NCBI GenBank assembly: GCA_947460875.1
Contig: CANHGR010000002.1
Coordinates: 1 to 64,000 of the forward strand
Reading direction: 5' to 3'
Origin: Sphingobacteriaceae bacterium
GTDB taxonomy: Bacteria > Bacteroidota > Bacteroidia > Sphingobacteriales > Sphingobacteriaceae
Length of the DNA stretch: 64,000 bases
Positions 1 to 64,000 of this stretch are shown here, one piece after another. The notes under the pieces are model-generated. The model made no database searches. It saw only the letters and a program-made list of their open reading frames with translations, and was not told the origin of the DNA. Every line of letters starts with the position of its first letter. Position 1 is the first letter of the stretch. Made by a program: the position numbers and the translations under genes.

Positions 1-624
1 GTTGATGTACGCAACGAAGATCAGATTAGCACATTTCTTCAGATGATTTTTAAAGAGCTCGGGCCCATCAATTATCTTCTTCATGGTGTAGCTTTCGGAA
101 ATCAACAGGTTATGTGTTATACCCTACCGGGAAGCAAAGAGCAGGCGTCGTCTTATATTGATATTCCTTTCGAAGATTTCATGGATTCGTTTAATATCAG
201 CGCTTACTCTTTGCTTCGGATATGCCGTGTAGCCAAAGATTTACTCGCTGCTGATGCTTCAATTTTAACGCTTACATATAATGCTTCTCAGCGCGTGTTT
301 CCGGGCTATGCCGGGATGGGCATCAACAAAGCTGCTTTAGAAAATATCGTACTTTACTTAGCAGATCAATTTGGGGCTAAAGGGATTCGTGTAAATGCTA
401 TTTCTGCTGGCCTGGTGATGACGACATCTTCGGGGGTGGTCCATGGTGTTAGAAAACTTAGAAAGTTTGGCAAGATGGTAGCACCCCTGGGTAACGTAGA
501 TGCCGGAGATGTGGGCAATGCTGCTCTTTATTATTTTTCTGATCTCTCTAGGAAAGTAACAGGTAATATTCACTTTGTTGACGGTGGCTTTAATATCATG
601 GGAGTGCCAAGAGATGAAGAATGA
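1..624 (+). CDS. FabI-like enoyl-ACP reductase / SDR protein (5' partial)
   Basis: The reading frame is open from the first base, so the N-terminal dinucleotide-binding part lies outside the window. The visible part is the C-terminal two thirds of a short-chain dehydrogenase of the enoyl-ACP reductase type. It has the segment LLHGVAFG, matching the FabI VHSIAFA region, and a tyrosine (codon 268-270 region) ten residues before a second tyrosine that begins a Y-x6-K motif (YAGMGINK), the FabI spacing rather than the Y-x3-K of ordinary SDRs. It ends with the usual FVDGGFNIMG tail. The family reduces enoyl-ACP with NAD(P)H. The stop overlaps the phosphopantetheinyl transferase start by 11 bases, so the two are co-translated in one operon. 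Because it sits in a pathway-like cluster it may serve a dedicated polyene or lipid pathway rather than housekeeping FAS II; that is inference. Confidence 0.8.
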   Translation, partial: VDVRNEDQISTFLQMIFKELGPINYLLHGVAFGNQQVMCYTLPGSKEQASSYIDIPFEDFMDSFNISAYSLLRICRVAKDLLAADASILTLTYNASQRVFPGYAGMGINKAALENIVLYLADQFGAKGIRVNAISAGLVMTTSSGVVHGVRKLRKFGKMVAPLGNVDAGDVGNAALYYFSDLSRKVTGNIHFVDGGFNIMGVPRDEE

Positions 625-1012
625 GATACGGACATTAATTGACGCACTTCCGGCCGAAGAGCATTTCGCCGTTGGAAATGATCTCGTTTTTCTTCCAGAT
701 TTTCAAAAAACATTTAATGATGTTTTTAAGCGTAAGGTTTATACGGAAAATGAAATTAGCTATTGTGCTCAGTTTGATCAGGCATTACTGCGCTACGCTT
801 CCACCTGGGCAGCAAAAGAAGCGACATATAAGGCGATAAAGCAAATAGACTCTTCTACGCTGTCTTGGAAGATGATTGAAATCGTCCGAGAAAAAAACGC
901 CGGCAAGCCATCTGTAATCCTACATAAGGAAAACACTTTTAAAATCAGTTTGTCTATATCGCATGATGGCGATTATGTTTGGGCGGTTGTCCTCGTAAAA
1001 AGGAATCTGTAA
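614..1012 (+). CDS. 4'-phosphopantetheinyl transferase, AcpS type
   Basis: Predicted 132-residue enzyme that moves 4'-phosphopantetheine from CoA to a serine of an acyl carrier protein. The GNDLVFLP segment carries the metal-binding aspartate (about D23), WAAKEATYKA holds the metal-binding glutamate and lysine of the family (about E69 and K73), and SISHDGDYVWAVVL matches the C-terminal SxSH strand. The length fits AcpS (about 120-130 residues). An in-frame ATG at 575 exists, but it lies well inside the upstream reductase gene; the ATG at 614 gives a normal AcpS N-terminus and an 11-base overlap with the upstream stop. The next gene begins right after this stop. The neighbours suggest it activates a carrier protein of the same cluster, although it could also be the general AcpS. 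Confidence 0.82.
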   Translation: MKNEIRTLIDALPAEEHFAVGNDLVFLPDFQKTFNDVFKRKVYTENEISYCAQFDQALLRYASTWAAKEATYKAIKQIDSSTLSWKMIEIVREKNAGKPSVILHKENTFKISLSISHDGDYVWAVVLVKRNL

Positions 1013-1834
1013 ATGACGCGGCACTTCTATGATCATCCGCTAGTTAAACTCCACTATTATAAGTATGGAAACGGTAAGCGCAATATGTTGTGTTTTCATG
1101 GGTTCGGTATGCATGGAAAGCAGTTCAGAGTACTTGAAGAATCACTTGGCTCGGAATATACATTTTATGGCTTTGATCTCTTTTTTCATAAAGAAACGAA
1201 GCTTGTGGATCAGAGTATTAATGTAATCAAGAAAGGCATAAGTAAGCAACAATATGCAGATCTGATTGTAGATTTTTGCAAACACGAGCAGATTGATAGG
1301 TTTTCCGTAATCGGGTATTCTATGGGCAGCCACTACGCAACTGCAATAACCGAACAGCTGTCAGAAAGAATCGACGCCTACATTGTTGCGGCTCCTGCTG
1401 CTCTTAATCCGGGTAAAGCTGTAAGGTTTTTTAGTAAAAACAAGCTTGGAAACAAAATTCTCGAAGGCTTAGTATTGAATGAAAAAGTACTTTTCAGGTT
1501 TTTAAGTCTATACAGAAGATTTGGATTTGTTGATCAAGCGGGATATCAAGTTTTATTAAATGAGATGTCTACCGATGAGCTGCGTTTAAACTTTTATGCA
1601 TCTTTGACTTACCTTCGATCTTTCGATACGGATGAGGCGCGCTTAACAAAAGTTCTACAGCAAGAAAATATCAAAAGCATATTTATTTTTGGTGATCGAG
1701 ATAAAATGTATCCGCAGTCGATCGGAAAGAAATTGGTGCCCAAACTAAATAGGGCAGAAGTACTTGTTTTGGATGTAAATCACGAAATGATTAACAAAGA
1801 TTTTGCAGATAAATTATCTCGCTTGCTAATATGA
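1013..1834 (+). CDS. alpha/beta hydrolase
   Basis: A 273-residue alpha/beta-hydrolase-fold protein. An HG oxyanion-type motif is at about residues 29-30, the nucleophile elbow GYSMGS has Ser at about residue 103, the acid is probably D228 or D230 in FGDRDKMY, and the histidine is H257 in NHEM. No signal peptide is visible, so it is probably cytoplasmic. Its ATG follows the preceding stop directly and its last four bases overlap the start of the acyltransferase, so it belongs to the same operon. A thioesterase or acyl-hydrolase role in releasing or trimming a carrier-bound product would fit the context, but the substrate cannot be read from the sequence. Confidence 0.8.
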   Translation: MTRHFYDHPLVKLHYYKYGNGKRNMLCFHGFGMHGKQFRVLEESLGSEYTFYGFDLFFHKETKLVDQSINVIKKGISKQQYADLIVDFCKHEQIDRFSVIGYSMGSHYATAITEQLSERIDAYIVAAPAALNPGKAVRFFSKNKLGNKILEGLVLNEKVLFRFLSLYRRFGFVDQAGYQVLLNEMSTDELRLNFYASLTYLRSFDTDEARLTKVLQQENIKSIFIFGDRDKMYPQSIGKKLVPKLNRAEVLVLDVNHEMINKDFADKLSRLLI

Positions 1835-2484
1835 TTATTAAATCAAAACCAATTCCGTTTATTTTCCTGAGATGGGGGACGGCGATGATGTACCGGATAT
1901 TTAGGCGGCGTTTTAACAAAATGATCATCCATGACATCGAAATAAAGCCTAATTGTTCGTATCTATTGATGTGCAATCATTTTAGCTTTTTAGACGGGTT
2001 TTTAGCGATGTACCTAACGATGCATGGTATAACTAGTAAACAGGCGCTCAGAGGCTTTTATATGATGTCTTTGAAAAAGCAAATGCAGAAGAATTGGTGG
2101 CTTAAATATTTAGGGGCGTTTTCGGTGGTACCCGGAAGCCGTACAACTGAAGAAAGTTTAAACTTTGCTGTAGATATTTTGAATCAACCCGGTAATTTGC
2201 TTTTGTATTACCCCCAGGCCGATCTCGAATCCATGCATATCAGGGATATTGAGTTTAAAGATGGTGTTGCAACTATTATTTCTAGGTTACAGGGCGATTG
2301 CCAGCTTATCTGGAGCAGTAATATCCTCGAATTTTTTGAGAGTATCAGCCCCTCCGTTTATTTCAATATGCTTGATTGCGGCATGAACCATAACTTCGAT
2401 TTCGAGAAAATGAAAAAAAATGTGAACGTGCATCATAAAAAATCGCTTCGAAAGATGGTGCGCTATACTAAAGAGTCGCTATAA
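1831..2484 (+). CDS. lysophospholipid acyltransferase-like protein (PlsC family)
   Basis: A 217-residue protein with the acyltransferase H-x4-D motif (NHFSFLD, H50 and D55), followed by VVPGSRTTEES and the LLYYPQAD block, which corresponds to the family's second and third motifs. Members transfer an acyl group from acyl-ACP or acyl-CoA to a glycerol-phosphate or other hydroxyl acceptor at the membrane. It overlaps the hydrolase stop by four bases and is the last gene of the operon, followed by a strong terminator. Acyltransferases of this type occur in aryl-polyene and flexirubin clusters of Bacteroidota, which agrees with the reductase and phosphopantetheinyl transferase upstream, but the rest of any such cluster is outside the window. 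Confidence 0.75.
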   Translation: MIIKSKPIPFIFLRWGTAMMYRIFRRRFNKMIIHDIEIKPNCSYLLMCNHFSFLDGFLAMYLTMHGITSKQALRGFYMMSLKKQMQKNWWLKYLGAFSVVPGSRTTEESLNFAVDILNQPGNLLLYYPQADLESMHIRDIEFKDGVATIISRLQGDCQLIWSSNILEFFESISPSVYFNMLDCGMNHNFDFEKMKKNVNVHHKKSLRKMVRYTKESL

Positions 2485-2485
2485 C

Positions 2486-2519
2486 AAAAAAGCCTTCCGA
2501 AATTTCGGAAGGCTTTTTT
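2486..2519. terminator. bidirectional intrinsic terminator
   Basis: A perfect 17-base inverted repeat, each arm made of six A/T bases, a GCCTTCCG-type GC block and AAA/TTT at the centre. It starts two bases after the acyltransferase stop and also lies downstream of the convergent ThuA gene, so it can end transcription in both directions. Confidence 0.93.
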
Positions 2520-2539
2520 GTTCATTTAATAGTCAAAAA

Positions 2540-3403
2540 TTACTTTTTTGGATTCTTTTTTCCGGCAGCGTATGCTACTGAATTTCTCAAAATTGTCTGA
2601 AATTCAGGTAAATCATGGCTACCTGCATCATGTCCTAAAGTTATATTGACCAATTTGCCTTTAGGGTTATTTGTTGTCCAAACTTGTGGCCAGGTTATTC
2701 CTGTGTTCGGACTTTTAGCACTTGCTATAATATGCCATCCCGGAGCACTTGCTGAAACTGAATCACGCATACCATTATAAAGCTCATCTTTTACCGGAAA
2801 GGTAGTTCTTGCAATTCCCTTGCTTATTTGATGCTTGGCATCAACTATATTTACTTCGTAATTGCCAAGTGCATCATGTCTTCTCGTACCGCCATTTAAG
2901 AAAATGGTGTTATAGTCTGTCCAAGGAGTCCAAGTAGGGTCAGGAGCAGCACCTCTTGCTAAGCCTTGCTTTGCGCCATAGTTATGCCATCCGCCTGCAT
3001 GACCAAATATCATTCCCTTGCCTGAGTTCACAAAATCCATTAAGGCCTTACGTAGCTCCGGATCGTTAAATTGATTATTAGTGGTGATGTATAATACGTC
3101 AGCATCCTTTATGGCAGCAAGAATCTGCTTGGTAGTTAACGAGTCAGTATTATAGGGAGTTTGTGGAACTCCGCGTCCACTCATCCTGCTTCCAACATAC
3201 TTCACAGTAGCAAAACCTTCCTTTACAAGTGTCGCAGAATCTGTTCCGAAGTTCCAGTTCCATACGTGAGAAGTTCCTCCACCGATCATTACTACACGGA
3301 TTGGTTTTTTTGCAATCGCAGCGCTACTGATTAGAACAAATAGGATCGCTGATACGCAAATTTTTAGAGTGTTGCCTGAGCGAAAAATTGATTTAGTACT
3401 CAT
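2540..3403 (-). CDS. secreted ThuA-like domain protein
   Basis: A 287-residue protein with an N-terminal signal peptide (hydrophobic stretch about residues 13-31 ending ISSAAIA before KKP). The mature part has the ThuA-like glutamine-amidotransferase-type fold: RVVMIGGGTSHVWNW, then DVLYITTNNQF, GKGMIFGHAGGWHNYG, a central HDALGNYEV segment and a VNITLGHDAGSH end. Proteins of this family are found with sugar-utilization genes, including trehalose and keto-sugar pathways, but the biochemical reaction is not firmly established. The neighbouring large ThuA fusion on the same strand suggests a shared periplasmic carbohydrate pathway. It lies about 117 bases downstream of that gene's stop-proximal side and likely has its own promoter, since the two genes point the same way with the larger one upstream. 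Confidence 0.82.
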   Translation of the reverse strand: MSTKSIFRSGNTLKICVSAILFVLISSAAIAKKPIRVVMIGGGTSHVWNWNFGTDSATLVKEGFATVKYVGSRMSGRGVPQTPYNTDSLTTKQILAAIKDADVLYITTNNQFNDPELRKALMDFVNSGKGMIFGHAGGWHNYGAKQGLARGAAPDPTWTPWTDYNTIFLNGGTRRHDALGNYEVNIVDAKHQISKGIARTTFPVKDELYNGMRDSVSASAPGWHIIASAKSPNTGITWPQVWTTNNPKGKLVNITLGHDAGSHDLPEFQTILRNSVAYAAGKKNPKK

Positions 3404-3520
3404 GATAATTTTCTTTATAAAAGTAGGTTTATGTGTGTTTAGTTTGTAAATATAATCGTTTTATTGATCAAAATCTATCCGGTTTGATCGTATAGAAAGA
3501 AGGATTCGGTCTTATTTCGA

Positions 3521-6500
3521 CTACTTTCTTAGCTCTAAACTTCCGTTTTGCATGGTCCATACATTGTTAAAAATAAACTTGTCGGGATAGTCGCCAACCT
3601 TATCGGTTTCGATGACATCTGCAGCCATTCGGAAGGATTCATCTAGTGGCGATTTAAACGTGCTCAGTGCTTTAGCAGCAGCGGCTTGCTTTCCATTGAT
3701 TTCAACGACTATACTGCCATCTTTTGAAAGTCTGGCAGTAAGATCAAAACCTTCTTCAGGCAATTTTTCCGAAGTCGAAGCGAGGTAGCCAACGCCATTT
3801 TGCTTCACAAGCATATTGACCTTTCCATTCTGAATATAGAGCACATATCCGTTATTCTTGTTGCCCTGAGCTACAATTACCCCTTCGAGAGTTTGGCTTG
3901 GAGGAGTTGCGGCGTTTTGCGCTGCTTGTCCGCCACCTTGAGCTGCCGGAGCTTTTGAAATTGATCCTTTTAACGTAATTTCTTTATTCGTCACATCTGG
4001 CGAAAAAGCCATTCGAGCAGTATTTCGTACCGTCAATGGATATGATTCCAGACTCAGCGATTTAATAATGCGCTGTACGAGTGTCATTTCAGATCCCGGG
4101 GTCGCTTCGGCCAAATTAGTTGGCACTGATGCTAGGAAGCCTGCAGTATGTCTGCCAACGCCTGCAAATATTGCTCTTGACAACCAGTCATCTTGTCCAT
4201 TTTCAGCATTTAAACTTGCTGTATACAATATCTTTCCTGCTTCAACAGATTCAGGTAATTCAGATATTACTAGAATTGCAGTTAAACGGGTATTTAGATT
4301 CTTATCGTTGAGCATACCGGTTTTCTGAATGATATCCAACGTATTTGCGTTTTTCGGTAGTACATCTAACGCAGCTTTTCTAACCCCGGCTGCCGGATGA
4401 GACAAAGCCTTAGTGGCAATGGCCAGAGCCTCTGCATTATTTCCCTCAAGTACTCCTAAGCCTTTCAACGTCCATAACGCATGAACTGCCGGACTGTTTA
4501 ACCCTATTTCGTCAACTTTCTGATTATTGATAATAGTAAAGAGTCCCGGTAAAGACGTCATGTTTTTTGTTTCTACTAAAAGACGTTGAGCAGTCATTCT
4601 CCAAAACATATTATCATTTTCCAGGGCGCTCAACAGGCTAGCTGTATTGGTCCTTGATAATTGAACAGGTGTATACGGCTTAGCATCTTTATAAACAATG
4701 CGATAGATTCTACCGCGTTCCATATCGCGCATCGGGCTGCTAAACGCATTTCCCTGACCGCGCGGCTGATCTGTAAAAGGCAAAACAAATGTGGATGGAG
4801 ATTGACGCGGCACGAAGACATTATGTTGAATGATAAAATTATACCAATCTGCCACCCAAACTGCGCCATCAGGACCAACTTTGGTTTGAACAGGACCGAC
4901 CCATTCATCGTTACTTGCTAAAAAATTCCAACCATCTTTTTCCGTAAATCCCGCCCCGATTGGCTCAATAATAGCATTGTGAATAAGTCTAACAGAAGGT
5001 TCATTGACAAATGCGATACGATTCCAATACTCTTTTGGAAAGTTGCGGGCTGTATAAAATTGGTGACCTTCAGCAGCTGTAAATCCTCCAACAACATCTA
5101 CTTGCCTTAAATTAGGTGTCATTGTATGTACATCCGTATGACCTTGTATGTTCTGAACAGACAGTAATTGAGCAGCCTGCCCACTTCTTCCTCCAAAATT
5201 TCCACCACCCTGTCCTGACGGAGAAGTTGCGGGCACTAGTTTTGCTACAAGCGGTCTGAGCGTTAAATTTCCCGACATCGAATAGTAAGAGCTATGAAGG
5301 TTGTTCGCTGTAGAACTAAAGACGTGATTGTCTTCAGTAATTGCTAAGCCCCAAGTATTATTGGTTGTCGAGGCTAAAAATTCTACATCCGTTCCATCAG
5401 GGTTTAAATGGTAGATCCCACGGGTAAAGTTCTTGCTTTCGCCGTCTTTGGTAGTTCCAATAAAACCAGATCCTACAACACCCCAAATTTTATTGTCAAA
5501 GCCGTACAGTAAGTTATTCGGACCAAAATGTGTGTCGTTTTTTTGCCAGCCAGTCATGATGTTTTCACGAACATCTGCTTTATCATCCCCATTTGTATCC
5601 TTTAAGAAAACAAAGTATGGCGCCATTGCTACCACCAGGCCTCCATTGGCAAATACGATACTAGTTGGAATATTTAGCTTGTCTGCAAAAACAGTAAACT
5701 TATCAGCTTTACCATCACCATTGGTATCTTCGCAAATCTTAATTCTATCGTTAGCAGCTCCGTCGGTTTCCAAAAATGTATTTGGATAATCAACAGATTC
5801 TACCACCCATAAACGTCCTCGTTCATCCCAAGACATTGCTATTGGATTAGTAATGTCGGGTTCTGCAGCAAAAAGTTTTATTTCAAAATCAACGGGAACC
5901 TGCATGGTTTTCATCGATTGCTCAGGAGTTAAAGCTTCTTGCGCTTTCGGCACCACATGCCTAGCTGAATAATCTGCAAATTCTGCGTCATAAATATCAA
6001 TATTTGGAAGATTAAGCTTTGCTATTTGATCCTTTACTTGATCGCCAACGGCCCATAACACGCCGTTTCTTACCAACTTATAAAAGCCAACCTTTGTCCA
6101 AGTGCTATCATTGTGACCATATGCGGTGTAAAAAACTCTTCCTTTCGCTTGATTTTTAACCCAGGTTAAAGGCTCGCGTACGCTTCCCTCAACCCGCTCT
6201 TGTAGCACGGTCATATTTGGATTACGATTGACATGAGTAAAAGATTCATCCGTGGTACTAAAGGCTGAAACACCCTGCATAACCGGATGTGTCGGATTTA
6301 GATTTGAAGCAGTAAATACAGAGGTTGTCTTATTTGTTTGTGATTTACCGCCAATTGCTTGTGTATACCATGCTGAGTTAGTAAATGAAGCCGAAGCATC
6401 ATGTAGAGCAATTAATCCTTTACCACTTTCGACAAAATCTTTAAGTACTTTTTCTTTTGCAGAAGAAAGCAGATCATATTTTGCATAGATAATCAGTCCG

Positions 6501-6808
6501 TCGTATTTATTCAGCTGTACCGCATTTAGATCATTTGTGTCTGTAGTGTATGTGATATTGATGCCATCCTTAAATAGCGGGATAGCAAGCCATGCTGCGT
6601 ACTTGTTTGAATTATGTTCTCCATTTGCTGATCCAAGAAACAGAATTTCTGCTCTACGCGGAGTAGCAGCAGTTTGAACAATTGGTTCTTCAGTAGCTTT
6701 AGATACCTTATTTGTGTTGAAAAACTTGTTTGCTAAAACAGTTGTTTTGCCGGCAAAGCCATAAACTAATAAGCCGCTAAAAAGCAGTAATAAGCCTGAT
6801 TTCTTCAT
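3521..6808 (-). CDS. ThuA domain - PVC-type beta-propeller dehydrogenase fusion, secreted
   Basis: A predicted 1095-residue exported protein. I start it at the ATG at 6808 because MKKSGLLLLFSGLLVYGFA gives a clean signal peptide; the upstream in-frame start at 6880 would put 24 extra residues before it. Domains in order: a ThuA-like domain (about 50-260, RAEILFLGSANGEH and GKGLIALHDA), a long six-bladed-propeller region of the PVC-type membrane-bound dehydrogenase family (about 305-700, with WDERGRLWVVES and repeated DTNGDGKAD and DTNGDDKAD acidic loops that look calcium binding), a HEAT-like helical region (about 720-910, with HPAAGVRKAALDVLP), and a C-terminal LamG/ConA-like sandwich after a Gln/Ala-rich linker. 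No CxxCH haem motif is present. It probably acts on sugars in the periplasm together with the adjacent ThuA protein. Confidence 0.8.
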   Translation of the reverse strand: MKKSGLLLLFSGLLVYGFAGKTTVLANKFFNTNKVSKATEEPIVQTAATPRRAEILFLGSANGEHNSNKYAAWLAIPLFKDGINITYTTDTNDLNAVQLNKYDGLIIYAKYDLLSSAKEKVLKDFVESGKGLIALHDASASFTNSAWYTQAIGGKSQTNKTTSVFTASNLNPTHPVMQGVSAFSTTDESFTHVNRNPNMTVLQERVEGSVREPLTWVKNQAKGRVFYTAYGHNDSTWTKVGFYKLVRNGVLWAVGDQVKDQIAKLNLPNIDIYDAEFADYSARHVVPKAQEALTPEQSMKTMQVPVDFEIKLFAAEPDITNPIAMSWDERGRLWVVESVDYPNTFLETDGAANDRIKICEDTNGDGKADKFTVFADKLNIPTSIVFANGGLVVAMAPYFVFLKDTNGDDKADVRENIMTGWQKNDTHFGPNNLLYGFDNKIWGVVGSGFIGTTKDGESKNFTRGIYHLNPDGTDVEFLASTTNNTWGLAITEDNHVFSSTANNLHSSYYSMSGNLTLRPLVAKLVPATSPSGQGGGNFGGRSGQAAQLLSVQNIQGHTDVHTMTPNLRQVDVVGGFTAAEGHQFYTARNFPKEYWNRIAFVNEPSVRLIHNAIIEPIGAGFTEKDGWNFLASNDEWVGPVQTKVGPDGAVWVADWYNFIIQHNVFVPRQSPSTFVLPFTDQPRGQGNAFSSPMRDMERGRIYRIVYKDAKPYTPVQLSRTNTASLLSALENDNMFWRMTAQRLLVETKNMTSLPGLFTIINNQKVDEIGLNSPAVHALWTLKGLGVLEGNNAEALAIATKALSHPAAGVRKAALDVLPKNANTLDIIQKTGMLNDKNLNTRLTAILVISELPESVEAGKILYTASLNAENGQDDWLSRAIFAGVGRHTAGFLASVPTNLAEATPGSEMTLVQRIIKSLSLESYPLTVRNTARMAFSPDVTNKEITLKGSISKAPAAQGGGQAAQNAATPPSQTLEGVIVAQGNKNNGYVLYIQNGKVNMLVKQNGVGYLASTSEKLPEEGFDLTARLSKDGSIVVEINGKQAAAAKALSTFKSPLDESFRMAADVIETDKVGDYPDKFIFNNVWTMQNGSLELRK

Positions 6809-6994
6809 GTTTAATTGTTTAGAAGGTAATAAAAAACTAAGTAAAAAATTAATTGGTTTCTTGGGAGTATTCAATAACAATATTAAATTTTATTGCATAG
6901 GTAAACTTACTAAATATTATCTGATTGTAAGTAAATTATATCATAAATTTATTAAATAAAATAGATATTGGGATAATATTATTATAATTGATTC

Positions 6995-7897
6995 GTGAAG
7001 CATATTATCCCAAAATCGCCTATACCTGAATCTAAAGCATTTGTGATCAGGGAGATACACGCTCCATTTTTTGATCCTACGTTTCATTTACATCCCGAAT
7101 TCCAGCTGTCATATGTTGTAAAAGGGGAGGGGACCCGGTTTGTTGGAGATGATATCAAATCTTTCAGGGCAGGTGATTTGGTGCTTACGGGTCCCAACCT
7201 GCCGCATGTATGGCGAAATGATGATAAGTACTTTGATAGAAGGAGTGAACTTAGTACAACAGTAATTGTAGTTTATTTTAGAGATTATTTTTTGGGTGAA
7301 GCGCTTCAGCAAAAGGAAGAGATGGCGAATATTAGTCGCCTGTTCAAGAAATCGGAACGTGGATTAGAAATAACCGGCGAAACGAAGCAAACGATTTTTA
7401 GAATGATGAGACAACTGCTCAACCTAACGGGGATGGATAGTATCATTTTATTGCTAAAGATTTTAAATATACTCGCTAAATCAAATGAGTGTCATTTGAT
7501 CGCTCATAATCATCTTGTGTCTTCAAATACTGAAGCAGAAACTAGCAGAATGAACAAAGTTTATGGCTATACAATGAAAAACTTCCGACAAAAGATTAGT
7601 CTGTATAGTGTTGCAGATGTAGTAAATATGACACGCACATCGTTTAGCCGGTATTTTAAGACACGCGTTAACAAGTCTTTTTCGGATTTTTTAAAAGAAA
7701 TTAGAATAGAACATGCCTGTAAGTTATTGCGCGCCGAAAAAATGAATATTTCCGATATAGGATACGAAAGTGGTTTTCAAACACTCTCTAATTTTAATAT
7801 TCAATTTAAACGTGTCATGGGGAAGACGCCACATTCTTACAGAAGCGAGTATTTAAAAGTACATTCAGAATCATATAATGATGCAATATCAGCCTAA
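6995..7897 (+). CDS. AraC family transcriptional regulator
   Basis: A 300-residue regulator starting at a GTG codon. The N-terminal half is a cupin-like sensor domain (HLHPEFQLSYVVKGEGTRFVGDD, AGDLVLTGPNLPHVW). The C-terminal about 100 residues contain two helix-turn-helix units: SVADVVNMTRTSFSRYFK and ISDIGYESGFQTLSNFNIQF, then the KTPHSYR signature. The cupin type typically binds a sugar or related small molecule. It is divergent from the ThuA fusion and just upstream of the Gfo/Idh/MocA gene, so it probably controls one or both. The 186-base AT-rich gap before it holds a six-base inverted repeat (ACTTAC at 6905, GTAAGT at 6927) that might be a binding site, although that is weak evidence. 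Confidence 0.88.
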   Translation: MKHIIPKSPIPESKAFVIREIHAPFFDPTFHLHPEFQLSYVVKGEGTRFVGDDIKSFRAGDLVLTGPNLPHVWRNDDKYFDRRSELSTTVIVVYFRDYFLGEALQQKEEMANISRLFKKSERGLEITGETKQTIFRMMRQLLNLTGMDSIILLLKILNILAKSNECHLIAHNHLVSSNTEAETSRMNKVYGYTMKNFRQKISLYSVADVVNMTRTSFSRYFKTRVNKSFSDFLKEIRIEHACKLLRAEKMNISDIGYESGFQTLSNFNIQFKRVMGKTPHSYRSEYLKVHSESYNDAISA

Positions 7898-7986
7898 TGA
7901 TTGAACCGGCAGGTACGATTTGCATAGAAAATTAAAACTTAAAATTATTTATATTTTTATTCACGAATTATTTAAACTAAAATTCA

Positions 7987-9102
7987 ATGAGCCAGAAAAA
8001 AATCAAAGTCGTTATCGTTGGCATGGGTTTCGGAAAGGAATTTATTCCAATCTACCAGAGCCATCCAAATATTGAGTCAGTAGGGATCTGTACACGCAAT
8101 AAAGATACTATCGCGGAGCTTGCAGCTAAATTCAATCTTGATAAGGATATGTGTTTCGAAAATTTTGAAGACGTTCCCAAACGCGACGATATCGATGCTA
8201 TTCATATCGTTACACCGGTTCCTGAGCATGCTAAGATGACGATAGCATCATTAAACGCAAATAAACATACTGCTTGTACTATTCCAATGGCAATGACCGT
8301 GGAAGATTGCAAGGCGATTGTTGAAGCGAAGAAAAAGTCGGGTAAGGTGTACATGATGATGGAAACTGCACTTTACACTAGGGAGTTTCTTTACGGATTA
8401 AAACTTGCAGAAACCGGGCAACTTGGCCGTATTCAATTTGTAAGAGGTTCACACATCCAGGATATGAGCATGGAAGGATGGGGCGAGTATTGGAAAGGAT
8501 ATCCTCCAATGCTAAATGGAACGCATGCAATTTCTCCGTTATTGCGAATAAATAACACAAAAGCAGAAACCGTTGTTTGCCACGGATCCGGTCGCTTAAG
8601 CGATGATTTGGCAAGTAGATACAATTCGCCTTTCGCAGTTGAAACTGCAACATTTACATTAAAAAACTCTGATGTGGTCGCAGAGGCTACTCGTTCTTTG
8701 TTCGATGTAGTGCGCCAATACCGCGAAAGCTATGATGTTTATGGTACTAAGATGTCTTTTGAGTGGGAGCAATTGCAGGATGAGAGTCATGTGATATTTG
8801 ATGGCGGTGAAAACGCCAGCAGAATTGACGTTCCCGATACTGATGAATTGCTAATTGAACCGATCAAGCATTTTACAAAGAGAGAAAAAATTGACGACCC
8901 AAATCACGTTTCCTTTTTGCAGGGCGCGGGGCATGGTGGTTCACACCCTCACTTGGTACAAGAGTTTGTTGCGTCCATTGTAGAAGGAAGAGATTCGGCA
9001 GTAGATGCGGTGCTTGCGGCTAATTATACTTGTGCTGGAATTTGTGCGCATGAGTCTGCCATGAATGGTGGTAAGAGAATAACCATCCCGGATTTCTCTT
9101 AA
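7987..9102 (+). CDS. Gfo/Idh/MocA family oxidoreductase
   Basis: A 371-residue cytoplasmic protein with an N-terminal Rossmann fold (VVIVGMGFGKEF, GxGxxG-like at residues 12-16) and the family's C-terminal alpha/beta substrate domain. The VTPVPEHAKM block matches the family, but the usual catalytic EKP motif is replaced by T98-I99-P100 (CTIPMAM), so the conserved lysine is absent. GHGGSHPHLVQEFV near the end matches the common GHGG(S/D)H segment of Bacteroidota members. The family oxidizes or reduces sugars and inositols with NAD(P). The AraC gene directly upstream and the ThuA genes across the divergent gap suggest a common carbohydrate pathway. A terminator follows 23 bases after the stop. 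Confidence 0.85.
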   Translation: MSQKKIKVVIVGMGFGKEFIPIYQSHPNIESVGICTRNKDTIAELAAKFNLDKDMCFENFEDVPKRDDIDAIHIVTPVPEHAKMTIASLNANKHTACTIPMAMTVEDCKAIVEAKKKSGKVYMMMETALYTREFLYGLKLAETGQLGRIQFVRGSHIQDMSMEGWGEYWKGYPPMLNGTHAISPLLRINNTKAETVVCHGSGRLSDDLASRYNSPFAVETATFTLKNSDVVAEATRSLFDVVRQYRESYDVYGTKMSFEWEQLQDESHVIFDGGENASRIDVPDTDELLIEPIKHFTKREKIDDPNHVSFLQGAGHGGSHPHLVQEFVASIVEGRDSAVDAVLAANYTCAGICAHESAMNGGKRITIPDFS

Positions 9103-9125
9103 TTAGGGCAGTAATATCTGTTTTT

Positions 9126-9158
9126 AAAAGCTATCCTATTGCAATAGGGTAGCTTTTT
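9126..9158 (+). terminator. intrinsic terminator after the oxidoreductase gene
   Basis: A 15-base-pair stem with one G-T pair (left arm 9126-9140, right arm 9143-9157, GCTATCC/GGGTAGC core) followed by a T tract. It is also flanked by T residues upstream. The 205-base gap down to the next gene shows nothing else I can identify. Confidence 0.88.
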
Positions 9159-9307
9159 GGTTTTAATTTCATCAAAATTTCATAAATGATACATAGATTA
9201 GCTTCGATAAAAAAGACGTTGCTGAAACTTATTCAATAGACCAATCCAAATTTCAATGGCTATATTTATAAGCCTATTTTAAATTACTAAAACCGCAGTA
9301 CCAAGGT

Positions 9308-12300
9308 ATGAATGTGAAACGGATTGCTTTTTCTTTATTTCTGCTAATCCTTATCTGCGTTTTCTCGTTTAGGTCCGAAGCTCAAAATACGTCGAATAAA
9401 GGGAAAGATTTTTGGTTAGGTTATGGAAATCATGTCCGAGATTGGCAAATCCCACCCAACTTTACCGCCCAAAAGCTAAGCTTGTATATTACTTCTGATG
9501 TCAGTACAACTGTTACTGTAGAAATAAAGGGGATCTATTTAAAAAAAGACGTCCCGGTCACTGCAAATAATATTACAATTATCGATGATATTCCGGATGC
9601 GGCCCGCTTGACAAGGGAGGGGAAGTACGCCACCGGTATTCATGTTACTTCCGAAAAGCCTGTAGTTGTCTATTCCCACATTTCTGCTTCAAGTGTCTCC
9701 GGGGCAACGTTAGTGCTTCCCACTACAACTTTAGGAAAAGAATATGTATCGATTAATTTTACCCAGCTTTCAAATGAGACAAATTCTTTTTCGTACTTTT
9801 TTGTTGTAGCAGTGGAAGATAATACCGAACTTCTAATTACTCCATCAGTAGATACTCAGGGAGGGTGGAAAGCCAATACCACATATCCTGTGTCCCTAAA
9901 AAAAGGAGAAATCTACCAGGTTTTAGCTAATTCAGCACAAATCGGCAATCAAGTGTACACAGGTGGCGATTTAACGGGTTCTAAGATTAAGTCAGTTACT
10001 TCTACATCAGAACCCTGTAAGCGTATCGCAGTGTTTTCAGGTAGCGGCAAGATGTCTATCGGATCAGTTTTCAATAACGCTGCCGGAAGCGCAGATAATT
10101 TGTATCAGCAGGTTTATCCAACTGCCGCCTGGGGCACAAAGTATATCACTGCTCCTTTGCAATCAAGAAATTATGACGTTTACCGAATTGTTAAAAGTGA
10201 CCTTTCTGCAGTCGTAAAATTAAATGGAGTTATATTGGCCGCCACCTCATTTGCAAACGGCATATACTATACCTTTAATAGTCAAGAAACGAATATTATA
10301 GAATCTGACAAGCCCATCCAGGTGGTGCAGTATGCGGTTAGTCAAAGTAAGGGTATCAGTGGTCAAATAAGCGAGCCCTATGGTGATCCTGAGATGATTT
10401 TCCTGACACCTATCGAGCAGACGCTAAGTAATATTACCATGTATTCTGCAAGCGAGTATCGTATCATTCAACACTTTGTCAATGTTATCATCCTCACTAA
10501 GGATATTTCTAGTTTTAAAATTGACAATGTCTCGAAAGCGGCGGATTTTAAGCCGGTACCAGGAGCCGCCGAATATTCCTATGCGCAAATTTCTGTCAGT
10601 CAAGGTACGCATAACCTTGCCGCAGGTGGTGGTTTCAATGCGATAGCATACGGTTTTGGCGCCGCCGAATCTTACGGTTATGCGGCGGGGGCTAACGTGA
10701 AAAGTCTCGGTATAGAAGCCCAGAGTAAATCAACTAAGCAGATACTGTCGAGTGGATGTGTCAACGAACCCTTCAATTTTAGAGTTACTTTGGGCTATCA
10801 ATCGAGTAAGTTAAGTTGGAACCTTGGCAATGGCAGTCCGGTTATCGATGTAATCGCACCAACCGCAGACTCGACATTTGTAAAAGATGGCAAAACGTAT
10901 TACGTATATAAGCTGAATCAAGACATATTTTATAATGCCGCCAAGGATTATACGATAGAAGTACTTGCCGAGAGCGCGTTGGGCGATTGTGGAAGCACGG
11001 AGATTATCAGCTCAGAGTTTTCAATATTTAATCCACCTGTAGCTAAGTTTACGGCCGCGGCAGAAGTTTGCGCAGACACCGGCTTAAAATTTACAGATCA
11101 AAGTGATGGTGCCGGTAAAAGCTTAACTTCTTGGAATTGGACATTCGGCGATGGATCAACGTCAAAGGACCAGAATCCGACGCACACGTATTTAGTAAGT
11201 GGGACCTATACCGTTGTTTTAACCATTACTAACGAATCATCCTGTAGTCCGGTTACAACTACCCAAATTATTAAAGTCTTGAAAAGACCCGTGGCAAATT
11301 TTATGCAGCAAACTGTTTCTTGTGCTCCGCCTGTTGTTCAATTTACTAATACATCTATCGCAAATGATGGCTCAATTGTCAAATGGATATGGGATTTCGG
11401 CGATGGAAAAACTGAAGAAAGAACGAGCGGTGCTGCATTTGAACATACTTTCGTGGCAAGCGGTTCATATTCAATTAAGCTTAAAGTAGTGACAGATAAG
11501 GGTTGCGAAAGCGATTTGCTTACAAGAGTTATAATTGTTAGTCCTAGTCCGGTAGTTGCTTTCACTTTGCCCGAGGTATGTCTGCAAGATGCTTTCGCTC
11601 AGTTTACGAGTCAATCAACTATCAGTGATGGCACAGAAGCTCAGTTTAGCTATTTATGGAATTTTGGCGACCGAGTAACTTCAACAGATAAAGATCCAAA
11701 GCATAAGTATACTACTGCCGGCAATTTTACTGTTAGCTTAACAGTGACGTCTAACAGTGGCTGTTCCACAGTCTTAAGCAGTTTATTTACAGTAAACGGG
11801 GATACACCAAAGGCAGATTTTGAGGTGCAGAATAGTAATAGTTTGTGTAGCAACAAAGAAGTAGTGTTTAAAAACATTTCTTCTGTCGGTATAGGTGTAA
11901 TTACGAAGCTGGAATGGTTTTATGACTATGTGAACGCACCTGCTGTGAAATTTACAGACGAAAATCCTGTAACAGATAAGTTATACCGTCATTTATACCC
12001 AGTCTTTAATTTTCCTGCAAGCAAAAGCTTTACAGTTAGGGTTTTAGCTTATTCCGGTGGTGTGTGCGTTGATGAACAGCTTAGAACAATCACGGTTCAG
12101 GCCGTACCGCAAGTTCGGTTCGACACAATGAGTCCGGTATGTGAGGAAGCATCTGCCTTTCAAATTACTCAAGCTTCTGAAATTCATGGCTTCAATGGTT
12201 CGTCGCGGTACTCTGGAGTTGGGATTTCAAGCTCAGGCATGTTTAACCCGGCAGTGGCAGGTGCAGGCACCCACTCCATTAAATATATTTTTACAGCGCA

Positions 12301-12847
12301 AAATGGCTGCGCAGATTCGGTCATTCGCAACATTACGGTCTATCCAACACCGACGCTAAGTGCCGGTCGAGATACCGTAATTCTTGAAGGTGGCGTCGTG
12401 CAGCTGAATGCAAAAGCACGTGGTAATAATTTGACATATAAATGGTCGCCCTCCACTGGATTAAGCAGAGATGATATTGCTGATCCGATTGCTTCTCCAA
12501 CGGATGAAATAACCTATACACTTACGGTAACATCAGACCAAGGATGCTCAACTTCTGACGATGTTTTTCTTAAGGTTCTTAAGTCGCCAGAGATTCCTAA
12601 TACATTCACACCGAATAATGATGGGATAAATGATACTTGGACGATTAAGTATTTAAACAGCTACCCAGGCTGCACTGTAAGTATATTTAATCGTTTGGGC
12701 GTAAGAGTTTATAGTTCGATTGGTTATCCCGAAGCATGGGACGGAAAAGTAAATGGCAATGATTTGCCTGTTGGAACTTATTATTATCTTGTCGATCCGA
12801 AAAATAACAGAAAAATGTTCTCAGGGTCAGTTTCAATTATTAGATAA
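9308..12847 (+). CDS. secreted PKD-repeat protein with type B T9SS sorting domain
   Basis: A 1179-residue protein with an N-terminal signal peptide (hydrophobic to about residue 25, ending FRSEAQ). Residues about 30-480 resemble the IgGFc-binding-type N-terminal region found in large adhesion-like proteins (GKDFWLGYGNH, SEKPVVVYSH). Next come several PKD-like repeats marked by FGDGSTSKDQNPTHTY, FGDGKTEERTS and FGDRVTSTDKDPKHKY. The last about 85 residues, from NTFTPNNDGINDTW to the FSGSVSIIR end, are a type B C-terminal domain (gliding-motility CHU_C type) that directs export through the type IX secretion system and attachment to the cell surface. A PorP/SprF gene starts two bases after its stop codon, the usual arrangement for type B cargo. 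A role in adhesion or surface binding is inferred. Confidence 0.9.
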   Translation: MNVKRIAFSLFLLILICVFSFRSEAQNTSNKGKDFWLGYGNHVRDWQIPPNFTAQKLSLYITSDVSTTVTVEIKGIYLKKDVPVTANNITIIDDIPDAARLTREGKYATGIHVTSEKPVVVYSHISASSVSGATLVLPTTTLGKEYVSINFTQLSNETNSFSYFFVVAVEDNTELLITPSVDTQGGWKANTTYPVSLKKGEIYQVLANSAQIGNQVYTGGDLTGSKIKSVTSTSEPCKRIAVFSGSGKMSIGSVFNNAAGSADNLYQQVYPTAAWGTKYITAPLQSRNYDVYRIVKSDLSAVVKLNGVILAATSFANGIYYTFNSQETNIIESDKPIQVVQYAVSQSKGISGQISEPYGDPEMIFLTPIEQTLSNITMYSASEYRIIQHFVNVIILTKDISSFKIDNVSKAADFKPVPGAAEYSYAQISVSQGTHNLAAGGGFNAIAYGFGAAESYGYAAGANVKSLGIEAQSKSTKQILSSGCVNEPFNFRVTLGYQSSKLSWNLGNGSPVIDVIAPTADSTFVKDGKTYYVYKLNQDIFYNAAKDYTIEVLAESALGDCGSTEIISSEFSIFNPPVAKFTAAAEVCADTGLKFTDQSDGAGKSLTSWNWTFGDGSTSKDQNPTHTYLVSGTYTVVLTITNESSCSPVTTTQIIKVLKRPVANFMQQTVSCAPPVVQFTNTSIANDGSIVKWIWDFGDGKTEERTSGAAFEHTFVASGSYSIKLKVVTDKGCESDLLTRVIIVSPSPVVAFTLPEVCLQDAFAQFTSQSTISDGTEAQFSYLWNFGDRVTSTDKDPKHKYTTAGNFTVSLTVTSNSGCSTVLSSLFTVNGDTPKADFEVQNSNSLCSNKEVVFKNISSVGIGVITKLEWFYDYVNAPAVKFTDENPVTDKLYRHLYPVFNFPASKSFTVRVLAYSGGVCVDEQLRTITVQAVPQVRFDTMSPVCEEASAFQITQASEIHGFNGSSRYSGVGISSSGMFNPAVAGAGTHSIKYIFTAQNGCADSVIRNITVYPTPTLSAGRDTVILEGGVVQLNAKARGNNLTYKWSPSTGLSRDDIADPIASPTDEITYTLTVTSDQGCSTSDDVFLKVLKSPEIPNTFTPNNDGINDTWTIKYLNSYPGCTVSIFNRLGVRVYSSIGYPEAWDGKVNGNDLPVGTYYYLVDPKNNRKMFSGSVSIIR

Positions 12848-12848
12848 G

Positions 12849-13865
12849 ATGGTAGCGAAGAAACTGATTGGAATAGTCGTAATATTCACGTTCTTTCATA
12901 CAGGTTTCGCGCAACAGCGACCCCAATATACTCAATACGTATTCAATAATTTCTTGCTCAATCCGGCAATTTCTGGCATTGAGAACTATATAGATATAAA
13001 GGCCGGATATAGAACTCAGTGGCGTGGGTTAGATGGGGCGCCAATTACAAGTTATATTTCCTTGAATGCCCCACTTGGAAAGAATTTTCTATATGGGGAT
13101 GCAACGTCTGCTTCGGGGCAGGGAGAAAATCCAATGGGCAGGAGTTATCTTCAGAATTATATGGCTGCTGCTCCTCACCATGGAGTGGGCTTTCAGGCAG
13201 TAATTGATAAAGCCGGGCCAATAAGTAGGACAGATTTAAATGCAACCTATGCCTATCATCTTGGATTATCAGAATCTGTAAATATTTCTGTTGGAGTTGT
13301 GGCTGGTTTTTCTAGAGTCAGTCTTGATTATTCTAAAATCATTTTGGAAAACAACATTGACCCTGCAATTGTCGAAAATCAAAATCAGCGATTAAAGTCG
13401 GATTTAAGTGCTGGAATATGGATTTATGGTCCGCGGTTCTTTGTAGGAGTTTCCGGGCAAACTTTATTAGGGCGAACGCTAAGCTTTACGGATGATGAAA
13501 CCTATACTCAGGGAAAATCTTTGCCGCATTATTTCGCTACCGCCGGCTATAAAGTACTGCTGGGAGATGATCTAGCAGCCATTTCGTCAATCATGTTTAA
13601 ATATGTTGACCCTGCGCCAGTTTCATTTGATCTTAACTTAAAATTGGCGTTTCGGGATAGGCTTTGGATGGGCGGTAGCTACCGAAAAGGTGATTCTTTT
13701 TCTGCGATCGCAGGGTTTAACGTAAGCTCATTATTTGGGCTGGGATATTCGTATGATTTCACAACTTCTCAGTTGGGTTCAGTAAGCAATGGTTCACACG
13801 AAATCGTATTAAGTTTGCTTTTAAATAACCGCTACAAGGTTACCTGTCCACAGCGGAATTGGTAA
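12849..13865 (+). CDS. PorP/SprF family type IX secretion membrane protein
   Basis: A 338-residue outer-membrane protein. I use the ATG at 12849, which follows the upstream stop after one base and yields a signal peptide (MVAKKLIGIVVIFTFFHTGFAQ). The mature N-terminus QQRPQYTQYVFNNFLLNPAISG is the PorP/SprF hallmark, followed by the RTQWRGLDGAP segment; the rest alternates in beta-barrel style and ends with IVLSLLLNNR. Family members work with T9SS to place type B cargo on the surface. Coupling to the PKD-repeat gene strongly suggests that this copy serves that cargo. An in-frame ATG further upstream at 12753 is rejected because it overlaps the cargo gene and spoils the signal peptide. Confidence 0.9.
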   Translation: MVAKKLIGIVVIFTFFHTGFAQQRPQYTQYVFNNFLLNPAISGIENYIDIKAGYRTQWRGLDGAPITSYISLNAPLGKNFLYGDATSASGQGENPMGRSYLQNYMAAAPHHGVGFQAVIDKAGPISRTDLNATYAYHLGLSESVNISVGVVAGFSRVSLDYSKIILENNIDPAIVENQNQRLKSDLSAGIWIYGPRFFVGVSGQTLLGRTLSFTDDETYTQGKSLPHYFATAGYKVLLGDDLAAISSIMFKYVDPAPVSFDLNLKLAFRDRLWMGGSYRKGDSFSAIAGFNVSSLFGLGYSYDFTTSQLGSVSNGSHEIVLSLLLNNRYKVTCPQRNW

Positions 13866-13868
13866 TTG

Positions 13869-15335
13869 TTACAGCTCTTTTCTTAGTCTAGCCACCGGAA
13901 TATTCATTGCTTCACGATATTTTGCAACGGTACGTCTGGCAATATTATATCCTTTTTCTTTTAAAATTTCCATTAGCTTTTCATCGGCAAGTGGTCTGTG
14001 TTTATTTTCGTTGCCAATACATTCTTCAAGAATCTTTTTTACTTCCTTGTTCGACACTTCTTCACCATCTTCCATCTGGATTGCTTCTGAAAAGAATGAT
14101 TTTAATAAAAATGTACCAAACTCGGTCTGAACGTATTTTGAATTTGCAACACGAGAAACTGTAGAAATATCCATCCAGATCATGTCGGCTATGTCTTTTA
14201 GAATCATAGGCTTGAGGTTTCGGTCATCCCCTGTAAGGAAATATTCGTACTGATAATTCATAATTGCATTCATTGTTTTTAACAATGTCTGCTGCCTCTG
14301 CTTAATCGCGTCTATAAACCACTTTGCCGAATCAAGTTTCTGCTTTACAAATTGAACAGCTTCTTTTAGCTTTTTGTCCTTCACGGATGCTTTATCGTAA
14401 TGCTCAAACATTTCCTGGTAAGAACGGCTAACCCGTAACTCAGGCGCATTCTTAGAATTAAGAGTGAGGATTAATATGCCATCATTGTTCGCAATATGAA
14501 AGTCGGGGATAACCTGTAATTGTTTGGTTGTTACCTCGCTGGCATCGCCGGGTTTTGGGTTAAGCTTTAAAATCTCGTTAACAATTTCCTTTAGTTCCTC
14601 GGATCGGATATTCAAAGAACGCTCCAGTTTATCGTAATGTTTACGCGTAAACTCATCCAGATATTCTTCTACAACAGTAATGGCCTTTTGAATGATGATA
14701 TTTGATTGGTCTTTTTTCCTAAGTTGAATTAATAAACATTCTTGCAAGTCGCGCGCTGCAACTCCTGCCGGGTCAAAACTCTGGATGACTTTGAGAATTT
14801 CTTCAACTTCCTCTTCCTCAGCTAAAACATTTTGAGAAAAAGCAAGGTCATCGATTAGCGATGTTATACGACGGCGTAAGTATCCATCATCGTCTAGGCT
14901 CCCGATAATCTGCAATCCGATTCTAAAGTCCTGGTCAGAAAGGGGTACTAAATCTAATTGAGCTTGTAAATTTTCGAAAAATGAACTTTGAACGGCGAGA
15001 GGCATTTCCTTATGCTCATCCTCATCGTCGCTGCTCTGATCATATTTAGAATACTCGTTGATATTGTCTTCCTGGAGGTAATCATCAACGTTAAAGTCTT
15101 CAAAATCTTCGTTGCTGTCTTCCTTGTTAAAATCATCAGGGTCCTTGTCGGGATATTCTTCCGTCGGCTCCGTCATATTCGTTAGGCTAATGTCTTCAAG
15201 TGCCGGATTTTCTTCAAGCTCCTCCTTGACCCTTGTGTCGAGGGAAAAAGTTGGCACCTGTAGCAGTTTTATAAACTGTATTTGCTGCGGCGAAAGCTTC
15301 TGAAGTAGTTTTTGTTGAAGATTTTGTCTAAGCAT
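13869..15335 (-). CDS. rpoN: RNA polymerase sigma-54 factor
   Basis: A 488-residue sigma factor of normal length. Region I is the glutamine- and leucine-rich N-terminus (LRQNLQQKLLQKLSPQQIQFIKLLQ), followed by an acidic region II rich in D, E and N (about 50-110). The core-binding domain spans roughly residues 120-320. The C-terminal RpoN box is the ARRTVAKYREAMNIP stretch that contacts the -24 element. Sigma-54 needs an AAA+ enhancer-binding activator to open promoters; none is encoded in this window. It converges with the PorP/SprF gene, with stops three bases apart, and no shared terminator is visible. Confidence 0.97.
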   Translation of the reverse strand: MLRQNLQQKLLQKLSPQQIQFIKLLQVPTFSLDTRVKEELEENPALEDISLTNMTEPTEEYPDKDPDDFNKEDSNEDFEDFNVDDYLQEDNINEYSKYDQSSDDEDEHKEMPLAVQSSFFENLQAQLDLVPLSDQDFRIGLQIIGSLDDDGYLRRRITSLIDDLAFSQNVLAEEEEVEEILKVIQSFDPAGVAARDLQECLLIQLRKKDQSNIIIQKAITVVEEYLDEFTRKHYDKLERSLNIRSEELKEIVNEILKLNPKPGDASEVTTKQLQVIPDFHIANNDGILILTLNSKNAPELRVSRSYQEMFEHYDKASVKDKKLKEAVQFVKQKLDSAKWFIDAIKQRQQTLLKTMNAIMNYQYEYFLTGDDRNLKPMILKDIADMIWMDISTVSRVANSKYVQTEFGTFLLKSFFSEAIQMEDGEEVSNKEVKKILEECIGNENKHRPLADEKLMEILKEKGYNIARRTVAKYREAMNIPVARLRKEL

Positions 15336-15459
15336 GGTTAATTGATCAAAATTACATTAAATTCTGTAGAAGGAGTAATACGTTAAAACTTCAATTTGTT
15401 GCGCGATGGCTTTAAAATCAGCATAATTAATTATCTTTACAAGAGATTTTTAAATCTAA

Positions 15460-15882
15460 ATGGGCTTCGTAAAGGAATTTAAGCAGTTTGCCGTTAGAGG
15501 AAATGTAGTTGATCTTGCAGTTGGTGTGATCATTGGAGCAGCTTTTAGTAAAATCGTAACCTCGTTTGTAGACGATGTGGTGATGCCACCAATAGGGTAT
15601 ATTGCCGGTGGAATTGATTTTTCTATGAAGAAGTGGGTTTTAAAGCCCGCCGATGAAGCGAATAGTATTGCCGAAGTATCAATGAAATATGGCAGTTTTA
15701 TCAATACAATCATACAGTTTTTAATTGTTGCATTTTGTATCTTCTTGTTCGTTAAACTAATTAATACCTTGAGAGCCAAGGAAGAAAATGATGCTGCGGC
15801 TGCACCACCACCGCCGCCTTCAAAAGAAGAAATTCTACTTGCAGAAATACGCGATATTCTAAAAAATCAACCACCCACCTAG
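15460..15882 (+). CDS. mscL: large-conductance mechanosensitive channel
   Basis: A 140-residue inner-membrane channel that opens under high membrane tension to release solutes in osmotic downshock. The N-terminal amphipathic helix is [16 protein letters not shown]1 is [19 protein letters not shown] with the conserved pore glycines and alanines, the periplasmic loop follows, and TM2 is around residues 78-102 ([20 protein letters not shown]). The C-terminus has a proline run (PPPPPPS) and a short amphipathic helix. It is a single gene with its own start; nothing in the context suggests a special role. Confidence 0.97.
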
Positions 15883-15910
15883 AAAACATAAATAATTGTT
15901 TAAATAGGTT

Positions 15911-15942
15911 TTTGAATTTTGAAAAAACTGCCCTATATTTGC
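15911..15942 (+). promoter_or_regulatory. Bacteroidota-type promoter of rpmH
   Basis: TTTG at 15911-15914, a 19-base spacer, and TATATTTG at 15934-15941 followed by C. This is an exact match to the phylum's TTTG-N19-TAnnTTTG consensus, 37 bases before the rpmH ATG. Confidence 0.88.
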
Positions 15943-15978
15943 ACTCTTTATTTTAGAGCTATTACACAATAAAACGTC

Positions 15979-16137
15979 ATGAAAAGAACATTTCAGCCTT
16001 CTCAGAGAAAAAGAAGAAATAAGCATGGGTTTAGAGAGCGCATGAGCACTGCAAATGGCAGAAGGGTGCTTGCTTCAAGAAGAGCTAAAGGCAGAAAAAG
16101 ATTAACTGTATCTGACGAACGCCGTCATAAAGCATAA
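15979..16137 (+). CDS. rpmH: 50S ribosomal protein L34
   Basis: A 52-residue, very basic protein starting [18 protein letters not shown] and containing the signature [24 protein letters not shown], which is unmistakable for bacterial L34. It packs against 23S rRNA in the large subunit. The Bacteroidota form has the usual short acidic and basic extension (SDERRHKA). It has a canonical promoter upstream and begins the rpmH-rnpA-yidD order found widely in bacteria. Confidence 0.98.
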
Positions 16138-16231
16138 TTGCTGATTGTGCCAAAGGCTGAGCCATTGGCGGCCGGTGATGCGGATTTCTGACTCTTTAGA
16201 ATTTAATCTGATCCGGCAATTAGCAATCACA

Positions 16232-16621
16232 ATGTACACATTCAAAAAGGAAGAACGTTTATGTAATAAAAAGCTTTTAGACGAGCTTTTTCATAAAGGT
16301 TCTTCTTTTCTTTTATATCCCTTTCGTGTTAGCTGGTTGCATTCATCGCATGATGCTGATGTACCTGTACAGGTAGTGATAAATGTTTCCAAACGGAAAT
16401 TCAAGAGGGCAGTGGACCGTAATCTTATTAAGCGACGTATCCGCGAAGCGTATCGCCTCAATAAGGCGGAGCTACTATATATTTATCTAGCCGAGCAGGA
16501 CAAGAAAATTGTCTTAAGTCTAAATTATGTTGGAAAAGAAATTGCCGAATATCCTGTTATAGAAAGGAAATTAAAGGCATCTTTAGAAAAGCTAAAACTT
16601 AGCTATGATAAGGCTGATTAA
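16232..16621 (+). CDS. rnpA: ribonuclease P protein component
   Basis: A 129-residue protein that binds RNase P RNA and helps cleave the 5' leader from pre-tRNA. The FKKEERLCNKKLLDELFHKG start and the RNR-type motif in VSKRKFKRAVDRNLIKRRIREAYR are diagnostic. I start at the ATG at 16232 (MYTFKKEERL) because the 29 residues upstream in the same frame do not resemble the family. It lies 94 bases after rpmH, and its 3' end overlaps yidD by 17 bases. Confidence 0.95.
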   Translation: MYTFKKEERLCNKKLLDELFHKGSSFLLYPFRVSWLHSSHDADVPVQVVINVSKRKFKRAVDRNLIKRRIREAYRLNKAELLYIYLAEQDKKIVLSLNYVGKEIAEYPVIERKLKASLEKLKLSYDKAD

Positions 16622-16838
16622 AGCAGCTATAGGCTCTTTCTTTCTAATACTGATAAAAGGATATCAATATCTTCTCTCTCCTATGTTGGGATCGTCATGC
16701 AGGTACATACCCAGCTGCTCATCTTACGGAATCGAAGCTATTCAAAAATATGGACCCTTTAAAGGAGGCTGGCTTACGATTAAAAGAATTGCCCGATGTC
16801 ATCCTTGGAGTAAACATGGGCCCGACCCCGTTCCCTAG
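16605..16838 (+). CDS. yidD: membrane protein insertion efficiency factor YidD
   Basis: A 77-residue protein with the YidD core: YQYLLSPMLGSSCRYIPSCSSYGIEAI, then KYGPFKGGWLTIKRIARCHPW and a proline-containing end. It has an amphipathic N-terminal helix and the conserved cysteines. YidD assists YidC-mediated insertion of inner-membrane proteins. The start overlaps rnpA, as in many genomes. yidC is not in the window. Confidence 0.96.
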   Translation: MIRLIKAAIGSFFLILIKGYQYLLSPMLGSSCRYIPSCSSYGIEAIQKYGPFKGGWLTIKRIARCHPWSKHGPDPVP

Positions 16839-16867
16839 TTCTTGATGAAACTGATAATTTTACTATT

Positions 16868-17548
16868 ATGGCCTTTATACTGTTAATTGAGACCGCTACT
16901 GCTTCTTGCTCTATTGCAATTGCACAGGATGAAAAGGTATTAGCGGTTAAGGAGCTGCATGAAAAAAATATCCATGCAAGTCAGATTACCCTGTTTATAG
17001 CAGACGTATTGAAAGATGCGTCGCTAACTTTTAAAGATCTCAATGCAGTGGCAGTGAGTAAGGGACCTGGATCATATACTGGACTTAGAATTGGAGTGTC
17101 AACGGCGAAAGGTATCTGTTTTGCATTGGATATCCCTATGATCGGTATTAGCACTTTAGAAGCAATGGCATCGGCGCTTGTTTCCAAATCCTTAGCGCAA
17201 GAATATTATTGCCCGATGATTGATGCACGCAGAATGGAAGTATATACGGCGATGTACGATTCTGACTTAAATGAAGTACTTCCAGTAGAAGCCAAAATAG
17301 TCGACTCTGATTCTTATAATGAGCAGCTTAATACTCGAAAAATTATTTTTTTCGGAGACGGAGCCATAAAATGCACGGAGTTTCTTGCCAATCCTAATGC
17401 GACCGTCAAAACTGATTTTATAAATTCCGCGAGACATTTGGCAAAGCTTGCCTTGCGGCGATATAATAGTAAGGAATTTGAGGATTTGGCGTATTTTGAG
17501 CCTTATTATCTTAAAGATTTTCTTATTCTAAAGCCGAGAACTCTATAA
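16868..17548 (+). CDS. tsaB: tRNA t6A biosynthesis protein TsaB
   Basis: A 226-residue ASKHA-fold protein that partners TsaD and TsaE in making N6-threonylcarbamoyladenosine at position 37 of ANN-decoding tRNAs. The N-terminal ILLIETATASCSIAIA strand, the HASQIT segment and SKGPGSYTGLRIGVSTAKG are characteristic. It lies 29 bases after yidD and is probably co-transcribed with it. Its last six bases overlap the 3' end of the convergent DUF5723 gene, and no terminator separates them. Confidence 0.95.
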   Translation: MAFILLIETATASCSIAIAQDEKVLAVKELHEKNIHASQITLFIADVLKDASLTFKDLNAVAVSKGPGSYTGLRIGVSTAKGICFALDIPMIGISTLEAMASALVSKSLAQEYYCPMIDARRMEVYTAMYDSDLNEVLPVEAKIVDSDSYNEQLNTRKIIFFGDGAIKCTEFLANPNATVKTDFINSARHLAKLALRRYNSKEFEDLAYFEPYYLKDFLILKPRTL

Positions 17549-18934
17549 ACGTATTCCGATTCGACGTAACATCCGCTCAAAAAAGCCCATTCCGGTATTA
17601 AAATCGTGAATTCTGTTAGCATTTTCATGATGTTCAATAACGTAACCAAACTTCATAGAGAATCCCATGTAGAATGATATTCCCGGATAGCCTTTTGCGG
17701 GTTCGTCTTTTATCAGAGCGCGGAGTTCAGAAATGCTTTTGAATGACTGGTCGCTTCCAATAAAAAACTCTGCATTTGGTGATTTTAATAGGAACTGAGA
17801 CCCAACCTGGAGAATGTTACTGGTATTGTACGTGGCTGACAGTCCGAAATTAAGTTTATTGAAATTCAAATTGTTTAAAAGTGCAATATCGGCGCCTTTG
17901 TAGAATAAGTTTTTGGAAAAAAGTAAAGACGGTTGGTAGTGACTAAATTTCTTGTTAATAAGCAGTTCCGCTTTACCGTTTATCATGGTAGTGAATCCTT
18001 TTTGCTCATAACTGGAATCGTAATCTAATTCATCAACTAAGCGGTCGTCGGCATCATTCGCAGATGCGTTATTGATTGCAATATTTCTATCGACGATGTA
18101 TACAGACGATTTCTTATTCCAGTTGATAAAGCCAACATCCTTCAGATTGGCAAGTAAATACCATCCGCCGGGTAATTGGTAGTTCATACTTGCAGAAACA
18201 GCCATGCCGGGGTTCTTGAATCCAGGGGAAACGAAATTAGACCCTATGCTATCATAAAAAAAATTGGTTTTGAACTTGCCATTTAAGTAGAGGTCGAAAT
18301 AGTCTGCGTCACGGTCAATGGCCAGCCTTGATTCACTAATTTTTAGCTGATTATAAGCAATCCCACTTAAGTAGCTCATTTTCAATCCTATGCCCATGTC
18401 TTTAGTCATGTTGGTTCGGTAGGATAGGCTTAACTGATGAAAGTTCTGACTATATGCCTCGTTGTTAAAAATATTTGAGTTTTGACTTTGAGAAAATCTC
18501 GCGTAATCGTCAAAAATGGCTATTGTTTCATTCGTAATAATAGCTTGATTGTCAGACCGTAACTGCCAGCTTAAGCCAAGTTCTTCGTCACCTTTAAGGG
18601 ATGAGTATAATCTAAACATCAATAGATAAGTGTTCATGTTGGCAAATAGTCTGCTCGACTTATTTTTGCCGATTTGTAGTTCAGCGCTATTGAGATCATC
18701 GTCGTTCATTAATGATCTAACAGTCGCAACGACAGGACCGCCCAAGGCGGCATTAAACCCAAATGTAGGCAGGAAACTTATTGCAAATCTTCTGCTACTA
18801 TCAGGGATAAAAGCTTTCTGAGACGGGTTTTCAAATGAGTCGAAGAGCGTTCTGGTATTATACAAAGAATATTGCTGCGCATTTATACTGATAAATGGAA
18901 AGATTAATAGAATTAAAAGTAAGAGTTTCCTCAT
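17543..18934 (-). CDS. DUF5723-like outer-membrane protein
   Basis: A 463-residue protein with a signal peptide (MRKLLLLILLIFPFISINAQ) and a mature part that starts QQYSLYNTRTLFDSFENPSQKAF, an NPA-like beginning typical of Bacteroidota outer-membrane barrels (compare PorP/SprF and FadL-like proteins). The remainder has alternating aromatic and polar beta-strand-like patterns (SLSYRTNMTKDMGIGLKMSYLSG, GLSATYNTSNILQVGSQF). It resembles the DUF5723 family, whose function is not known. It begins one base after the end of the 877-residue gene upstream, so the two form an operon and their products probably act together at the envelope. Confidence 0.65.
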   Translation of the reverse strand: MRKLLLLILLIFPFISINAQQYSLYNTRTLFDSFENPSQKAFIPDSSRRFAISFLPTFGFNAALGGPVVATVRSLMNDDDLNSAELQIGKNKSSRLFANMNTYLLMFRLYSSLKGDEELGLSWQLRSDNQAIITNETIAIFDDYARFSQSQNSNIFNNEAYSQNFHQLSLSYRTNMTKDMGIGLKMSYLSGIAYNQLKISESRLAIDRDADYFDLYLNGKFKTNFFYDSIGSNFVSPGFKNPGMAVSASMNYQLPGGWYLLANLKDVGFINWNKKSSVYIVDRNIAINNASANDADDRLVDELDYDSSYEQKGFTTMINGKAELLINKKFSHYQPSLLFSKNLFYKGADIALLNNLNFNKLNFGLSATYNTSNILQVGSQFLLKSPNAEFFIGSDQSFKSISELRALIKDEPAKGYPGISFYMGFSMKFGYVIEHHENANRIHDFNTGMGFFERMLRRIGIRL

Positions 18935-18935
18935 T

Positions 18936-21569
18936 TTAGAGTCTGTATGCTAATAGATTATTGTCTGTTCCGCCACAAATTAAATATTGACGTCCGCTGT
19001 TGTTAATAGCGCCCACAAAAAAAGAACGTATTCCTTTTACGGGAAAGCCTTTCGCAAGGTTGCCGCCTTCATCAAATAAATATAGCAAATTGCCCTGATT
19101 TACTAATATTCCTATTCGATATCGAGTTTGATTTGAAGGAAAAAACTGGGGAGGGTAGGTACTGCTTAGGCCAAAATCGTAATTAAACTCTAGCCTGCTA
19201 CTTGAATTATATACAAATAGTTGGCTTTTGTCAAGATAAATTAATTCTTTAGCCGGCTCACCTGTGATATTTTGTAGCGCAAAGACATGTTCGGCCGACC
19301 ATACACCTGTACTCTGAGAGCTGACTTTCCCATCGAAAAATATACTTTTTACCGTTCCGGTGGTATCAGTTGTGATTATACGGGAAGTTTTAATTTCGGC
19401 GCCCATCATTAGATTGATAGGATTACTAAATTTGGTCTTTTCATCTGCTTTTCCAACCAAGCCTCCATTGTGGTTGAAGACGTAAAAAGAGCCGTTCTCT
19501 GTCCCTGCAATTAGATAATCAATAGTGTTAAGTTTGGTAGTCTTAACATCAAAAAGAATTTTGCCGTTTAATTCTTTGTTCCATTCAGGAAGTAGTTTAC
19601 CACTTAAATCAAATCCTAAAATTTTCGTTGAACAGGGGATAAATATTTTTGCGTTAGTCTGGTTTCCGTTGATGAGAGTAAGCCCGTAAGAAGCTGATTG
19701 TGATATATTTACTGGAAAATTTTCCGTATGATCACCGGATGGGTTGAGATGGTAGAGCTCGCTTGATGTATTGAATATTAAAGAATAATCATCTAATTGA
19801 TGAATATCTCCTAAAATTCTATTTTGCAGCTGCCTGCTCCAAATTCTCTTTCCGCTGGATGAAAAACAGTATAAGTTGTTAATATTGTCCTGTACAAGAA
19901 TGATCTTTTCATTGCTTCTGCCAATGAATATTTGCGGAGTATTCGCAATTTGGCCCTTTAAAGGCACCTGCCAAGCGAGGTCAAGTTGATTTGTTTTTGT
20001 TGCGGTATAATTTGCATATAGATTGATAAAGAAATGATCTTTATCCGCCGTCCATTGATATGCTAGTCCGTAAAAATCTGTGTAGCTTTTACTCGTTCCG
20101 GTAAATAGGCCGGCGTAATTGCTGCGCAGATCGTTTCCATAGATCAATTTTGAATTTTTACTATGGATAAAATAAGATATATTACTCTGATTGGCCGTAA
20201 ACTGGCTAAAATCAGCAAATTCAGGCGTTTTATAAAGAAGCTTGTCAGTTGAGTAATTATCAGTGAATCGCTGAAGAATCGATGCATTATTCGCAACTAT
20301 CAAATAATTATCTATTATGCTAAAATAAGGTCTGATATACGGCTTCAACGGATCTCCGAAATAATAATATAACATATTTGAATCATTAAATCTGCGAAGT
20401 GTTTCCGTAACGGCCGAACTCATTTCTTCTAGTAGAAATCCCATTTTCCTCCCATCTTTCAGCGCAATAACAGAGAGTTTTTCAGTAGATGACAATTGTA
20501 ATACGGCTAATTCATTAGCCCAAAGTGAAGCCATGTCCCGATCGAGATTGATCGTATATTTATTTTTCAATCGATCGATTTGTTTACTTAGTTCTCGAAG
20601 TTCCTTGCGTTTGTTTAATAGCTTCAGCAGGTCAGAATGAAATTTCGGATAATTTGATATGCCGAAACTAAGGTAATTGGCTGTGTTTTCCGGAAAGGCT
20701 TTTTTTAGTTCAGTTATGACCGGTTGTTGGCCGAGAAACAGATTCAAATAGTTAGAACTGCTAGTATCGACTTTACTTATGCCATTAAACATCAGGGCAT
20801 CGTTCTTAAAGTTCATGTTTAAAGAAGTAAAACCCTTCAATTGATTTAATAATTGGAGATTGCCGTCCGGCTTGTTACGAAGAAAATTTCTTGTAAATGA
20901 AAATGTTGTGCCGTGATTAACAAAAGCATTAAATGGTGAATTGACATTCTTTAACGAGGAGGAATTAATCTGTACAATTAGTTCTTTATTTATTTTAGGA
21001 GTTGCCGGATTTATGAATTGCGTAATTAAGTCTTTAGAAAAGCTTCCCGCGGCTATGCCATCCTCAATAAAGACATATAATACTTTATCCAATACGCCAA
21101 ACTTTAGCTCGAGGATCTCTTTCTTAAAAATTGTTGATTTTTTTGTTACGATTTCATTCGAAGGTTGAAGAAGCGCCTCCTGTATCTCAGATGTTGAAAG
21201 TTTATTCCCGGTCGTCATTGTCCAAAGGATATCGATCGAGTCCATTTTGTTTGGAAAGAAAGAAAAGAATATATTCTGTGTATGCTCACTTTCCAGAAGC
21301 TCTTGGTGCATTGAGAGTAAATTTTTTAGTTGATTTATCTCTACCGCTCTTTTTTCGCCTAGTATGATATCAAACAGTTCATAATTCTTAAAAAGGTCTC
21401 TCGTGATGTTGTCACTTTTGAATTGAAAGATTAAAGCAGCTTCTCGCGGTATTCGGGCAAGGATTTTGTTGTTGTTTTGCGTAGCGCCGGATAGTTGCGA
21501 GAAATAAATCACTGCGGCAGCAATTACACTTACAAACAATACAGATGTTAAAATAATAATTTTCCTCAT
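18936..21569 (-). CDS. membrane-anchored or secreted protein with PQQ/WD-like C-terminal propeller
   Basis: An 877-residue protein of unknown function. An N-terminal hydrophobic helix (IIILTSVLFVSVIAAAVIYFS) is a signal anchor or signal peptide. Residues about 35-540 resemble DUF3352-type envelope proteins (IPREAALIFQFKSDN near the start, repeated helices). The last 300 residues carry PQQ/WD-like repeats: LVQDNINNLYCFSSSGKRIWSRQL, YHLNPSG, FYVFNHNGGLVGKAD, LYLFDEGGNLAKGFP. Such propellers usually bind partner proteins, as BamB does. The gene is tightly linked to the DUF5723 outer-membrane gene downstream, so a periplasm-facing scaffold for an outer-membrane protein is plausible, but no function is established. 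Confidence 0.6.
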   Translation of the reverse strand: MRKIIILTSVLFVSVIAAAVIYFSQLSGATQNNNKILARIPREAALIFQFKSDNITRDLFKNYELFDIILGEKRAVEINQLKNLLSMHQELLESEHTQNIFFSFFPNKMDSIDILWTMTTGNKLSTSEIQEALLQPSNEIVTKKSTIFKKEILELKFGVLDKVLYVFIEDGIAAGSFSKDLITQFINPATPKINKELIVQINSSSLKNVNSPFNAFVNHGTTFSFTRNFLRNKPDGNLQLLNQLKGFTSLNMNFKNDALMFNGISKVDTSSSNYLNLFLGQQPVITELKKAFPENTANYLSFGISNYPKFHSDLLKLLNKRKELRELSKQIDRLKNKYTINLDRDMASLWANELAVLQLSSTEKLSVIALKDGRKMGFLLEEMSSAVTETLRRFNDSNMLYYYFGDPLKPYIRPYFSIIDNYLIVANNASILQRFTDNYSTDKLLYKTPEFADFSQFTANQSNISYFIHSKNSKLIYGNDLRSNYAGLFTGTSKSYTDFYGLAYQWTADKDHFFINLYANYTATKTNQLDLAWQVPLKGQIANTPQIFIGRSNEKIILVQDNINNLYCFSSSGKRIWSRQLQNRILGDIHQLDDYSLIFNTSSELYHLNPSGDHTENFPVNISQSASYGLTLINGNQTNAKIFIPCSTKILGFDLSGKLLPEWNKELNGKILFDVKTTKLNTIDYLIAGTENGSFYVFNHNGGLVGKADEKTKFSNPINLMMGAEIKTSRIITTDTTGTVKSIFFDGKVSSQSTGVWSAEHVFALQNITGEPAKELIYLDKSQLFVYNSSSRLEFNYDFGLSSTYPPQFFPSNQTRYRIGILVNQGNLLYLFDEGGNLAKGFPVKGIRSFFVGAINNSGRQYLICGGTDNNLLAYRL

Positions 21570-21658
21570 CGCCCCGATTAAAACAAAATTAGATTTTTAA
21601 GAACAAGCGAACGAAAATGTGAGCAGGTTTATTAAATTAGCAGATCTTAGAACTAATA

Positions 21659-22045
21659 ATGAATAAACGCATCATTCTTACCGCTTCAATTTTTGGTATT
21701 CTAGCCGTTATATTGGGGGCATTTGGCTCTCATGGCTTAAAAGGTAAGATAGAATCTTCGGACCTTAGAGTGTGGAAAACTGCGGTTGAGTACCAGTTCT
21801 ATCATGTTTTTGCCCTGATTTTTCTTTCTTCGTTTTCCAGATTTCATAGCAGACTGATCAACATAGCCTCCTACGCGTTCACATTTGGCATAGTCCTTTT
21901 TTCAGGTTCTTTGTATATCCTTTCTACGAAAGCTATAAATAATATTTCATGGACATCTTATTTGGGACCGGTAACGCCAATAGGGGGGACTTTGTTTATC
22001 ATTGGCTGGCTTTGCTTATTCCTGTCTACGCTTAAAAACAAGTAA
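21659..22045 (+). CDS. DUF423 family small membrane protein
   Basis: A 128-residue protein with four hydrophobic helices and the DUF423 signature: ILAVILGAFGSHGLKGK in the first helix and loop, VWKTAVEYQFYHVFALIF in the second, then LFSGSLYIL and TPIGGTLFIIGWL. It resembles YgdD/TMEM256-type proteins, whose role is unknown. Its stop codon overlaps the priA start by one base (TAATG), so the two are translationally coupled. Confidence 0.88.
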   Translation: MNKRIILTASIFGILAVILGAFGSHGLKGKIESSDLRVWKTAVEYQFYHVFALIFLSSFSRFHSRLINIASYAFTFGIVLFSGSLYILSTKAINNISWTSYLGPVTPIGGTLFIIGWLCLFLSTLKNK

Positions 22046-24522
22046 TGCTTGAGTTAAAGCCTGAGCAATATCGACGAAAGACACTTTTTGTTGAAGTTAT
22101 TCTTCCGTTAGCGATTTCGAAGACATATACCTATCGAGTGCCTTTTGATCTTAATGAAGATATAGAACGGGGAAAGCGCGTGGTTGTTCAGTTTGGTAAG
22201 AGTAAGATTTATACTGCAATTATATATAATATCTCAGAGGAGCCGCCTCGGTTATATGATGCAAAATATATTCAGGAAGTCATTGATGATCATCCAATTG
22301 TAACTAATTTTCAGATAGATTTATGGAATTGGATTGCAAACTACTATCTGTGTCATATTGGAGAAGTGATGCAAGCAGCCTTGCCTGCTGCACTAAAACT
22401 GGCAAGCGAAACAACAATTATCCTTTTGGATGGAGTCCGGTATGATAAGTCCGAGCTTAGTGATAAAGAATTCTTAATAATAGACGCTCTCGAGATTCAA
22501 CCTGAGCTTAAAATAGCAGATATAGCTAAGCTTTTGGGTCAGAAAACTGTATTTCCCTTGCTAAAGTCTCTGTTTGAAAAGGGAATCATCCACATCTCCG
22601 AAGAAGTTACAGAGCGTTACAAGCCTAGAACCAAAGCAATTCTTGTGTTGAACTCGGAGTATGATCATCCGGATAAAAAAAGGGGCTTGTTTGAAGTGCT
22701 GGAACGGGCTCCTAAGCAATTGTCTGCGCTCATGGCTTACGCGAAGCTCATAAAGGGAAAGCGCTATGTCTTTAAATCCGAGTTGATTGAAGTCAGCAAT
22801 TGTGGTAGCGCTGTGCTAAAAGCCCTGGTAGACAAGGGAATATTTCTTCAAAAAGAATTGGAAGTCAGCCGACTTGATTCTCCCGACGAAGAGCTTCAGC
22901 TCTTTACATTAAGCGACGTTCAAATGGAAGCTCTCGAGAGTATTCATGAACAGTTTAAAACCAAAGAAGTTGTTTTGTTACATGGAATCACCTCCTCGGG
23001 AAAGACGCAAATTTATGTGCGCATGATAGAAGAGGCTTTAGCAAGTGATAAGCAAATTTTATTCCTTTTGCCTGAAATAGCATTAACCACACAAATTATC
23101 GAGCGCCTACGACGCTATTTTGGCGGGAAAATAGGGGTCTATCATTCTAAGTTTAGTGATAATGAACGAGTTGAAGTTTGGAATAAGGTTCTAAATAAAG
23201 AATATCAAATTGTGCTTGGCGCGAGGTCGGCGGTTTTTTTGCCATTTTCAAATCTTGGTCTGATTGTGGTCGACGAAGAACATGAAACATCGTATAAGCA
23301 GTTTGACCCCGCCCCGAGGTATCATGCAAGAGATGCAGCCGTGTATCTTGCTCATATTCATCAAGCCAAGGTATTATTGGGCTCGGCGACGCCTGCACTC
23401 GAAAGTTATTTCAATGCTAAAACGGGCAAATACGGACTGGTAGAACTCTCTGAACGCTTTGGCGCTGCAACATTACCTAAAATAGAGGTCGTTAGCCTTT
23501 CGGAAGAAACGAAACGGAAAACTATGCAATCGCATTTTACAAGCGTGCTAGTTGAGGAAATTAAACAGGCTCTCGAAAAAAAGGAGCAAGTCATATTGTT
23601 TCAGAATAGAAGAGGATACACCCCCTTTTTAATTTGCCGCACCTGCGGGTACAGTCCGAAATGTATTAATTGTGATGTCAGCCTTACTTACCACAAAAGT
23701 ACCCACAAGCTTCATTGTCACTACTGTGGATTTAAGCAAGATGTTTTAACCGCCTGCCCTGGCTGCGGATCCGTTCATATCGAGGAAAAAGGTTTCGGTA
23801 CTGAAAAAATTGAAGATGAGCTCAGTTTGATTTTCCCTGATGCCAGAATCGGCCGAATGGATTTTGATTCCACTCGTACAAAAAACAGCTTCCAGAGAAT
23901 CATTTCAGATTTCGAAGATGGTAAGATCGATATCATGGTCGGCACCCAAATGGTTGCTAAAGGACTTGATTTTGAGCGTGTTACCGTCATTGGGATCATC
24001 AGCGCTGATAGCCTTCTAAATTATCCGGATTTCAGAGCGTATGAGCGGGCATTTCAGTTATTATCCCAAGTTGCAGGCCGAGCAGGTCGACGCGACAAAA
24101 TTGGAAAGGTTGTTATTCAGGCATATGATACGAAGCATCGAGTGCTCGATCAGGTAATACATAATAACTACAAAGAATTGTTTAACACTGAAATCGCGGA
24201 ACGTAAATCTTTCAACTACCCACCGTTTTCTAGGGTGATACGGCTCGACATAAAACACAAAGACTTGAACAAATTAAATTTCATCGCAGATCGTCTTGCT
24301 CTTGAATTGAAACATGTTTTCGCAGATCGTGTGCTAGGTCCGGAATTTCCCTTGGTTAGTCGTGTAAGAAATTACTACATCAAGACTGTTATGCTCAGGA
24401 ATCCTCGTTCTGGCATTCCGATTCAAAAAATTAAAGAGGTTTTAAAAGAAATTTTATTAAAATTTGAAGGCAATAAGGATAATAAAGGAGCTTTCGTTCA
24501 AGTAGATGTTGACCCATTTTGA
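22045..24522 (+). CDS. priA: primosomal protein N' (replication restart helicase)
   Basis: An 825-residue DNA helicase that recognizes stalled forks and reloads the replisome. The N-terminal 3'-DNA-binding domain is followed by a Walker A motif (GITSSGKTQIY), DEEH in the Walker B position (VVDEEHETSYKQFDPAPRYHARD), and a cysteine-rich zinc region with four paired cysteines (CRTCGYSPKCINC and CHYCGF then CPGCG). The C-terminal helicase lobe includes GTQMVAKGLDF and QVAGRAGR. All motor motifs are intact and the length is normal for Bacteroidota. It starts by a one-base overlap with the DUF423 stop. Confidence 0.98.
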   Translation: MLELKPEQYRRKTLFVEVILPLAISKTYTYRVPFDLNEDIERGKRVVVQFGKSKIYTAIIYNISEEPPRLYDAKYIQEVIDDHPIVTNFQIDLWNWIANYYLCHIGEVMQAALPAALKLASETTIILLDGVRYDKSELSDKEFLIIDALEIQPELKIADIAKLLGQKTVFPLLKSLFEKGIIHISEEVTERYKPRTKAILVLNSEYDHPDKKRGLFEVLERAPKQLSALMAYAKLIKGKRYVFKSELIEVSNCGSAVLKALVDKGIFLQKELEVSRLDSPDEELQLFTLSDVQMEALESIHEQFKTKEVVLLHGITSSGKTQIYVRMIEEALASDKQILFLLPEIALTTQIIERLRRYFGGKIGVYHSKFSDNERVEVWNKVLNKEYQIVLGARSAVFLPFSNLGLIVVDEEHETSYKQFDPAPRYHARDAAVYLAHIHQAKVLLGSATPALESYFNAKTGKYGLVELSERFGAATLPKIEVVSLSEETKRKTMQSHFTSVLVEEIKQALEKKEQVILFQNRRGYTPFLICRTCGYSPKCINCDVSLTYHKSTHKLHCHYCGFKQDVLTACPGCGSVHIEEKGFGTEKIEDELSLIFPDARIGRMDFDSTRTKNSFQRIISDFEDGKIDIMVGTQMVAKGLDFERVTVIGIISADSLLNYPDFRAYERAFQLLSQVAGRAGRRDKIGKVVIQAYDTKHRVLDQVIHNNYKELFNTEIAERKSFNYPPFSRVIRLDIKHKDLNKLNFIADRLALELKHVFADRVLGPEFPLVSRVRNYYIKTVMLRNPRSGIPIQKIKEVLKEILLKFEGNKDNKGAFVQVDVDPF

Positions 24523-24540
24523 GCGTACGGATAATAGACA

Positions 24541-25197
24541 ATGAATCATAAACTGATAGATAACTATAGAGAAAAAGGCGGAAGAAGGAAGCTCGTAGCA
24601 AAACTTCGCGAACGGGGTATTTCTAATGAAGAAGTGTTGGCGGCGATTGGAAAAGTTCCTCGACATTTCTTTTTTAGCGAGACATTTTGGATTCAGGCCT
24701 ATAAAGATATTGCTTTTCCGATAGGGGAAGGACAAACAATATCTCAACCCTATACAGTAGCATATCAGTCGCAACTTTTACATATTGAAAAAAATAATAA
24801 AGTTTTAGAAATCGGAACAGGATCGGGATATCAAACGTGTATTCTTTTAGAGCTTGGTGCGAAAGTTTTTACCATTGAACGCCAGGAAAAGCTATTTGAA
24901 AAAACCAGGGCTCTTTTACCTAAAATAGGCTATGAGGCTCAATTCTTCTGTGGTGATGGATCCAAAGGAATCGCAGAATTCGCACCATACGATAAAATTA
25001 TTGTCACCGCCGGTGCCCCGTTTGTCCCTGAAATTTTATTAAAGCAATTAAAAATTGGCGGTATTATGGTCATCCCGGTAGGGGATGAAAATAGTCAGAC
25101 AATGACTACCATCATCCGCGTGAGCGAAAACGATTATGATAAAATTACTTTAGATACGTTTAGTTTTGTGCCTCTGGTAGGGGATAAAGCTTGGTAA
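24541..25197 (+). CDS. pcm: protein-L-isoaspartate O-methyltransferase
   Basis: A 218-residue SAM-dependent enzyme that methylates L-isoaspartyl residues so that damaged proteins can be repaired. It has the family blocks VPRHFF, GEGQTISQPYTVAYQ (substrate binding), VLEIGTGSGYQTCIL (SAM motif I), and DKIIVTAGAPFVPEILL followed by LKIGGIMVIPVG. The gene begins 18 bases after priA and is probably in the same transcript. It converges with smpB across about 43 bases. Confidence 0.96.
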   Translation: MNHKLIDNYREKGGRRKLVAKLRERGISNEEVLAAIGKVPRHFFFSETFWIQAYKDIAFPIGEGQTISQPYTVAYQSQLLHIEKNNKVLEIGTGSGYQTCILLELGAKVFTIERQEKLFEKTRALLPKIGYEAQFFCGDGSKGIAEFAPYDKIIVTAGAPFVPEILLKQLKIGGIMVIPVGDENSQTMTTIIRVSENDYDKITLDTFSFVPLVGDKAW

Positions 25198-25240
25198 GGG
25201 TTAGGTGATTCTTGTCACGCTTTACGTAGTACGTACAACA

Positions 25241-25690
25241 TTATCTTTTCATCACCCTCTGCATCTCAATCTTAGAATCTCTCTCTTTCATCGTTTCGCG
25301 CTTGTCGAAAATCTTTTTTCCTTGGGCTAGACCTATTTCCAGTTTCGCAAATCCGCGTTCGCTGATGAATAGGCTTAGAGGAACGATTGTGAAGCCTTTC
25401 TCATCGCTCTTTTCCCTTAGTTTTTTTAATTCTTTCTTATTTAGAAGTAAGGCCCGCTCACGTTTGGCTTCATGGTTATAAAAAGACCCGTACGAATATT
25501 CGGCGATATGCATATTCATAACATATAACCCTTTATTGATAAAAGTGCAAAAAGCATCGTTAATATTGACTTTTCCCTCCCTGATCGACTTGATTTCTGT
25601 TCCCAAAAGTTTAATACCCGCCGTGTATTTATCAAGTATATGATACTCAAAATACGCCTTCTTGTTCCGAATACTCAGATCAGTTCCCAT
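25241..25690 (-). CDS. smpB: SsrA-binding protein
   Basis: A 149-residue basic protein that carries tmRNA to stalled ribosomes in trans-translation. The signature segments are YFEYHILDKYTAGIKLLGTEIKSIREGKVNI, HIAEYSYGS and the basic GLAQGKKIFDKRETMKERD tail. Its partner tmRNA gene (ssrA) is not in this window; the structured RNA at about 60195 is not that gene because no tag reading frame or terminal acceptor pairing is visible there. Confidence 0.97.
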   Translation of the reverse strand: MGTDLSIRNKKAYFEYHILDKYTAGIKLLGTEIKSIREGKVNINDAFCTFINKGLYVMNMHIAEYSYGSFYNHEAKRERALLLNKKELKKLREKSDEKGFTIVPLSLFISERGFAKLEIGLAQGKKIFDKRETMKERDSKIEMQRVMKR

Positions 25691-25788
25691 GTCATTGTAA
25701 AACGCTAATATCCGAAAGATTATTGATACGCTGATTTTAGCTTCAAGATATATTATTTATAGAAATCCAATAATGTTAAATGGATAAT

Positions 25789-26018
25789 ATGAAATTCGTG
25801 CTTGTGCCGATGGCGTTCTGCACACCTGCTACGGTCATCGCCCAGTCAGCATTATCAATAGCTAGGGCTCAGGTACTCGTAAAATATCAATATATATCGC
25901 GAATTTACAGAAAGCTATAGAATACAGACCTAAGGAAGGGGCGCAAGCTGAAAATTCAAGATTCAATGCCGTTCCAAATCACGCTATAAGAGGCTTCCAA
26001 GAGCTACGATTAACTACT
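25789..26018 (+). pseudogene. GLPGLI-like secreted protein fragment (degraded)
   Basis: An ATG at 25789 opens a 43-residue frame with a signal peptide (MKFVLVPMAFCTPATVIAQS) followed by ALSIARAQVLVKYQY. It stops at 25920. The beginning resembles Bacteroidota GLPGLI-family secreted proteins, where such a KYxY strand follows the signal peptide, but the rest of the family is missing. The next 100 bases, in another frame, read QKAIEYRPKEGAQ and IRGFQELRLTTN and cannot be identified. I read it as a decayed gene remnant. The family call is tentative; the decay is better supported, because the frame is far too short for any secreted domain. Confidence 0.4.
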
Positions 26019-26479
26019 AATAGAATCATCTTCTGATTATGTTTTATGGCGATGAGTAAATCGCAAGCTCAGGACTAAGGACTACGTCGTTCAGTTCGAA
26101 CAATTAGAAGCATTTCAAAAGAAAGAAGAGCGACCTGTAATGATATTCCTACAAGATTGGTTCAAGTATTTCAAAGCGATGAAAAATGCAATAAACAGCA
26201 ATAAAGAGCTTAAAGATTTATTTAAACATCGGTATTACGTCGTATTTTTCAATGCGGAGCTGAAGAAATACATCGCTTTCGCGGGACAAAAATTTCTGTA
26301 CAGTAATACCGCAAAAAAATAGTGCTCAATATCTCGTGGAGGCGTTAGGAAAAATAGATGGCCAGTTAGCCTATCCCTCTTTGTGTTTCTTGAATTCTGA
26401 AAATGAGATTATCTTTCAGAAAAGCAGATACCTGAAAGCAATGGAATTAACAAGCATTTTGAATGTTATTAAAAACTGA
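26019..26479 (+). pseudogene. thioredoxin-like fold protein, broken and cysteine-less
   Basis: Assembled across frames this reads as a thioredoxin-family protein: a signal-like start (NRIIF, stop, LCFMAMSKSQAQD), a frame change near 26085, then FEQLEAFQKKEERPVMIFLQDW and FKYFKAMKN where a CxxC (WCxxC) active site is expected. The codons at 26161-26163 and 26170-26172 are TTC in place of Cys TGC/TGT. It continues NAELKKYIAFAGQKF to a stop at 26320-26322, then resumes in another frame (AQYLVEALGKIDGQLAYPSLCFLNSENEIIF) to the stop at 26477. The conserved AYPSLCFLN stretch, with a cis-proline-type YPS, supports the family. There are at least two frame breaks, one internal stop and loss of both catalytic cysteines. 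It converges on mntH with one base between stops. Confidence 0.72.
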
Positions 26480-26480
26480 C

Positions 26481-28349
26481 TTACTTAATAATCAGTACCG
26501 GGATGTTGACATTGTGCCTCACTGTTCCTACGGTGGTTCCAAAGATTAGGTCGCTTATTCCCTTATGGCCGTGAGCGCCCATCACCAAAAGGTCTAGGCT
26601 TTGGCTCTTTACTGTTTCAGCAATCGCGTTCGCTGGATTGCCGTAGCCAATTTGAGCTTCTACCAAATATCCCAGAGCTTGTAAATTTTCCTGATACTTT
26701 TTAAGGTTATCAGCATCAATTAGGGTTTCATGATCTAATACCGTTTTGCCGTGGTATTGCGCTCCTGCAGTTTCTACAATATGTATAAGATAATAGGTTG
26801 CAAGTTTGCCTCCTTGCATAAGCGCATGTCGAATAGTGTTACGATCATTCTTGGAGAAATCTACCGTGATACCTATTCTTGAGTAATTTACGTCGTTTAA
26901 AGCTCCTATTTCGAGTGCTGAACCGTGTGGCACGGCAGCAATAAACGGCCCATCCTTTTTAATTAAAGGAGCAAGGAAGACGTATAAAAGTAAGGCAATG
27001 ATCATGATAATCATCGGAATGATAAATACATAAATCCACCAAATACTGGTACTGGTGTTTATCCATGCAATAACTTCCTCAAAAACCAATTTTACGTTTA
27101 ATCCTACAATAATAAGTGTACTCAACCATGCCAGAACCTTCACCCACGTCTTGATCGCGTATTCATTCATTAACGTCTTGTCAGAATTAAAATGGATGAG
27201 TGGGATAATGGCAAAACCAAGCTGCAAACTGAGCACCACCTGACTCAAGACTAACAGCTCGCCCAAGGCACCTTCACCAAAATAAAGTATCGTGAACAGA
27301 GCGGGAATGATGGCTAACAATCGGGTGATTAATCGTCTTAACCAAGGCTCAATTCGCAGGTTCAAATGCCCTTCCATTACTATTTGTCCGGCTAGTGTTC
27401 CAGTAATTGTAGAACTTTGTCCGGATGCAATAAGGGCAATCGCAAACAAAGTGGGAGCGAGCGAGCCGAAAATACCTTCCAGAAGTTTATGAGCGTCTTG
27501 AATCTCTGCAACCTCATATAAGCCATTTTTATAAAAGGCCGTTGCGGCGAGGATCAAAATGGCCGCATTCACAAAAAAAGCGAGGTTTAATGCGACGGTG
27601 GTATCGATCAAATTATATTTCAGTGCTTCGCGGATACCCTTTTTGGTTCGTTCTATTTTGCGGGTCTGCACCAAGGATGAATGCAGGTATAAATTATGGG
27701 GCATCACCGTAGCGCCGATGATGCCGATGGCGATATACAAAGCATTACCCGAAAGGAAGGAGGGCTGAAATCCCGTCATTAGTTCTGATATATCCGGTTT
27801 TACAATAAACATCTCGGTCAGAAATGAAATGCCTACGATAAAGACCATCGATACAATGAATACTTCCATCATTCGCATCCCCTTGTTCAAAAGGAATAAT
27901 AAGAGGAATGTATCAAGGATCGTAATTGAGATACCCCAACTAAGAGGTAGGCCAAACAAGAGCTGTAAGCCAATTGCCATACCAATAATTTCAGCAAGGT
28001 CGCAAGCCACAATAGCGATTTGAGCTAAAATGTATAAAGGGAAGTTTATGAGCTTCGGATAAGCGCTTCTGGAAGCCTGAGCAAGGTCGAGCCCACGCAC
28101 GATTCCAAGTCTGGCACTTAGAGATTGCAGGAGCAATGCAATAAGGTTAGACATTAATAAGATCCAGATTAGTCGGTAGCCAAACTGACTTCCACCGGCA
28201 ATATCTGTTGCCCAATTACCGGGATCCATATAGCCGACGCTAACCAAATATGCCGGACCAACAAAGGCCAGCAGTTTACGCCAGCCGGTTTTGTTCTCTG
28301 TCTTGACAGATTGATGTACTTCGCTTAGCGATTCATTATGCTTACTCAT
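26481..28349 (-). CDS. mntH: Nramp-family manganese transporter fused to a UspA domain
   Basis: A 622-residue inner-membrane protein. Residues about 20-470 are an Nramp transporter with about 11 helices, including the metal-binding DPGN of TM1 (D42-P43-G44-N45) and the TM6 motif MPHNLYLHSSLVQTR. The last about 140 residues form a cytoplasmic UspA domain, with the nucleotide motif G-x2-G-x9-G-T visible in GAHGHKGISDLIFGTT. The family imports Mn(II), and sometimes Fe(II), with protons. Nramp-UspA fusions occur in Bacteroidota; the UspA part may sense ATP or stress. Its ATG overlaps the stop of the regulator gene by four bases, so the two are coupled and regulated together. Confidence 0.95.
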   Translation of the reverse strand: MSKHNESLSEVHQSVKTENKTGWRKLLAFVGPAYLVSVGYMDPGNWATDIAGGSQFGYRLIWILLMSNLIALLLQSLSARLGIVRGLDLAQASRSAYPKLINFPLYILAQIAIVACDLAEIIGMAIGLQLLFGLPLSWGISITILDTFLLLFLLNKGMRMMEVFIVSMVFIVGISFLTEMFIVKPDISELMTGFQPSFLSGNALYIAIGIIGATVMPHNLYLHSSLVQTRKIERTKKGIREALKYNLIDTTVALNLAFFVNAAILILAATAFYKNGLYEVAEIQDAHKLLEGIFGSLAPTLFAIALIASGQSSTITGTLAGQIVMEGHLNLRIEPWLRRLITRLLAIIPALFTILYFGEGALGELLVLSQVVLSLQLGFAIIPLIHFNSDKTLMNEYAIKTWVKVLAWLSTLIIVGLNVKLVFEEVIAWINTSTSIWWIYVFIIPMIIMIIALLLYVFLAPLIKKDGPFIAAVPHGSALEIGALNDVNYSRIGITVDFSKNDRNTIRHALMQGGKLATYYLIHIVETAGAQYHGKTVLDHETLIDADNLKKYQENLQALGYLVEAQIGYGNPANAIAETVKSQSLDLLVMGAHGHKGISDLIFGTTVGTVRHNVNIPVLIIK

Positions 28350-28999
28350 GCTAAGATTAAGATATTTTTAGCCGCTTCTCTACTGATTGTTATTTCCTTG
28401 TTTTCCATCAGTAAAATCACCGATCCATCAAACTCTATAACCTCGATTACAGCAATTTTCTTTCCAAGTACCAGTCCCGACTTTTCTAAATACTGAAGAA
28501 ACTTCGGACTGTGCTCATTAACGCCCGAAATAATTCCGGTGTCTCCAGCTTCCATCTTTGAAATCCTAATTAAGTCTTTGCTTTGAAACTTACCTTCTTT
28601 ATCCGGTATAAGATCCCCATGAGGGTCTGCCTTTGGATTCCCGAGAAAATCAGCCAACCTATCAACGAGCGTGTCTGATTTAATGTGCTCAAGTTGCTCA
28701 GCAATGTCATGTACTTCATCCCATTTAAACTGAAGCTTTTCTACCAGAAAAACTTCCCATAAACGATGTTTGCGTATTATTCCAACTGCAAGACTATAAC
28801 CTTTCGGGGTAAGCGTTACGCCTTGATATTTCACATAATTAATTAGACCTTTTTCAGCCAATTTTTTTATCATATCCGTCACAGACGAAGCTTTTGTGCT
28901 AGTTTGCTCTGCAATACTATTTGTATTTACAGCCTGATTGCCGTCTTTACTTAAATGATAAATCGACTTGATATAATTTTCTTCGGTGAAAGAATTCAT
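28346..28999 (-). CDS. mntR: metal-dependent DtxR/MntR-family repressor
   Basis: A 217-residue metalloregulator. I start at the ATG at 28999 (MNSFTEENYIKSIYHL), the usual family beginning; a start at 29014 would only add five residues. The N-terminal winged helix (SIAEQTSTKASSVTDMIKKLAEKGLI, then VTLTPKGYSLA) is followed by the dimerization and metal-binding domain (HRLWEVFLVEKL, HDIAEQLEHI) and a C-terminal FeoA/SH3-like domain. It is translationally coupled to mntH and preceded by a perfect palindrome that overlaps its promoter, which fits Mn- or Fe-dependent autorepression. Mn is favoured because of the Nramp target. Confidence 0.92.
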   Translation of the reverse strand: MNSFTEENYIKSIYHLSKDGNQAVNTNSIAEQTSTKASSVTDMIKKLAEKGLINYVKYQGVTLTPKGYSLAVGIIRKHRLWEVFLVEKLQFKWDEVHDIAEQLEHIKSDTLVDRLADFLGNPKADPHGDLIPDKEGKFQSKDLIRISKMEAGDTGIISGVNEHSPKFLQYLEKSGLVLGKKIAVIEVIEFDGSVILLMENKEITISREAAKNILILA

Positions 29000-29011
29000 A
29001 AGAAATTTTAA

Positions 29012-29042
29012 CAAATCTAATAGTATTTTTAGATTTATCTAA
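29012..29042 (-). promoter_or_regulatory. putative promoter of mntR-mntH
   Basis: On the minus strand, TAGATTTG (29019-29012) matches TAnnTTTG, and a 19-base spacer upstream of it is TTAG, one base off TTTG. The start would be about nine bases before the mntR ATG. Confidence 0.6.
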
Positions 29043-29045
29043 AAA
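29026..29045. promoter_or_regulatory. palindromic operator, probably the MntR site
   Basis: A perfect inverted repeat of nine bases (TTTTTAGAT and ATCTAAAAA) around a two-base TT centre. It covers the spacer and upstream element of the mntR promoter and lies 27 bases before the mntR start, as expected for a DtxR-family repressor site. The sequence is not proof of binding. Confidence 0.72.
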
Positions 29046-29081
29046 TTAAATATAAAATTTAGGGCATTTTTTAAAATATAA

Positions 29082-29113
29082 TTTGGCTCAATGTTTTAAA
29101 CATATATTTTTGC
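29082..29113 (+). promoter_or_regulatory. Bacteroidota-type promoter of the Lrp gene
   Basis: TTTG at 29082-29085, a 19-base spacer and TATTTTTG at 29105-29112 followed by C, an exact consensus match. The ATG is only three bases after this C, so the transcript is probably leaderless. Confidence 0.8.
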
Positions 29114-29116
29114 GAG

Positions 29117-29587
29117 ATGGCACAAGAGTTAGATAAAATTGATCTGCAAATCCTTAAAATACTCCAAGAAAACGGCCGTATAACAAATTTGCAGTTGTCC
29201 AGTGAAATAGGCTTATCGCCTGCCCCGACCTTAGAGCGGGTAAGAAAACTGGAAAACGCCGGGTACATTAAGAGCTATCATGCGTTGGTAGATGAAGAGT
29301 TATTGGGATTAGGGATTAAAACCTTTATCCAGATTCAACTCGATTTTCATAAAGGAAATACGATTCAGACATTTGCAGATGAGTTGATGAACATCAAGGA
29401 AGTAACTGAATGTCACCATGTTACTGGTGAGTGCGATTTCTTGTTGAAAGTCTATGTGAAAGATATAAAGTCGTACGAACGTTTGATAATGGACAAAATC
29501 AGTAAAATCAGCGTCGTAAAAACTTTCCAGACGATGATGATACTTTCTACGAGCAAAAAAGAGCCGATTATTCCACTGGAATATTAG
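29117..29587 (+). CDS. Lrp/AsnC family transcriptional regulator
   Basis: A 156-residue regulator. The N-terminal helix-turn-helix (LDKIDLQILKILQENGRITNLQLSSEIGLSPAPTLERVRKLENAGYI) is the typical AsnC domain, and the C-terminal half is the RAM ligand-binding domain (VDEELLGLGIKTFIQIQL, CHHVTGECDFLLKVYVKD). The family senses amino acids or related ligands as octamers or dimers. The ligand cannot be read from the sequence. The promoter ends three bases before the ATG, which leaves almost no 5' leader. It converges with ung, and the two stops overlap by four bases. Confidence 0.93.
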   Translation: MAQELDKIDLQILKILQENGRITNLQLSSEIGLSPAPTLERVRKLENAGYIKSYHALVDEELLGLGIKTFIQIQLDFHKGNTIQTFADELMNIKEVTECHHVTGECDFLLKVYVKDIKSYERLIMDKISKISVVKTFQTMMILSTSKKEPIIPLEY

Positions 29588-30261
29588 TCTATCTGCCAGT
29601 CAATTGGCTGTTCACTTCTTTCCGCTAAGATCTTATTTGTCTTTGAAAAGTGACCGCATCCAAAAAAGCCGTTCCGCGCAGAGAATGGTGAAGGATGTGC
29701 AGCTTGCATAATATGATGTTTTGTAGCATCTATTAGTCCTATTTTCGATTGTGCAAATTTTCCCCATAGTAAAAAGATTAAGCCAGTAAATCGATTAGAT
29801 AGTTCAATGATGGCTCGATCTGTAAATTCTTCCCAACCTTTATTCTGATGTGAGCCGGGGGTATGCGCTTGAACCGTCAGTGTTGAGTTTAATAAAAATA
29901 CGCCTTGTTCCGTCCATTTTGTAAGGTCGCCGTGTTCCGGAATTTTAAACCCGTCAATATCGTTCGATAGCTCTTTGTAAATGTTCTTTAAGGAAGGCGG
30001 CAGCCTAACGCCTTTCTCTACGGAAAAAGAAAGTCCGTGAGCCTGATTTTCGTTGTGGTAGGGATCCTGTCCAAGTATAACCACCTTGATTTTATCAAAA
30101 GATGTATGGTTAAATGCATTGAAAATCAAGCGTTCAGGCGGATAAACTACATGCCCTAATTCCTTTTCAGCCTGCAGAAATTTTTGCAAGTCCTGCATGT
30201 AATCCTTTTCGAATTCGTGCTGCAAAACGTCGTTCCAGGTTCCTTCGAGCTTCGCCCACAT
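29584..30261 (-). CDS. ung: uracil-DNA glycosylase
   Basis: A 225-residue family 1 enzyme that removes uracil from DNA and starts base-excision repair. The catalytic motif is GQDPYHNENQAHGLSFSV, with the activating aspartate in GQDPYH. The C-terminal DNA-intercalation loop is HPSPFSARNGFFGCGHF. FLLWGKFAQSK and LLNSTLTVQAHTPGSH match conserved blocks. The length is normal. It stands alone between the Lrp gene and a divergently oriented membrane-TPR gene. Confidence 0.98.
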   Translation of the reverse strand: MWAKLEGTWNDVLQHEFEKDYMQDLQKFLQAEKELGHVVYPPERLIFNAFNHTSFDKIKVVILGQDPYHNENQAHGLSFSVEKGVRLPPSLKNIYKELSNDIDGFKIPEHGDLTKWTEQGVFLLNSTLTVQAHTPGSHQNKGWEEFTDRAIIELSNRFTGLIFLLWGKFAQSKIGLIDATKHHIMQAAHPSPFSARNGFFGCGHFSKTNKILAERSEQPIDWQID

Positions 30262-30351
30262 AATAATTAGAATTGATGTTTGTTAAACGGCTAAATAACC
30301 AGATATTTGCAATCTTCCTAAAGAGATTCCTTGGGAGCTAATTTAGAAACA

Positions 30352-30894
30352 ATGCCGAATTTTATCCGATTAATAATATCTTTTGCCTTATTGGGTGCCG
30401 CCGTTACGCTAATGGTCTTTAGTTTTTGGGGCTGGGGAATCCTCGTTTTTTTACTTGCCATCCTCGTTTTCGTAACATTCTTCTTCAATGAAAATATGCT
30501 TATTGCCCAGTATTTTTTGCGAAAAGAGAATATGGAGAAAGCGAAGCAATGGTTAGACAGAATCACTGATTATGAAAAGCAATTAGTGAGCGCGCAATAT
30601 GGTTATTATCATTTGTTGATCGGACTAATTGAATCGCGTAAAGCCCCGTTACAATCAGAGAAATATTTTAAGCGTGCTTTATCTTTCGGTATGACGATGG
30701 ATCATAATACTGCCTTAGCCAAACTTTCCCTCGCGGGAATTGCGATGGCCAAGCGCAACAAGCGTGAAGCGACGATGTATTTACAGGAAGCGAAAAAGGC
30801 GGATAAAAATAAACTACTTGCCGAGCAGATTAAAATGATGCAGGGGCAGATGAGTCAGATGGACCGGACGGTCATCAAAGGAGGGTATAGATAA
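30352..30894 (+). CDS. membrane protein with TPR-like helices
   Basis: A 180-residue protein of unknown function. I choose the ATG at 30352 (MPNFIRLIISFALLG) over a TTG at 30331. Two N-terminal transmembrane helices (LIISFALLGAAVTLMVF and FLLAILVFVTFFF) are followed by a roughly 110-residue cytoplasmic part with tetratricopeptide-like helices (NMEKAKQWLDRITDYEKQ, PLQSEKYFKRALSFGMTMDHNTALAKLSLAGIAM). The end is Met- and Lys-rich. TPR membrane proteins usually anchor protein complexes. The gene is divergent from ung and ends two bases before a small gene on the other strand. Confidence 0.65.
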   Translation: MPNFIRLIISFALLGAAVTLMVFSFWGWGILVFLLAILVFVTFFFNENMLIAQYFLRKENMEKAKQWLDRITDYEKQLVSAQYGYYHLLIGLIESRKAPLQSEKYFKRALSFGMTMDHNTALAKLSLAGIAMAKRNKREATMYLQEAKKADKNKLLAEQIKMMQGQMSQMDRTVIKGGYR

Positions 30895-30896
30895 AC

Positions 30897-31109
30897 CTAT
30901 TTATCGTCAAGGCTGTCGAATCTTAGAGAAGATTCCCGATCACGAAGTATATAATCACCCTGATGGGATGGTGTTTCTTTGAAACCAAAAAACACTTGCT
31001 CTGCCTCGATTCTCTTTAACAACTGACTGATAAAGGACAGATCAAAATCCTCCTTACTTAATTTCAACAGATATTCACGATCTGTAATTTCGAGACTTGA
31101 GTTTTTCAT
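30897..31109 (-). CDS. small conserved-looking hypothetical protein
   Basis: A 70-residue soluble protein with charged helices (MKNSSLEITDREYLLKLSKEDFDLSFISQLLKRI) and a polar tail ending SLRFDSLDDK. I recognise no family. It begins 25 bases downstream of the lysS terminator and on the same strand, so it could be read by transcripts that pass that terminator. The codon use looks normal, which argues for a real gene, but confidence is moderate because it is short. Confidence 0.5.
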   Translation of the reverse strand: MKNSSLEITDREYLLKLSKEDFDLSFISQLLKRIEAEQVFFGFKETPSHQGDYILRDRESSLRFDSLDDK

Positions 31110-31133
31110 AGCGTACTAATTACTCAAAATTAT

Positions 31134-31168
31134 AAAAGCCCTGCGAAATCGTTGTTCACAGGGCTTTA
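31134..31168 (-). terminator. intrinsic terminator downstream of lysS
   Basis: A nine-base inverted repeat (AAAGCCCTG and CAGGGCTTT) around a 15-base loop. Read on the minus strand it is followed by a T-rich stretch. It lies between the lysS stop and the small downstream gene. Confidence 0.8.
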
Positions 31169-31283
31169 TGCTTTTATTATGTAATTGTTAACTAATTTAT
31201 CCTATCAATAACAATTTTGTATTAAATAGATAAGTTTCTTGCTTTATCAAGCAAATCGATTGAATGGGATATACACGTAATCC

Positions 31284-33005
31284 TTAACTAAACCAATCCA
31301 TCACTGTATCTTTCCCGGGCATTGTAATCTCCAGCTTTAGCTTCTTCCTCATCCCGCCAAGGTCGTTAAATACCTTATTGGGGTTAGCCGATTTCAAGTC
31401 GTCGATGGTATTAAACCCCATTTTATTTAGAACAGGCACCCATTCTGCCGGGACGCCAATAGTCACGAAATCTTCGACAGAACTAATAGTCGCACGTTTT
31501 TCCGGTCGCATTTGAGGGAAGAATAATACTTCCTGAATAGTACTTTGATTGGTCATCAACATCACTAAACGATCAATGCCGATACCTAAGCCTGATGTTG
31601 GTGGCATTCCATATTCCAAAGCACGCAGAAAATCCTCATCCATCGCCATGGCTTCTTCATCTCCTCTTCCGGCCAACAATAGCTGGTCTTCAAGTCGCTC
31701 TCGCTGGTCGATCGGATCATTCAACTCGGTATACGCATTGGCGATTTCCTTGCTGTTGACAAACAGTTCAAACCGCTCTACAAGTCCTGGCTTTGAACGA
31801 TGTTTTTTAGCAAGCGGAGTCATTTCTATTGGATAATCCGTAATGAAGGTAGGCTGTATCAAATGTTCTTCAACTTTCTCACTGAAAATCTCATCGATTA
31901 GCTTGCCTTTGCCCATTGAAGGATCGATTTCGATACGTAGTGTCGTGCAAACATCGCGCAAAGCGGCTTCATCCATTTCTGAAACGTCAATGCCCGTGTA
32001 TTTCTGAATCGATTCATACATCGTCAGCTTTTCATATGGCCCAGAAAAATCAATAACATGTTCGCCAACAGTTATTTGTGTAGCATTATTGGTCGCTAGC
32101 GCGATCTTTTCCAGACATTCTTCCACCATACCCATCATCCAGATATAATCTTTGTACGCGATATAGATCTCCATCGACGTAAACTCGGGGTTGTGAGTTC
32201 TGTCCATCCCTTCGTTGCGGAACATCTTGCCAAACTCATACACGCCGTCAAAACCGGCCACGATCAAACGTTTTAGATACAGCTCATTCGCAATCCGCAG
32301 GAAAAGCGGTATATCCAAGGCATTATGATGCGTTTTAAACGGACGAGCGGCTGCACCTCCATGAACAGGCTGTAAAACAGGTGTTTCAACTTCCATCCAT
32401 CCCTGATCGTCAAAGTAGCTTCGCATGGTGTTAATTACCTTTGAGCGGTTCATGAAAATCTGCTTAAACTCAGGGTTTACCGTTAGATCTACATAACGCT
32501 GACGGTAACGCATTTCTGGGTCCGTAAATCCATCGTGTATATTTCCTTCTTCATCACGTTTCACAACTGGAAGAGGTTTAAGTGATTTTGATAAAAGCTT
32601 TAGATCAGTAACATGGATCGATATTTCGCCGGTTTGGGTAATAAAAACAAATCCTTTTACACCAACAAAATCACCGATATCCATTAATTTTTTGAATACG
32701 GTATTATAGAGCGCTTTGTCATCGCCGGGGCAAATATCATCGCGTTTAATATAGATTTGGATTCGATCCGTTGAATCTTGCAGCTCTGCAAATGACACGC
32801 TGCCCATAATTCTGCGCGTCATAATTCTGCCAGCGATACTTACAGTTTGATAAGCGGTTTTATCTAGCTCGTAGTTCTTAAGAATGTCTTTGGCCGTGAC
32901 GTTGATCTCATATTCTTCAGGAGGGTAAGGGTCGATACCTAATTTACGCAGTTCCAATAATGCTTCGCGCCTAAAAATTTCCTGTTCGGATAATCCAATA
33001 CTCAT
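31284..33005 (-). CDS. lysS: lysyl-tRNA synthetase, class II
   Basis: A 573-residue class II synthetase that charges tRNA-Lys. The N-terminal OB-fold anticodon domain (VSIAGRIMTRRIMGSVSFAELQDSTD) precedes the catalytic core with motif 2 (FRNEGMDRTHNPEFTSMEIY) and motif 3 (GLGIGIDRLVMLM). After motif 3 the protein continues for about 70 residues (VEDFVTIGVPAEWVPVLNKMGFNTIDDLK to MDWFS), beyond the usual end of about 500 residues. This looks like a helix-hairpin-helix-type tail seen in Bacteroidota LysRS. A -7 type promoter element lies 17 bases before the ATG. Confidence 0.97.
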   Translation of the reverse strand: MSIGLSEQEIFRREALLELRKLGIDPYPPEEYEINVTAKDILKNYELDKTAYQTVSIAGRIMTRRIMGSVSFAELQDSTDRIQIYIKRDDICPGDDKALYNTVFKKLMDIGDFVGVKGFVFITQTGEISIHVTDLKLLSKSLKPLPVVKRDEEGNIHDGFTDPEMRYRQRYVDLTVNPEFKQIFMNRSKVINTMRSYFDDQGWMEVETPVLQPVHGGAAARPFKTHHNALDIPLFLRIANELYLKRLIVAGFDGVYEFGKMFRNEGMDRTHNPEFTSMEIYIAYKDYIWMMGMVEECLEKIALATNNATQITVGEHVIDFSGPYEKLTMYESIQKYTGIDVSEMDEAALRDVCTTLRIEIDPSMGKGKLIDEIFSEKVEEHLIQPTFITDYPIEMTPLAKKHRSKPGLVERFELFVNSKEIANAYTELNDPIDQRERLEDQLLLAGRGDEEAMAMDEDFLRALEYGMPPTSGLGIGIDRLVMLMTNQSTIQEVLFFPQMRPEKRATISSVEDFVTIGVPAEWVPVLNKMGFNTIDDLKSANPNKVFNDLGGMRKKLKLEITMPGKDTVMDWFS

Positions 33006-33021
33006 GTATGATATAATTTCT

Positions 33022-33030
33022 GCAAAAATA
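33022..33030 (-). promoter_or_regulatory. -7 element of the lysS promoter
   Basis: The minus strand reads TATTTTTGC, matching TAnnTTTG, with its end 17 bases upstream of the lysS ATG. No clear TTTG is found at the -33 position. Confidence 0.55.
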
Positions 33031-33111
33031 GTTTTTTCGATTTGAGAACTGAAGTTTAAAATAAATAGAAATCGATATTACGAGAGTGCCTTAGGGCAAC
33101 AAATCAATCAA

Positions 33112-35019
33112 TTACTCAGCTAAAGGTTGATTATTGTACATACGATCAATTTGAGAAGCAAATTTTTTCTCTATTACTTTTCTCTTCGCTTTAAGAGTAG
33201 GAGTAATCTCCCCATCATCAATGGTGAAGGGATTACGTTTGACTAAAAAGTGTTTAATCCGCTCAAACTTTGCAAGCTCTTTAGATAGTGTTTTTACATC
33301 ATGATCGATCCACTCTACAATTTCTTGATCTTCTATAAACAAGTCTGATTGTTGGAAAAACTCATTAGTTTTTCCGAAGGTTTCTTGCAAAGTTTCTCTT
33401 GAGGGAATAACGATCGCTGTGATATACTCTCGTTTATCTCCAACTAGAAAAATCTGTTCAATTTTCGGACTTTTTAGATAAGTATTTTCCACAGGAGTGG
33501 GATACACATTCTTTCCATAAGCATTGACGAGCATGTTTTTTAGCCGGTCTGTGATTTGTAAATTGCCTTTGTAAAATCGTCCAATATCACCCGTATGGAA
33601 CCAGCCGGCAGAGTCAAGCACTTCGGATGTTTCAAAAGGTTTGTTCCAGTAGCCCTTCATTACACAATGTCCACGCACCACGATCTCACCCTCTGCGCAG
33701 TCGAACGCTTCATCAAAGCTGTCATGGGTTTGTACTGCAATAAATTCTTTACTTTCAATATCCTGAATACCCACTTCAATTTGAGGAACAATTCTTCCGA
33801 CTGTGCCGTAAACCTGCCTGTGATATTCAGTTACAGACATTACCGGCGATGTTTCAGTTAATCCAAATCCTTCTAAAACTTTAATACCAAGATTGCCGAA
33901 AAACTCTCCTACGTTTTTAGGAAGAGCGGCGCCACCTGAGATCATAAATTTTAATCTGCCGCCGGTCTTTTCTTTTATCTTGCTGAAAACCAACTTTTCA
34001 GCTATTTTTTGTTTAGTGTTTAAAATAAATCCCTGATCAGTTCCGGCCTCTTTTAGCTGTCGAATTCTTTTTCCTGTTTCAAGCGCCCATAAAAAAATTC
34101 TCGCCTTTGTGCCGCCGGCAGACGTTCCACTTTTCATCGCCTTGTCATGGATACGTTCCAAAAGGCGCGGCACACAACTCATCACTGTTGGCTTTATTTC
34201 AGTCATGTTTTTCGCAAGCAATTCAAGGCTTTCTGCGAACGCAATTTTGCATCCCTTGGCGCAGCTTACATGGTAGGTTGCTGTTCGTTCAAAGACATGG
34301 GATAAGGGCAGAAAAGAGAGAAATGTTTCTTTCTCATTGATTACCGGTATTTGGTAGAGACAAACCCGCACATTTTCCACAAAATTAGAATGTGTCAGCA
34401 TCACACCTTTTGGAACTCCGGTTGTTCCCGAAGTATAAATAAGTGATGAAAGATCGTTAGGCAGTACGTCCTTTCGCATCGCATTAAGCTTAGCAGCATA
34501 CTTATTGACTACTGATTCACCTTCTAAGATCAATTTTTTAAAACCGATCACACCGGCGTTTATCGAAACATTCTCGCAATACTTTTCATAATCATCAAAC
34601 ACGGGGATGATTCGTTCAAGTGTGGGGACCTTATTGGCTAGTTTTAAAATCTTTTTAAAGAGGAACTGATTACCGACTAAAATTGCGCGTGCACCTGAGT
34701 CGTTTAAAATATATTCAACTTCACTCTCAACCAACGTTGGGAAGATTGAAACGTTTACGGCACCGATTTGCTGTAAGCCTTGATCATAATAGATATATTC
34801 CGGAGAATTTTCAATTAGTAGCGCCAGGCGGTCGCCTTTTTTTATGCCCATTTCAACAAAATAGCTAGATATAGCATCTGCGTTTGAAAGTGTCTGCTTA
34901 TAGCTAATTTCCTCCCAAGCTAGATCAGTCTTACGTAGTAAAAAGGTTGTGTTTTCGTCGTGAATGTTCTTCACTACATTGCGCAACAAATCCGGAATCG
35001 TTCTACAATCTTGTGTCAA
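33112..35019 (-). CDS. AMP-forming long-chain acyl-CoA ligase
   Basis: A 635-residue adenylate-forming enzyme that activates a fatty acid to acyl-CoA through an acyl-AMP. The AMP-binding signature LIYTSGTTGVPKGVMLTHSN is intact, followed by LPLSHVFERT, GGAALP and LEGFGLTETSPV. The catalytic hinge segment GWFHTGDIG and a later DRLKNMLVNAYGKNVYPTPVE, in place of the shorter GRSKDVI block, place it with long-chain ligases of the FadD15/LACS type. It is read away from the isc operon and is preceded by the operon's terminator. Confidence 0.92.
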   Translation of the reverse strand: MTQDCRTIPDLLRNVVKNIHDENTTFLLRKTDLAWEEISYKQTLSNADAISSYFVEMGIKKGDRLALLIENSPEYIYYDQGLQQIGAVNVSIFPTLVESEVEYILNDSGARAILVGNQFLFKKILKLANKVPTLERIIPVFDDYEKYCENVSINAGVIGFKKLILEGESVVNKYAAKLNAMRKDVLPNDLSSLIYTSGTTGVPKGVMLTHSNFVENVRVCLYQIPVINEKETFLSFLPLSHVFERTATYHVSCAKGCKIAFAESLELLAKNMTEIKPTVMSCVPRLLERIHDKAMKSGTSAGGTKARIFLWALETGKRIRQLKEAGTDQGFILNTKQKIAEKLVFSKIKEKTGGRLKFMISGGAALPKNVGEFFGNLGIKVLEGFGLTETSPVMSVTEYHRQVYGTVGRIVPQIEVGIQDIESKEFIAVQTHDSFDEAFDCAEGEIVVRGHCVMKGYWNKPFETSEVLDSAGWFHTGDIGRFYKGNLQITDRLKNMLVNAYGKNVYPTPVENTYLKSPKIEQIFLVGDKREYITAIVIPSRETLQETFGKTNEFFQQSDLFIEDQEIVEWIDHDVKTLSKELAKFERIKHFLVKRNPFTIDDGEITPTLKAKRKVIEKKFASQIDRMYNNQPLAE

Positions 35020-35064
35020 CTTGCCGTTAATAATTGGTTAACACAAGTATACAGAATTTAACAT

Positions 35065-35102
35065 AAAAGAAAAGGGACTTTCTAAAAAGCCCCTTTTCTT
35101 TT
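35065..35102 (-). terminator. intrinsic terminator of the isc operon
   Basis: A 12-base inverted repeat (AAAAGAAAAGGG at 35065-35076 and CCCTTTTCTTTT at 35091-35102) with a 14-base loop. On the minus strand it follows iscA and ends in a T-rich arm. Confidence 0.85.
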
Positions 35103-35123
35103 AAAATTGAAATCAAATATTAT

Positions 35124-35450
35124 CTAAACTGAAAAACTTTCTCCGCAGCCGCAAGTTCGCGACGCGTTTGGGTTATGGAAATTAAAACCTTTGCCGTTTA
35201 GGCCATCACTAAAATCTAATTCGGTGCCGGCTAGATATAAAAAAGACTTCATGTCTAAAGCTAAACGGACACCTTGATCTTCAAAGAATTGGTCGCCCGG
35301 CTTTTCTTCATTGTCAAAATCAAGTTTATAAGACAAGCCAGAACAACCCCCTCCTTGTACTGAAACACGCAGAAAATAACTAGTGTCAAGTCCTGAAGTA
35401 CTTTTTAAGTCCTCAATTTTAAGTTTTGCCTTATCTGTTACTGTAACCAT
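35124..35450 (-). CDS. iscA: iron-sulfur cluster assembly scaffold, IscA/HesB type
   Basis: A 108-residue A-type carrier that delivers Fe-S clusters to apoproteins. The three cluster-binding cysteines are visible: one in GGGCSGLSYKL and two in the C-terminal TCGCGESF. The helix ending in FLYLAGTELDFSDGL lies between them. The length is normal. It is the last gene of the iscS-iscU-iscA run, 38 bases after iscU, and is followed by a terminator. Confidence 0.93.
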   Translation of the reverse strand: MVTVTDKAKLKIEDLKSTSGLDTSYFLRVSVQGGGCSGLSYKLDFDNEEKPGDQFFEDQGVRLALDMKSFLYLAGTELDFSDGLNGKGFNFHNPNASRTCGCGESFSV

Positions 35451-35488
35451 TTTACGATTTACGTTTTAGCTTTAGGCTCTCACCATTT

Positions 35489-35902
35489 CTAATGGTGCGT
35501 CTTTTCAGACACAATTGCCTCAAGACCATTTTTTACTCGGTAATCATTGATAGCTGCCTTTATTGCATCTTCAGCCAAAACTGAACAGTGGATCTTAACA
35601 GGCGGCAAGGCCAGTTCTTCGACGATGTCCATGTTATCGATGGTCATCGCATCATCAATATTTTTTCCTTTCAGCCATTCTGTTGCAAGTGAAGAAGAGG
35701 CAATTGCAGAACCGCAGCCAAAAGTTTTAAATTTAGCGTCGGTAATGACGTTGTTTTCGTCAACTTCGATTTGCAGCCGCATGACGTCTCCACATTCTGG
35801 AGCGCCTACCAAACCTGTGCCAACATTGTTTTTGCTTTTATCAAGCGTTCCAACGTTACGGGGATGGGTATAATGGTCAATTACTTTATCTGAATAAGCC
35901 AT
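35489..35902 (-). CDS. iscU: Fe-S cluster scaffold protein IscU
   Basis: A 137-residue scaffold on which [2Fe-2S] clusters are first built. The three cysteines are in APECGDVMRLQ, FGCGSAIASSS and KIHCSVLAEDAI; the aspartate in CGD is present. An acidic helix region follows. It is 62 bases downstream of iscS and 38 bases upstream of iscA. The usual LPPVK chaperone-binding motif is present (LALPPVKIHC), so it should be recognised by an HscA-type chaperone if one is encoded elsewhere. Confidence 0.96.
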   Translation of the reverse strand: MAYSDKVIDHYTHPRNVGTLDKSKNNVGTGLVGAPECGDVMRLQIEVDENNVITDAKFKTFGCGSAIASSSLATEWLKGKNIDDAMTIDNMDIVEELALPPVKIHCSVLAEDAIKAAINDYRVKNGLEAIVSEKTHH

Positions 35903-35964
35903 AACTGTATGTTTTTATATATTATTTCTATTTAATTTTTTCTCGCAATACGCAATACGATCTC

Positions 35965-37176
35965 CTAGTGTTCCGCCCACTCAATCGAATCCAAATCGAT
36001 TCCTTCTTTGAACATTTCCCATAGAGGCGAAAGATCCCGAAGGTGATTAACGGCAGTTTTTGTTTGTTGTATTGCAAAATCTACTTCTTCTTCAGTGGTG
36101 AACCGTCCAAGACCGAAACGAATCGATGAATGCGCAAGATCGTCAGACAATCCTAATCCTTTAAGTACATATGAAGGTTCTAAAGAGGCGGAAGTACAAG
36201 CAGAACCCGACGATACTGCCAAATCCTTCATCGCCATCATTAATCCTTCTCCCTCTACGTATTTGAAAGAAATATTTGCCACATGAGGTAAGCGATGTTC
36301 GCGGTTACCATTCACATAGCTTTCTTCAAGTACGGTTAGCCCGCTTTCTAGTTTATCGCGTAAAACGGATAATCTTTTTGCGTCATCTGCCATTTCTAAT
36401 CGGCTAAGTTCGCAAGCTTTTCCAAAACCAACAATACCCGGAACGTTCATCGTGCCTGAGCGCATTCCGCGTTCGTGTCCGCCGCCATCCATTTGGGCTG
36501 TTACCTTTACTCTTGGATTCTTTCTACGTACATATAAAGCGCCAACGCCTTTAGGGCCGTACATTTTATGAGCAGTGAAGGCCATGATATCTATTCCATC
36601 TGCAATGACATCAACCGGAATCTTGCCAACGGCTTGAACGCCATCTGTAAAGAAGAGCGCCCCATGTTTATGAGCAATATCTGAAATCTGCTTAATAGGC
36701 TGAATAATACCAATTTCATTATTTCCATACATGATACTAACCAAAATAGTTCTTTCGGTCATCGACTGTTCTAAAAGATCGAGATCAATTAAACCATCTG
36801 AATTCACGGGAAGGTAGGTAACTTCTGCACCAAGTTTTTCTAAGTGCTTACAAGTATCGAGAACCGCTTTATGCTCCGTAATACAAGTAATGATATGATT
36901 GCCTTTGTCTTTATACATCTCAAAGACACCCTTGATAGCAAGGTTGTCAGATTCAGTAGCGCCTGAAGTAAAAATAATTTCTTTTTCGTTTGCGCCAATT
37001 AGCTTGGCAACCGCTTCACGAGCATAATCGATTGCTTCTTCAGCTACCCATCCAAATGCATGATTACGACTTGCGGCATTGCCAAACTTCTGTGTAAAGT
37101 AAGGAATCATTGCATCCAAGACCCGAGGATCCATTGGAGTCGTGGCATTATTATCTAAATATACAGGGATATCCAT
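35965..37176 (-). CDS. iscS: cysteine desulfurase
   Basis: A 403-residue PLP enzyme that takes sulfur from cysteine for Fe-S clusters, thiolated tRNA and cofactors. The PLP lysine is in [17 protein letters not shown], and the catalytic cysteine is in the mobile loop [24 protein letters not shown] and [11 protein letters not shown] are typical of IscS (group I). It heads the iscS-iscU-iscA operon. There is no iscR in the window, so control is probably by another regulator or constitutive. Confidence 0.97.
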
Positions 37177-37206
37177 AGTAGTTTCTCAGACGTTTATTTT
37201 AATGCA

Positions 37207-37214
37207 CAAAGATA
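37207..37214 (-). promoter_or_regulatory. -7 element of the isc operon promoter
   Basis: The minus strand reads TATCTTTG, matching TAnnTTTG, about 31 bases before the iscS ATG. No clear TTTG lies 19 bases further upstream. Confidence 0.55.
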
Positions 37215-37296
37215 CGAAAACATTTGCCAATATATTTTCGTTATAGCAGTCAGTTTCAGATAAAAATAGTCATTTTTATGCCATAATATGTACATT

Positions 37297-37698
37297 ATGA
37301 ATAAAATAGAGCACATTGGGATCGCTGTCAAAAGCATTTCAGAATCTGCAAACATTTATGAAAAACTTTTGGGACTTGCTCCTTATAAAACTGAATTTGT
37401 CAAGGGGGAATCTGTAAATACAATGTTCTTTAGGGTAGGGGAAAGTAAAATCGAATTGCTCGAATCTACTGATCCCCATTCAGCTATTGCTAGATTTTTA
37501 GACAAACGCGGTGAGGGTATGCATCATATTGCTTTTGATGTAGACGACATTGAAACAGAGATGGCACGGTTAAAACGTGAGGGTTTTGTCTTGGTCAATG
37601 AAGTTCCTACGCTTGGAGCAGATAACAAACTAGTCTGTTTTGTTCATCCCAAATATAGTAATGGCGTTTTAATTGAGCTATGTCAGAAAATAAGTTGA
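37297..37698 (+). CDS. mce: methylmalonyl-CoA epimerase
   Basis: A 133-residue VOC-fold enzyme interconverting (2R)- and (2S)-methylmalonyl-CoA on the propionate route to or from succinyl-CoA. It has KIEHIGIAVKS at the N-terminus with the first metal histidine, the EGMHHIAFDVDD block with another, and GVLIELCQ at the end with the glutamate ligand. I start at the ATG at 37297 (MNKIEHIG), though a start at 37288 is possible. Methylmalonyl-CoA mutase is not in the window. It is divergent from iscS. Confidence 0.92.
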   Translation: MNKIEHIGIAVKSISESANIYEKLLGLAPYKTEFVKGESVNTMFFRVGESKIELLESTDPHSAIARFLDKRGEGMHHIAFDVDDIETEMARLKREGFVLVNEVPTLGADNKLVCFVHPKYSNGVLIELCQKIS

Positions 37699-37735
37699 AA
37701 TCAAAAAAATGATTTAATTTTCTATTTTAATTATC

Positions 37736-37744
37736 TATATTTGC
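37736..37744 (+). promoter_or_regulatory. -7 element of the rpmE promoter
   Basis: TATATTTGC is an exact TAnnTTTG match 21 bases before the L31 ATG. The -33 position (ATTTAA) is poor. Confidence 0.7.
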
Positions 37745-37765
37745 ACCTCTCAAAATTCAAACAAT

Positions 37766-38014
37766 ATGAAGGCTGATTTACATCCGAAGAATTATAGACT
37801 AGTGGTTTTCAAAGACATGTCAAACGAGTATGCTTTTTTAACCAAGTCGTGCATTGATGCGAAAGAAACCATTAAATGGGAAGATGGAAATGAATATCCA
37901 CTTGTAAAACTGGAAATTTCTCACACATCACATCCATTTTACACCGGTAAAATGAAGCTAGTGGATACTGCGGGTCGTATCGATAAGTTTAACAACCGCT
38001 ACACTAAAAAGTAA
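37766..38014 (+). CDS. rpmE2: 50S ribosomal protein L31 type B
   Basis: An 82-residue ribosomal protein of the type B (zinc-free) class: [40 protein letters not shown] and the [12 protein letters not shown] end. The four zinc-binding cysteines of type A L31 are absent; only one cysteine is present. It has its own promoter and a strong terminator, so it is a single-gene unit. Confidence 0.97.
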
Positions 38015-38035
38015 GATATATTTTCAAATTAAATG

Positions 38036-38067
38036 AAAGTCCCGACCGAACAGTCGGGACTTTTTTT
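38036..38067 (+). terminator. intrinsic terminator of rpmE
   Basis: An 11-base stem (AAAGTCCCGAC and GTCGGGACTTT) with the loop CGAACA, followed by a T tract. It is 22 bases after the L31 stop. Confidence 0.93.
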
Positions 38068-38078
38068 ATTTTTGTTCC

Positions 38079-39248
38079 ATGACGATTGTTCTTTTTGATG
38101 ATACTTCATCTGAGACACTTCTTCCGCTAACATTTACACGCCCCGTATCCGAAATACGTATTGGTATTTTAACGATAGCAGAAAAGTGGAAGAAATATCT
38201 TGACGCTGAGGTGTCTTACAAGACGAAAAGCTATCTAAAAGAGAAATTCCCTCTTCGTTTATCTGCCGACAATCTTTTTATAAATGGGTCGATATGTCCG
38301 GATGAGCCTTTATTAGATGCAATTGCAAAATTAAAGGAAGGGCAAGCGATTGTTAAAAATGGACTGCTGATTGCAGGAAGATTAGCCTCGTCGGATGCGC
38401 TAAGCGGTAATATATTTGAAAAGTTAGAATATGTAAACAAATTCGTTCGAATTTGCTTTCCTGAAGATATTTTTAAATTCAATGATGTCGAAATCCGGAA
38501 GGATTTTACGTTAATCACTAAAGGCAGAATTTCTTCCGAAATTAGCAGTACTAACGTAATTCTTGGAGAGCATTTCTTTGCTGAGGAAGGTGCTGAAGCC
38601 GAATGTTCAACATTTAACAGCAAAGACGGTCCGGTTTACCTCGGTAAGGATACTCAAGTTTGGGAGGGCAGTCATATAAGAGGCTCATTCGCTTTATGCG
38701 ATCATTCGCAGGTTAAGATGGGATCAAAGATTTACGGAATGACCACCATAGGGCCGCATTGTAGAGTGGGAGGAGAGATAAACAATTCGGTACTTCAAGC
38801 GTATTCTTCTAAAGGGCACGATGGATTTTTGGGTAATTCTGTCTTGGGCGAGTGGTGTAATATTGGGGCCGACAGCAATAACTCTAACCTTAAAAATAAT
38901 TATGCAGAAGTTCGTCTGTGGGATTATACTAAAGAGAGTTTCCGTAAAACGGGATTACAGTTTTGTGGACTGATAATGGCAGACCATTCTAAATGTGGGA
39001 TTAATACGATGTTCAATACCGGAACTGTTATTGGCGTTGGCGTCAATGTATTCGGAGCGGGATTCCCAAGAAATTTCGTGCCGGACTTTTCATGGGGTGG
39101 AGCTACTGGCTTTGACGTTCATAGTCTAGAAAAAATGTTTGAAACTACCGCAAATGTATTTGAGCGTCGTGATCGTAAGTTCGACGAGATAGAGAAAAGT
39201 ATACTCGAGCAAGTATTTGAATTAACAGGTAAATACAGAAGATTTTAA
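38079..39248 (+). CDS. GlmU-like sugar nucleotidyltransferase family protein
   Basis: A 389-residue protein of the Bacteroidota GlmU-family type. The N-terminus (MTIVLFDDTSSETLLPLTFTRPVSEIRIGILTIAEKW) aligns with a degenerate nucleotidyltransferase domain, in which the usual LAAGxGTRM motif is absent. The C-terminal part is a left-handed beta-helix with hexapeptide-like repeats (VILGEHFFAEEG, VYLGKDTQVWEGSHIRGS, KMGSKIYGMTTIGPHCRVGGEI, VLGEWCNIGADSNNSNL), similar to GlmU acetyltransferases. It may make or modify a sugar phosphate or sugar nucleotide. It lies ten bases before tpiA, and the two are probably co-transcribed. Confidence 0.85.
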   Translation: MTIVLFDDTSSETLLPLTFTRPVSEIRIGILTIAEKWKKYLDAEVSYKTKSYLKEKFPLRLSADNLFINGSICPDEPLLDAIAKLKEGQAIVKNGLLIAGRLASSDALSGNIFEKLEYVNKFVRICFPEDIFKFNDVEIRKDFTLITKGRISSEISSTNVILGEHFFAEEGAEAECSTFNSKDGPVYLGKDTQVWEGSHIRGSFALCDHSQVKMGSKIYGMTTIGPHCRVGGEINNSVLQAYSSKGHDGFLGNSVLGEWCNIGADSNNSNLKNNYAEVRLWDYTKESFRKTGLQFCGLIMADHSKCGINTMFNTGTVIGVGVNVFGAGFPRNFVPDFSWGGATGFDVHSLEKMFETTANVFERRDRKFDEIEKSILEQVFELTGKYRRF

Positions 39249-39257
39249 TTAACTAAA

Positions 39258-40022
39258 ATGAGAAAAAAGATTATCGCAGGCAATTGGAAAATGAACATGG
39301 ATTATACTTCGGGACTAAGTTTATTCTCCGAAATTGTAAATATGGTAGCGGATGAAATTACAGGACAGCAAGAAGTAGTAATTTGCCCACCTTACATTCA
39401 CTTATATAACTTAGCGCAGTTGTCAAAAAGCAGTTTAAAGGTAAGTGTCGGTTCTCAAAACTGTCATAAGGCAGATTCAGGAGCTTATACTGGTGAAATT
39501 TCGGCAGGAATGGTAAAGTCTACCGGCGCTGATTATGTAATTTTAGGCCACTCAGAACGCCGCCAATATTTTGGAGAGACAGATGCCTTGCTTTCGGAAA
39601 AAGTAAAAGTAGTTCTTAATCAAGACTTGAAGCCAATTTTCTGTATTGGCGAAACTCTCGAAGAGCGTAATCAACAGCGCCATTTCGAAGTGATAAAGAC
39701 ACAATTAGAACAAGGAATATTTCATCTTTCAGAATCTGAATTTGCTAAAACTGTTATTGCCTACGAGCCGGTATGGGCAATTGGAACAGGACTAACGGCG
39801 AGTCCGGAGCAAGCGCAAGAAGTTCATTCATTTATTAGGTCAGAGATTGCGGCAAAATATAGTGATCATGTTGCCAATGGGACTACAATCTTATATGGCG
39901 GAAGCTGTAATCCAAAAAATGCATCAGAGTTGTTTGCTCAGGCTGATATTGATGGCGGATTAATAGGTGGTGCTTCATTGAAATCTCGTGATTTTCTTGA
40001 CATCGTAAAAGCCTTTAATTAA
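39258..40022 (+). CDS. tpiA: triosephosphate isomerase
   Basis: A 254-residue TIM-barrel enzyme interconverting glyceraldehyde-3-phosphate and dihydroxyacetone phosphate. The catalytic residues are all present: lysine in GNWKMN, histidine in LGHSERR, and glutamate in AYEPVWAIGTG. The phosphate-binding YGGSCNPKNA and DGGLIGGASL loops follow. Normal length. It is followed by prmA after two bases, so it is in an operon with the GlmU-like gene and prmA. Confidence 0.98.
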   Translation: MRKKIIAGNWKMNMDYTSGLSLFSEIVNMVADEITGQQEVVICPPYIHLYNLAQLSKSSLKVSVGSQNCHKADSGAYTGEISAGMVKSTGADYVILGHSERRQYFGETDALLSEKVKVVLNQDLKPIFCIGETLEERNQQRHFEVIKTQLEQGIFHLSESEFAKTVIAYEPVWAIGTGLTASPEQAQEVHSFIRSEIAAKYSDHVANGTTILYGGSCNPKNASELFAQADIDGGLIGGASLKSRDFLDIVKAFN

Positions 40023-40024
40023 GG

Positions 40025-40870
40025 ATGATTTATAAAGAGCTTATCTTTCGTATAAAATCTTCCGAAGATTATCATAAAGATCTGCTAATTAACAGTTTAT
40101 CTGAAATTGGGTTTGATACATTCGAGGAAATAGTTCAAGGCTTTAAGGCCTATATCCCTTCAGACGATTTTGATCAGACTTTATTGGATGAAACTATAAA
40201 GTTGTTTGAAGGCTCGTTTGTCTTTTCTTACGAGATAAATACGATCCCTGCCACGAACTGGAATGAAGTGTGGGAAAGCAATTTTAGACCGTTGATTATT
40301 AAAGATCAATGCCATGTTAGGGCTGCTTTTCATGATAGCCGACCCGAATTTCCCTATGAGATCATCATCGACCCCAAAATGGCTTTTGGTACTGGCCATC
40401 ATCAAACTACTGCGATGATGATGGAATATATGCTTGAGATTGATTTCAGCGGAACAACCGTACTCGATATGGGATGCGGGACTGGAATTCTTGGGATTCT
40501 AGCGTCTAAACTAGGCGCAAATCAAGTTTTCTGCATTGATTATGATGCGATATGTTTTGACAGTTCGATAGAAAATGCCCTTTTAAATCACTCAGAAAAT
40601 ATTAAAAGTCTTTGTGGTTCGAAGGAAGTAATTCCTGATCTTTCTTTCGAAATAATTCTTGCTAACATCAATCGAAACATACTTCTTGATCAGATTGCGC
40701 GATACGCAGAAGTGTTGACGCCGGGAGGAAAATTATTCTTAAGTGGTTTTTATAAAGATCCGGACCTAACGATGTTGATTGATGTAGCGAAGGCAAACCG
40801 TTTGAATTTTAAGGGTCATAAAATTCAAGAATCTTGGGTGGCAGCCTACTTTGTCAAAGACTTTCTTTAA
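40025..40870 (+). CDS. prmA: ribosomal protein L11 methyltransferase
   Basis: A 281-residue SAM-dependent enzyme that trimethylates ribosomal protein L11. The N-terminal substrate-recognition domain (residues about 1-95) precedes IDPKMAFGTGHHQTT and the SAM motif TVLDMGCGTGILGILASKLGA, then ANINRNIL. It starts two bases after tpiA. PrmA is dispensable in many bacteria, and the linkage to tpiA is probably incidental. Confidence 0.94.
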   Translation: MIYKELIFRIKSSEDYHKDLLINSLSEIGFDTFEEIVQGFKAYIPSDDFDQTLLDETIKLFEGSFVFSYEINTIPATNWNEVWESNFRPLIIKDQCHVRAAFHDSRPEFPYEIIIDPKMAFGTGHHQTTAMMMEYMLEIDFSGTTVLDMGCGTGILGILASKLGANQVFCIDYDAICFDSSIENALLNHSENIKSLCGSKEVIPDLSFEIILANINRNILLDQIARYAEVLTPGGKLFLSGFYKDPDLTMLIDVAKANRLNFKGHKIQESWVAAYFVKDFL

Positions 40871-40908
40871 AAGAAAGCACTTTAATTTAATTAATTAGAC
40901 CTTTTCAA

Positions 40909-42273
40909 ATGATGAGAGTACATTTTATTGCAATAGGGGGTGCAGCGATGCATAATTTGGCAATTGCTTTACACTTAAAGGGGTACGAGATAAGCGGGTC
41001 TGATGATGTAATTTTTGAACCTTCTAAATCGCGGTTGGAGAAGTATGGTCTACTCCCAGCAAAAATGGGATGGGATGTTGACAATATCCAGTCCGACTAT
41101 GATGTTATTATTCTTGGTATGCATGCCCAAAAAGACAATCCTGAGTTACTTAAAGCGCAAGAATTGGGATTGAATATATGCTCTTACCCTGAGTATATAT
41201 ACAGACAGTCAAAAACTAAGACCAGAGTTGTTATCGGAGGAAGTCATGGGAAAACTACCATTACGTCAATGATTTTGCACGTGATGAGGAAATGTGGTCG
41301 TGAATGTGATTATCTGGTCGGCGCTCAACTCGAAGGGTTTGATACAATGGTCCGTCTGACAGATACAGCACCGGTTATCATTATCGAAGGTGATGAGTAT
41401 CTCGCATCTCCTATCGATAAGCGTCCGAAGTTTCATATCTATAAGGCTCATGTTGCCGTGATAAGTGGTATTGCCTGGGATCATATAAATGTGTTTCCAA
41501 CATTCGAAAATTATATTGATCAATTTCGAAAATTTCTTGGAACGGTAATGGACGGCGGCAAAGTAATCTATTGTGCTGAGGATGAAGTATTAAATAAAGT
41601 CATTAATGAAGAACATAGCAAGCTTTATAAAATACCATATGGTACACCAGACTATACAATTCTAGACGGTACGACAACTCTCGTCACCCAGGATAGAGAC
41701 GTCGTGCTAACTATTTTCGGACGACATAATCTAATGAATCTGAATGCTGCCAAAATGGTCTGTAATCAGCTCAACATCAGCGATAATCAGTTTTACGACG
41801 CTATAAGTTCGTTTAGCGGAGCCGCGAGAAGACTAGAACTCCTGGGAAAGAATTCTCAAACAACAGTCTATAAAGATTTTGCACATTCTCCTTCTAAGTT
41901 AAAAGCCACTATTGAGGCTGTAAAACAACAGTATCCAGATCGAATTCTAATTGCATTAATGGAACTACACACGTATAGTAGCCTAAATAGAGAATTCTTA
42001 AATGAGTATAAAGGCTGTATGGATGGTGCCGATCAAGCTATAGTTTTTATTGATCAACATACTTTTTTGCAGAAAAAAATCGAACCGTATGATGAGGCTA
42101 CCGTGAAAAGTTCATTTGGTAACGGCAAGTTAAAATTTTTCAACAATCCCGACATTTTGGTAGGATATTTGCATAATATTAATTATCGTGGTAAAAACTT
42201 TCTTTTAATGAGTTCCGGTAATTTTGGTGGAATAGATTTAAAAGTCCTTGCGAAAAATATTTTAGCACAATAA
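40909..42273 (+). CDS. mpl: Mpl-type UDP-N-acetylmuramate peptide ligase
   Basis: A 454-residue Mur-ligase family protein that joins a recycled tripeptide to UDP-MurNAc. The N-terminus (FIAIGGAAMHNLAIALHLKGYEISGSDD) is like MurC, the ATP loop is IGGSHGKTTITSMI, and SGAARRLELLG and KDFAHSPSK match MurC/Mpl blocks. It starts LRKYG-type with GAAMHNLAIALH instead of the MurC GIGMSGIA, which favours Mpl. It lies 38 bases after prmA and 75 before a small gene of unknown function. Confidence 0.9.
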   Translation: MMRVHFIAIGGAAMHNLAIALHLKGYEISGSDDVIFEPSKSRLEKYGLLPAKMGWDVDNIQSDYDVIILGMHAQKDNPELLKAQELGLNICSYPEYIYRQSKTKTRVVIGGSHGKTTITSMILHVMRKCGRECDYLVGAQLEGFDTMVRLTDTAPVIIIEGDEYLASPIDKRPKFHIYKAHVAVISGIAWDHINVFPTFENYIDQFRKFLGTVMDGGKVIYCAEDEVLNKVINEEHSKLYKIPYGTPDYTILDGTTTLVTQDRDVVLTIFGRHNLMNLNAAKMVCNQLNISDNQFYDAISSFSGAARRLELLGKNSQTTVYKDFAHSPSKLKATIEAVKQQYPDRILIALMELHTYSSLNREFLNEYKGCMDGADQAIVFIDQHTFLQKKIEPYDEATVKSSFGNGKLKFFNNPDILVGYLHNINYRGKNFLLMSSGNFGGIDLKVLAKNILAQ

Positions 42274-42347
42274 TAATGCGGTAATATGAAAACTTCAGGT
42301 AAAAAATCAAGCTGTTAAGGCATTAGAAGGGACGGAGTCAAGAGGGT

Positions 42348-42620
42348 GTGGCGAAGCGATTGAAGATTTCTATCCCTGCGTTTTCTAACACTGAAACTGA
42401 CATTTATTTATCTCGTTTAAAGCAACTAGCTGTCTTATTTAGAATGTCTGAAGTACAACTACTTGCATTTAATGATGCTGAGCAGCAAGAGAAGTATATA
42501 TCAGATTTAGAGATTTCAACCGTGAAATTGAAAGACTGCGGAAAAGAGATTATTGAACTTCAAAAGAAAGTGATAGCACTCTATGAAGAATTTAGGAACG
42601 TTCAAGTCCCAACGGTTTAA
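42348..42620 (+). CDS. small helical protein of unknown function
   Basis: A 90-residue frame starting at a GTG codon after an A/G-rich stretch (GAGGGT) that could act as a ribosome binding site. The sequence is mostly predicted helix: YLSRLKQLAVLFRMSEVQLLAF and LEISTVKLKDCGKEIIELQKKVIALYEEF, a likely coiled coil. I recognise no family. It lies 75 bases after mpl on the same strand and ends nine bases before the convergent GNAT-like gene. Context gives no function. The start is uncertain. Confidence 0.5.
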   Translation: MAKRLKISIPAFSNTETDIYLSRLKQLAVLFRMSEVQLLAFNDAEQQEKYISDLEISTVKLKDCGKEIIELQKKVIALYEEFRNVQVPTV

Positions 42621-42629
42621 ATTGCAAGC

Positions 42630-43748
42630 CTAAAACAGTTTTCGAAGAGTGAGGTGCCGTTTGCCAAATACGGCACCGGTTGCCTCATGGATAGACAGCA
42701 TTTTATCGTTAAAATCACCTACCCAAGATAATTCAACTTCATTGTATTGTTTTAGAGGCAGAACGTATTCCTTGATTTTTATGAAAATTGCCGATTCAAG
42801 CCCGTGCTTTTGAAAGGCTTGTTTTGTACCCATAACAATGGCTCTCATACGAGAGACGCCTTTCCAGCGATAGTACAAAAATTTGATTTTCTCTATAAGA
42901 CCAAGCTTGCCTTTAAGTGGTTTGATCATTTGGTTTACGTCGGGTAGCATAACGACAAAAGATGCCGGTTCATCGTTGACGTATGCAAACCAAATGAGCT
43001 TTTCATCCATGACGGTTTTCATCTTATTAAAACTTTCCAGAACCGTTTCCGTTTTAATAGGTACAAAACTTTCGAAATCTTTCCATCCATCGTTATAAAT
43101 CTCTAAGAAATCCGCAGCAAAGCGTTCTATCTTAGATGCATTGAGATGCTCAAATCGATAACCTGGCTTTTTAGCCACCCATTCGGCAATCTTAGTAAAC
43201 CGTTCCGGGAACGGTTTATTTACATCTAAGTGATTGGTTATCTGTTGATAAAGAGTTGTAAATCCATAGTCCTGGAAAAATTTATAGTAATAGATCGGAT
43301 GATAGTTCATTCCGAAAGAGGGCTGTGTAAATCCTTCGACTAATAGTCCCCAAAAGTTGTCGTTCTCTCCAAAATTAATGGGACCATCCATTGCTTGCAT
43401 GCCACGGCTTTGCAGCCATATTTTTGCCGTATCGAAAAGAAGGACTGCAGCATTATAGTCATCAACTGATTCAAAAAATCCAATTCCGCCTGTGGCTTGT
43501 TCGTAAGTATACGCTTTGTTTTTGTTAATAAATGCAGCGATTCTACCGATCGCTTTTCCTTGATTATCTTTTAAAACCCAACGGGTTATTTCGCCATGAC
43601 TATGAAAATTGTTTTTTTTAGGATCAAAAATGGCCTCAGTGTCTGTATCCAAGGGGCATACCCAGATTGGATCATTTTTATAGATACTTCTAGGAACATC
43701 TAGAAACTCACGTACGTCTTTTTTGCCTTTTACTTCAGTAATAATCAT
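42630..43748 (-). CDS. GNAT-like acyltransferase-fold protein
   Basis: A 372-residue protein. I start at the ATG at 43748 (MIITEVKGKKDVREFLDVP), because the upstream in-frame start at 43820 would put 24 residues across the neighbour's terminator. The N-terminal half has KNDPIWVCPLDTDTEAIF, EITRWVLKDNQGKAIGRIAAFINK, and GIGFFESVDDYNAAVLLFDTAKIWLQSRG, a pattern like a GNAT domain with a G-x-x-F-E segment. The C-terminal half has another GNAT-like part (LIWFAYVNDEPASFVVMLPD). The pattern recurs in uncharacterized Bacteroidota proteins. The substrate is unknown. Confidence 0.65.
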   Translation of the reverse strand: MIITEVKGKKDVREFLDVPRSIYKNDPIWVCPLDTDTEAIFDPKKNNFHSHGEITRWVLKDNQGKAIGRIAAFINKNKAYTYEQATGGIGFFESVDDYNAAVLLFDTAKIWLQSRGMQAMDGPINFGENDNFWGLLVEGFTQPSFGMNYHPIYYYKFFQDYGFTTLYQQITNHLDVNKPFPERFTKIAEWVAKKPGYRFEHLNASKIERFAADFLEIYNDGWKDFESFVPIKTETVLESFNKMKTVMDEKLIWFAYVNDEPASFVVMLPDVNQMIKPLKGKLGLIEKIKFLYYRWKGVSRMRAIVMGTKQAFQKHGLESAIFIKIKEYVLPLKQYNEVELSWVGDFNDKMLSIHEATGAVFGKRHLTLRKLF

Positions 43749-43769
43749 GCGTTGTCTGGCTGATAAATT

Positions 43770-43800
43770 AAAAAAGCACCCAGTATAGCTGGATGCTTCT
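43770..43800 (-). terminator. intrinsic terminator of the 67-residue gene
   Basis: A nine-base stem with one mismatch (AGCACCCAG and CTGGATGCT) around TATAG. On the minus strand it ends in a T run and lies 17 bases after the small gene's stop. Confidence 0.82.
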
Positions 43801-43816
43801 TCAAAATTAATATAAC

Positions 43817-44020
43817 TCAATAATCGTCTTCATCGTCGAATTCGCTAAAAGTTGAAAAGCCGTCTAATTCATCTAAGGGGACTTCATCAAAGCCGTCTTC
43901 ATCTACTGTAAAAACAGCTCCAGCTTTCGGTTCATCTGGTTTTACGGCAAGCTTCTTACTATTAGTGGCTTTGCTTTTCGTCGCGCCCTTTTTAGTATCA
44001 GTTTTTTGGGGTGTTTTCAT
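43817..44020 (-). CDS. small charge-bipolar hypothetical protein
   Basis: A 67-residue protein starting at the ATG at 44020. The first 30 residues are basic and Lys/Thr-rich (KKGATKSKATNSKKLAVK), and the last 30 are strongly acidic (DEDGFDEVPLDELDGFSTFSEFDDEDDY). No hydrophobic core is evident, so it is probably disordered. I do not recognise a family. It has its own terminator, and codon use looks ordinary. It lies between scpB and the GNAT-like gene. Confidence 0.55.
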   Translation of the reverse strand: MKTPQKTDTKKGATKSKATNSKKLAVKPDEPKAGAVFTVDEDGFDEVPLDELDGFSTFSEFDDEDDY

Positions 44021-44150
44021 GAGCAAATAATACTAGGCGATATTAATCAAATTGCTTACAATAAAATTAAAAAGATTTTAAATATATTCTCTTTCCAAAT
44101 TTAAAATTCAACATAAATCTAATCAACAAAAGTATTATTGATGGCCGGCT

Positions 44151-44711
44151 TTATTCCTGATAATTTCCAATATGATTAACTTCTTCTTTTAAGTCTTTAA
44201 GTTGAGGAAGATCAGCGATCGAATTTATGCCAAAATAATCTGAAAAGAGATTACTAGTTCCATATAAAATAGGTTTTCCAATTGTTTCTGTACGACCAAC
44301 GATAACAATCAATTCTTTGTCAAGTAGTTTTTGTACGGTATAGTCACAATTGACACCTCGAATCTGCTCAATTTCAAGTTTCGTAATGGGCTGCCGATAT
44401 GCTATTATCGCCAATGTTTCAAGTGCCGAACGACTTAACTTCTTTTTAGAACGCTGAATCTGCAGTTGTGCAATAACCGGGTGAAATGTTTTTTTTGTTA
44501 AAAACTGAAAGCCCCCATTAATTGCAACAAGGTTTATCGCAAGAGTCAAATTCTCGTACTTTTCCGTTATTTCATTAACAGCGGCTAAAATAGCCCTTAA
44601 TTCAATTTTCTCTGCCGAAGTAGCCTGAATTAGCTGCTGAATCTCCTCAACGCCGATCCCTTGTTCTGAGGCAAAAATTAATGCTTCAATATTCAAAACA
44701 AGGTCTTCCAT
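44151..44711 (-). CDS. scpB: segregation and condensation protein B
   Basis: A 186-residue winged-helix protein that binds the SMC-ScpA kleisin complex for chromosome condensation. LVLNIEALIFASEQGI, SRSALETLAIIAYRQPITKLEIEQIRGVNCDYTVQKLL and TIGKPILYGTSNLFSDYFGI are conserved ScpB blocks. ScpA and SMC are elsewhere. It follows the FKBP gene by 32 bases on the same strand and may be co-transcribed with it. Confidence 0.95.
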   Translation of the reverse strand: MEDLVLNIEALIFASEQGIGVEEIQQLIQATSAEKIELRAILAAVNEITEKYENLTLAINLVAINGGFQFLTKKTFHPVIAQLQIQRSKKKLSRSALETLAIIAYRQPITKLEIEQIRGVNCDYTVQKLLDKELIVIVGRTETIGKPILYGTSNLFSDYFGINSIADLPQLKDLKEEVNHIGNYQE

Positions 44712-44743
44712 ACTTATAGATACAAATTATTTTAGAATGTCTA

Positions 44744-45241
44744 TTAATGCCCTGAATGCCCATCTAAACCATGGGCGTGCCCGTGACTTAATTCTTCCGC
44801 AGTTGCTTCGCGTACGTCTAGAACTATTCCTTTGAAATGTAGATTTTGTCCCGCCATCGGATGATTAAGGTCAACTTTAACAAGCTCGTCTGATACTTCT
44901 GTAACGCGCGCTCTGAACTGATTGCCATGATTGTCCTGTAAAGGTATAATTGCATCAACTGGAGGTATATCCGTATCGTTAAACATCCCTATTGGCAGTT
45001 CGGTAACAGCATTTTCATCGTTTTCGCCATATGCATCTTCTGCAGATAAGTGGAATTCATAAGTTGCGCCGGCAGCTAATCCGCTTAAATTTTCCTCAAA
45101 TTTTGGTAACATCATGCCTGTTCCAAAAAGAAAAATAAGTGGATTTTCTTGATTAGCTTGCTCTACAAACACACTTTCCCCGTTTTCAGTGGTATACAGA
45201 TCGTATGTTAGCGCCACTACGCTGTTGGGTTGAATAGTCAT
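44744..45241 (-). CDS. FKBP-type peptidyl-prolyl isomerase, SlyD-like
   Basis: A 165-residue proline isomerase. I start at the ATG at 45241 (MTIQPNSVVALTYDLYTTENG), which matches the family start; a start at 45265 adds eight residues. The conserved FGTGMMLPKFEENLSGLAAG and FHLSAEDAYGENDENAV segments show the FKBP core with an IF-domain insertion, as in SlyD. The C-terminus is histidine-rich (GHAHGLDGHSGH), which suggests metal binding, as in SlyD. It catalyses cis-trans isomerization and may act as a folding helper. It is 51 bases from the next gene downstream of it, the YyaL-type gene. Confidence 0.93.
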   Translation of the reverse strand: MTIQPNSVVALTYDLYTTENGESVFVEQANQENPLIFLFGTGMMLPKFEENLSGLAAGATYEFHLSAEDAYGENDENAVTELPIGMFNDTDIPPVDAIIPLQDNHGNQFRARVTEVSDELVKVDLNHPMAGQNLHFKGIVLDVREATAEELSHGHAHGLDGHSGH

Positions 45242-45292
45242 ATTTTTAAGTTGAAATTGATCCATGACGGCTGATTTGCTTTCGTGGAAGTA

Positions 45293-47311
45293 CTATGTCT
45301 GGTTTATTTGTTTTAATGCTTCAGCTATTGTGTTAACAGGTACTAGGCAGGTTTTATTTTTACAAACAAACACTCGGGTTTCTTTGTCCCACTTGCCGGC
45401 TAGCAAAGGTAATGTTCCTGTTATTCCTCCCAAAATTATTTTATTTGGAATAAAATGCTGTTCCATTTCCTTCCTTCTGTTCTCAAATTGCGGTCCGGTT
45501 ATGGCAATTTCATTAACGCCATAAACGATATTTAGCAACAAGGAAGCCCAATTTGAGTGTCCTGAGCCATATTTTCTAATTTTCGGAAAGACGTTAGACA
45601 GCATGCGAGATGATATATCGATGTACCGCTGATTATCAAACAAATGCCCCAGTTTGTAAAGGTTATGTGCCATTATCGAGTTAGACGATGGGATGACATT
45701 GTCAGTAATTTCATATTTTCTGGCAATCAGTTTTTCATCTCCTGCAGACGTATAATAAAACATTCCGGTAGCTTTATCTAAAAAGTTTGATAGGGCATTT
45801 TCGGTAAGTGTCGCGGCTTCATTCAGCCATTTTTCATCGAAGGTGACTTCATACAAGCCAATAAGTCCTTCAATTACACTAGCGTAATCATCCAGAAAAG
45901 CAGATTTTACAGAACCTGAAGAGTTGAAGAAACGAATTAAATCACCAGTCTCTGTTCTTAGGTTAGATAATATGAAACTTGCATTTCTAATCGCGATAGC
46001 TAGAAATTCCGGTTCAGTGAACGCTTTGTAAGCATCGGTTAAACCTTTAAGCATCAGTCCGTTCCATCCAGCTAGGATTTTATTGTCTAGTCCCGGCCTA
46101 ACGCGTGTTGCTCTGTTGGACGCGATTTTTGTTTTCGACCTATTTATTGTCTCTCGAAGTTCTGCTTCATTAATACCTAGTTGTGAAGCTAAAGTCTTAT
46201 CATCAGACTTTCGGAAGAAAATATTTGTATGTTCTTCGGGCCAATTGCCGCTTTCAGCTACATTGAAATATATGCTGAAAAGTTCTTCATCGGCACCTAG
46301 AATGTCTTTTAATTCTGATCTTGTATACGTATAAAATTTACCTTCAACTCCTTCGCTATCTGCGTCAAGCGCAGAATAAAATCCGCCAAGATGCGAGGTC
46401 ATTTCAGCTTTTAGCCAGGCAAGTGTTTCAAATACAACCTCCTTATAAATTGGATCTTTGCAAAGTTGGTAGGCTTCTGAATAAACGCTCACTAATTGTG
46501 CATTGTCATAGAGCATTTTTTCAAAATGAGGGACATGCCATCGGTCATCTACAGAATATCGCGCAAAGCCGCCAGCTATTTGATCATAGATACCTCCAAA
46601 GGCCATTTTCTCGAGGGTTAGCCTAACACTAACATGTATGGTATTATCATTTGCAAGATGTGCATACCTTAATAAAAATTGCCAGTTATTGGGAAGTGGA
46701 AATTTTGGAGCACGGTTGTAGCCGCCTTCTGCCATATCAAATTGTCTTTTCCACGGCTCGATAATTTCTACGAGGTTTTGATGACTATATTCTTCCTGGT
46801 GTTCCACGAAATTAAGCTGTTCGTTATTGCGGATACCTTCAGTAAGTCGAACAGCGTATTCTACGGCTTCGTTCGGTTTATCTCGCCAGTAGCCTGCGAG
46901 GTTTAGCAACACGTTTTTCCAATCGGCATTCTTAAAGTACGTACCGCCATATATGGGTCGCTGATCGGGCAGACAGAAACAGTTGAGCGGCCAGCCCCCA
47001 CTGCCTGTGATAAGCTGTACTGCAGTCATGTAAATCTGATCGATATCCGGACGTTCCTCACGATCAATTTTAATGCAGACGAAAAAATCATTCATGATCT
47101 GCGCAACACTTTCATCCTCAAAGCTTTCATGCTCCATTACATGACACCAATGACAAGCTGAATAACCGATGCTGATTAGGACCAGTTTGTTTTCTGCCAC
47201 TGCTTTTGAAAGCGCCTCTTCTCCCCAAGGGTACCAGTCTACTGGATTATGGGAATGCTGCAAGAGGTAGGGGGAGGTCTCCTGGCTAAGGCGATTGGGA
47301 TTCGAATTCAT
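45293..47311 (-). CDS. YyaL/DUF255 thioredoxin-domain protein
   Basis: A 672-residue cytosolic protein of the spermatogenesis-associated-20-like family (DUF255). Start at the ATG at 47311. The N-terminal thioredoxin-like domain carries [16 protein letters not shown] with a CxxC-like pair, followed by [19 protein letters not shown] and [24 protein letters not shown]. The rest is an alpha/alpha-barrel with [17 protein letters not shown] and [16 protein letters not shown]. Its reaction is not known. It is convergent with nothing nearby and shares the strand with the FKBP gene downstream. Confidence 0.92.
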
Positions 47312-47427
47312 ACAGGGTAAAGATAGCGGGTTTGAGGAGATGGTCAAAAGTTCATTTGTTCAAAGGTTCATTGGTTAATATGATAAGTTCAAATCGGTAG
47401 TCGAGATTGTTGCGTATCTTGAGAACG

Positions 47428-47907
47428 ATGGACGAAATTAGAATCTCAGATCAAGGCGATCAAATTCCACATAAAGATATTGACGACGTGGTGATTGTTC
47501 TTGGTGGTTACACTCTTCTTCGTCTCTTTAATACGGATGGCTTGTTTATCGCAATCATTCAGAATTTATTAAAAAGTCCCGCTGATTTAGTCTTTTATTC
47601 TGCTACTTTTTTAGTTCCGTTGCCCGCACTTTACTTGTTTTGGCGGCTCCAGGAGTCGGGCTATCTTTTTTCAATGTGCTGTGTGTCTTATTGTTTAGCA
47701 AGTCATTTGTTGCTGATTTCGACGGAATTGACAGCAACAGGAAACACATCTGCTTTTAGCAAGATATTGCTGTTAACTCCAGTTGCTGTTTATGGATATT
47801 TATTTTACCTGCTTTTTAGAAGCAGCATGTATCGTACGTTCTCTTTAGGCCGCATGCAGGTGGCTGTAAGCGCAGTAGTTGGATTTTCGCTTGCTATAAT
47901 TTTCTGA
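47428..47907 (+). CDS. hypothetical integral membrane protein
   Basis: A 159-residue protein starting at the ATG at 47428 (a TTG at 47407 is an alternative). It has about four transmembrane helices: a first pass near IVLGGYTLLRLF, then DLVFYSATFLVPLPALYLFW, YLFSMCCVSYCLASHLLLI and ILLLTPVAVYGYLFYLLF, with a final helix near the end. The N-terminus is polar and acidic. I recognise no family. It stands alone between yyaL and the M20 peptidase. Confidence 0.55.
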   Translation: MDEIRISDQGDQIPHKDIDDVVIVLGGYTLLRLFNTDGLFIAIIQNLLKSPADLVFYSATFLVPLPALYLFWRLQESGYLFSMCCVSYCLASHLLLISTELTATGNTSAFSKILLLTPVAVYGYLFYLLFRSSMYRTFSLGRMQVAVSAVVGFSLAIIF

Positions 47908-48011
47908 AAAGAACCGAAGCACGCGGTTTAGGCAAATATTTACTTTCTGACCCCCCTCCGAGATTAAGCTCTCAAGACCGACCAAATTCCTCAGGCCCTT
48001 CAACTAAGAGC

Positions 48012-49382
48012 TTATCTACTCAACTCTGCAAAATACCTATGAAACAGTGGTATCGTTTCAATTCCCTTGTAAAAATTAGCAATATCAAACTTTTCGTTTG
48101 GCGAATGCAGATTATCGCTGTCCAATCCAAATCCCATTAACACAGTTTTGATGCCTAGCTCTTTTTCAAATAGGGCTACAATTGGGATACTTCCGCCGCC
48201 GCGTGTCGGTATAGGGTCTTTGCCGAAAGCAGTCTTAACCGCCTTCTGTGCGGCGCGATATGCGATGCTGTCTGTCGGTGTAACAACCGGCTCGCCGCCA
48301 TGATGTGGGATTACTGTAACCGAAACGCAATCGGGGGCAATCTTTTTGAAATGATCGCTGAACAGCTTCGTGATCTTTTCAGAATTCTGATTCGGAACAA
48401 GCCTCATAGAGATTTTGGCGCTTGCTTTTGATGGTAAAACGGTTTTAGCGCCCTCTCCAATATAACCACCCCATATGCCGTTAACTTCTAGCGTAGGTCT
48501 AGTGCCTACTCGTTCTATCGTGGTATATCCTTTCTCTCCCCATACTTCCTGTATTCCTAAATCCTTTTTGTATTCATTCTTATCATAAGGTGCTTTATTC
48601 AGTTCTGCACGTTCGGCCTCAGATAATTCAAGTATATCATCGTAAAATCCTGGTATAGAAACGTGATTGTTTTCATCATGCATGGAAGCGATCATCTGAC
48701 AGAGTATCGTAGCGGGATTAGCAACAGCGCCGCCATAAACACCTGAGTGAAGGTCGCGGTTAGGGCCAGTAACTTCTACCTCAAGATAAGCTAAACCGCG
48801 CAAGCCGGTTTCTAATGAGGGATGTTCAAGGCTGATCATGGAAGTATCAGAGATTAGAACAACATCAGCTTCTAATCGCTTTTTATTCTCTTTAACAAAG
48901 GTATTTAAGTTTGATGAGCCAACCTCTTCTTCGCCTTCGATCATAAACTTAACATTGCAGGGCGGTTCCCCTTGGCTCATCATGAGTTCAAAAGCCTTTA
49001 CATGCATGTAAAATTGTCCTTTATCATCGCAAGAGCCTCGTGCGTATATCTTCCCGTCTCTTACCGTTGGTTCAAAGGGTGGTGTTTCCCAAAGCCCTAA
49101 AGGGTCTGGAGGCTGCACATCATAATGTCCGTAAACGAGGACCGTAGGCCTAGATGAGTCGATAATTTTTTCTCCATAAACTATCGGGTTGCCTGCAGTT
49201 ACGCAAATCTCTACGTTATCAGCACCTGCTGCCTTAAGCTTCTCCGCTACAAAATCTGCGGTATTTAACAGGTCGTTTTTGTGTTTTGGATCGGCGCTGA
49301 TCGACGGAAAACGCAGTAGTTCAAATAGTTCATCCAGGAAACGCTGTTTGTTATTGTCTATGTATTTTTTAATGTCTTCCAT
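48012..49382 (-). CDS. M20-family dipeptidase
   Basis: A 456-residue zinc peptidase of the M20 family, most similar to carnosinase-type cytosolic dipeptidases. The metal-ligand motif is YGHYDVQPPDP, the catalytic EE is in MIEGEEEVGSSNL, and RDLHSGVYGGAVANPA matches the dimerization and lid domain. GGGSIPIVALFEKELG and LHSPNEKFDIANFYKGI are the C-terminal zinc ligands. It lacks a signal peptide. It stands alone with a Bacteroidota-type promoter element upstream. Confidence 0.93.
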   Translation of the reverse strand: MEDIKKYIDNNKQRFLDELFELLRFPSISADPKHKNDLLNTADFVAEKLKAAGADNVEICVTAGNPIVYGEKIIDSSRPTVLVYGHYDVQPPDPLGLWETPPFEPTVRDGKIYARGSCDDKGQFYMHVKAFELMMSQGEPPCNVKFMIEGEEEVGSSNLNTFVKENKKRLEADVVLISDTSMISLEHPSLETGLRGLAYLEVEVTGPNRDLHSGVYGGAVANPATILCQMIASMHDENNHVSIPGFYDDILELSEAERAELNKAPYDKNEYKKDLGIQEVWGEKGYTTIERVGTRPTLEVNGIWGGYIGEGAKTVLPSKASAKISMRLVPNQNSEKITKLFSDHFKKIAPDCVSVTVIPHHGGEPVVTPTDSIAYRAAQKAVKTAFGKDPIPTRGGGSIPIVALFEKELGIKTVLMGFGLDSDNLHSPNEKFDIANFYKGIETIPLFHRYFAELSR

Positions 49383-49398
49383 AATTTAATCGCTTAAA

Positions 49399-49406
49399 CA
49401 AATATA
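49399..49406 (-). promoter_or_regulatory. -7 element of the M20 dipeptidase promoter
   Basis: The minus strand reads TATATTTG, about 17 bases before the ATG. A TTTG follows 16 bases further upstream, slightly closer than the usual 19. Confidence 0.55.
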
Positions 49407-49557
49407 GGTTGTTAAGAGAAGTCAAACGATTGGATGACAATAATTTTTACGACATAGTACTTTTTAAAGCAGTTTGATTTTTAATTTTCATTTCTGTTTT
49501 TTCTGCTGTTATTCGTCCTCGTTTTTCTAATTTAGCCCCATAAAAAAAGGAACGAAT

Positions 49558-51828
49558 TTGGATTATTTACAGGGGTTAAATCCTTCTCAAAAAGGGGCCG
49601 TTGAGCAAATCGAGGGGCCGGTAATGATTATTGCGGGAGCAGGTTCAGGGAAAACGAGAGTTATTACATACCGGGTGGCTCATCTTGTCAGAAAAGGAGT
49701 AGATCCGTTTAACATTTTGGTACTTACGTTTACCAACAAAGCTGCCAAAGAAATGCGGGAGAGAATTACCCAGGTGGTTGGACCGGAGGCAAAAAACATC
49801 TGGATGGGTACATTCCACTCGGTATTTGCAAAAATCCTTAGGATTGAAGCTATTAAGTTGGGATACCAGAGCAATTTTACTATCTACGATACCGAGGATA
49901 GCAAAAGCGTGATCAGGGCAATATTGAAAGAAATGCAGCTGGACGACAAGCTGTATAGTGCCAATTTTGTTTATAACCGGATATCCATGGCGAAGAACAA
50001 TCTGATTTCCGTGGCAGAGTATCAGCAGAATGTTGAAATCCAGTCGGAAGATCATTCGAACGGCAGAGCCAAAATGGGAGAGATTTACCAGAGCTACGCT
50101 CAACGTTGTTTCCGGTCGGGCGCGATGGATTTTGATGATTTGCTTTTCAAAACAAATGTGCTTTTAAGAGAACATCCTGATGTTTTATACAAGTACCAGA
50201 ATAAGTTTAAACACCTGATGGTTGATGAGTATCAGGACACCAATTTTTCTCAATACTTAATTGTAAAAAAGCTCGCTTCTATCAATGAGAATATTTGCGT
50301 GGTTGGCGATGATGCGCAGAGTATCTACTCCTTTCGAGGAGCAAACATTCAGAATATTTTAAATTTTGAAAAAGATTATCCAGATCTAAAAGTATTTAAG
50401 TTGGAGCAGAATTATCGTTCTACGCAAAACATCGTCAATGCTGCAAATAGCATTATTGCAAATAATAAAAATCAGCTTCAAAAAACCGTTTTTTCTGAAA
50501 ACGATATCGGCGACAGGATTAAAGTTAGCCGCGCATTCAGTGATAATGAAGAAGGAAAAATTGTTGCCGAAACCATCGCGCAGGAGCATTCAGTTAAGGG
50601 CTTAAAATATCAGGAATTTGCGATTCTCTATCGAACCAATGCGCAGTCTCGTGCGATGGAAGAAGGTCTTCGAAAACTAAATATTCCATATAAAATCTAC
50701 GGTGGGCTCTCATTTTACCAGCGGAAGGAAATTAAAGACTTGATTGCTTATTTCAGACTCACGTTTAATCCAAATGATGAGGAAGCACTTAAAAGAATAA
50801 TTAATTATCCCCGCAGAGGGATAGGAGATACCACCGTTGAGCGTATTATTATAGCTGCCGATAAAGCAAATAGTACTCTGTGGGATGTGCTTCTGAATGC
50901 AGACAGTCATCTTGATTCCCGCAGTTCAGCGGCGCTTACTACGTTTACAACGATAATTACGAGTTTTCAGGTGATGGCGAAATCGCATTCGGCTTATGAT
51001 ACTGCCTTGCATGTTGCTCAACACTCGGGTTTACTCAAGGAACTCTATAATGATAAATCGGTAGAAGGTCTTAGTCGCCATGAAAATATCCAAGAACTAT
51101 TAAACGGTATAAAAGAGTTCAGTGAACGAGAGGATATTGAAGAAAAGGGTCTCGATGTTTATATGCAAGACATCGCTTTGCTAACAAATGATGATCATGA
51201 TAAATCGCCCGATGCCGATACCGTTTCTCTACTTACCATCCACTCTTCAAAAGGATTGGAGTTTTCGCATGTTTTTGTTGTAGGCCTGGAAGAAAATCTT
51301 TTCCCCTCTCAGATGTCGCTTGGTTCGCGTGAAGATTTGGAAGAAGAGAGGCGCCTTTTTTATGTTGCGGTTACACGGGCTAGAAATACCTTATCTCTTT
51401 GTTATGCTACTTCACGATATCGCTGGGGAACACTCACAAGCTGCGAACCAAGTCGGTTTATCGATGAGATCAATCCTAAATTTCTGGAGATTGAATTTCG
51501 TCCGCAACAAAAGGCGACAAGTAGCAGTACTTTATATGATGATGAACGATCTACCTGGCAGCAAAAGGAGTCAGCTCCCGTTAAAAAATCTACACCTGTT
51601 TTTAAAACCACTTCAATATTGCCCAAAGCACATGTTCCTACAGAAGGGTTCGCGCCATCAGACACGTCGGGGTTGTTAGTGGGAATGGAAGTGGAGCATG
51701 AGCGATTTGGTTTCGGTAAAGTGATCAGTCTCGAAGGAAATAAAGGAGATGTGAAAGCGACAATATTCTTCAAGGAACTCGGGCAGAAGCAACTTTTGCT
51801 TAAATTTGCTAAACTTCGTATCTTGTAA
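49558..51828 (+). CDS. uvrD: UvrD/PcrA-type DNA helicase
   Basis: A 756-residue superfamily 1A helicase for excision repair and clearing of replication or recombination intermediates. It starts at a TTG codon preceded by AAAGGA nine bases upstream, one of the few good Shine-Dalgarno sequences here; MDYLQGLNPSQKGAV is the family beginning, so the start is convincing. Motifs: GAGSGKTR (I), FTNKAAKEM, VDEYQDTN (II), GDDAQSIYSFRGA (III), LEQNYRST (IV), SSKGLEFSHVFVVGLEENLFP (V) and RRLFYVAVTRA (VI). The tail ends with the Tudor-like EHERFGFGKVISLEG domain, typical of PcrA/UvrD. Confidence 0.96.
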   Translation: MDYLQGLNPSQKGAVEQIEGPVMIIAGAGSGKTRVITYRVAHLVRKGVDPFNILVLTFTNKAAKEMRERITQVVGPEAKNIWMGTFHSVFAKILRIEAIKLGYQSNFTIYDTEDSKSVIRAILKEMQLDDKLYSANFVYNRISMAKNNLISVAEYQQNVEIQSEDHSNGRAKMGEIYQSYAQRCFRSGAMDFDDLLFKTNVLLREHPDVLYKYQNKFKHLMVDEYQDTNFSQYLIVKKLASINENICVVGDDAQSIYSFRGANIQNILNFEKDYPDLKVFKLEQNYRSTQNIVNAANSIIANNKNQLQKTVFSENDIGDRIKVSRAFSDNEEGKIVAETIAQEHSVKGLKYQEFAILYRTNAQSRAMEEGLRKLNIPYKIYGGLSFYQRKEIKDLIAYFRLTFNPNDEEALKRIINYPRRGIGDTTVERIIIAADKANSTLWDVLLNADSHLDSRSSAALTTFTTIITSFQVMAKSHSAYDTALHVAQHSGLLKELYNDKSVEGLSRHENIQELLNGIKEFSEREDIEEKGLDVYMQDIALLTNDDHDKSPDADTVSLLTIHSSKGLEFSHVFVVGLEENLFPSQMSLGSREDLEEERRLFYVAVTRARNTLSLCYATSRYRWGTLTSCEPSRFIDEINPKFLEIEFRPQQKATSSSTLYDDERSTWQQKESAPVKKSTPVFKTTSILPKAHVPTEGFAPSDTSGLLVGMEVEHERFGFGKVISLEGNKGDVKATIFFKELGQKQLLLKFAKLRIL

Positions 51829-51890
51829 AAATAATTGCAAAGCATTATATTTCACTACTTTCTTTGCTATAATGCTATAAATCGATAATA

Positions 51891-52580
51891 ATGACAATGA
51901 CTTTTGATTACAATACCACAAGAAAAAAGCTGATCCTTTCTGAATACGGCAGAAACGTGCAGAACATGGTTGCTTATATATGTACGCTTGAAACCAAAGA
52001 GGAGCGTAACCGTCACGCTCAGGTTGTGATAGATTTGATGGGTTTTTTAAATCCTCATTTAAGAGACGTAGCGGATTTTAAGCATAAATTATGGGATCAT
52101 CTACATGTCATTTCCGACTTTAAAATAGACGTTGATTCTCCATATCCAATTCCTTCGCCTGAAATGCTTCATGCCAAGCCCGAAACGCTTAAGTATCCAC
52201 AAAACCGCATTAGGTACAAGCATTATGGAAAAACTATCGAGTTAATGATCGACAAGGCTAAAACAATAGAAGATCCAGAGCGTAAACAGTTGATGGTTCA
52301 GTCTATCGCCAACTTTATGAAAATGGCGTATGTAACCTGGAATAAAGATACTGTAGCGGACGAAACAATCATCGCCGATTTAAAGCACCTGTCAAATAAT
52401 GAGCTTGCCGTTCAGGAAAATATGAATCTAAATAAGGTTGAGTTTCGGCCGCCACCGCCAGCTAGTAGGCTGAAAAATTCTAATCAAAATAATAAACGTC
52501 CTGGAGGAAGCAATAATAATAGCCGAAATAATCCTGGCAATAATCGCCAGCGTAACAGTAACCCCGGTAAACGCTACTAA
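51891..52580 (+). CDS. DUF4290 family protein
   Basis: A 229-residue protein of the DUF4290 family, widespread in Bacteroidota and of unknown function. The conserved core runs from FDYNTTRKKLILSEYGRNVQNM through EERNRHAQVVIDLMGFLNP and HLRDVADFKHKLWDHLHVISDF to YGKTIELMIDK and FMKMAYVTWNKD. The last 45 residues are Asn/Arg/Gly-rich and probably disordered (PPPPASRL, then an NNNSRNNPGNNRQRN-like tail). It lies 25 bases upstream of murA and is presumably in the same transcript, which is a common neighbourhood in the phylum. Confidence 0.9.
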   Translation: MTMTFDYNTTRKKLILSEYGRNVQNMVAYICTLETKEERNRHAQVVIDLMGFLNPHLRDVADFKHKLWDHLHVISDFKIDVDSPYPIPSPEMLHAKPETLKYPQNRIRYKHYGKTIELMIDKAKTIEDPERKQLMVQSIANFMKMAYVTWNKDTVADETIIADLKHLSNNELAVQENMNLNKVEFRPPPPASRLKNSNQNNKRPGGSNNNSRNNPGNNRQRNSNPGKRY

Positions 52581-52605
52581 TCCTTCAAAAGCCGAAAACG
52601 TAAAT

Positions 52606-53910
52606 ATGGATTCATTTGAGATTCACGGGGGGAAAGCCCTCAAAGGTGAAATCATCCCGCAAGGAGCAAAAAACGAAGCCTTGCAGGTTATTTCTGCAGT
52701 ACTTCTAAGCGATCAAAAGATCACGATCAGCAATATTCCAGATATAAAGGATGTAAATAAGCTGATAGAATTGCTTGGCGATCTCGGAGTTCAAATTGAA
52801 CGTCTTAGTAAAGATACTTACGTTTTTGAAGCGAAAAATATCAACTTGGATTTTTTCCAATCTAAAGAATTCAAAGCAAAAGGTAGCGGGTTAAGAGGAT
52901 CTGTTATGATCGTCGGACCGTTGCTAGCGCGATTTGGTAAAGCAGCAATACCAAAGCCCGGAGGGGATAAAATTGGACGTAGACGTTTGGATACCCATTT
53001 TATTGGCTTTGAAAAGTTGGGTGCTCGGTTCGATTATGATGCGGACACAAACTTTTTCAATATAGACGCAAGTAATTTAAAAGGTGCCTATATTTTGTTG
53101 GACGAAGCTTCTGTAACTGGTACGGCCAACATTGTAATGGCCGCTGTTAGAGCTAAAGGGCTAACGACCATATATAATGCAGCTTGTGAGCCGTATCTAC
53201 AGCAGTTATGTAAGATGCTCAATAGGATGGGGGCAAAAATTTCAGGGATTGGCTCAAATCTTTTAGAGATTGAAGGTGTTGATTCGCTTGGAGGGACAGA
53301 CCATCGTTTGCTGCCAGACATGATAGAGATTGGCTCTTTTATCGGTCTTGCTGCCATGACAGGATCTGAAATTACCATAAAAAATGTTCAATATAAGGAA
53401 CTAGGCATGATTCCCGAAGTTTTTAAAAGACTGGGGGTCAAGCTGGAGCTTCGAGGCGATGACATTTTCATTCCGGCCCAAGCCGAGTACGAAATTGATA
53501 CATTCATTGACGGATCGATTTTAACTGTTTCAGATGCACCATGGCCCGGTTTTACTCCTGATCTTTTGAGCATAGTTTTAGTTGTGGCAACTCAGGCGAA
53601 AGGCAATGTGCTGATTCATCAAAAGATGTTTGAAAGCAGACTTTTCTTTGTCGATAAACTCATCGATATGGGTGCTCAAATTATCTTATGTGACCCACAC
53701 CGAGCAACTGTTATCGGCCTAAACAAGCATGTGAAATTAAGGGGAATTGAAATGACTTCACCTGATATTCGAGCAGGCGTTTCTTTGCTAATTGCTGCAC
53801 TATCCGCAAAGGGAAAATCTGTAATTCATAATATTGAACAGATTGAACGTGGTTATCAGGATATAGATGTAAGGTTGAAAGCCTTAGGGGCGGATATTAG
53901 GAGAATATGA
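52606..53910 (+). CDS. murA: UDP-N-acetylglucosamine 1-carboxyvinyltransferase
   Basis: A 434-residue enzyme that transfers enolpyruvate from PEP to UDP-GlcNAc, the first committed step of peptidoglycan synthesis. The N-terminal GGKALKGEIIPQGAKNEALQ segment and SVTGTANIVMAAVRAKG match the family. In the active-site loop, the usual PGGCTIGARP cysteine is replaced by Asp121 (PGGDKIGRR; codon GAT at 52966-52968). This Cys-to-Asp form is known to remain active and to resist covalent inactivation by fosfomycin. All other key regions look normal. It follows the DUF4290 gene. Confidence 0.97.
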   Translation: MDSFEIHGGKALKGEIIPQGAKNEALQVISAVLLSDQKITISNIPDIKDVNKLIELLGDLGVQIERLSKDTYVFEAKNINLDFFQSKEFKAKGSGLRGSVMIVGPLLARFGKAAIPKPGGDKIGRRRLDTHFIGFEKLGARFDYDADTNFFNIDASNLKGAYILLDEASVTGTANIVMAAVRAKGLTTIYNAACEPYLQQLCKMLNRMGAKISGIGSNLLEIEGVDSLGGTDHRLLPDMIEIGSFIGLAAMTGSEITIKNVQYKELGMIPEVFKRLGVKLELRGDDIFIPAQAEYEIDTFIDGSILTVSDAPWPGFTPDLLSIVLVVATQAKGNVLIHQKMFESRLFFVDKLIDMGAQIILCDPHRATVIGLNKHVKLRGIEMTSPDIRAGVSLLIAALSAKGKSVIHNIEQIERGYQDIDVRLKALGADIRRI

Positions 53911-53942
53911 TCGTGTAAAGGTGAAAGAGAAAAGGAGTAAGA

Positions 53943-54024
53943 GACAAAGATTAGACATTCTTAGATAGGCTATCCAAAGCTTTACAATCAACAACCTTAT
54001 TCTTTAAACCCTTCCATCTTTGTC
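53943..54024. repeat. fold-back repeat, left copy
   Basis: A nine-base inverted repeat (GACAAAGAT at 53943 and ATCTTTGTC at 54016) flanks 64 bases that include TAGACATTC (53952-53960). The outer flanks are purine-rich on the left and pyrimidine-rich on the right, so the hairpin may extend. A related copy lies on the other side of the PhnA gene. Confidence 0.55.
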
Positions 54025-54074
54025 CCCTTTTGGCAATTGGGATCAAAGACTTGGCATTAGCCGTCAATTTAAAC

Positions 54075-54656
54075 ATGATAGAGCAGTTACGAATTAGAAG
54101 TGAAGAAAAATGCGAGCTATGTCGGAATTCAGAAGACCTAAGGGTTTATGAGGTTCCGCCTCAAACTGGGTCTAAAACAGTAGATAATTTTATCTTAATC
54201 TGTGAAAAATGTCAATTGCAAATTGATAATTCTCAGCTAATCGATCCTAATCACTGGAGGTGTTTGCTAGCGACTATGTGGAGCGAATTTCCGGCCGTTC
54301 AGGTAGCATGTTGGCGAATGCTTAATCGCCTAAATTCTGAAAGCTGGGCTGCCGATTGCTTAGATTCGATGTATCTAGGCGTAGAAACACTCGCCTGGGC
54401 GAAGTCTACAGAAGATTCTGACAGTATTAGTTCTGAAGATTGCCATAAAGATTGCAATGGAGCGATTTTAGTTGGCGGAGATAGCGTAGTCCTTATTAAA
54501 TCGCTTGACGTTAAAGGATCTTCCCTAAATGCCAAAATGGGAACCGTTGTTAAAAACATAAGGCTGGTAGAGAATAATACTGATCACATTGAAGGTAAAA
54601 TTGATGGTCAAGTTATTGTGATCCTTGCCAAATACGTTAGAAAACAAGGCGCCTAG
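54075..54656 (+). CDS. PhnA-like (YjdM) protein
   Basis: A 193-residue protein from the ATG at 54075; a TTG at 54030 is an alternative start. The N-terminus has a zinc-ribbon-like [17 protein letters not shown], with the second CxxC in [11 protein letters not shown]. The C-terminal domain ([40 protein letters not shown], then [20 protein letters not shown]) is the PhnA/YjdM C-terminal domain, longer overall than E. coli YjdM because of a middle Trp-rich helical region. Despite its name it is not a phosphonate-cleaving enzyme, and its function is unsettled. It lies between two related fold-back repeats. Confidence 0.85.
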
Positions 54657-54679
54657 AAATTTGGAATAAGGGAAATATA

Positions 54680-54820
54680 GAGCAAAGATTAAGGAAAAAA
54701 GACTAGACATTCGTAAATAATCTGTTTTCCTCCGATCGCTCGGTTTATTTAATTTGAGTCAGTATAACCAAATTTTTTACCAGCATCGGTCTTATTCGTT
54801 GATTCCTTCGGTCTTTGCTC
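54680..54820. repeat. fold-back repeat, right copy
   Basis: A nine-base inverted repeat (GAGCAAAGA at 54680 and TCTTTGCTC at 54812) encloses 123 bases containing TAGACATTC (54704-54712), the same nonamer as in the left copy. The surrounding purine-rich left and pyrimidine-rich right flanks also match. The 181-base gap between phnA and prfC holds nothing else recognisable. Confidence 0.55.
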
Positions 54821-54837
54821 CGTTTTTCATTCCGTGT

Positions 54838-56424
54838 CTACTCCTTTTTATATTCCGACGTTGTATGGAAGCTTACTTCCGGAAAGTCTTTCTTTGCCAA
54901 GTTAATCGCCCATTCGTTATCCGCTAAGAAAACAGGGTTGCCTTCTTTATCATATCCAATTTGAGCCGAACGGCGACGAATAATTTCTTGCAACTCTTTT
55001 TTATCTGTTGATGTTATCCAGCTAGAGCGTTTAAAGGAAAGTGGCCTGAAAGCACATTTCGCTCCATACTCTTTTTCCAGTCGGAAGCTGATTACTTCAA
55101 ACTGAAGTTCACCAACGGTGCCGATAATTTTTCTATTTCCCGGTTGCTGTACAAATAGCTGCGCCACACCCTCCTCAGTAAGTTGTTGGATGCCTTTTTC
55201 TAGCTGCTTGGTTTTGAGGGGATCTCTGTTTTCAACTTCCTTAAAGATCTCTGGCGAAAAGCTTGGAATGCCTTTAAACTGCAATTGTTCGCCCTCTGTC
55301 AACGTATCGCCAATTTTGAAATTGCCGCTATCATATAGACCAACTACATCGCCCGGCCAGGCTTCTTCCACCAAGCTTTTTTCATTGGCCATAAAATCCA
55401 TGGGATTCGAAAATTTTAATTTCTTATCCAAACGGGTATGGTAGTAAAATTTGTTTCGCTCAAACTTTCCAGAGCAGATTCGCAAAAAAGCGATCCTATC
55501 TCGGTGATTGGGATCCAGGTTGGCATGTATTTTAAATACAAATCCGCTGAAGGCTTTTTCGGAAGCCAGAACCATGCGCTGATTTGCTTCTCGACTAAGA
55601 GGTGCCGGCGCAATAGTTATAAAAGTATCTAGTAACTCCCTGATGCCAAAATTATTAATTGCGCTTCCGAAGAAAACTGGAGCAAGCAGTCCTTCGCGGT
55701 ACATCTCTTTATCCAACGGACCATAGATTCCTTCAACCAGCTCAAGGTCTTCCCGTAGTTTGGTCAGCGGTTTTTCCTGAAGGAATTTTTTTAGAGTCTC
55801 ATCCTGAAGGTCTTTTACCTTGATTACAGGTTCAGATATTTTAGTCTTATCGGGTTCGAAAAGATTTAGTTGCTTCTCGTATACATTATAGACACCTTTA
55901 AAGGTATGCCCCTGGCCAATAGGCCAGGATTGCGGACAAACACTGATTGTCAGCTTATTTTCCACCTCATCCAAAAGATCGAAAGTGTCTTTTCCCTCCC
56001 GATCCATTTTATTTATAAAAATGATTACCGGAGTATTACGCATCCGGCAAACTTCCATTAACTTCTCGGTCTGTTCTTCTACTCCTTTCACACTGTCTAC
56101 GACTAGAATTACACTATCTACTGCAGAAAGCGTTCGATAGGTATCTTCTGCAAAGTCCTTGTGTCCTGGCGTGTCTAAAATATTGATCCGCTTGTCTTTG
56201 TAGTGAAATCCCATCACCGAAGTTGCCACAGAAATTCCCCGCTGTTTCTCAATTTCCATAAAATCAGAGGTACTTCCCTGGCTCGCCTTATTACGTTTTA
56301 CAGCACCAGCCGTATTGATTGCACCCCCAAAAAGCAGAAATTTTTCTGTTAAGGTTGTTTTGCCGGCATCCGGGTGACTGATAATGGCAAATGTTCTTCT
56401 TTTTTCTATTTCGGGATGACTCAT
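54838..56424 (-). CDS. prfC: peptide chain release factor 3
   Basis: A 528-residue translational GTPase that removes RF1 and RF2 from the ribosome after peptide release. I start at the ATG at 56424 ([28 protein letters not shown]). G-domain motifs: [10 protein letters not shown] (G1), [12 protein letters not shown] (G2), DTPGHKDF (G3), NKMDREG (G4). Domains II and III follow, with [22 protein letters not shown] and the C-terminal [18 protein letters not shown]. It lies downstream of bioB's divergent promoter region. A -7-type element is 96 bases upstream. Confidence 0.96.
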
Positions 56425-56519
56425 AACTATTTCAATACGCAATGCGCTTACAACAATTTTTGAAAGATTGGGTGATTAGTGGAAGATGAAATTGAACGGG
56501 ATAATCTTCATAGAAGTTA

Positions 56520-56527
56520 CAAAGATA
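56520..56527 (-). promoter_or_regulatory. -7 element of the prfC promoter
   Basis: The minus strand reads TATCTTTG; TTTA lies 19 bases upstream of it, close to TTTG. The leader would be about 90 bases. Confidence 0.5.
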
Positions 56528-56591
56528 CTAATATTTGTTTTCACGCTAAAAACAGACTGCCCTAAATATTCCTGTCATTCTATTTTTATGC

Positions 56592-56600
56592 TAAATTTGC
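56592..56600 (+). promoter_or_regulatory. -7 element of the bioB promoter
   Basis: TAAATTTGC matches TAnnTTTG, 24 bases before the bioB ATG. No good -33 box is seen. No BirA-type operator is evident. Confidence 0.55.
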
Positions 56601-56624
56601 ATAGCATTCAAAAAACCTTGTTGC

Positions 56625-57623
56625 ATGACCGAAATAAGAAATAACTGGACTAAAGAAGAAATCTCAGAAATATATGGTGGACCGCTATTGGATCTGATCT
56701 ATCGCGCGGCAACCATCCATCGAGAGAATAAAGATTATTCTGAAGTGCAAATTAGTAGTCTTTTGTCAATAAAGACAGGCGGTTGTCCAGAAGATTGCGC
56801 CTATTGCCCTCAGGCAGCCAGGTATCAAACGGAAGTTGAGGTAGAAGCCTTAATGTCTATAGACCAGGTTACCAGCGCCGCTCAAAAAGCAAAAGATGGT
56901 GGAGCATCACGTTTGTGCATGGGAGCAGCTTGGCGCGAAGTAAGGGATAATCGTGATTTCGACAAAGTTATTGATATGGTAAAAGCAGTAAATTCGATGG
57001 ACTTGGAAGTTTGCTGCACTTTAGGGATGCTCACCGAAACACAAGCTCAACGCTTGGCAGACGCAGGATTATATGCTTATAACCACAATTTAGACACTTC
57101 CGAAGACGATTACAAAAGGATTATTACCACCCGTACGTTTGATGATCGTCTAAAAACTATAGAAAATGTACGCAAAGCGAAGCTGACAGTTTGTAGCGGC
57201 GGAATAATCGGACTTGGCGAATCTGTTGAAGATCGAATTTCAATGCTCAGAACATTGGCGAATATGCCGAAGCATCCTGAATCGGTGCCTGTTAATGCAT
57301 TGGTTCCAGTACAAGGGACACCGCTAGCCGATCAGCCGCGCGTACCTATCTGGGATATGGTGCGAATGATTGCTACTGCACGTATTATTATGCCTAAAAC
57401 GGTGGTACGGTTATCGGCAGGTCGCACAGAAATGAGTTTAACGGATCAGGCGATGTGTTTTATGGCTGGAGCTAATTCTATCTTTGCCGGAGATAAATTA
57501 CTCACAACTCCAAATCCCGCTTTTAATGAAGATATGCAAATGTTCGAAATACTTGGGCTAAAGCCAAGGGAGGCTTTTAAAAATGGCCGACTAGTGGGCA
57601 AAGAAAAAAGTTCCTTGGTCTAA
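56625..57623 (+). CDS. bioB: biotin synthase
   Basis: A 332-residue radical-SAM enzyme inserting sulfur into dethiobiotin. The radical-SAM cysteines are in [11 protein letters not shown] (CxxxCxxC). The auxiliary [2Fe-2S] ligands are supported by [14 protein letters not shown] and [13 protein letters not shown], and by the arginine in [10 protein letters not shown]. The YNHNLDTSE motif, with its [12 protein letters not shown] context, is complete. The other bio genes are not in the window. It is divergent from prfC. Confidence 0.98.
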
Positions 57624-57672
57624 GATTTTTTATCCACTAAACTTGGCCCTTAAACGCTAGTAATAAGTCATC

Positions 57673-59829
57673 TTAAGAGTTTTGCGAATTTTCTCCCTTT
57701 AGACTCTGGGCGATTTTTTGAAGATCGCCGGATACATTGGCAATAAATTCGAGTTGTTCGGTTATCAGCTTAGATTCATGGCTGTCTTCAAAACTCGTTA
57801 AGTTTTCTTGAATGGTCGATTCATCTTTAAAAACATCATCTTCATTAGTTGAAACCAATTGTATAGAATCAATTAGTTGGTATAATGCTCGTTTTATAAG
57901 TTTTACATGAGACGGATCGATCTGACCGTTTTCGCTTTGACGCAAGTTAGCAAAGAGGCTTGCGATGTAGGAAGTGAAAATGTGGTTGAGCACTACAAAA
58001 TTCGAAACTTCCTTCACATTTTTTTGTTTGCTTTTCGGCTCCGATAACATCCGCTGAAAAGCCGCTGAGAGATTGGCAGTGCTTACATAAACTTCTTTCC
58101 TTGCAAGTTTATATTCGGTAATATTTAGATCCAGACCGGATAGTTTCTCGGCTGCTTTTTTTAAATAATAGTAATTGGCAATTAAGCTACTCCGCATATG
58201 ACCTTTGAGCTGCCTGTATTCCCATGCAGGGAAAATAAAATTACTCGCTACAAAAGCAATCACCGAGCCCAAGACGGTATCAAACATCCGTTCTTGAGCA
58301 ATATTTAAGGTGCCAAATCCAATAAAACTGAACATGATTAAAATGAAGGGTGTCAAGAATAGCACACTAACAACATAATTAAGCCTTTGGAAGCTGTAGG
58401 TGCCAATCATGAAAAACAGCATTAGGGCAAACCGAACAGTTTCATCCTTAATATAGAGAACGATGCAGGCACCGGCGATGCCCCCGATAACCGTTCCGAT
58501 CAGTCGCTGATAATTTCGCTCCTTGCTTAGACTAAAGCCTGGTTTCAATATAACTAGGATGGTAAGAAGTATCCAATAGCTATGATGACCAAGCTCTAAG
58601 GATTTGGAAATAAGGTAGCCGCTAAGGCAAACGATCGCAACTCGAAGCGCGTGCCTAAAAATGGTAGAATCAAAACTAAGATTCTCTCTAAATACTTTGA
58701 TGTCATAATCCTGGTGACTAATAAATTGTTCTACGTCGGCTTCGGTACGAACCGGCTCACTTAACAAGTGTTTTTGATTGTAATAGCTATAGATCTTCTG
58801 GATTCGGTTAACAATATTTCTTAGGTTAATTAGAATTTTTTTCAACACAAGAACATTTATACCATGCGTTTGCTCCACCTTATCTATTTCAGCTTTAAGC
58901 TTTCCTAGCTGTGGGATAAAATCATGCAACGGCAATGGTTGCTCATTACTGATAATATAATAGCTAAGGTTTTCTAGTTCTTCAGAGACATTTAAGATGA
59001 AATTCTTAAAGTGCGGAAGTATAGCTACATCAGAAAAGTTACGACGTATTTTTTTATAATCATAATGTGTGGCCATTGTCTGTTCAAATAGGTCGATAAT
59101 GTCCACAAAAATTAATATGAGTTGCCTGCCCGTTTCTGTCGATTCTTTAATAAAGAGACGACTTTTAAATAGGAGTTCTCGAACAGCGTCTTGTTGTTCA
59201 TTTACGACGATCTGCTGAGAAATCAGATCTTTGTAATTTTTGTCATAGTCTTTTTCTAGTCCATAAAAGTCAGCTTTGACGCTTAAATATTTTGAAACTT
59301 CTCGAATGCAGCCGCCAAGAGATTGCTGGGCGATTCTATAAGGGCGGATTTGCGAGACGGTCATGCTCAAAATAAAATACCAGAAGCCTCCTGCAAGAAG
59401 AAGCAATGAATTTGCAATATTTTCCGAAGTGCTAAGCTGTCGGTCGATCATCAAAATCATGACAAGAAGTGCCGCAGTTCCAATAGATGAAGCCCGGTTG
59501 CCATACACATTGAACATTGAAAAGAAGAAACAAAAAACAGGTATTTCGAGTGCCAGAAGAATAGGAGAATGATTGACGAATCCGGTAAAAAGCGCTGAAA
59601 TGGTTATAAAAAACAGACAAAATAAAATTCCGTTTCTCTTATGGGTTAAAGGCCCTGGATTGTCGGCAATACTAACGAATAATGCCCCCAAAGAAGCTAT
59701 AATACCCGTTTCAAGCCGGCCGTATTGAGCCATTACCAGAGAGGGTAAAAGAACCCCCATGGTTATTCTAATACCGTCAGAAAAGTATACACTAAAAATA
59801 AAAGTCTTTATTTCCCTGCTATGTTTCAT
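57673..59829 (-). CDS. FUSC/YccS-like inner-membrane protein
   Basis: A 718-residue protein with two clusters of transmembrane helices, at about residues 20-160 and 385-530, separated by a long coiled cytoplasmic region and followed by a second cytoplasmic region. The pattern is that of FUSC/YccS and aromatic-acid exporter-like (ArAE) proteins: LRVAIVCLSGYLIS, HHSYWILLTILVILKPGFSLSKERNYQRLIGTVIGGIAGA is the hallmark second cluster. The family may export aromatic or toxic compounds, but the substrate is unknown. It reads away from the noncoding-RNA region. Confidence 0.9.
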   Translation of the reverse strand: MKHSREIKTFIFSVYFSDGIRITMGVLLPSLVMAQYGRLETGIIASLGALFVSIADNPGPLTHKRNGILFCLFFITISALFTGFVNHSPILLALEIPVFCFFFSMFNVYGNRASSIGTAALLVMILMIDRQLSTSENIANSLLLLAGGFWYFILSMTVSQIRPYRIAQQSLGGCIREVSKYLSVKADFYGLEKDYDKNYKDLISQQIVVNEQQDAVRELLFKSRLFIKESTETGRQLILIFVDIIDLFEQTMATHYDYKKIRRNFSDVAILPHFKNFILNVSEELENLSYYIISNEQPLPLHDFIPQLGKLKAEIDKVEQTHGINVLVLKKILINLRNIVNRIQKIYSYYNQKHLLSEPVRTEADVEQFISHQDYDIKVFRENLSFDSTIFRHALRVAIVCLSGYLISKSLELGHHSYWILLTILVILKPGFSLSKERNYQRLIGTVIGGIAGACIVLYIKDETVRFALMLFFMIGTYSFQRLNYVVSVLFLTPFILIMFSFIGFGTLNIAQERMFDTVLGSVIAFVASNFIFPAWEYRQLKGHMRSSLIANYYYLKKAAEKLSGLDLNITEYKLARKEVYVSTANLSAAFQRMLSEPKSKQKNVKEVSNFVVLNHIFTSYIASLFANLRQSENGQIDPSHVKLIKRALYQLIDSIQLVSTNEDDVFKDESTIQENLTSFEDSHESKLITEQLEFIANVSGDLQKIAQSLKGENSQNS

Positions 59830-60157
59830 TTGCGGATATCAGCTAAAATAAAAAAACTGAACGGCTTAATGCGGATTAAATTTCACCGATATGGAAAACT
59901 GATTCCGACTTATTTTCAATTATTTTACGACAAATGTTTAAATATTAGCGTAGTTCCGTCAAAGAGCGGGATACAAAAATCTCTGTTGGATGAAAAAATG
60001 TTAATTGCTCTTTTGTTAATAAACTCCGATTCAGACTCTTTTTCAGTACTAGTATTGCTCTAAGCGTCTTTTTTGCCATTCATTTCGTTAATGAATACTC
60101 TGTTAATAAGCGCTCGGTTTTTGTGAGTAAGATGTTTATAAAAATTGCATTTTTATC
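59830..60157. other. intergenic region with no supported gene
   Basis: This 328-base stretch between the FUSC gene and the RNA promoter contains an 80-codon frame (59821-60063) that overlaps the FUSC start and looks like chance coding. An ATTCAT/ATGAAT inverted repeat (60078-60096) is weak. I see no other structure. Confidence 0.5.
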
Positions 60158-60189
60158 TTGACAGATAGCTGTTTTTGACACTATATTAG
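60158..60189 (+). promoter_or_regulatory. promoter of the structured RNA
   Basis: TTG at 60158-60160 and TATATTAG at 60182-60189 with a 21-base spacer; the second element differs from TAnnTTTG at one base. It also reads as TTGACA (60158-60163) with TATATT 18 bases further on. Transcription would start near 60195. Confidence 0.55.
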
Positions 60190-60194
60190 ATCAT

Positions 60195-60530
60195 CAAGAG
60201 TGACGTACTTTGACAGCCTGGGAGAATCCGCAAAACTAAAGCCGTAGGGCTTTGTGTCAAACGAGGGTTCAAAACCTGAAACAGGAAAGAAGATCGCAAG
60301 ATCTGATGCCCTAAATCAGGATCGCAAAGACAGGCAGGCTACTCCTATTGTTGTATTCTACGGAAGAGCGCAATAAAGAAGCAGGGTCACAGATATCAAT
60401 AGTCGAAAGGATATTGATCAACGGATCGGTCAGGACTACAGATGCACTTGGTACTTTCTGTAACTAAGGTTACATGAAAGAGAAACGGGGATCTCAATCG
60501 TAAGAGGAGGGTTCCCGTTTTGTTTTTTGT
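60195..60530 (+). ncRNA. candidate structured noncoding RNA upstream of phoH
   Basis: About 335 bases without a plausible open reading frame, between a promoter-like element and a strong terminator. Local helices include AAAGCC/GGCTTT (60238-60253, loop GTAG), TTTGACA/TGTCAAA (60209-60215 with 60255-60261), AGATC-GCAA-GATCT (60291-60304, a GNRA tetraloop), TTCT/AAGA (60356-60367) inside TATTG/CAATA (60346-60375), ATCAATA/TATTGAT (60395-60418), and an 11-pair stem with one bulge around TAAG (60454-60480). AGCCTG (60215-60220) could pair with CAGGCT (60335-60340), which would cross the second helix and form a pseudoknot. I do not recognise an Rfam family; RNase P, tmRNA and SRP signatures are not visible. 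It could also be a long 5' leader of phoH, but the terminator before phoH favours a separate transcript or attenuation. Confidence 0.6.
60483..60530 (+). terminator. intrinsic terminator of the structured RNA
   Basis: AAACGGG (60483-60489) pairs with CCCGTTT (60514-60520), with further pairing inside (CTC and GAG around 60493-60506), followed by a tract of T residues broken by one G. It is 48 bases before the phoH start. Confidence 0.87.
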
Positions 60531-60578
60531 GACGTTCTATAAAAATTGCTGCTGCAATTTTCTTAATTTTATTGCGCT

Positions 60579-61931
60579 ATGGTGAAGGAAAAAAATGCCA
60601 AGAACGGTGATCAGCGCAAGATTTTTGTATTAGATACCTCGGTTATTTTGTATGATCATAATGCGTTCCGAAATTTTCAGGAACATGACGTTGCAATTCC
60701 GATTCAGGTGCTCGAAGAGCTTGATAATTTCAAGAACGGTAACGAAACCCGAAATTTTGAAGCAAGAAGTTTCATTAGGCTGATAGAAGATATTTCCAAT
60801 AATAGCCTTCTTAATAGATGGCTTCCATTGAATGGGAGCACACATGGTAATTTTAAAGTTATTATGTACAAAAAGCCTGTATCTACTGATGCAGAGAGTA
60901 TTTTTGGTGAGGGAAAGTTTGACCATAGTATTTTAAATGCTGCCTTAAACTTACAGCAAGAGAACGCAGATAAAAAAGTGGTGTTAGTGTCGAAAGATAT
61001 TTGCCTTCGTTTAAAAGCAAAAGCTTTGAATCTTTTCGCCGAAGATTATGAAACCGGAAAAGTCAAAAATGTCGAAGAACTATATTCTGGTAAATCGATC
61101 ATCAAGAATGTATCTGACAAAATTCTAAATAGCCTTTCGAAAAAGCAGAAGGTATCTGCAGATCAGTTAGGCATTAGGGCAAGCGAAGGAAATCATTTTT
61201 ACGTATTGGAAGGTAGAAACAGATCACAGTCAGCATTTTTTAATACAGAAAGCGATGCCTTAGAGCAAGTTCCGGATCATGGCGTTTTTAATATTTTTCC
61301 AAAAAATCCGGAACAATCTTTTGCAATACATGCCTTACTGAATCCGGCAATCAAATTAGTAACTCTTCAAGGCAATGCAGGAACTGGAAAAACCCTTTTG
61401 GCATTAGCCAGCGCTTTGGAGCAGAGAAAGGATTATCGACAGATTTACATCACGCGACCGATTGTGCCACTTAGCAATAAAGATATCGGGTTTTTGCCCG
61501 GCGATATAAAATCTAAAGTGGACCCTTACATGGCGCCGATCTGGGATAACCTTAAATTTATCAGAGAGCAATTTGCAGATGATCCTAAAATGCAAGCAAA
61601 AATAGATGAGATGATCGACGCTGAGAAAATCGCGATAGCGCCCTTGGCATTTATAAGAGGAAGAACTCTCAATAGGATATTTTTTATAGTTGATGAAGCG
61701 CAGAATTTAACACCTCATGAGGTAAAAACAATCATTTCTAGGGCCGGAGAAAACACAAAAATTGTGTTTACAGGCGACATTTACCAGATTGATACGCCGT
61801 ACCTAGATGCAGAAAGCAACGGTCTTTCTTTTTTAATCGACAAAGCCAGAAACCATCCGCTTTATGCGCACATTACTTTACAAAAAGGAGAGAGGAGCGA
61901 GCTGGCAAATCTTGCTAACGAGCTGTTGTAA
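60579..61931 (+). CDS. phoH: PIN-PhoH fusion ATPase (YlaK-like)
   Basis: A 450-residue protein. The N-terminal PIN domain (FVLDTSVILYDHNA with its first acidic residue, then PIQVLEELDNFKNG, VVLVSKDICLRLKAKA) is a candidate RNase. The C-terminal PhoH domain has Walker A GNAGTGKTLLALA, the TRPIVPLSNKDIGFLPGDIKSKVDPYM block, FIRGRTLNRIFFIVDEAQNLTPHEVKTIISRAGE (Walker B) and FTGDIYQIDTPYLD. PIN-PhoH proteins such as PhoH2 couple RNA unwinding to cleavage. The structured RNA upstream, separated by a terminator, may be connected to its expression, but that is inference. Confidence 0.95.
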   Translation: MVKEKNAKNGDQRKIFVLDTSVILYDHNAFRNFQEHDVAIPIQVLEELDNFKNGNETRNFEARSFIRLIEDISNNSLLNRWLPLNGSTHGNFKVIMYKKPVSTDAESIFGEGKFDHSILNAALNLQQENADKKVVLVSKDICLRLKAKALNLFAEDYETGKVKNVEELYSGKSIIKNVSDKILNSLSKKQKVSADQLGIRASEGNHFYVLEGRNRSQSAFFNTESDALEQVPDHGVFNIFPKNPEQSFAIHALLNPAIKLVTLQGNAGTGKTLLALASALEQRKDYRQIYITRPIVPLSNKDIGFLPGDIKSKVDPYMAPIWDNLKFIREQFADDPKMQAKIDEMIDAEKIAIAPLAFIRGRTLNRIFFIVDEAQNLTPHEVKTIISRAGENTKIVFTGDIYQIDTPYLDAESNGLSFLIDKARNHPLYAHITLQKGERSELANLANELL

Positions 61932-61984
61932 TCGACTAACATGCACGGCTAATTAGATCGCTTTAGAAATATAAATACTTGTAT

Positions 61985-62401
61985 ATGAAGTTTTTTATTT
62001 TTGTTATTTCAGGTTTATTGTTTCTTCCTGGTTGCAGAGTTTTTACTGAAAGTTCTGAAATGCCCACCTTGGGAGACAATCAGTGGCAACTTATCGCCAT
62101 GGATCAAAAGCCTGTTAATCTTGGCAGCAATGCATATATTAAATTTAATGAAAAGGACCTTAAAGTAGGCGGTAAAGCTGCGTGCAATACTTTTTTTGCT
62201 GATTTTGAACGGTCCGGTGATAAGATATCTTTTTCCATAGTTGGTTCTACTAAGATGTATTGCGAAGGATTAATGGAAGTGGAAGGGCAGATTATTACGA
62301 ATCTCCAAAAAGTGAAGCGGTATGAAGTAAAGTACGGTCTCCTTTATCTTTTCGGATCCGACGACCTTCTGTTGACTTTCAAGAAGGTAAATGTTAATTA
62401 A
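61985..62401 (+). CDS. META-domain lipoprotein (HslJ-like)
   Basis: A 138-residue lipoprotein. I start at the ATG at 61985. The N-terminus (MKFFIFVISGLLFLPGC) is a type II signal sequence with an LPGC lipobox, so the protein is acylated on that cysteine and placed in the periplasm or outer membrane. The remainder is a META/HslJ domain: NQWQLIAMDQKPVN, YIKFNEKDLKVGGKAACNTFFADF (the GxxxCN core), KMYCEGLMEVEGQII and LYLFGSDDLLLTFKK. HslJ-type proteins are linked to heat and drug stress. It lies 53 bases after phoH. Confidence 0.9.
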   Translation: MKFFIFVISGLLFLPGCRVFTESSEMPTLGDNQWQLIAMDQKPVNLGSNAYIKFNEKDLKVGGKAACNTFFADFERSGDKISFSIVGSTKMYCEGLMEVEGQIITNLQKVKRYEVKYGLLYLFGSDDLLLTFKKVNVN

Positions 62402-62473
62402 GCGTATTTGCCTTACATCCCTTTATATAAATTTGGTTATCATTAATTATCTCTTACCGGATTCTACCTGACT

Positions 62474-64000
62474 ATGACCATACATGAGATTCTAAAGAAG
62501 TATTGGAACTTTAATGTGTTTCGCAGTTCTCAGGAAGATGTCATACAATCCGTTCTAAACGGACGAGACACCTTAGCATTGTTGCCTACAGGAGGCGGAA
62601 AATCCATTTGTTTTCAGGTTCCGGCGCTTAGTAAACCGGGTATTTGTGTAGTAGTTTCACCTCTTATAGCCTTGATGAAAGATCAGATTGAAAACCTTAA
62701 GGCTCGTCAGATTGAAGCAGTAGCTATATTCTCAGGCATGGGGAAGCGAGAAATAGATATCCTATTGGATAACTGCATATATGGCCCTGTTAAATTTCTT
62801 TATTTATCGCCCGAGCGGCTTTTATCTGACTTAGTACGCGAACGCATCAGTCACATGAACGTTAATTTACTCGTGGTAGATGAGGCTCATTGTATTTCTC
62901 AATGGGGATATGATTTTAGACCATCATATCTTCATATAAATAAGCTTCGGGAGATACATCCAAAAATTCCTGTGCTCGCTCTCACAGCTACGGCAACTCA
63001 AAGGGTTGTTGTTGATATTCAAGAAAAATTGAACTTTAGTATCTCTAATATTATTCGAAAAAGTTTTGAAAGGAAGAATTTAGCTTATGCCGTTCTCAAT
63101 GAGGAAAATAAGCTAAAAAGACTTGTTTCAATCCTAAAGAAGGTGAAAGGAAGCGGAATAGTCTATGTGAGGAATCGTCGCGAGACGCAGGAAGTTGCTC
63201 GTTTGCTTAGCCAACAAAAGATCATCAGTGATTTTTATCATGCAGGTCTGGACATCCTAACGAGAACAAAGAAACAACAATCCTGGAAAAATAATCAAAC
63301 ACGCATTATCGTTGCTACCAATGCGTTCGGAATGGGGATAGACAAGCCTGACGTACGTTTTGTTGTTCATTTAGATTTACCGGAAAGCCTGGAAGCCTAT
63401 TATCAAGAAGCGGGCCGCGCGGGGCGTGATGAAGAAAAAGCCTTTGCAATCCTCTTGTACAATAATTCAGATCGCGTTCTTTTACTTAAGAAACTAACTT
63501 TAAGTTTTCCTGAAATCGAGGAGATAAAAAAGGTATACCATCAATTAGGTAACTATTTTCAACTTGCCTATGGTGCCGGCGATGGGTTAACATTTGAATT
63601 TGATCTTGCAGATTTTTGTTCTCGTTTTCAATTTGACGTCGTGAAAACGTTAAATGCACTTAAATTTCTGGAACATGACGAATACATCACTTTAATTGAT
63701 CGTGTCTATTTACCCTCGCGCGCTAAAATTATCGTTTCAGCTGAGGATATGTATCGCTTTCAAATTGAAAACGAATTTTACGATGGATTTTTAAAAATAT
63801 TACTACGATCTTATGGTGGTCTGTTCGAGCAATATGTGCCCATTGAAGAAGCAGATTTGGCAAAGAGAACTGGCCATTCAAAGGCGGATGTCGAGGTAAT
63901 ATTAAAAAAGCTTGAGGAATTTGGCATATTGAGTTATCTGAAGCAAACGGACAAACCCCAAGTCCAATATGTAAAGGCGAGGGTTCATTCTGAGAATTTG
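62474..64000 (+). CDS. recQ: RecQ-family DNA helicase (3' partial)
   Basis: 509 codons are visible and the frame remains open at the window end. The motor domains are complete: FRSSQEDVIQSVLNGRDTLALLPTGGGKS (I), VDEAHCISQWGYDFRPSYL (II, DEAH), LALTATAT (III), YVRNRRETQEV, RIIVATNAFGMGIDKPDVRFVVH and YYQEAGRAGRD (VI). After motif VI the usual zinc-cluster cysteines (C-R-R and CxxCD) are not found; instead come DRVLLLKKLTLSF and a winged-helix-like region. It therefore looks like the short RecQ type without the zinc-binding RQC. RecQ helicases act in fork repair and recombination. Confidence 0.93.
   Translation, partial: MTIHEILKKYWNFNVFRSSQEDVIQSVLNGRDTLALLPTGGGKSICFQVPALSKPGICVVVSPLIALMKDQIENLKARQIEAVAIFSGMGKREIDILLDNCIYGPVKFLYLSPERLLSDLVRERISHMNVNLLVVDEAHCISQWGYDFRPSYLHINKLREIHPKIPVLALTATATQRVVVDIQEKLNFSISNIIRKSFERKNLAYAVLNEENKLKRLVSILKKVKGSGIVYVRNRRETQEVARLLSQQKIISDFYHAGLDILTRTKKQQSWKNNQTRIIVATNAFGMGIDKPDVRFVVHLDLPESLEAYYQEAGRAGRDEEKAFAILLYNNSDRVLLLKKLTLSFPEIEEIKKVYHQLGNYFQLAYGAGDGLTFEFDLADFCSRFQFDVVKTLNALKFLEHDEYITLIDRVYLPSRAKIIVSAEDMYRFQIENEFYDGFLKILLRSYGGLFEQYVPIEEADLAKRTGHSKADVEVILKKLEEFGILSYLKQTDKPQVQYVKARVHSENL

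Follow-up and report, generated by a model that had tools for sequence, protein, structure and literature searches.

The window considered here is the whole 64,000-nucleotide stretch of contig CANHGR010000002.1 of a Sphingobacteriaceae bacterium. Close to its 3' end, ahead of a gene for a PIN-PhoH protein, lies a stretch (60158-60530) in which an earlier note, made from the letters only, had seen either a stand-alone structured RNA or an attenuator of phoH. The locus therefore raises the question of what this stretch encodes, whether it has relatives and whether it has anything to do with phoH. Coordinates are those of the window, and features lie on its forward strand unless otherwise stated. 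The 16S rRNA gene was not found in the 2.2-Mb, 26-contig assembly of the window's genome, which is therefore probably metagenome-assembled or incomplete.

Extent of the gene

The noncoding RNA gene was assigned to positions 60190-60528, with a transcribed part of about 335 nt that ends in a T-tract. The -35 element TTGACA (60158-60163) was read from the sequence and is also conserved in relatives; the -10/-7 element TATATTAG (60182-60189) has the form TAnnTTAG in relatives. The promoter carries 11 of 12 consensus letters, with an 18-nt spacer between TTGACA and TATATT(AG), and from these elements we infer a transcription start near 60193, a few bases 3' of the -10 element. At the other end is the terminator hairpin ACGGGGAUCUC-AAUC-GUAA-GAGG-AGGGUUCCCGU (60485-60518), directly followed by TTTTGTTTTTT; the T-tract of the intrinsic terminator (60516-60528), also read from the sequence, overlaps the last bases of the stem. 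A simple terminator scan did not pick up this hairpin, probably because of its internal mismatches.

The earlier description of the region as about 335 bases without a coding frame proved correct, with no ORF of at least 60 amino acids within 60158-60530. The longest sense-strand ORF of 55 homologous RNAs averaged 32.6 amino acids, against 34.4 after shuffling (40 in the window). The minimum free energy of 60192-60530 was -98.9 kcal/mol (z = -3.6), and none of 100 dinucleotide shuffles was equally stable. Together with the relatives and covariation given below, the promoter and the fold bear out the proposal of a structured RNA with its own promoter and terminator, and on sequence grounds positions 60190-60528 are almost certainly a stand-alone noncoding RNA gene belonging to a genuine RNA family.

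Homologues and distribution

No covariance model of Rfam 15 matched the region at E<=1 (cmscan), and none matched anywhere in the window at gathering cut-offs; this agrees with the earlier note, which did not recognise the region as RNase P, tmRNA, 6S or SRP RNA. Twelve homologous loci searched at E<=1 gave no match except one sub-threshold snoRNA at locus L149, outside the RNA and due to chance. Plain BLASTN with the region was run on 151 Sphingobacteriaceae genomes, the window's among them, and matched 24 (23 besides the window's), always at one of the two ends: at the 5' block that directly follows the promoter, or at the 3' hairpin. The neighbourhoods of these loci carry both RNA ends together.

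Two disjoint models were used for wider searches. R1, a sequence-only model of the promoter and 5' end, holds 28 sequences, and R3, a model of the 3' hairpins without the promoter, holds 27; the window is itself one of the sequences in each, and this applies to its scores of 58.4 bits (E 8.8e-16) with R1 and 67.5 bits (E 1.2e-8) with R3. R1 matched 168 of 301 Sphingobacteriaceae genomes, with E down to 4e-21. In 345 genomes of the class its matches outside the family were at chance level (E>=0.003); they were without the R3 domain and were discarded. R3 recovered the same Sphingobacteriaceae loci and, in addition, a match in one genome from another family. Among 25 sampled Sphingobacteriaceae genera, 13 had an R1 match, of which three were removed, so that the RNA was found in 10 (Mucilaginibacter and relatives); genus g7 was confirmed as a carrier (locus L202). 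The three rejected genera, g16, g17 and g21, had weak R1 matches without the R3 3' domain, at least two of which are tRNA promoters. Since genera such as g16 and g17 seem to be without the RNA, it would not be indispensable.

R3 also matched 18 of 148 genomes of the Cyclobacteriaceae (Algoriphagus and others), with E down to 5.5e-8 and with tandem copies present. These copies start with ATCAAGTGAGAGATAAAAGG, which follows a TACCTTAG-like box, and finish with CTTGACA, a UNCG hairpin and then a GNRA-tipped terminator. With laxer filters both ends look alike in two further families (L182 of f10; L180 and L193 of f46), and L183 (f3) and L190 (f13) are possible further members. Weak R3 matches at L151, L181, L185, L188 and L192, which resemble ordinary protein-gene terminators, were left out. 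Across 84,980 species, a search with a pattern restricted to the 5' end returned 24 loci, and in all 24 the R3 domain lay 250-330 nt downstream. The 5'-block pattern applied to 395 genomes of the phylum found three Cyclobacteriaceae genomes, and stray matches about equalled those of the reversed control.

Many culturable Mucilaginibacter, other Sphingobacteriaceae and Algoriphagus carry the RNA as one or two clear gene copies. Where paralogues stand in tandem, each has its own promoter and terminator; two diverged tandem copies of this kind were seen at L004/L025, L006, L007, L008, L014, L021, L119 and L125. Copies within one genome diverge more than the corresponding copies across genomes (e.g. 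L006, L014 and L021).

The genome searches proposed in the earlier note thus led to no known family and showed the region to be conserved. The extent is larger than that note held: this is a widespread RNA family, in several Bacteroidota families. The open literature, subscription papers and preprints being outside the scope of the search, held no paper on such an RNA in Sphingobacteriaceae or Cyclobacteriaceae. The family appears to be new, in that it has no relative among anything tested and whatever its mode of action; an earlier description elsewhere is possible.

Secondary structure and covariation

Three genus-level alignments (g22, Mucilaginibacter, and g14, perhaps Pedobacter) were folded separately and gave one common architecture, comprising helices P1, P2 and P3, a GNRA-hairpin domain, a UNCG-hairpin domain, a third domain of variable size and two 3' hairpins. 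P1 closes the RNA by pairing AUCAAG (60193-60198) with CUUGGU (60447-60452). Both strands are supported by the window fold and the covariation test, and the helix recurs in the three alignments. In relatives AUCAAG at the 5' end pairs with CUUGAU ahead of the last hairpins, and the variants AUAAG/CUUAU, UAUCAAU/AUUGAUG, GUCAAU/AUUGAC and CUAUCAAUU/AAUUGAUAG occur; in L180, from another family, the strands are CACCAAAC and GUUUGGUG. The P1 covariation score was 13.6, against 11.9 (sd 0.25) with permuted partners in a control that keeps relatedness in (0 of 200 permutations as high).

P2 lies just inside P1, where the alignments pair a GUAcuUUGAC block. In the window, 60205-60207 pair with 60437-60439 and 60210-60214 with 60429-60433, the 3' strand being GUCAG..UAC (60429-60439). 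Its covariation is weak, about 1.8 sd above the control when partners were permuted among all copies, since the 5' block hardly varies. P3 pairs GCCUG (60216-60220) with CAGGC (60331-60335), GUCUG with CAGAC in relatives; it was found in the window fold and in the three alignments, and the all-copy permutation result was weaker (12.38 against 12.09, sd 0.16, or about 1.8 sd). P1 (in the centroid) and P3 are present even when the window sequence is folded without constraints.

In domain I the hairpin AAAGCC-GUAG-GGCUUU (60238-60253) has a counterpart helix with double changes in the g22 alignment, and the GNRA hairpin AGAUC-GCAA-GAUCU (60291-60304) has GNRA counterparts in all three alignments. 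Domain II is a hairpin with a UACG cap (UUC-UACG-GAA, outer pairs UAUUG/CAAUA; 60346-60375), of UNCG type in all three. The domain III hairpin AUCAAUA/UAUUGAU (60392-60419), read from the sequence and the alignments, is probably the site at which Mucilaginibacter copies expand with extra hairpins, which were observed in part of that genus only. At L011, L012, L023, L024, L041, L048, L056 and L062 the Mucilaginibacter copies reach about 605 nt through extra small hairpins bearing GCNTTCGCA-like loops, which are inserted 3' of the UNCG domain. At L138 (Cyclobacteriaceae; reverse strand, about 2061-1661) a domain CAGGCAC-GAAGG...GAAACGGGTTACCGCAGAAGTGTC is repeated about three times; domain number therefore differs between species.

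The first 3' hairpin (60454-60480) has outer pairs CUUUC/GAAAG around GUAAC-UAAG-GUUAC, is covered by R3 and by covariation, and has a UNCG-type loop in relatives. The second is the terminator, whose stem covaries, with GC/AU exchanges at three positions, and whose tip AAUC-GNAA-GARG is near-invariant: a GNRA loop over a U-A and a C-G pair, then stacked A.G/A.R mismatches. For the R3 helices 60 double-change cells were counted, where shuffles gave 21.9 (none of 500 as high), and the pairing collapsed once the partners were slid. Covariation, which the earlier note had proposed to examine, thus stood out from shuffled or permuted controls both here and at P1.

All of the helices listed in that note exist in the sequence, and relatives have equivalents of AGATC-GCAA-GATCT, AGCCTG/CAGGC and the TAAG-capped stem. 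The TTTGACA/TGTCAAA helix is not conserved, its complement being present in 5 of 92 copies against 5.5 expected. The pseudoknot that AGCCTG and CAGGCT had been proposed to form with this helix is not conserved either; the TTTGAC block can instead pair near the 3' end, as P2.

This architecture bears on two other identities for the RNA. It might be a base-pairing sRNA acting in trans on mRNAs through conserved single-stranded stretches. Stand-alone genes with diverging tandem paralogues are typical of sRNA families, and some blocks are conserved in sequence, such as CAAGTGAGAGATAAAAGG in Cyclobacteriaceae; the conserved blocks, however, lie mostly in helices or hairpin tips, and a closed multidomain fold of 300-600 nt is unusual for such RNAs, so that we regard this identity as unlikely. 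A missing 6S-type RNA, binding RNA polymerase as a mimic of the open promoter, would have paired 5' and 3' ends as found here, and neither 6S (RF00013) nor 6S-Flavo (RF01685) was matched in 21 relatives, the 6S-Flavo search having been run without a positive control. The region itself has no match to a 6S model, however, and its multibranched form of about 250-650 nt with two extra 3' hairpins contrasts with the single rod of 6S RNA, about 180 nt long with a central bubble, which makes this identity improbable.

Relation to phoH

The PIN-PhoH protein gene (60579-61931, 450 amino acids) is a neighbour outside the RNA. It begins 48 bases from the RNA terminator in the window, and in 66 of 95 copies phoH follows the RNA on the same strand, about 0.35-2 kb from the promoter (some loci have short flanks); these facts are what would favour an attenuator or leader controlling phoH. 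Against this, phoH has a promoter element of its own, TAATTTTA (60564-60571), also outside the RNA and just upstream of the ATG. The corresponding motif TAnnTT[TA][AG] occurs within 45 bases of the phoH start in 40 of 59 homologues, against 11 in shuffles. The gap between RNA and phoH reaches about 1 kb in some genera; in L109, L128 and L129 phoH is divergent, upstream of the RNA; and copies such as L110, L120 and L122 sit elsewhere without phoH, in genomes that have a second copy. No phoH was found near the Cyclobacteriaceae copies. Tandem copies, moreover, are each complete. The frequent adjacency therefore reads as inherited synteny, phoH being divergent or absent elsewhere and having its own promoter, and the copies standing in tandem. 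On this comparison the RNA appears not to control phoH in cis, and the attenuator proposed in the earlier note is very improbable; nor does the RNA always stand ahead of phoH, as had been asked there.

The RNA is flanked on its 5' side by a divergent membrane protein gene (57673-59829), FusC-like by eye. The order of this gene pointing away, then the RNA and phoH both reading rightward, is kept in many relatives.

That the transcript is the mRNA of a small protein or a diverged known stable RNA (RNase P, tmRNA or SRP RNA) would suit its stable-RNA-type promoter and fitting length, but is very improbable given ORFs whose maximum length does not exceed that of shuffled sequences, compensatory changes, indels that are not triplets, and the empty Rfam searches (E<=1) of the window region and 12 homologous loci, bar the one chance snoRNA.

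The boxA-like block and proposed function

A stand-alone RNA with a closed fold remains the preferred reading, and one block near its 5' end resembles the boxA of rRNA transcripts. The boxA-like block GUACUUUGACA (60205-60215) lies at about +13, just 3' of the start, and contains the 5' strand of P2. It reads GTACTTTGACA in 57 of 92 copies and GTTCTTTAACA or GTTCTTTGAAT in others, the exact GTTCTTTAACA occurring in two. Sphingobacteriaceae rRNA operons have GTTCTTTAAAG/GTTCTTTGAAAG in their leaders and GTTCTTTGACATATTGGAAG in their spacers, with GTTCTTTGACA as the spacer 11-mer; GUACUUUGACA is one base away from the rRNA boxA of the same bacteria and shares 10 of 11 letters with the spacer boxA. 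The published gamma-proteobacterial boxA consensus is GYTCTTTAANA, and its authors left noncoding RNAs out of consideration (PMC5725501). At position 3, where this consensus has T, most copies carry A. A single altered base can abolish boxA function. The block is not present in the Cyclobacteriaceae copies.

In the RNA the block lies after the 5' strand of P1 and before that of P3; the partners of these two strands follow about 110-250 nt later in the window and further away in long copies. In rRNA, tethering through boxA is thought to aid the pairing of leader and trailer (PMC10250234). The block suggests that a stable RNA-protein scaffold acting in trans may be transcribed in the manner of rRNA; P2 pairing alone could account for the conservation of the block.

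The tRNA operons of related genera (L207 and L209, near an R1 match) have TTGACA or TTTTGC, then TATATTTG, then ATCAAA. The rRNA promoters of Sphingobacteriaceae have TTTGC/TACCTTTG and are unlike these. The likeness of the tRNA-operon promoters to that of the RNA hints that stable RNAs may share a class of promoter.

We propose that the RNA is transcribed like a stable RNA, from its own strong promoter to its own intrinsic terminator. In Sphingobacteriaceae the boxA-like block would recruit NusB/S10 to RNA polymerase and would shield the untranslated transcript from Rho. The 5' strand would be kept near the polymerase exit until the 3' strands of P1 and P2 emerge, as proposed for the leader-trailer helix of rRNA. 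The folded RNA would then bind proteins in trans, serving them as a scaffold or sink, with the invariant GNRA/tandem-purine tip of the terminator and the UNCG hairpins as probable protein sites and with hairpin number increased in some species. Hints of a scaffold or sink are the invariant tip, the UNCG hairpins, the enlarged Mucilaginibacter copies and the repeated domain of L138.

The whole explanation, of an undescribed stand-alone RNA family with rRNA-like transcription that serves in trans as a protein scaffold or sink and exerts no cis control over phoH, is given a probability of about 0.55. Scaffolding combined with antitermination as the actual mechanism falls somewhat short of even odds, its scaffold part resting on anatomy. 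Still more tentatively, this may be a new large structured noncoding RNA class across several Bacteroidota families in which, in Sphingobacteriaceae, transcription is by an rRNA-type boxA/Nus antitermination complex that also helps the far-apart 5' and 3' strands to come together. It is rare for a new class of large structured RNA to extend over several bacterial families; several such classes have proved to work as RNA-protein machines or to form ornate RNA assemblies. The presence of the RNA in many culturable bacteria makes deletion, pull-down and structural work feasible, and the family offers a concrete test of rRNA-type antitermination on other long untranslated RNAs.

Comparison with known systems

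OLE, ROOL, GOLLD and raiA are likewise long, stand-alone, multi-helix and ORF-less RNAs that covary; their hosts belong to other phyla, their architecture differs and the RNA described here has no Rfam match. Titrating RNAs of the CsrB/RsmZ type share with it a stand-alone gene, a variable number of hairpins and paralogues, but it differs from them in its closed 5'-3' architecture, and no repeated protein motif emerged across all copies. 6S RNA and 6S-Flavo are also stable RNAs with paired ends, from which the present RNA is set apart by being multibranched, longer and without a model match. Pedo-repair RNA (RF01715) and other Bacteroidetes motifs (PMC2864571) are structured RNA candidates from the same phylum, but they are in Rfam and match neither the window nor its homologues. 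Another parallel is to the rRNA boxA, the NusB-S10 site, and the leader-trailer helix. The 11-mers are near-identical (GTACTTTGACA against GTTCTTTGACA), both lie near the 5' end, and in both cases the block adjoins strands that pair with the 3' end; the differences are the position-3 A of most copies, the absence of the block in Cyclobacteriaceae, a NusB/S10 site that is predicted and a host transcript that is not rRNA. If the proposal is true, this would be a non-ribosomal stable RNA with the boxA/Nus system as part of its folding.
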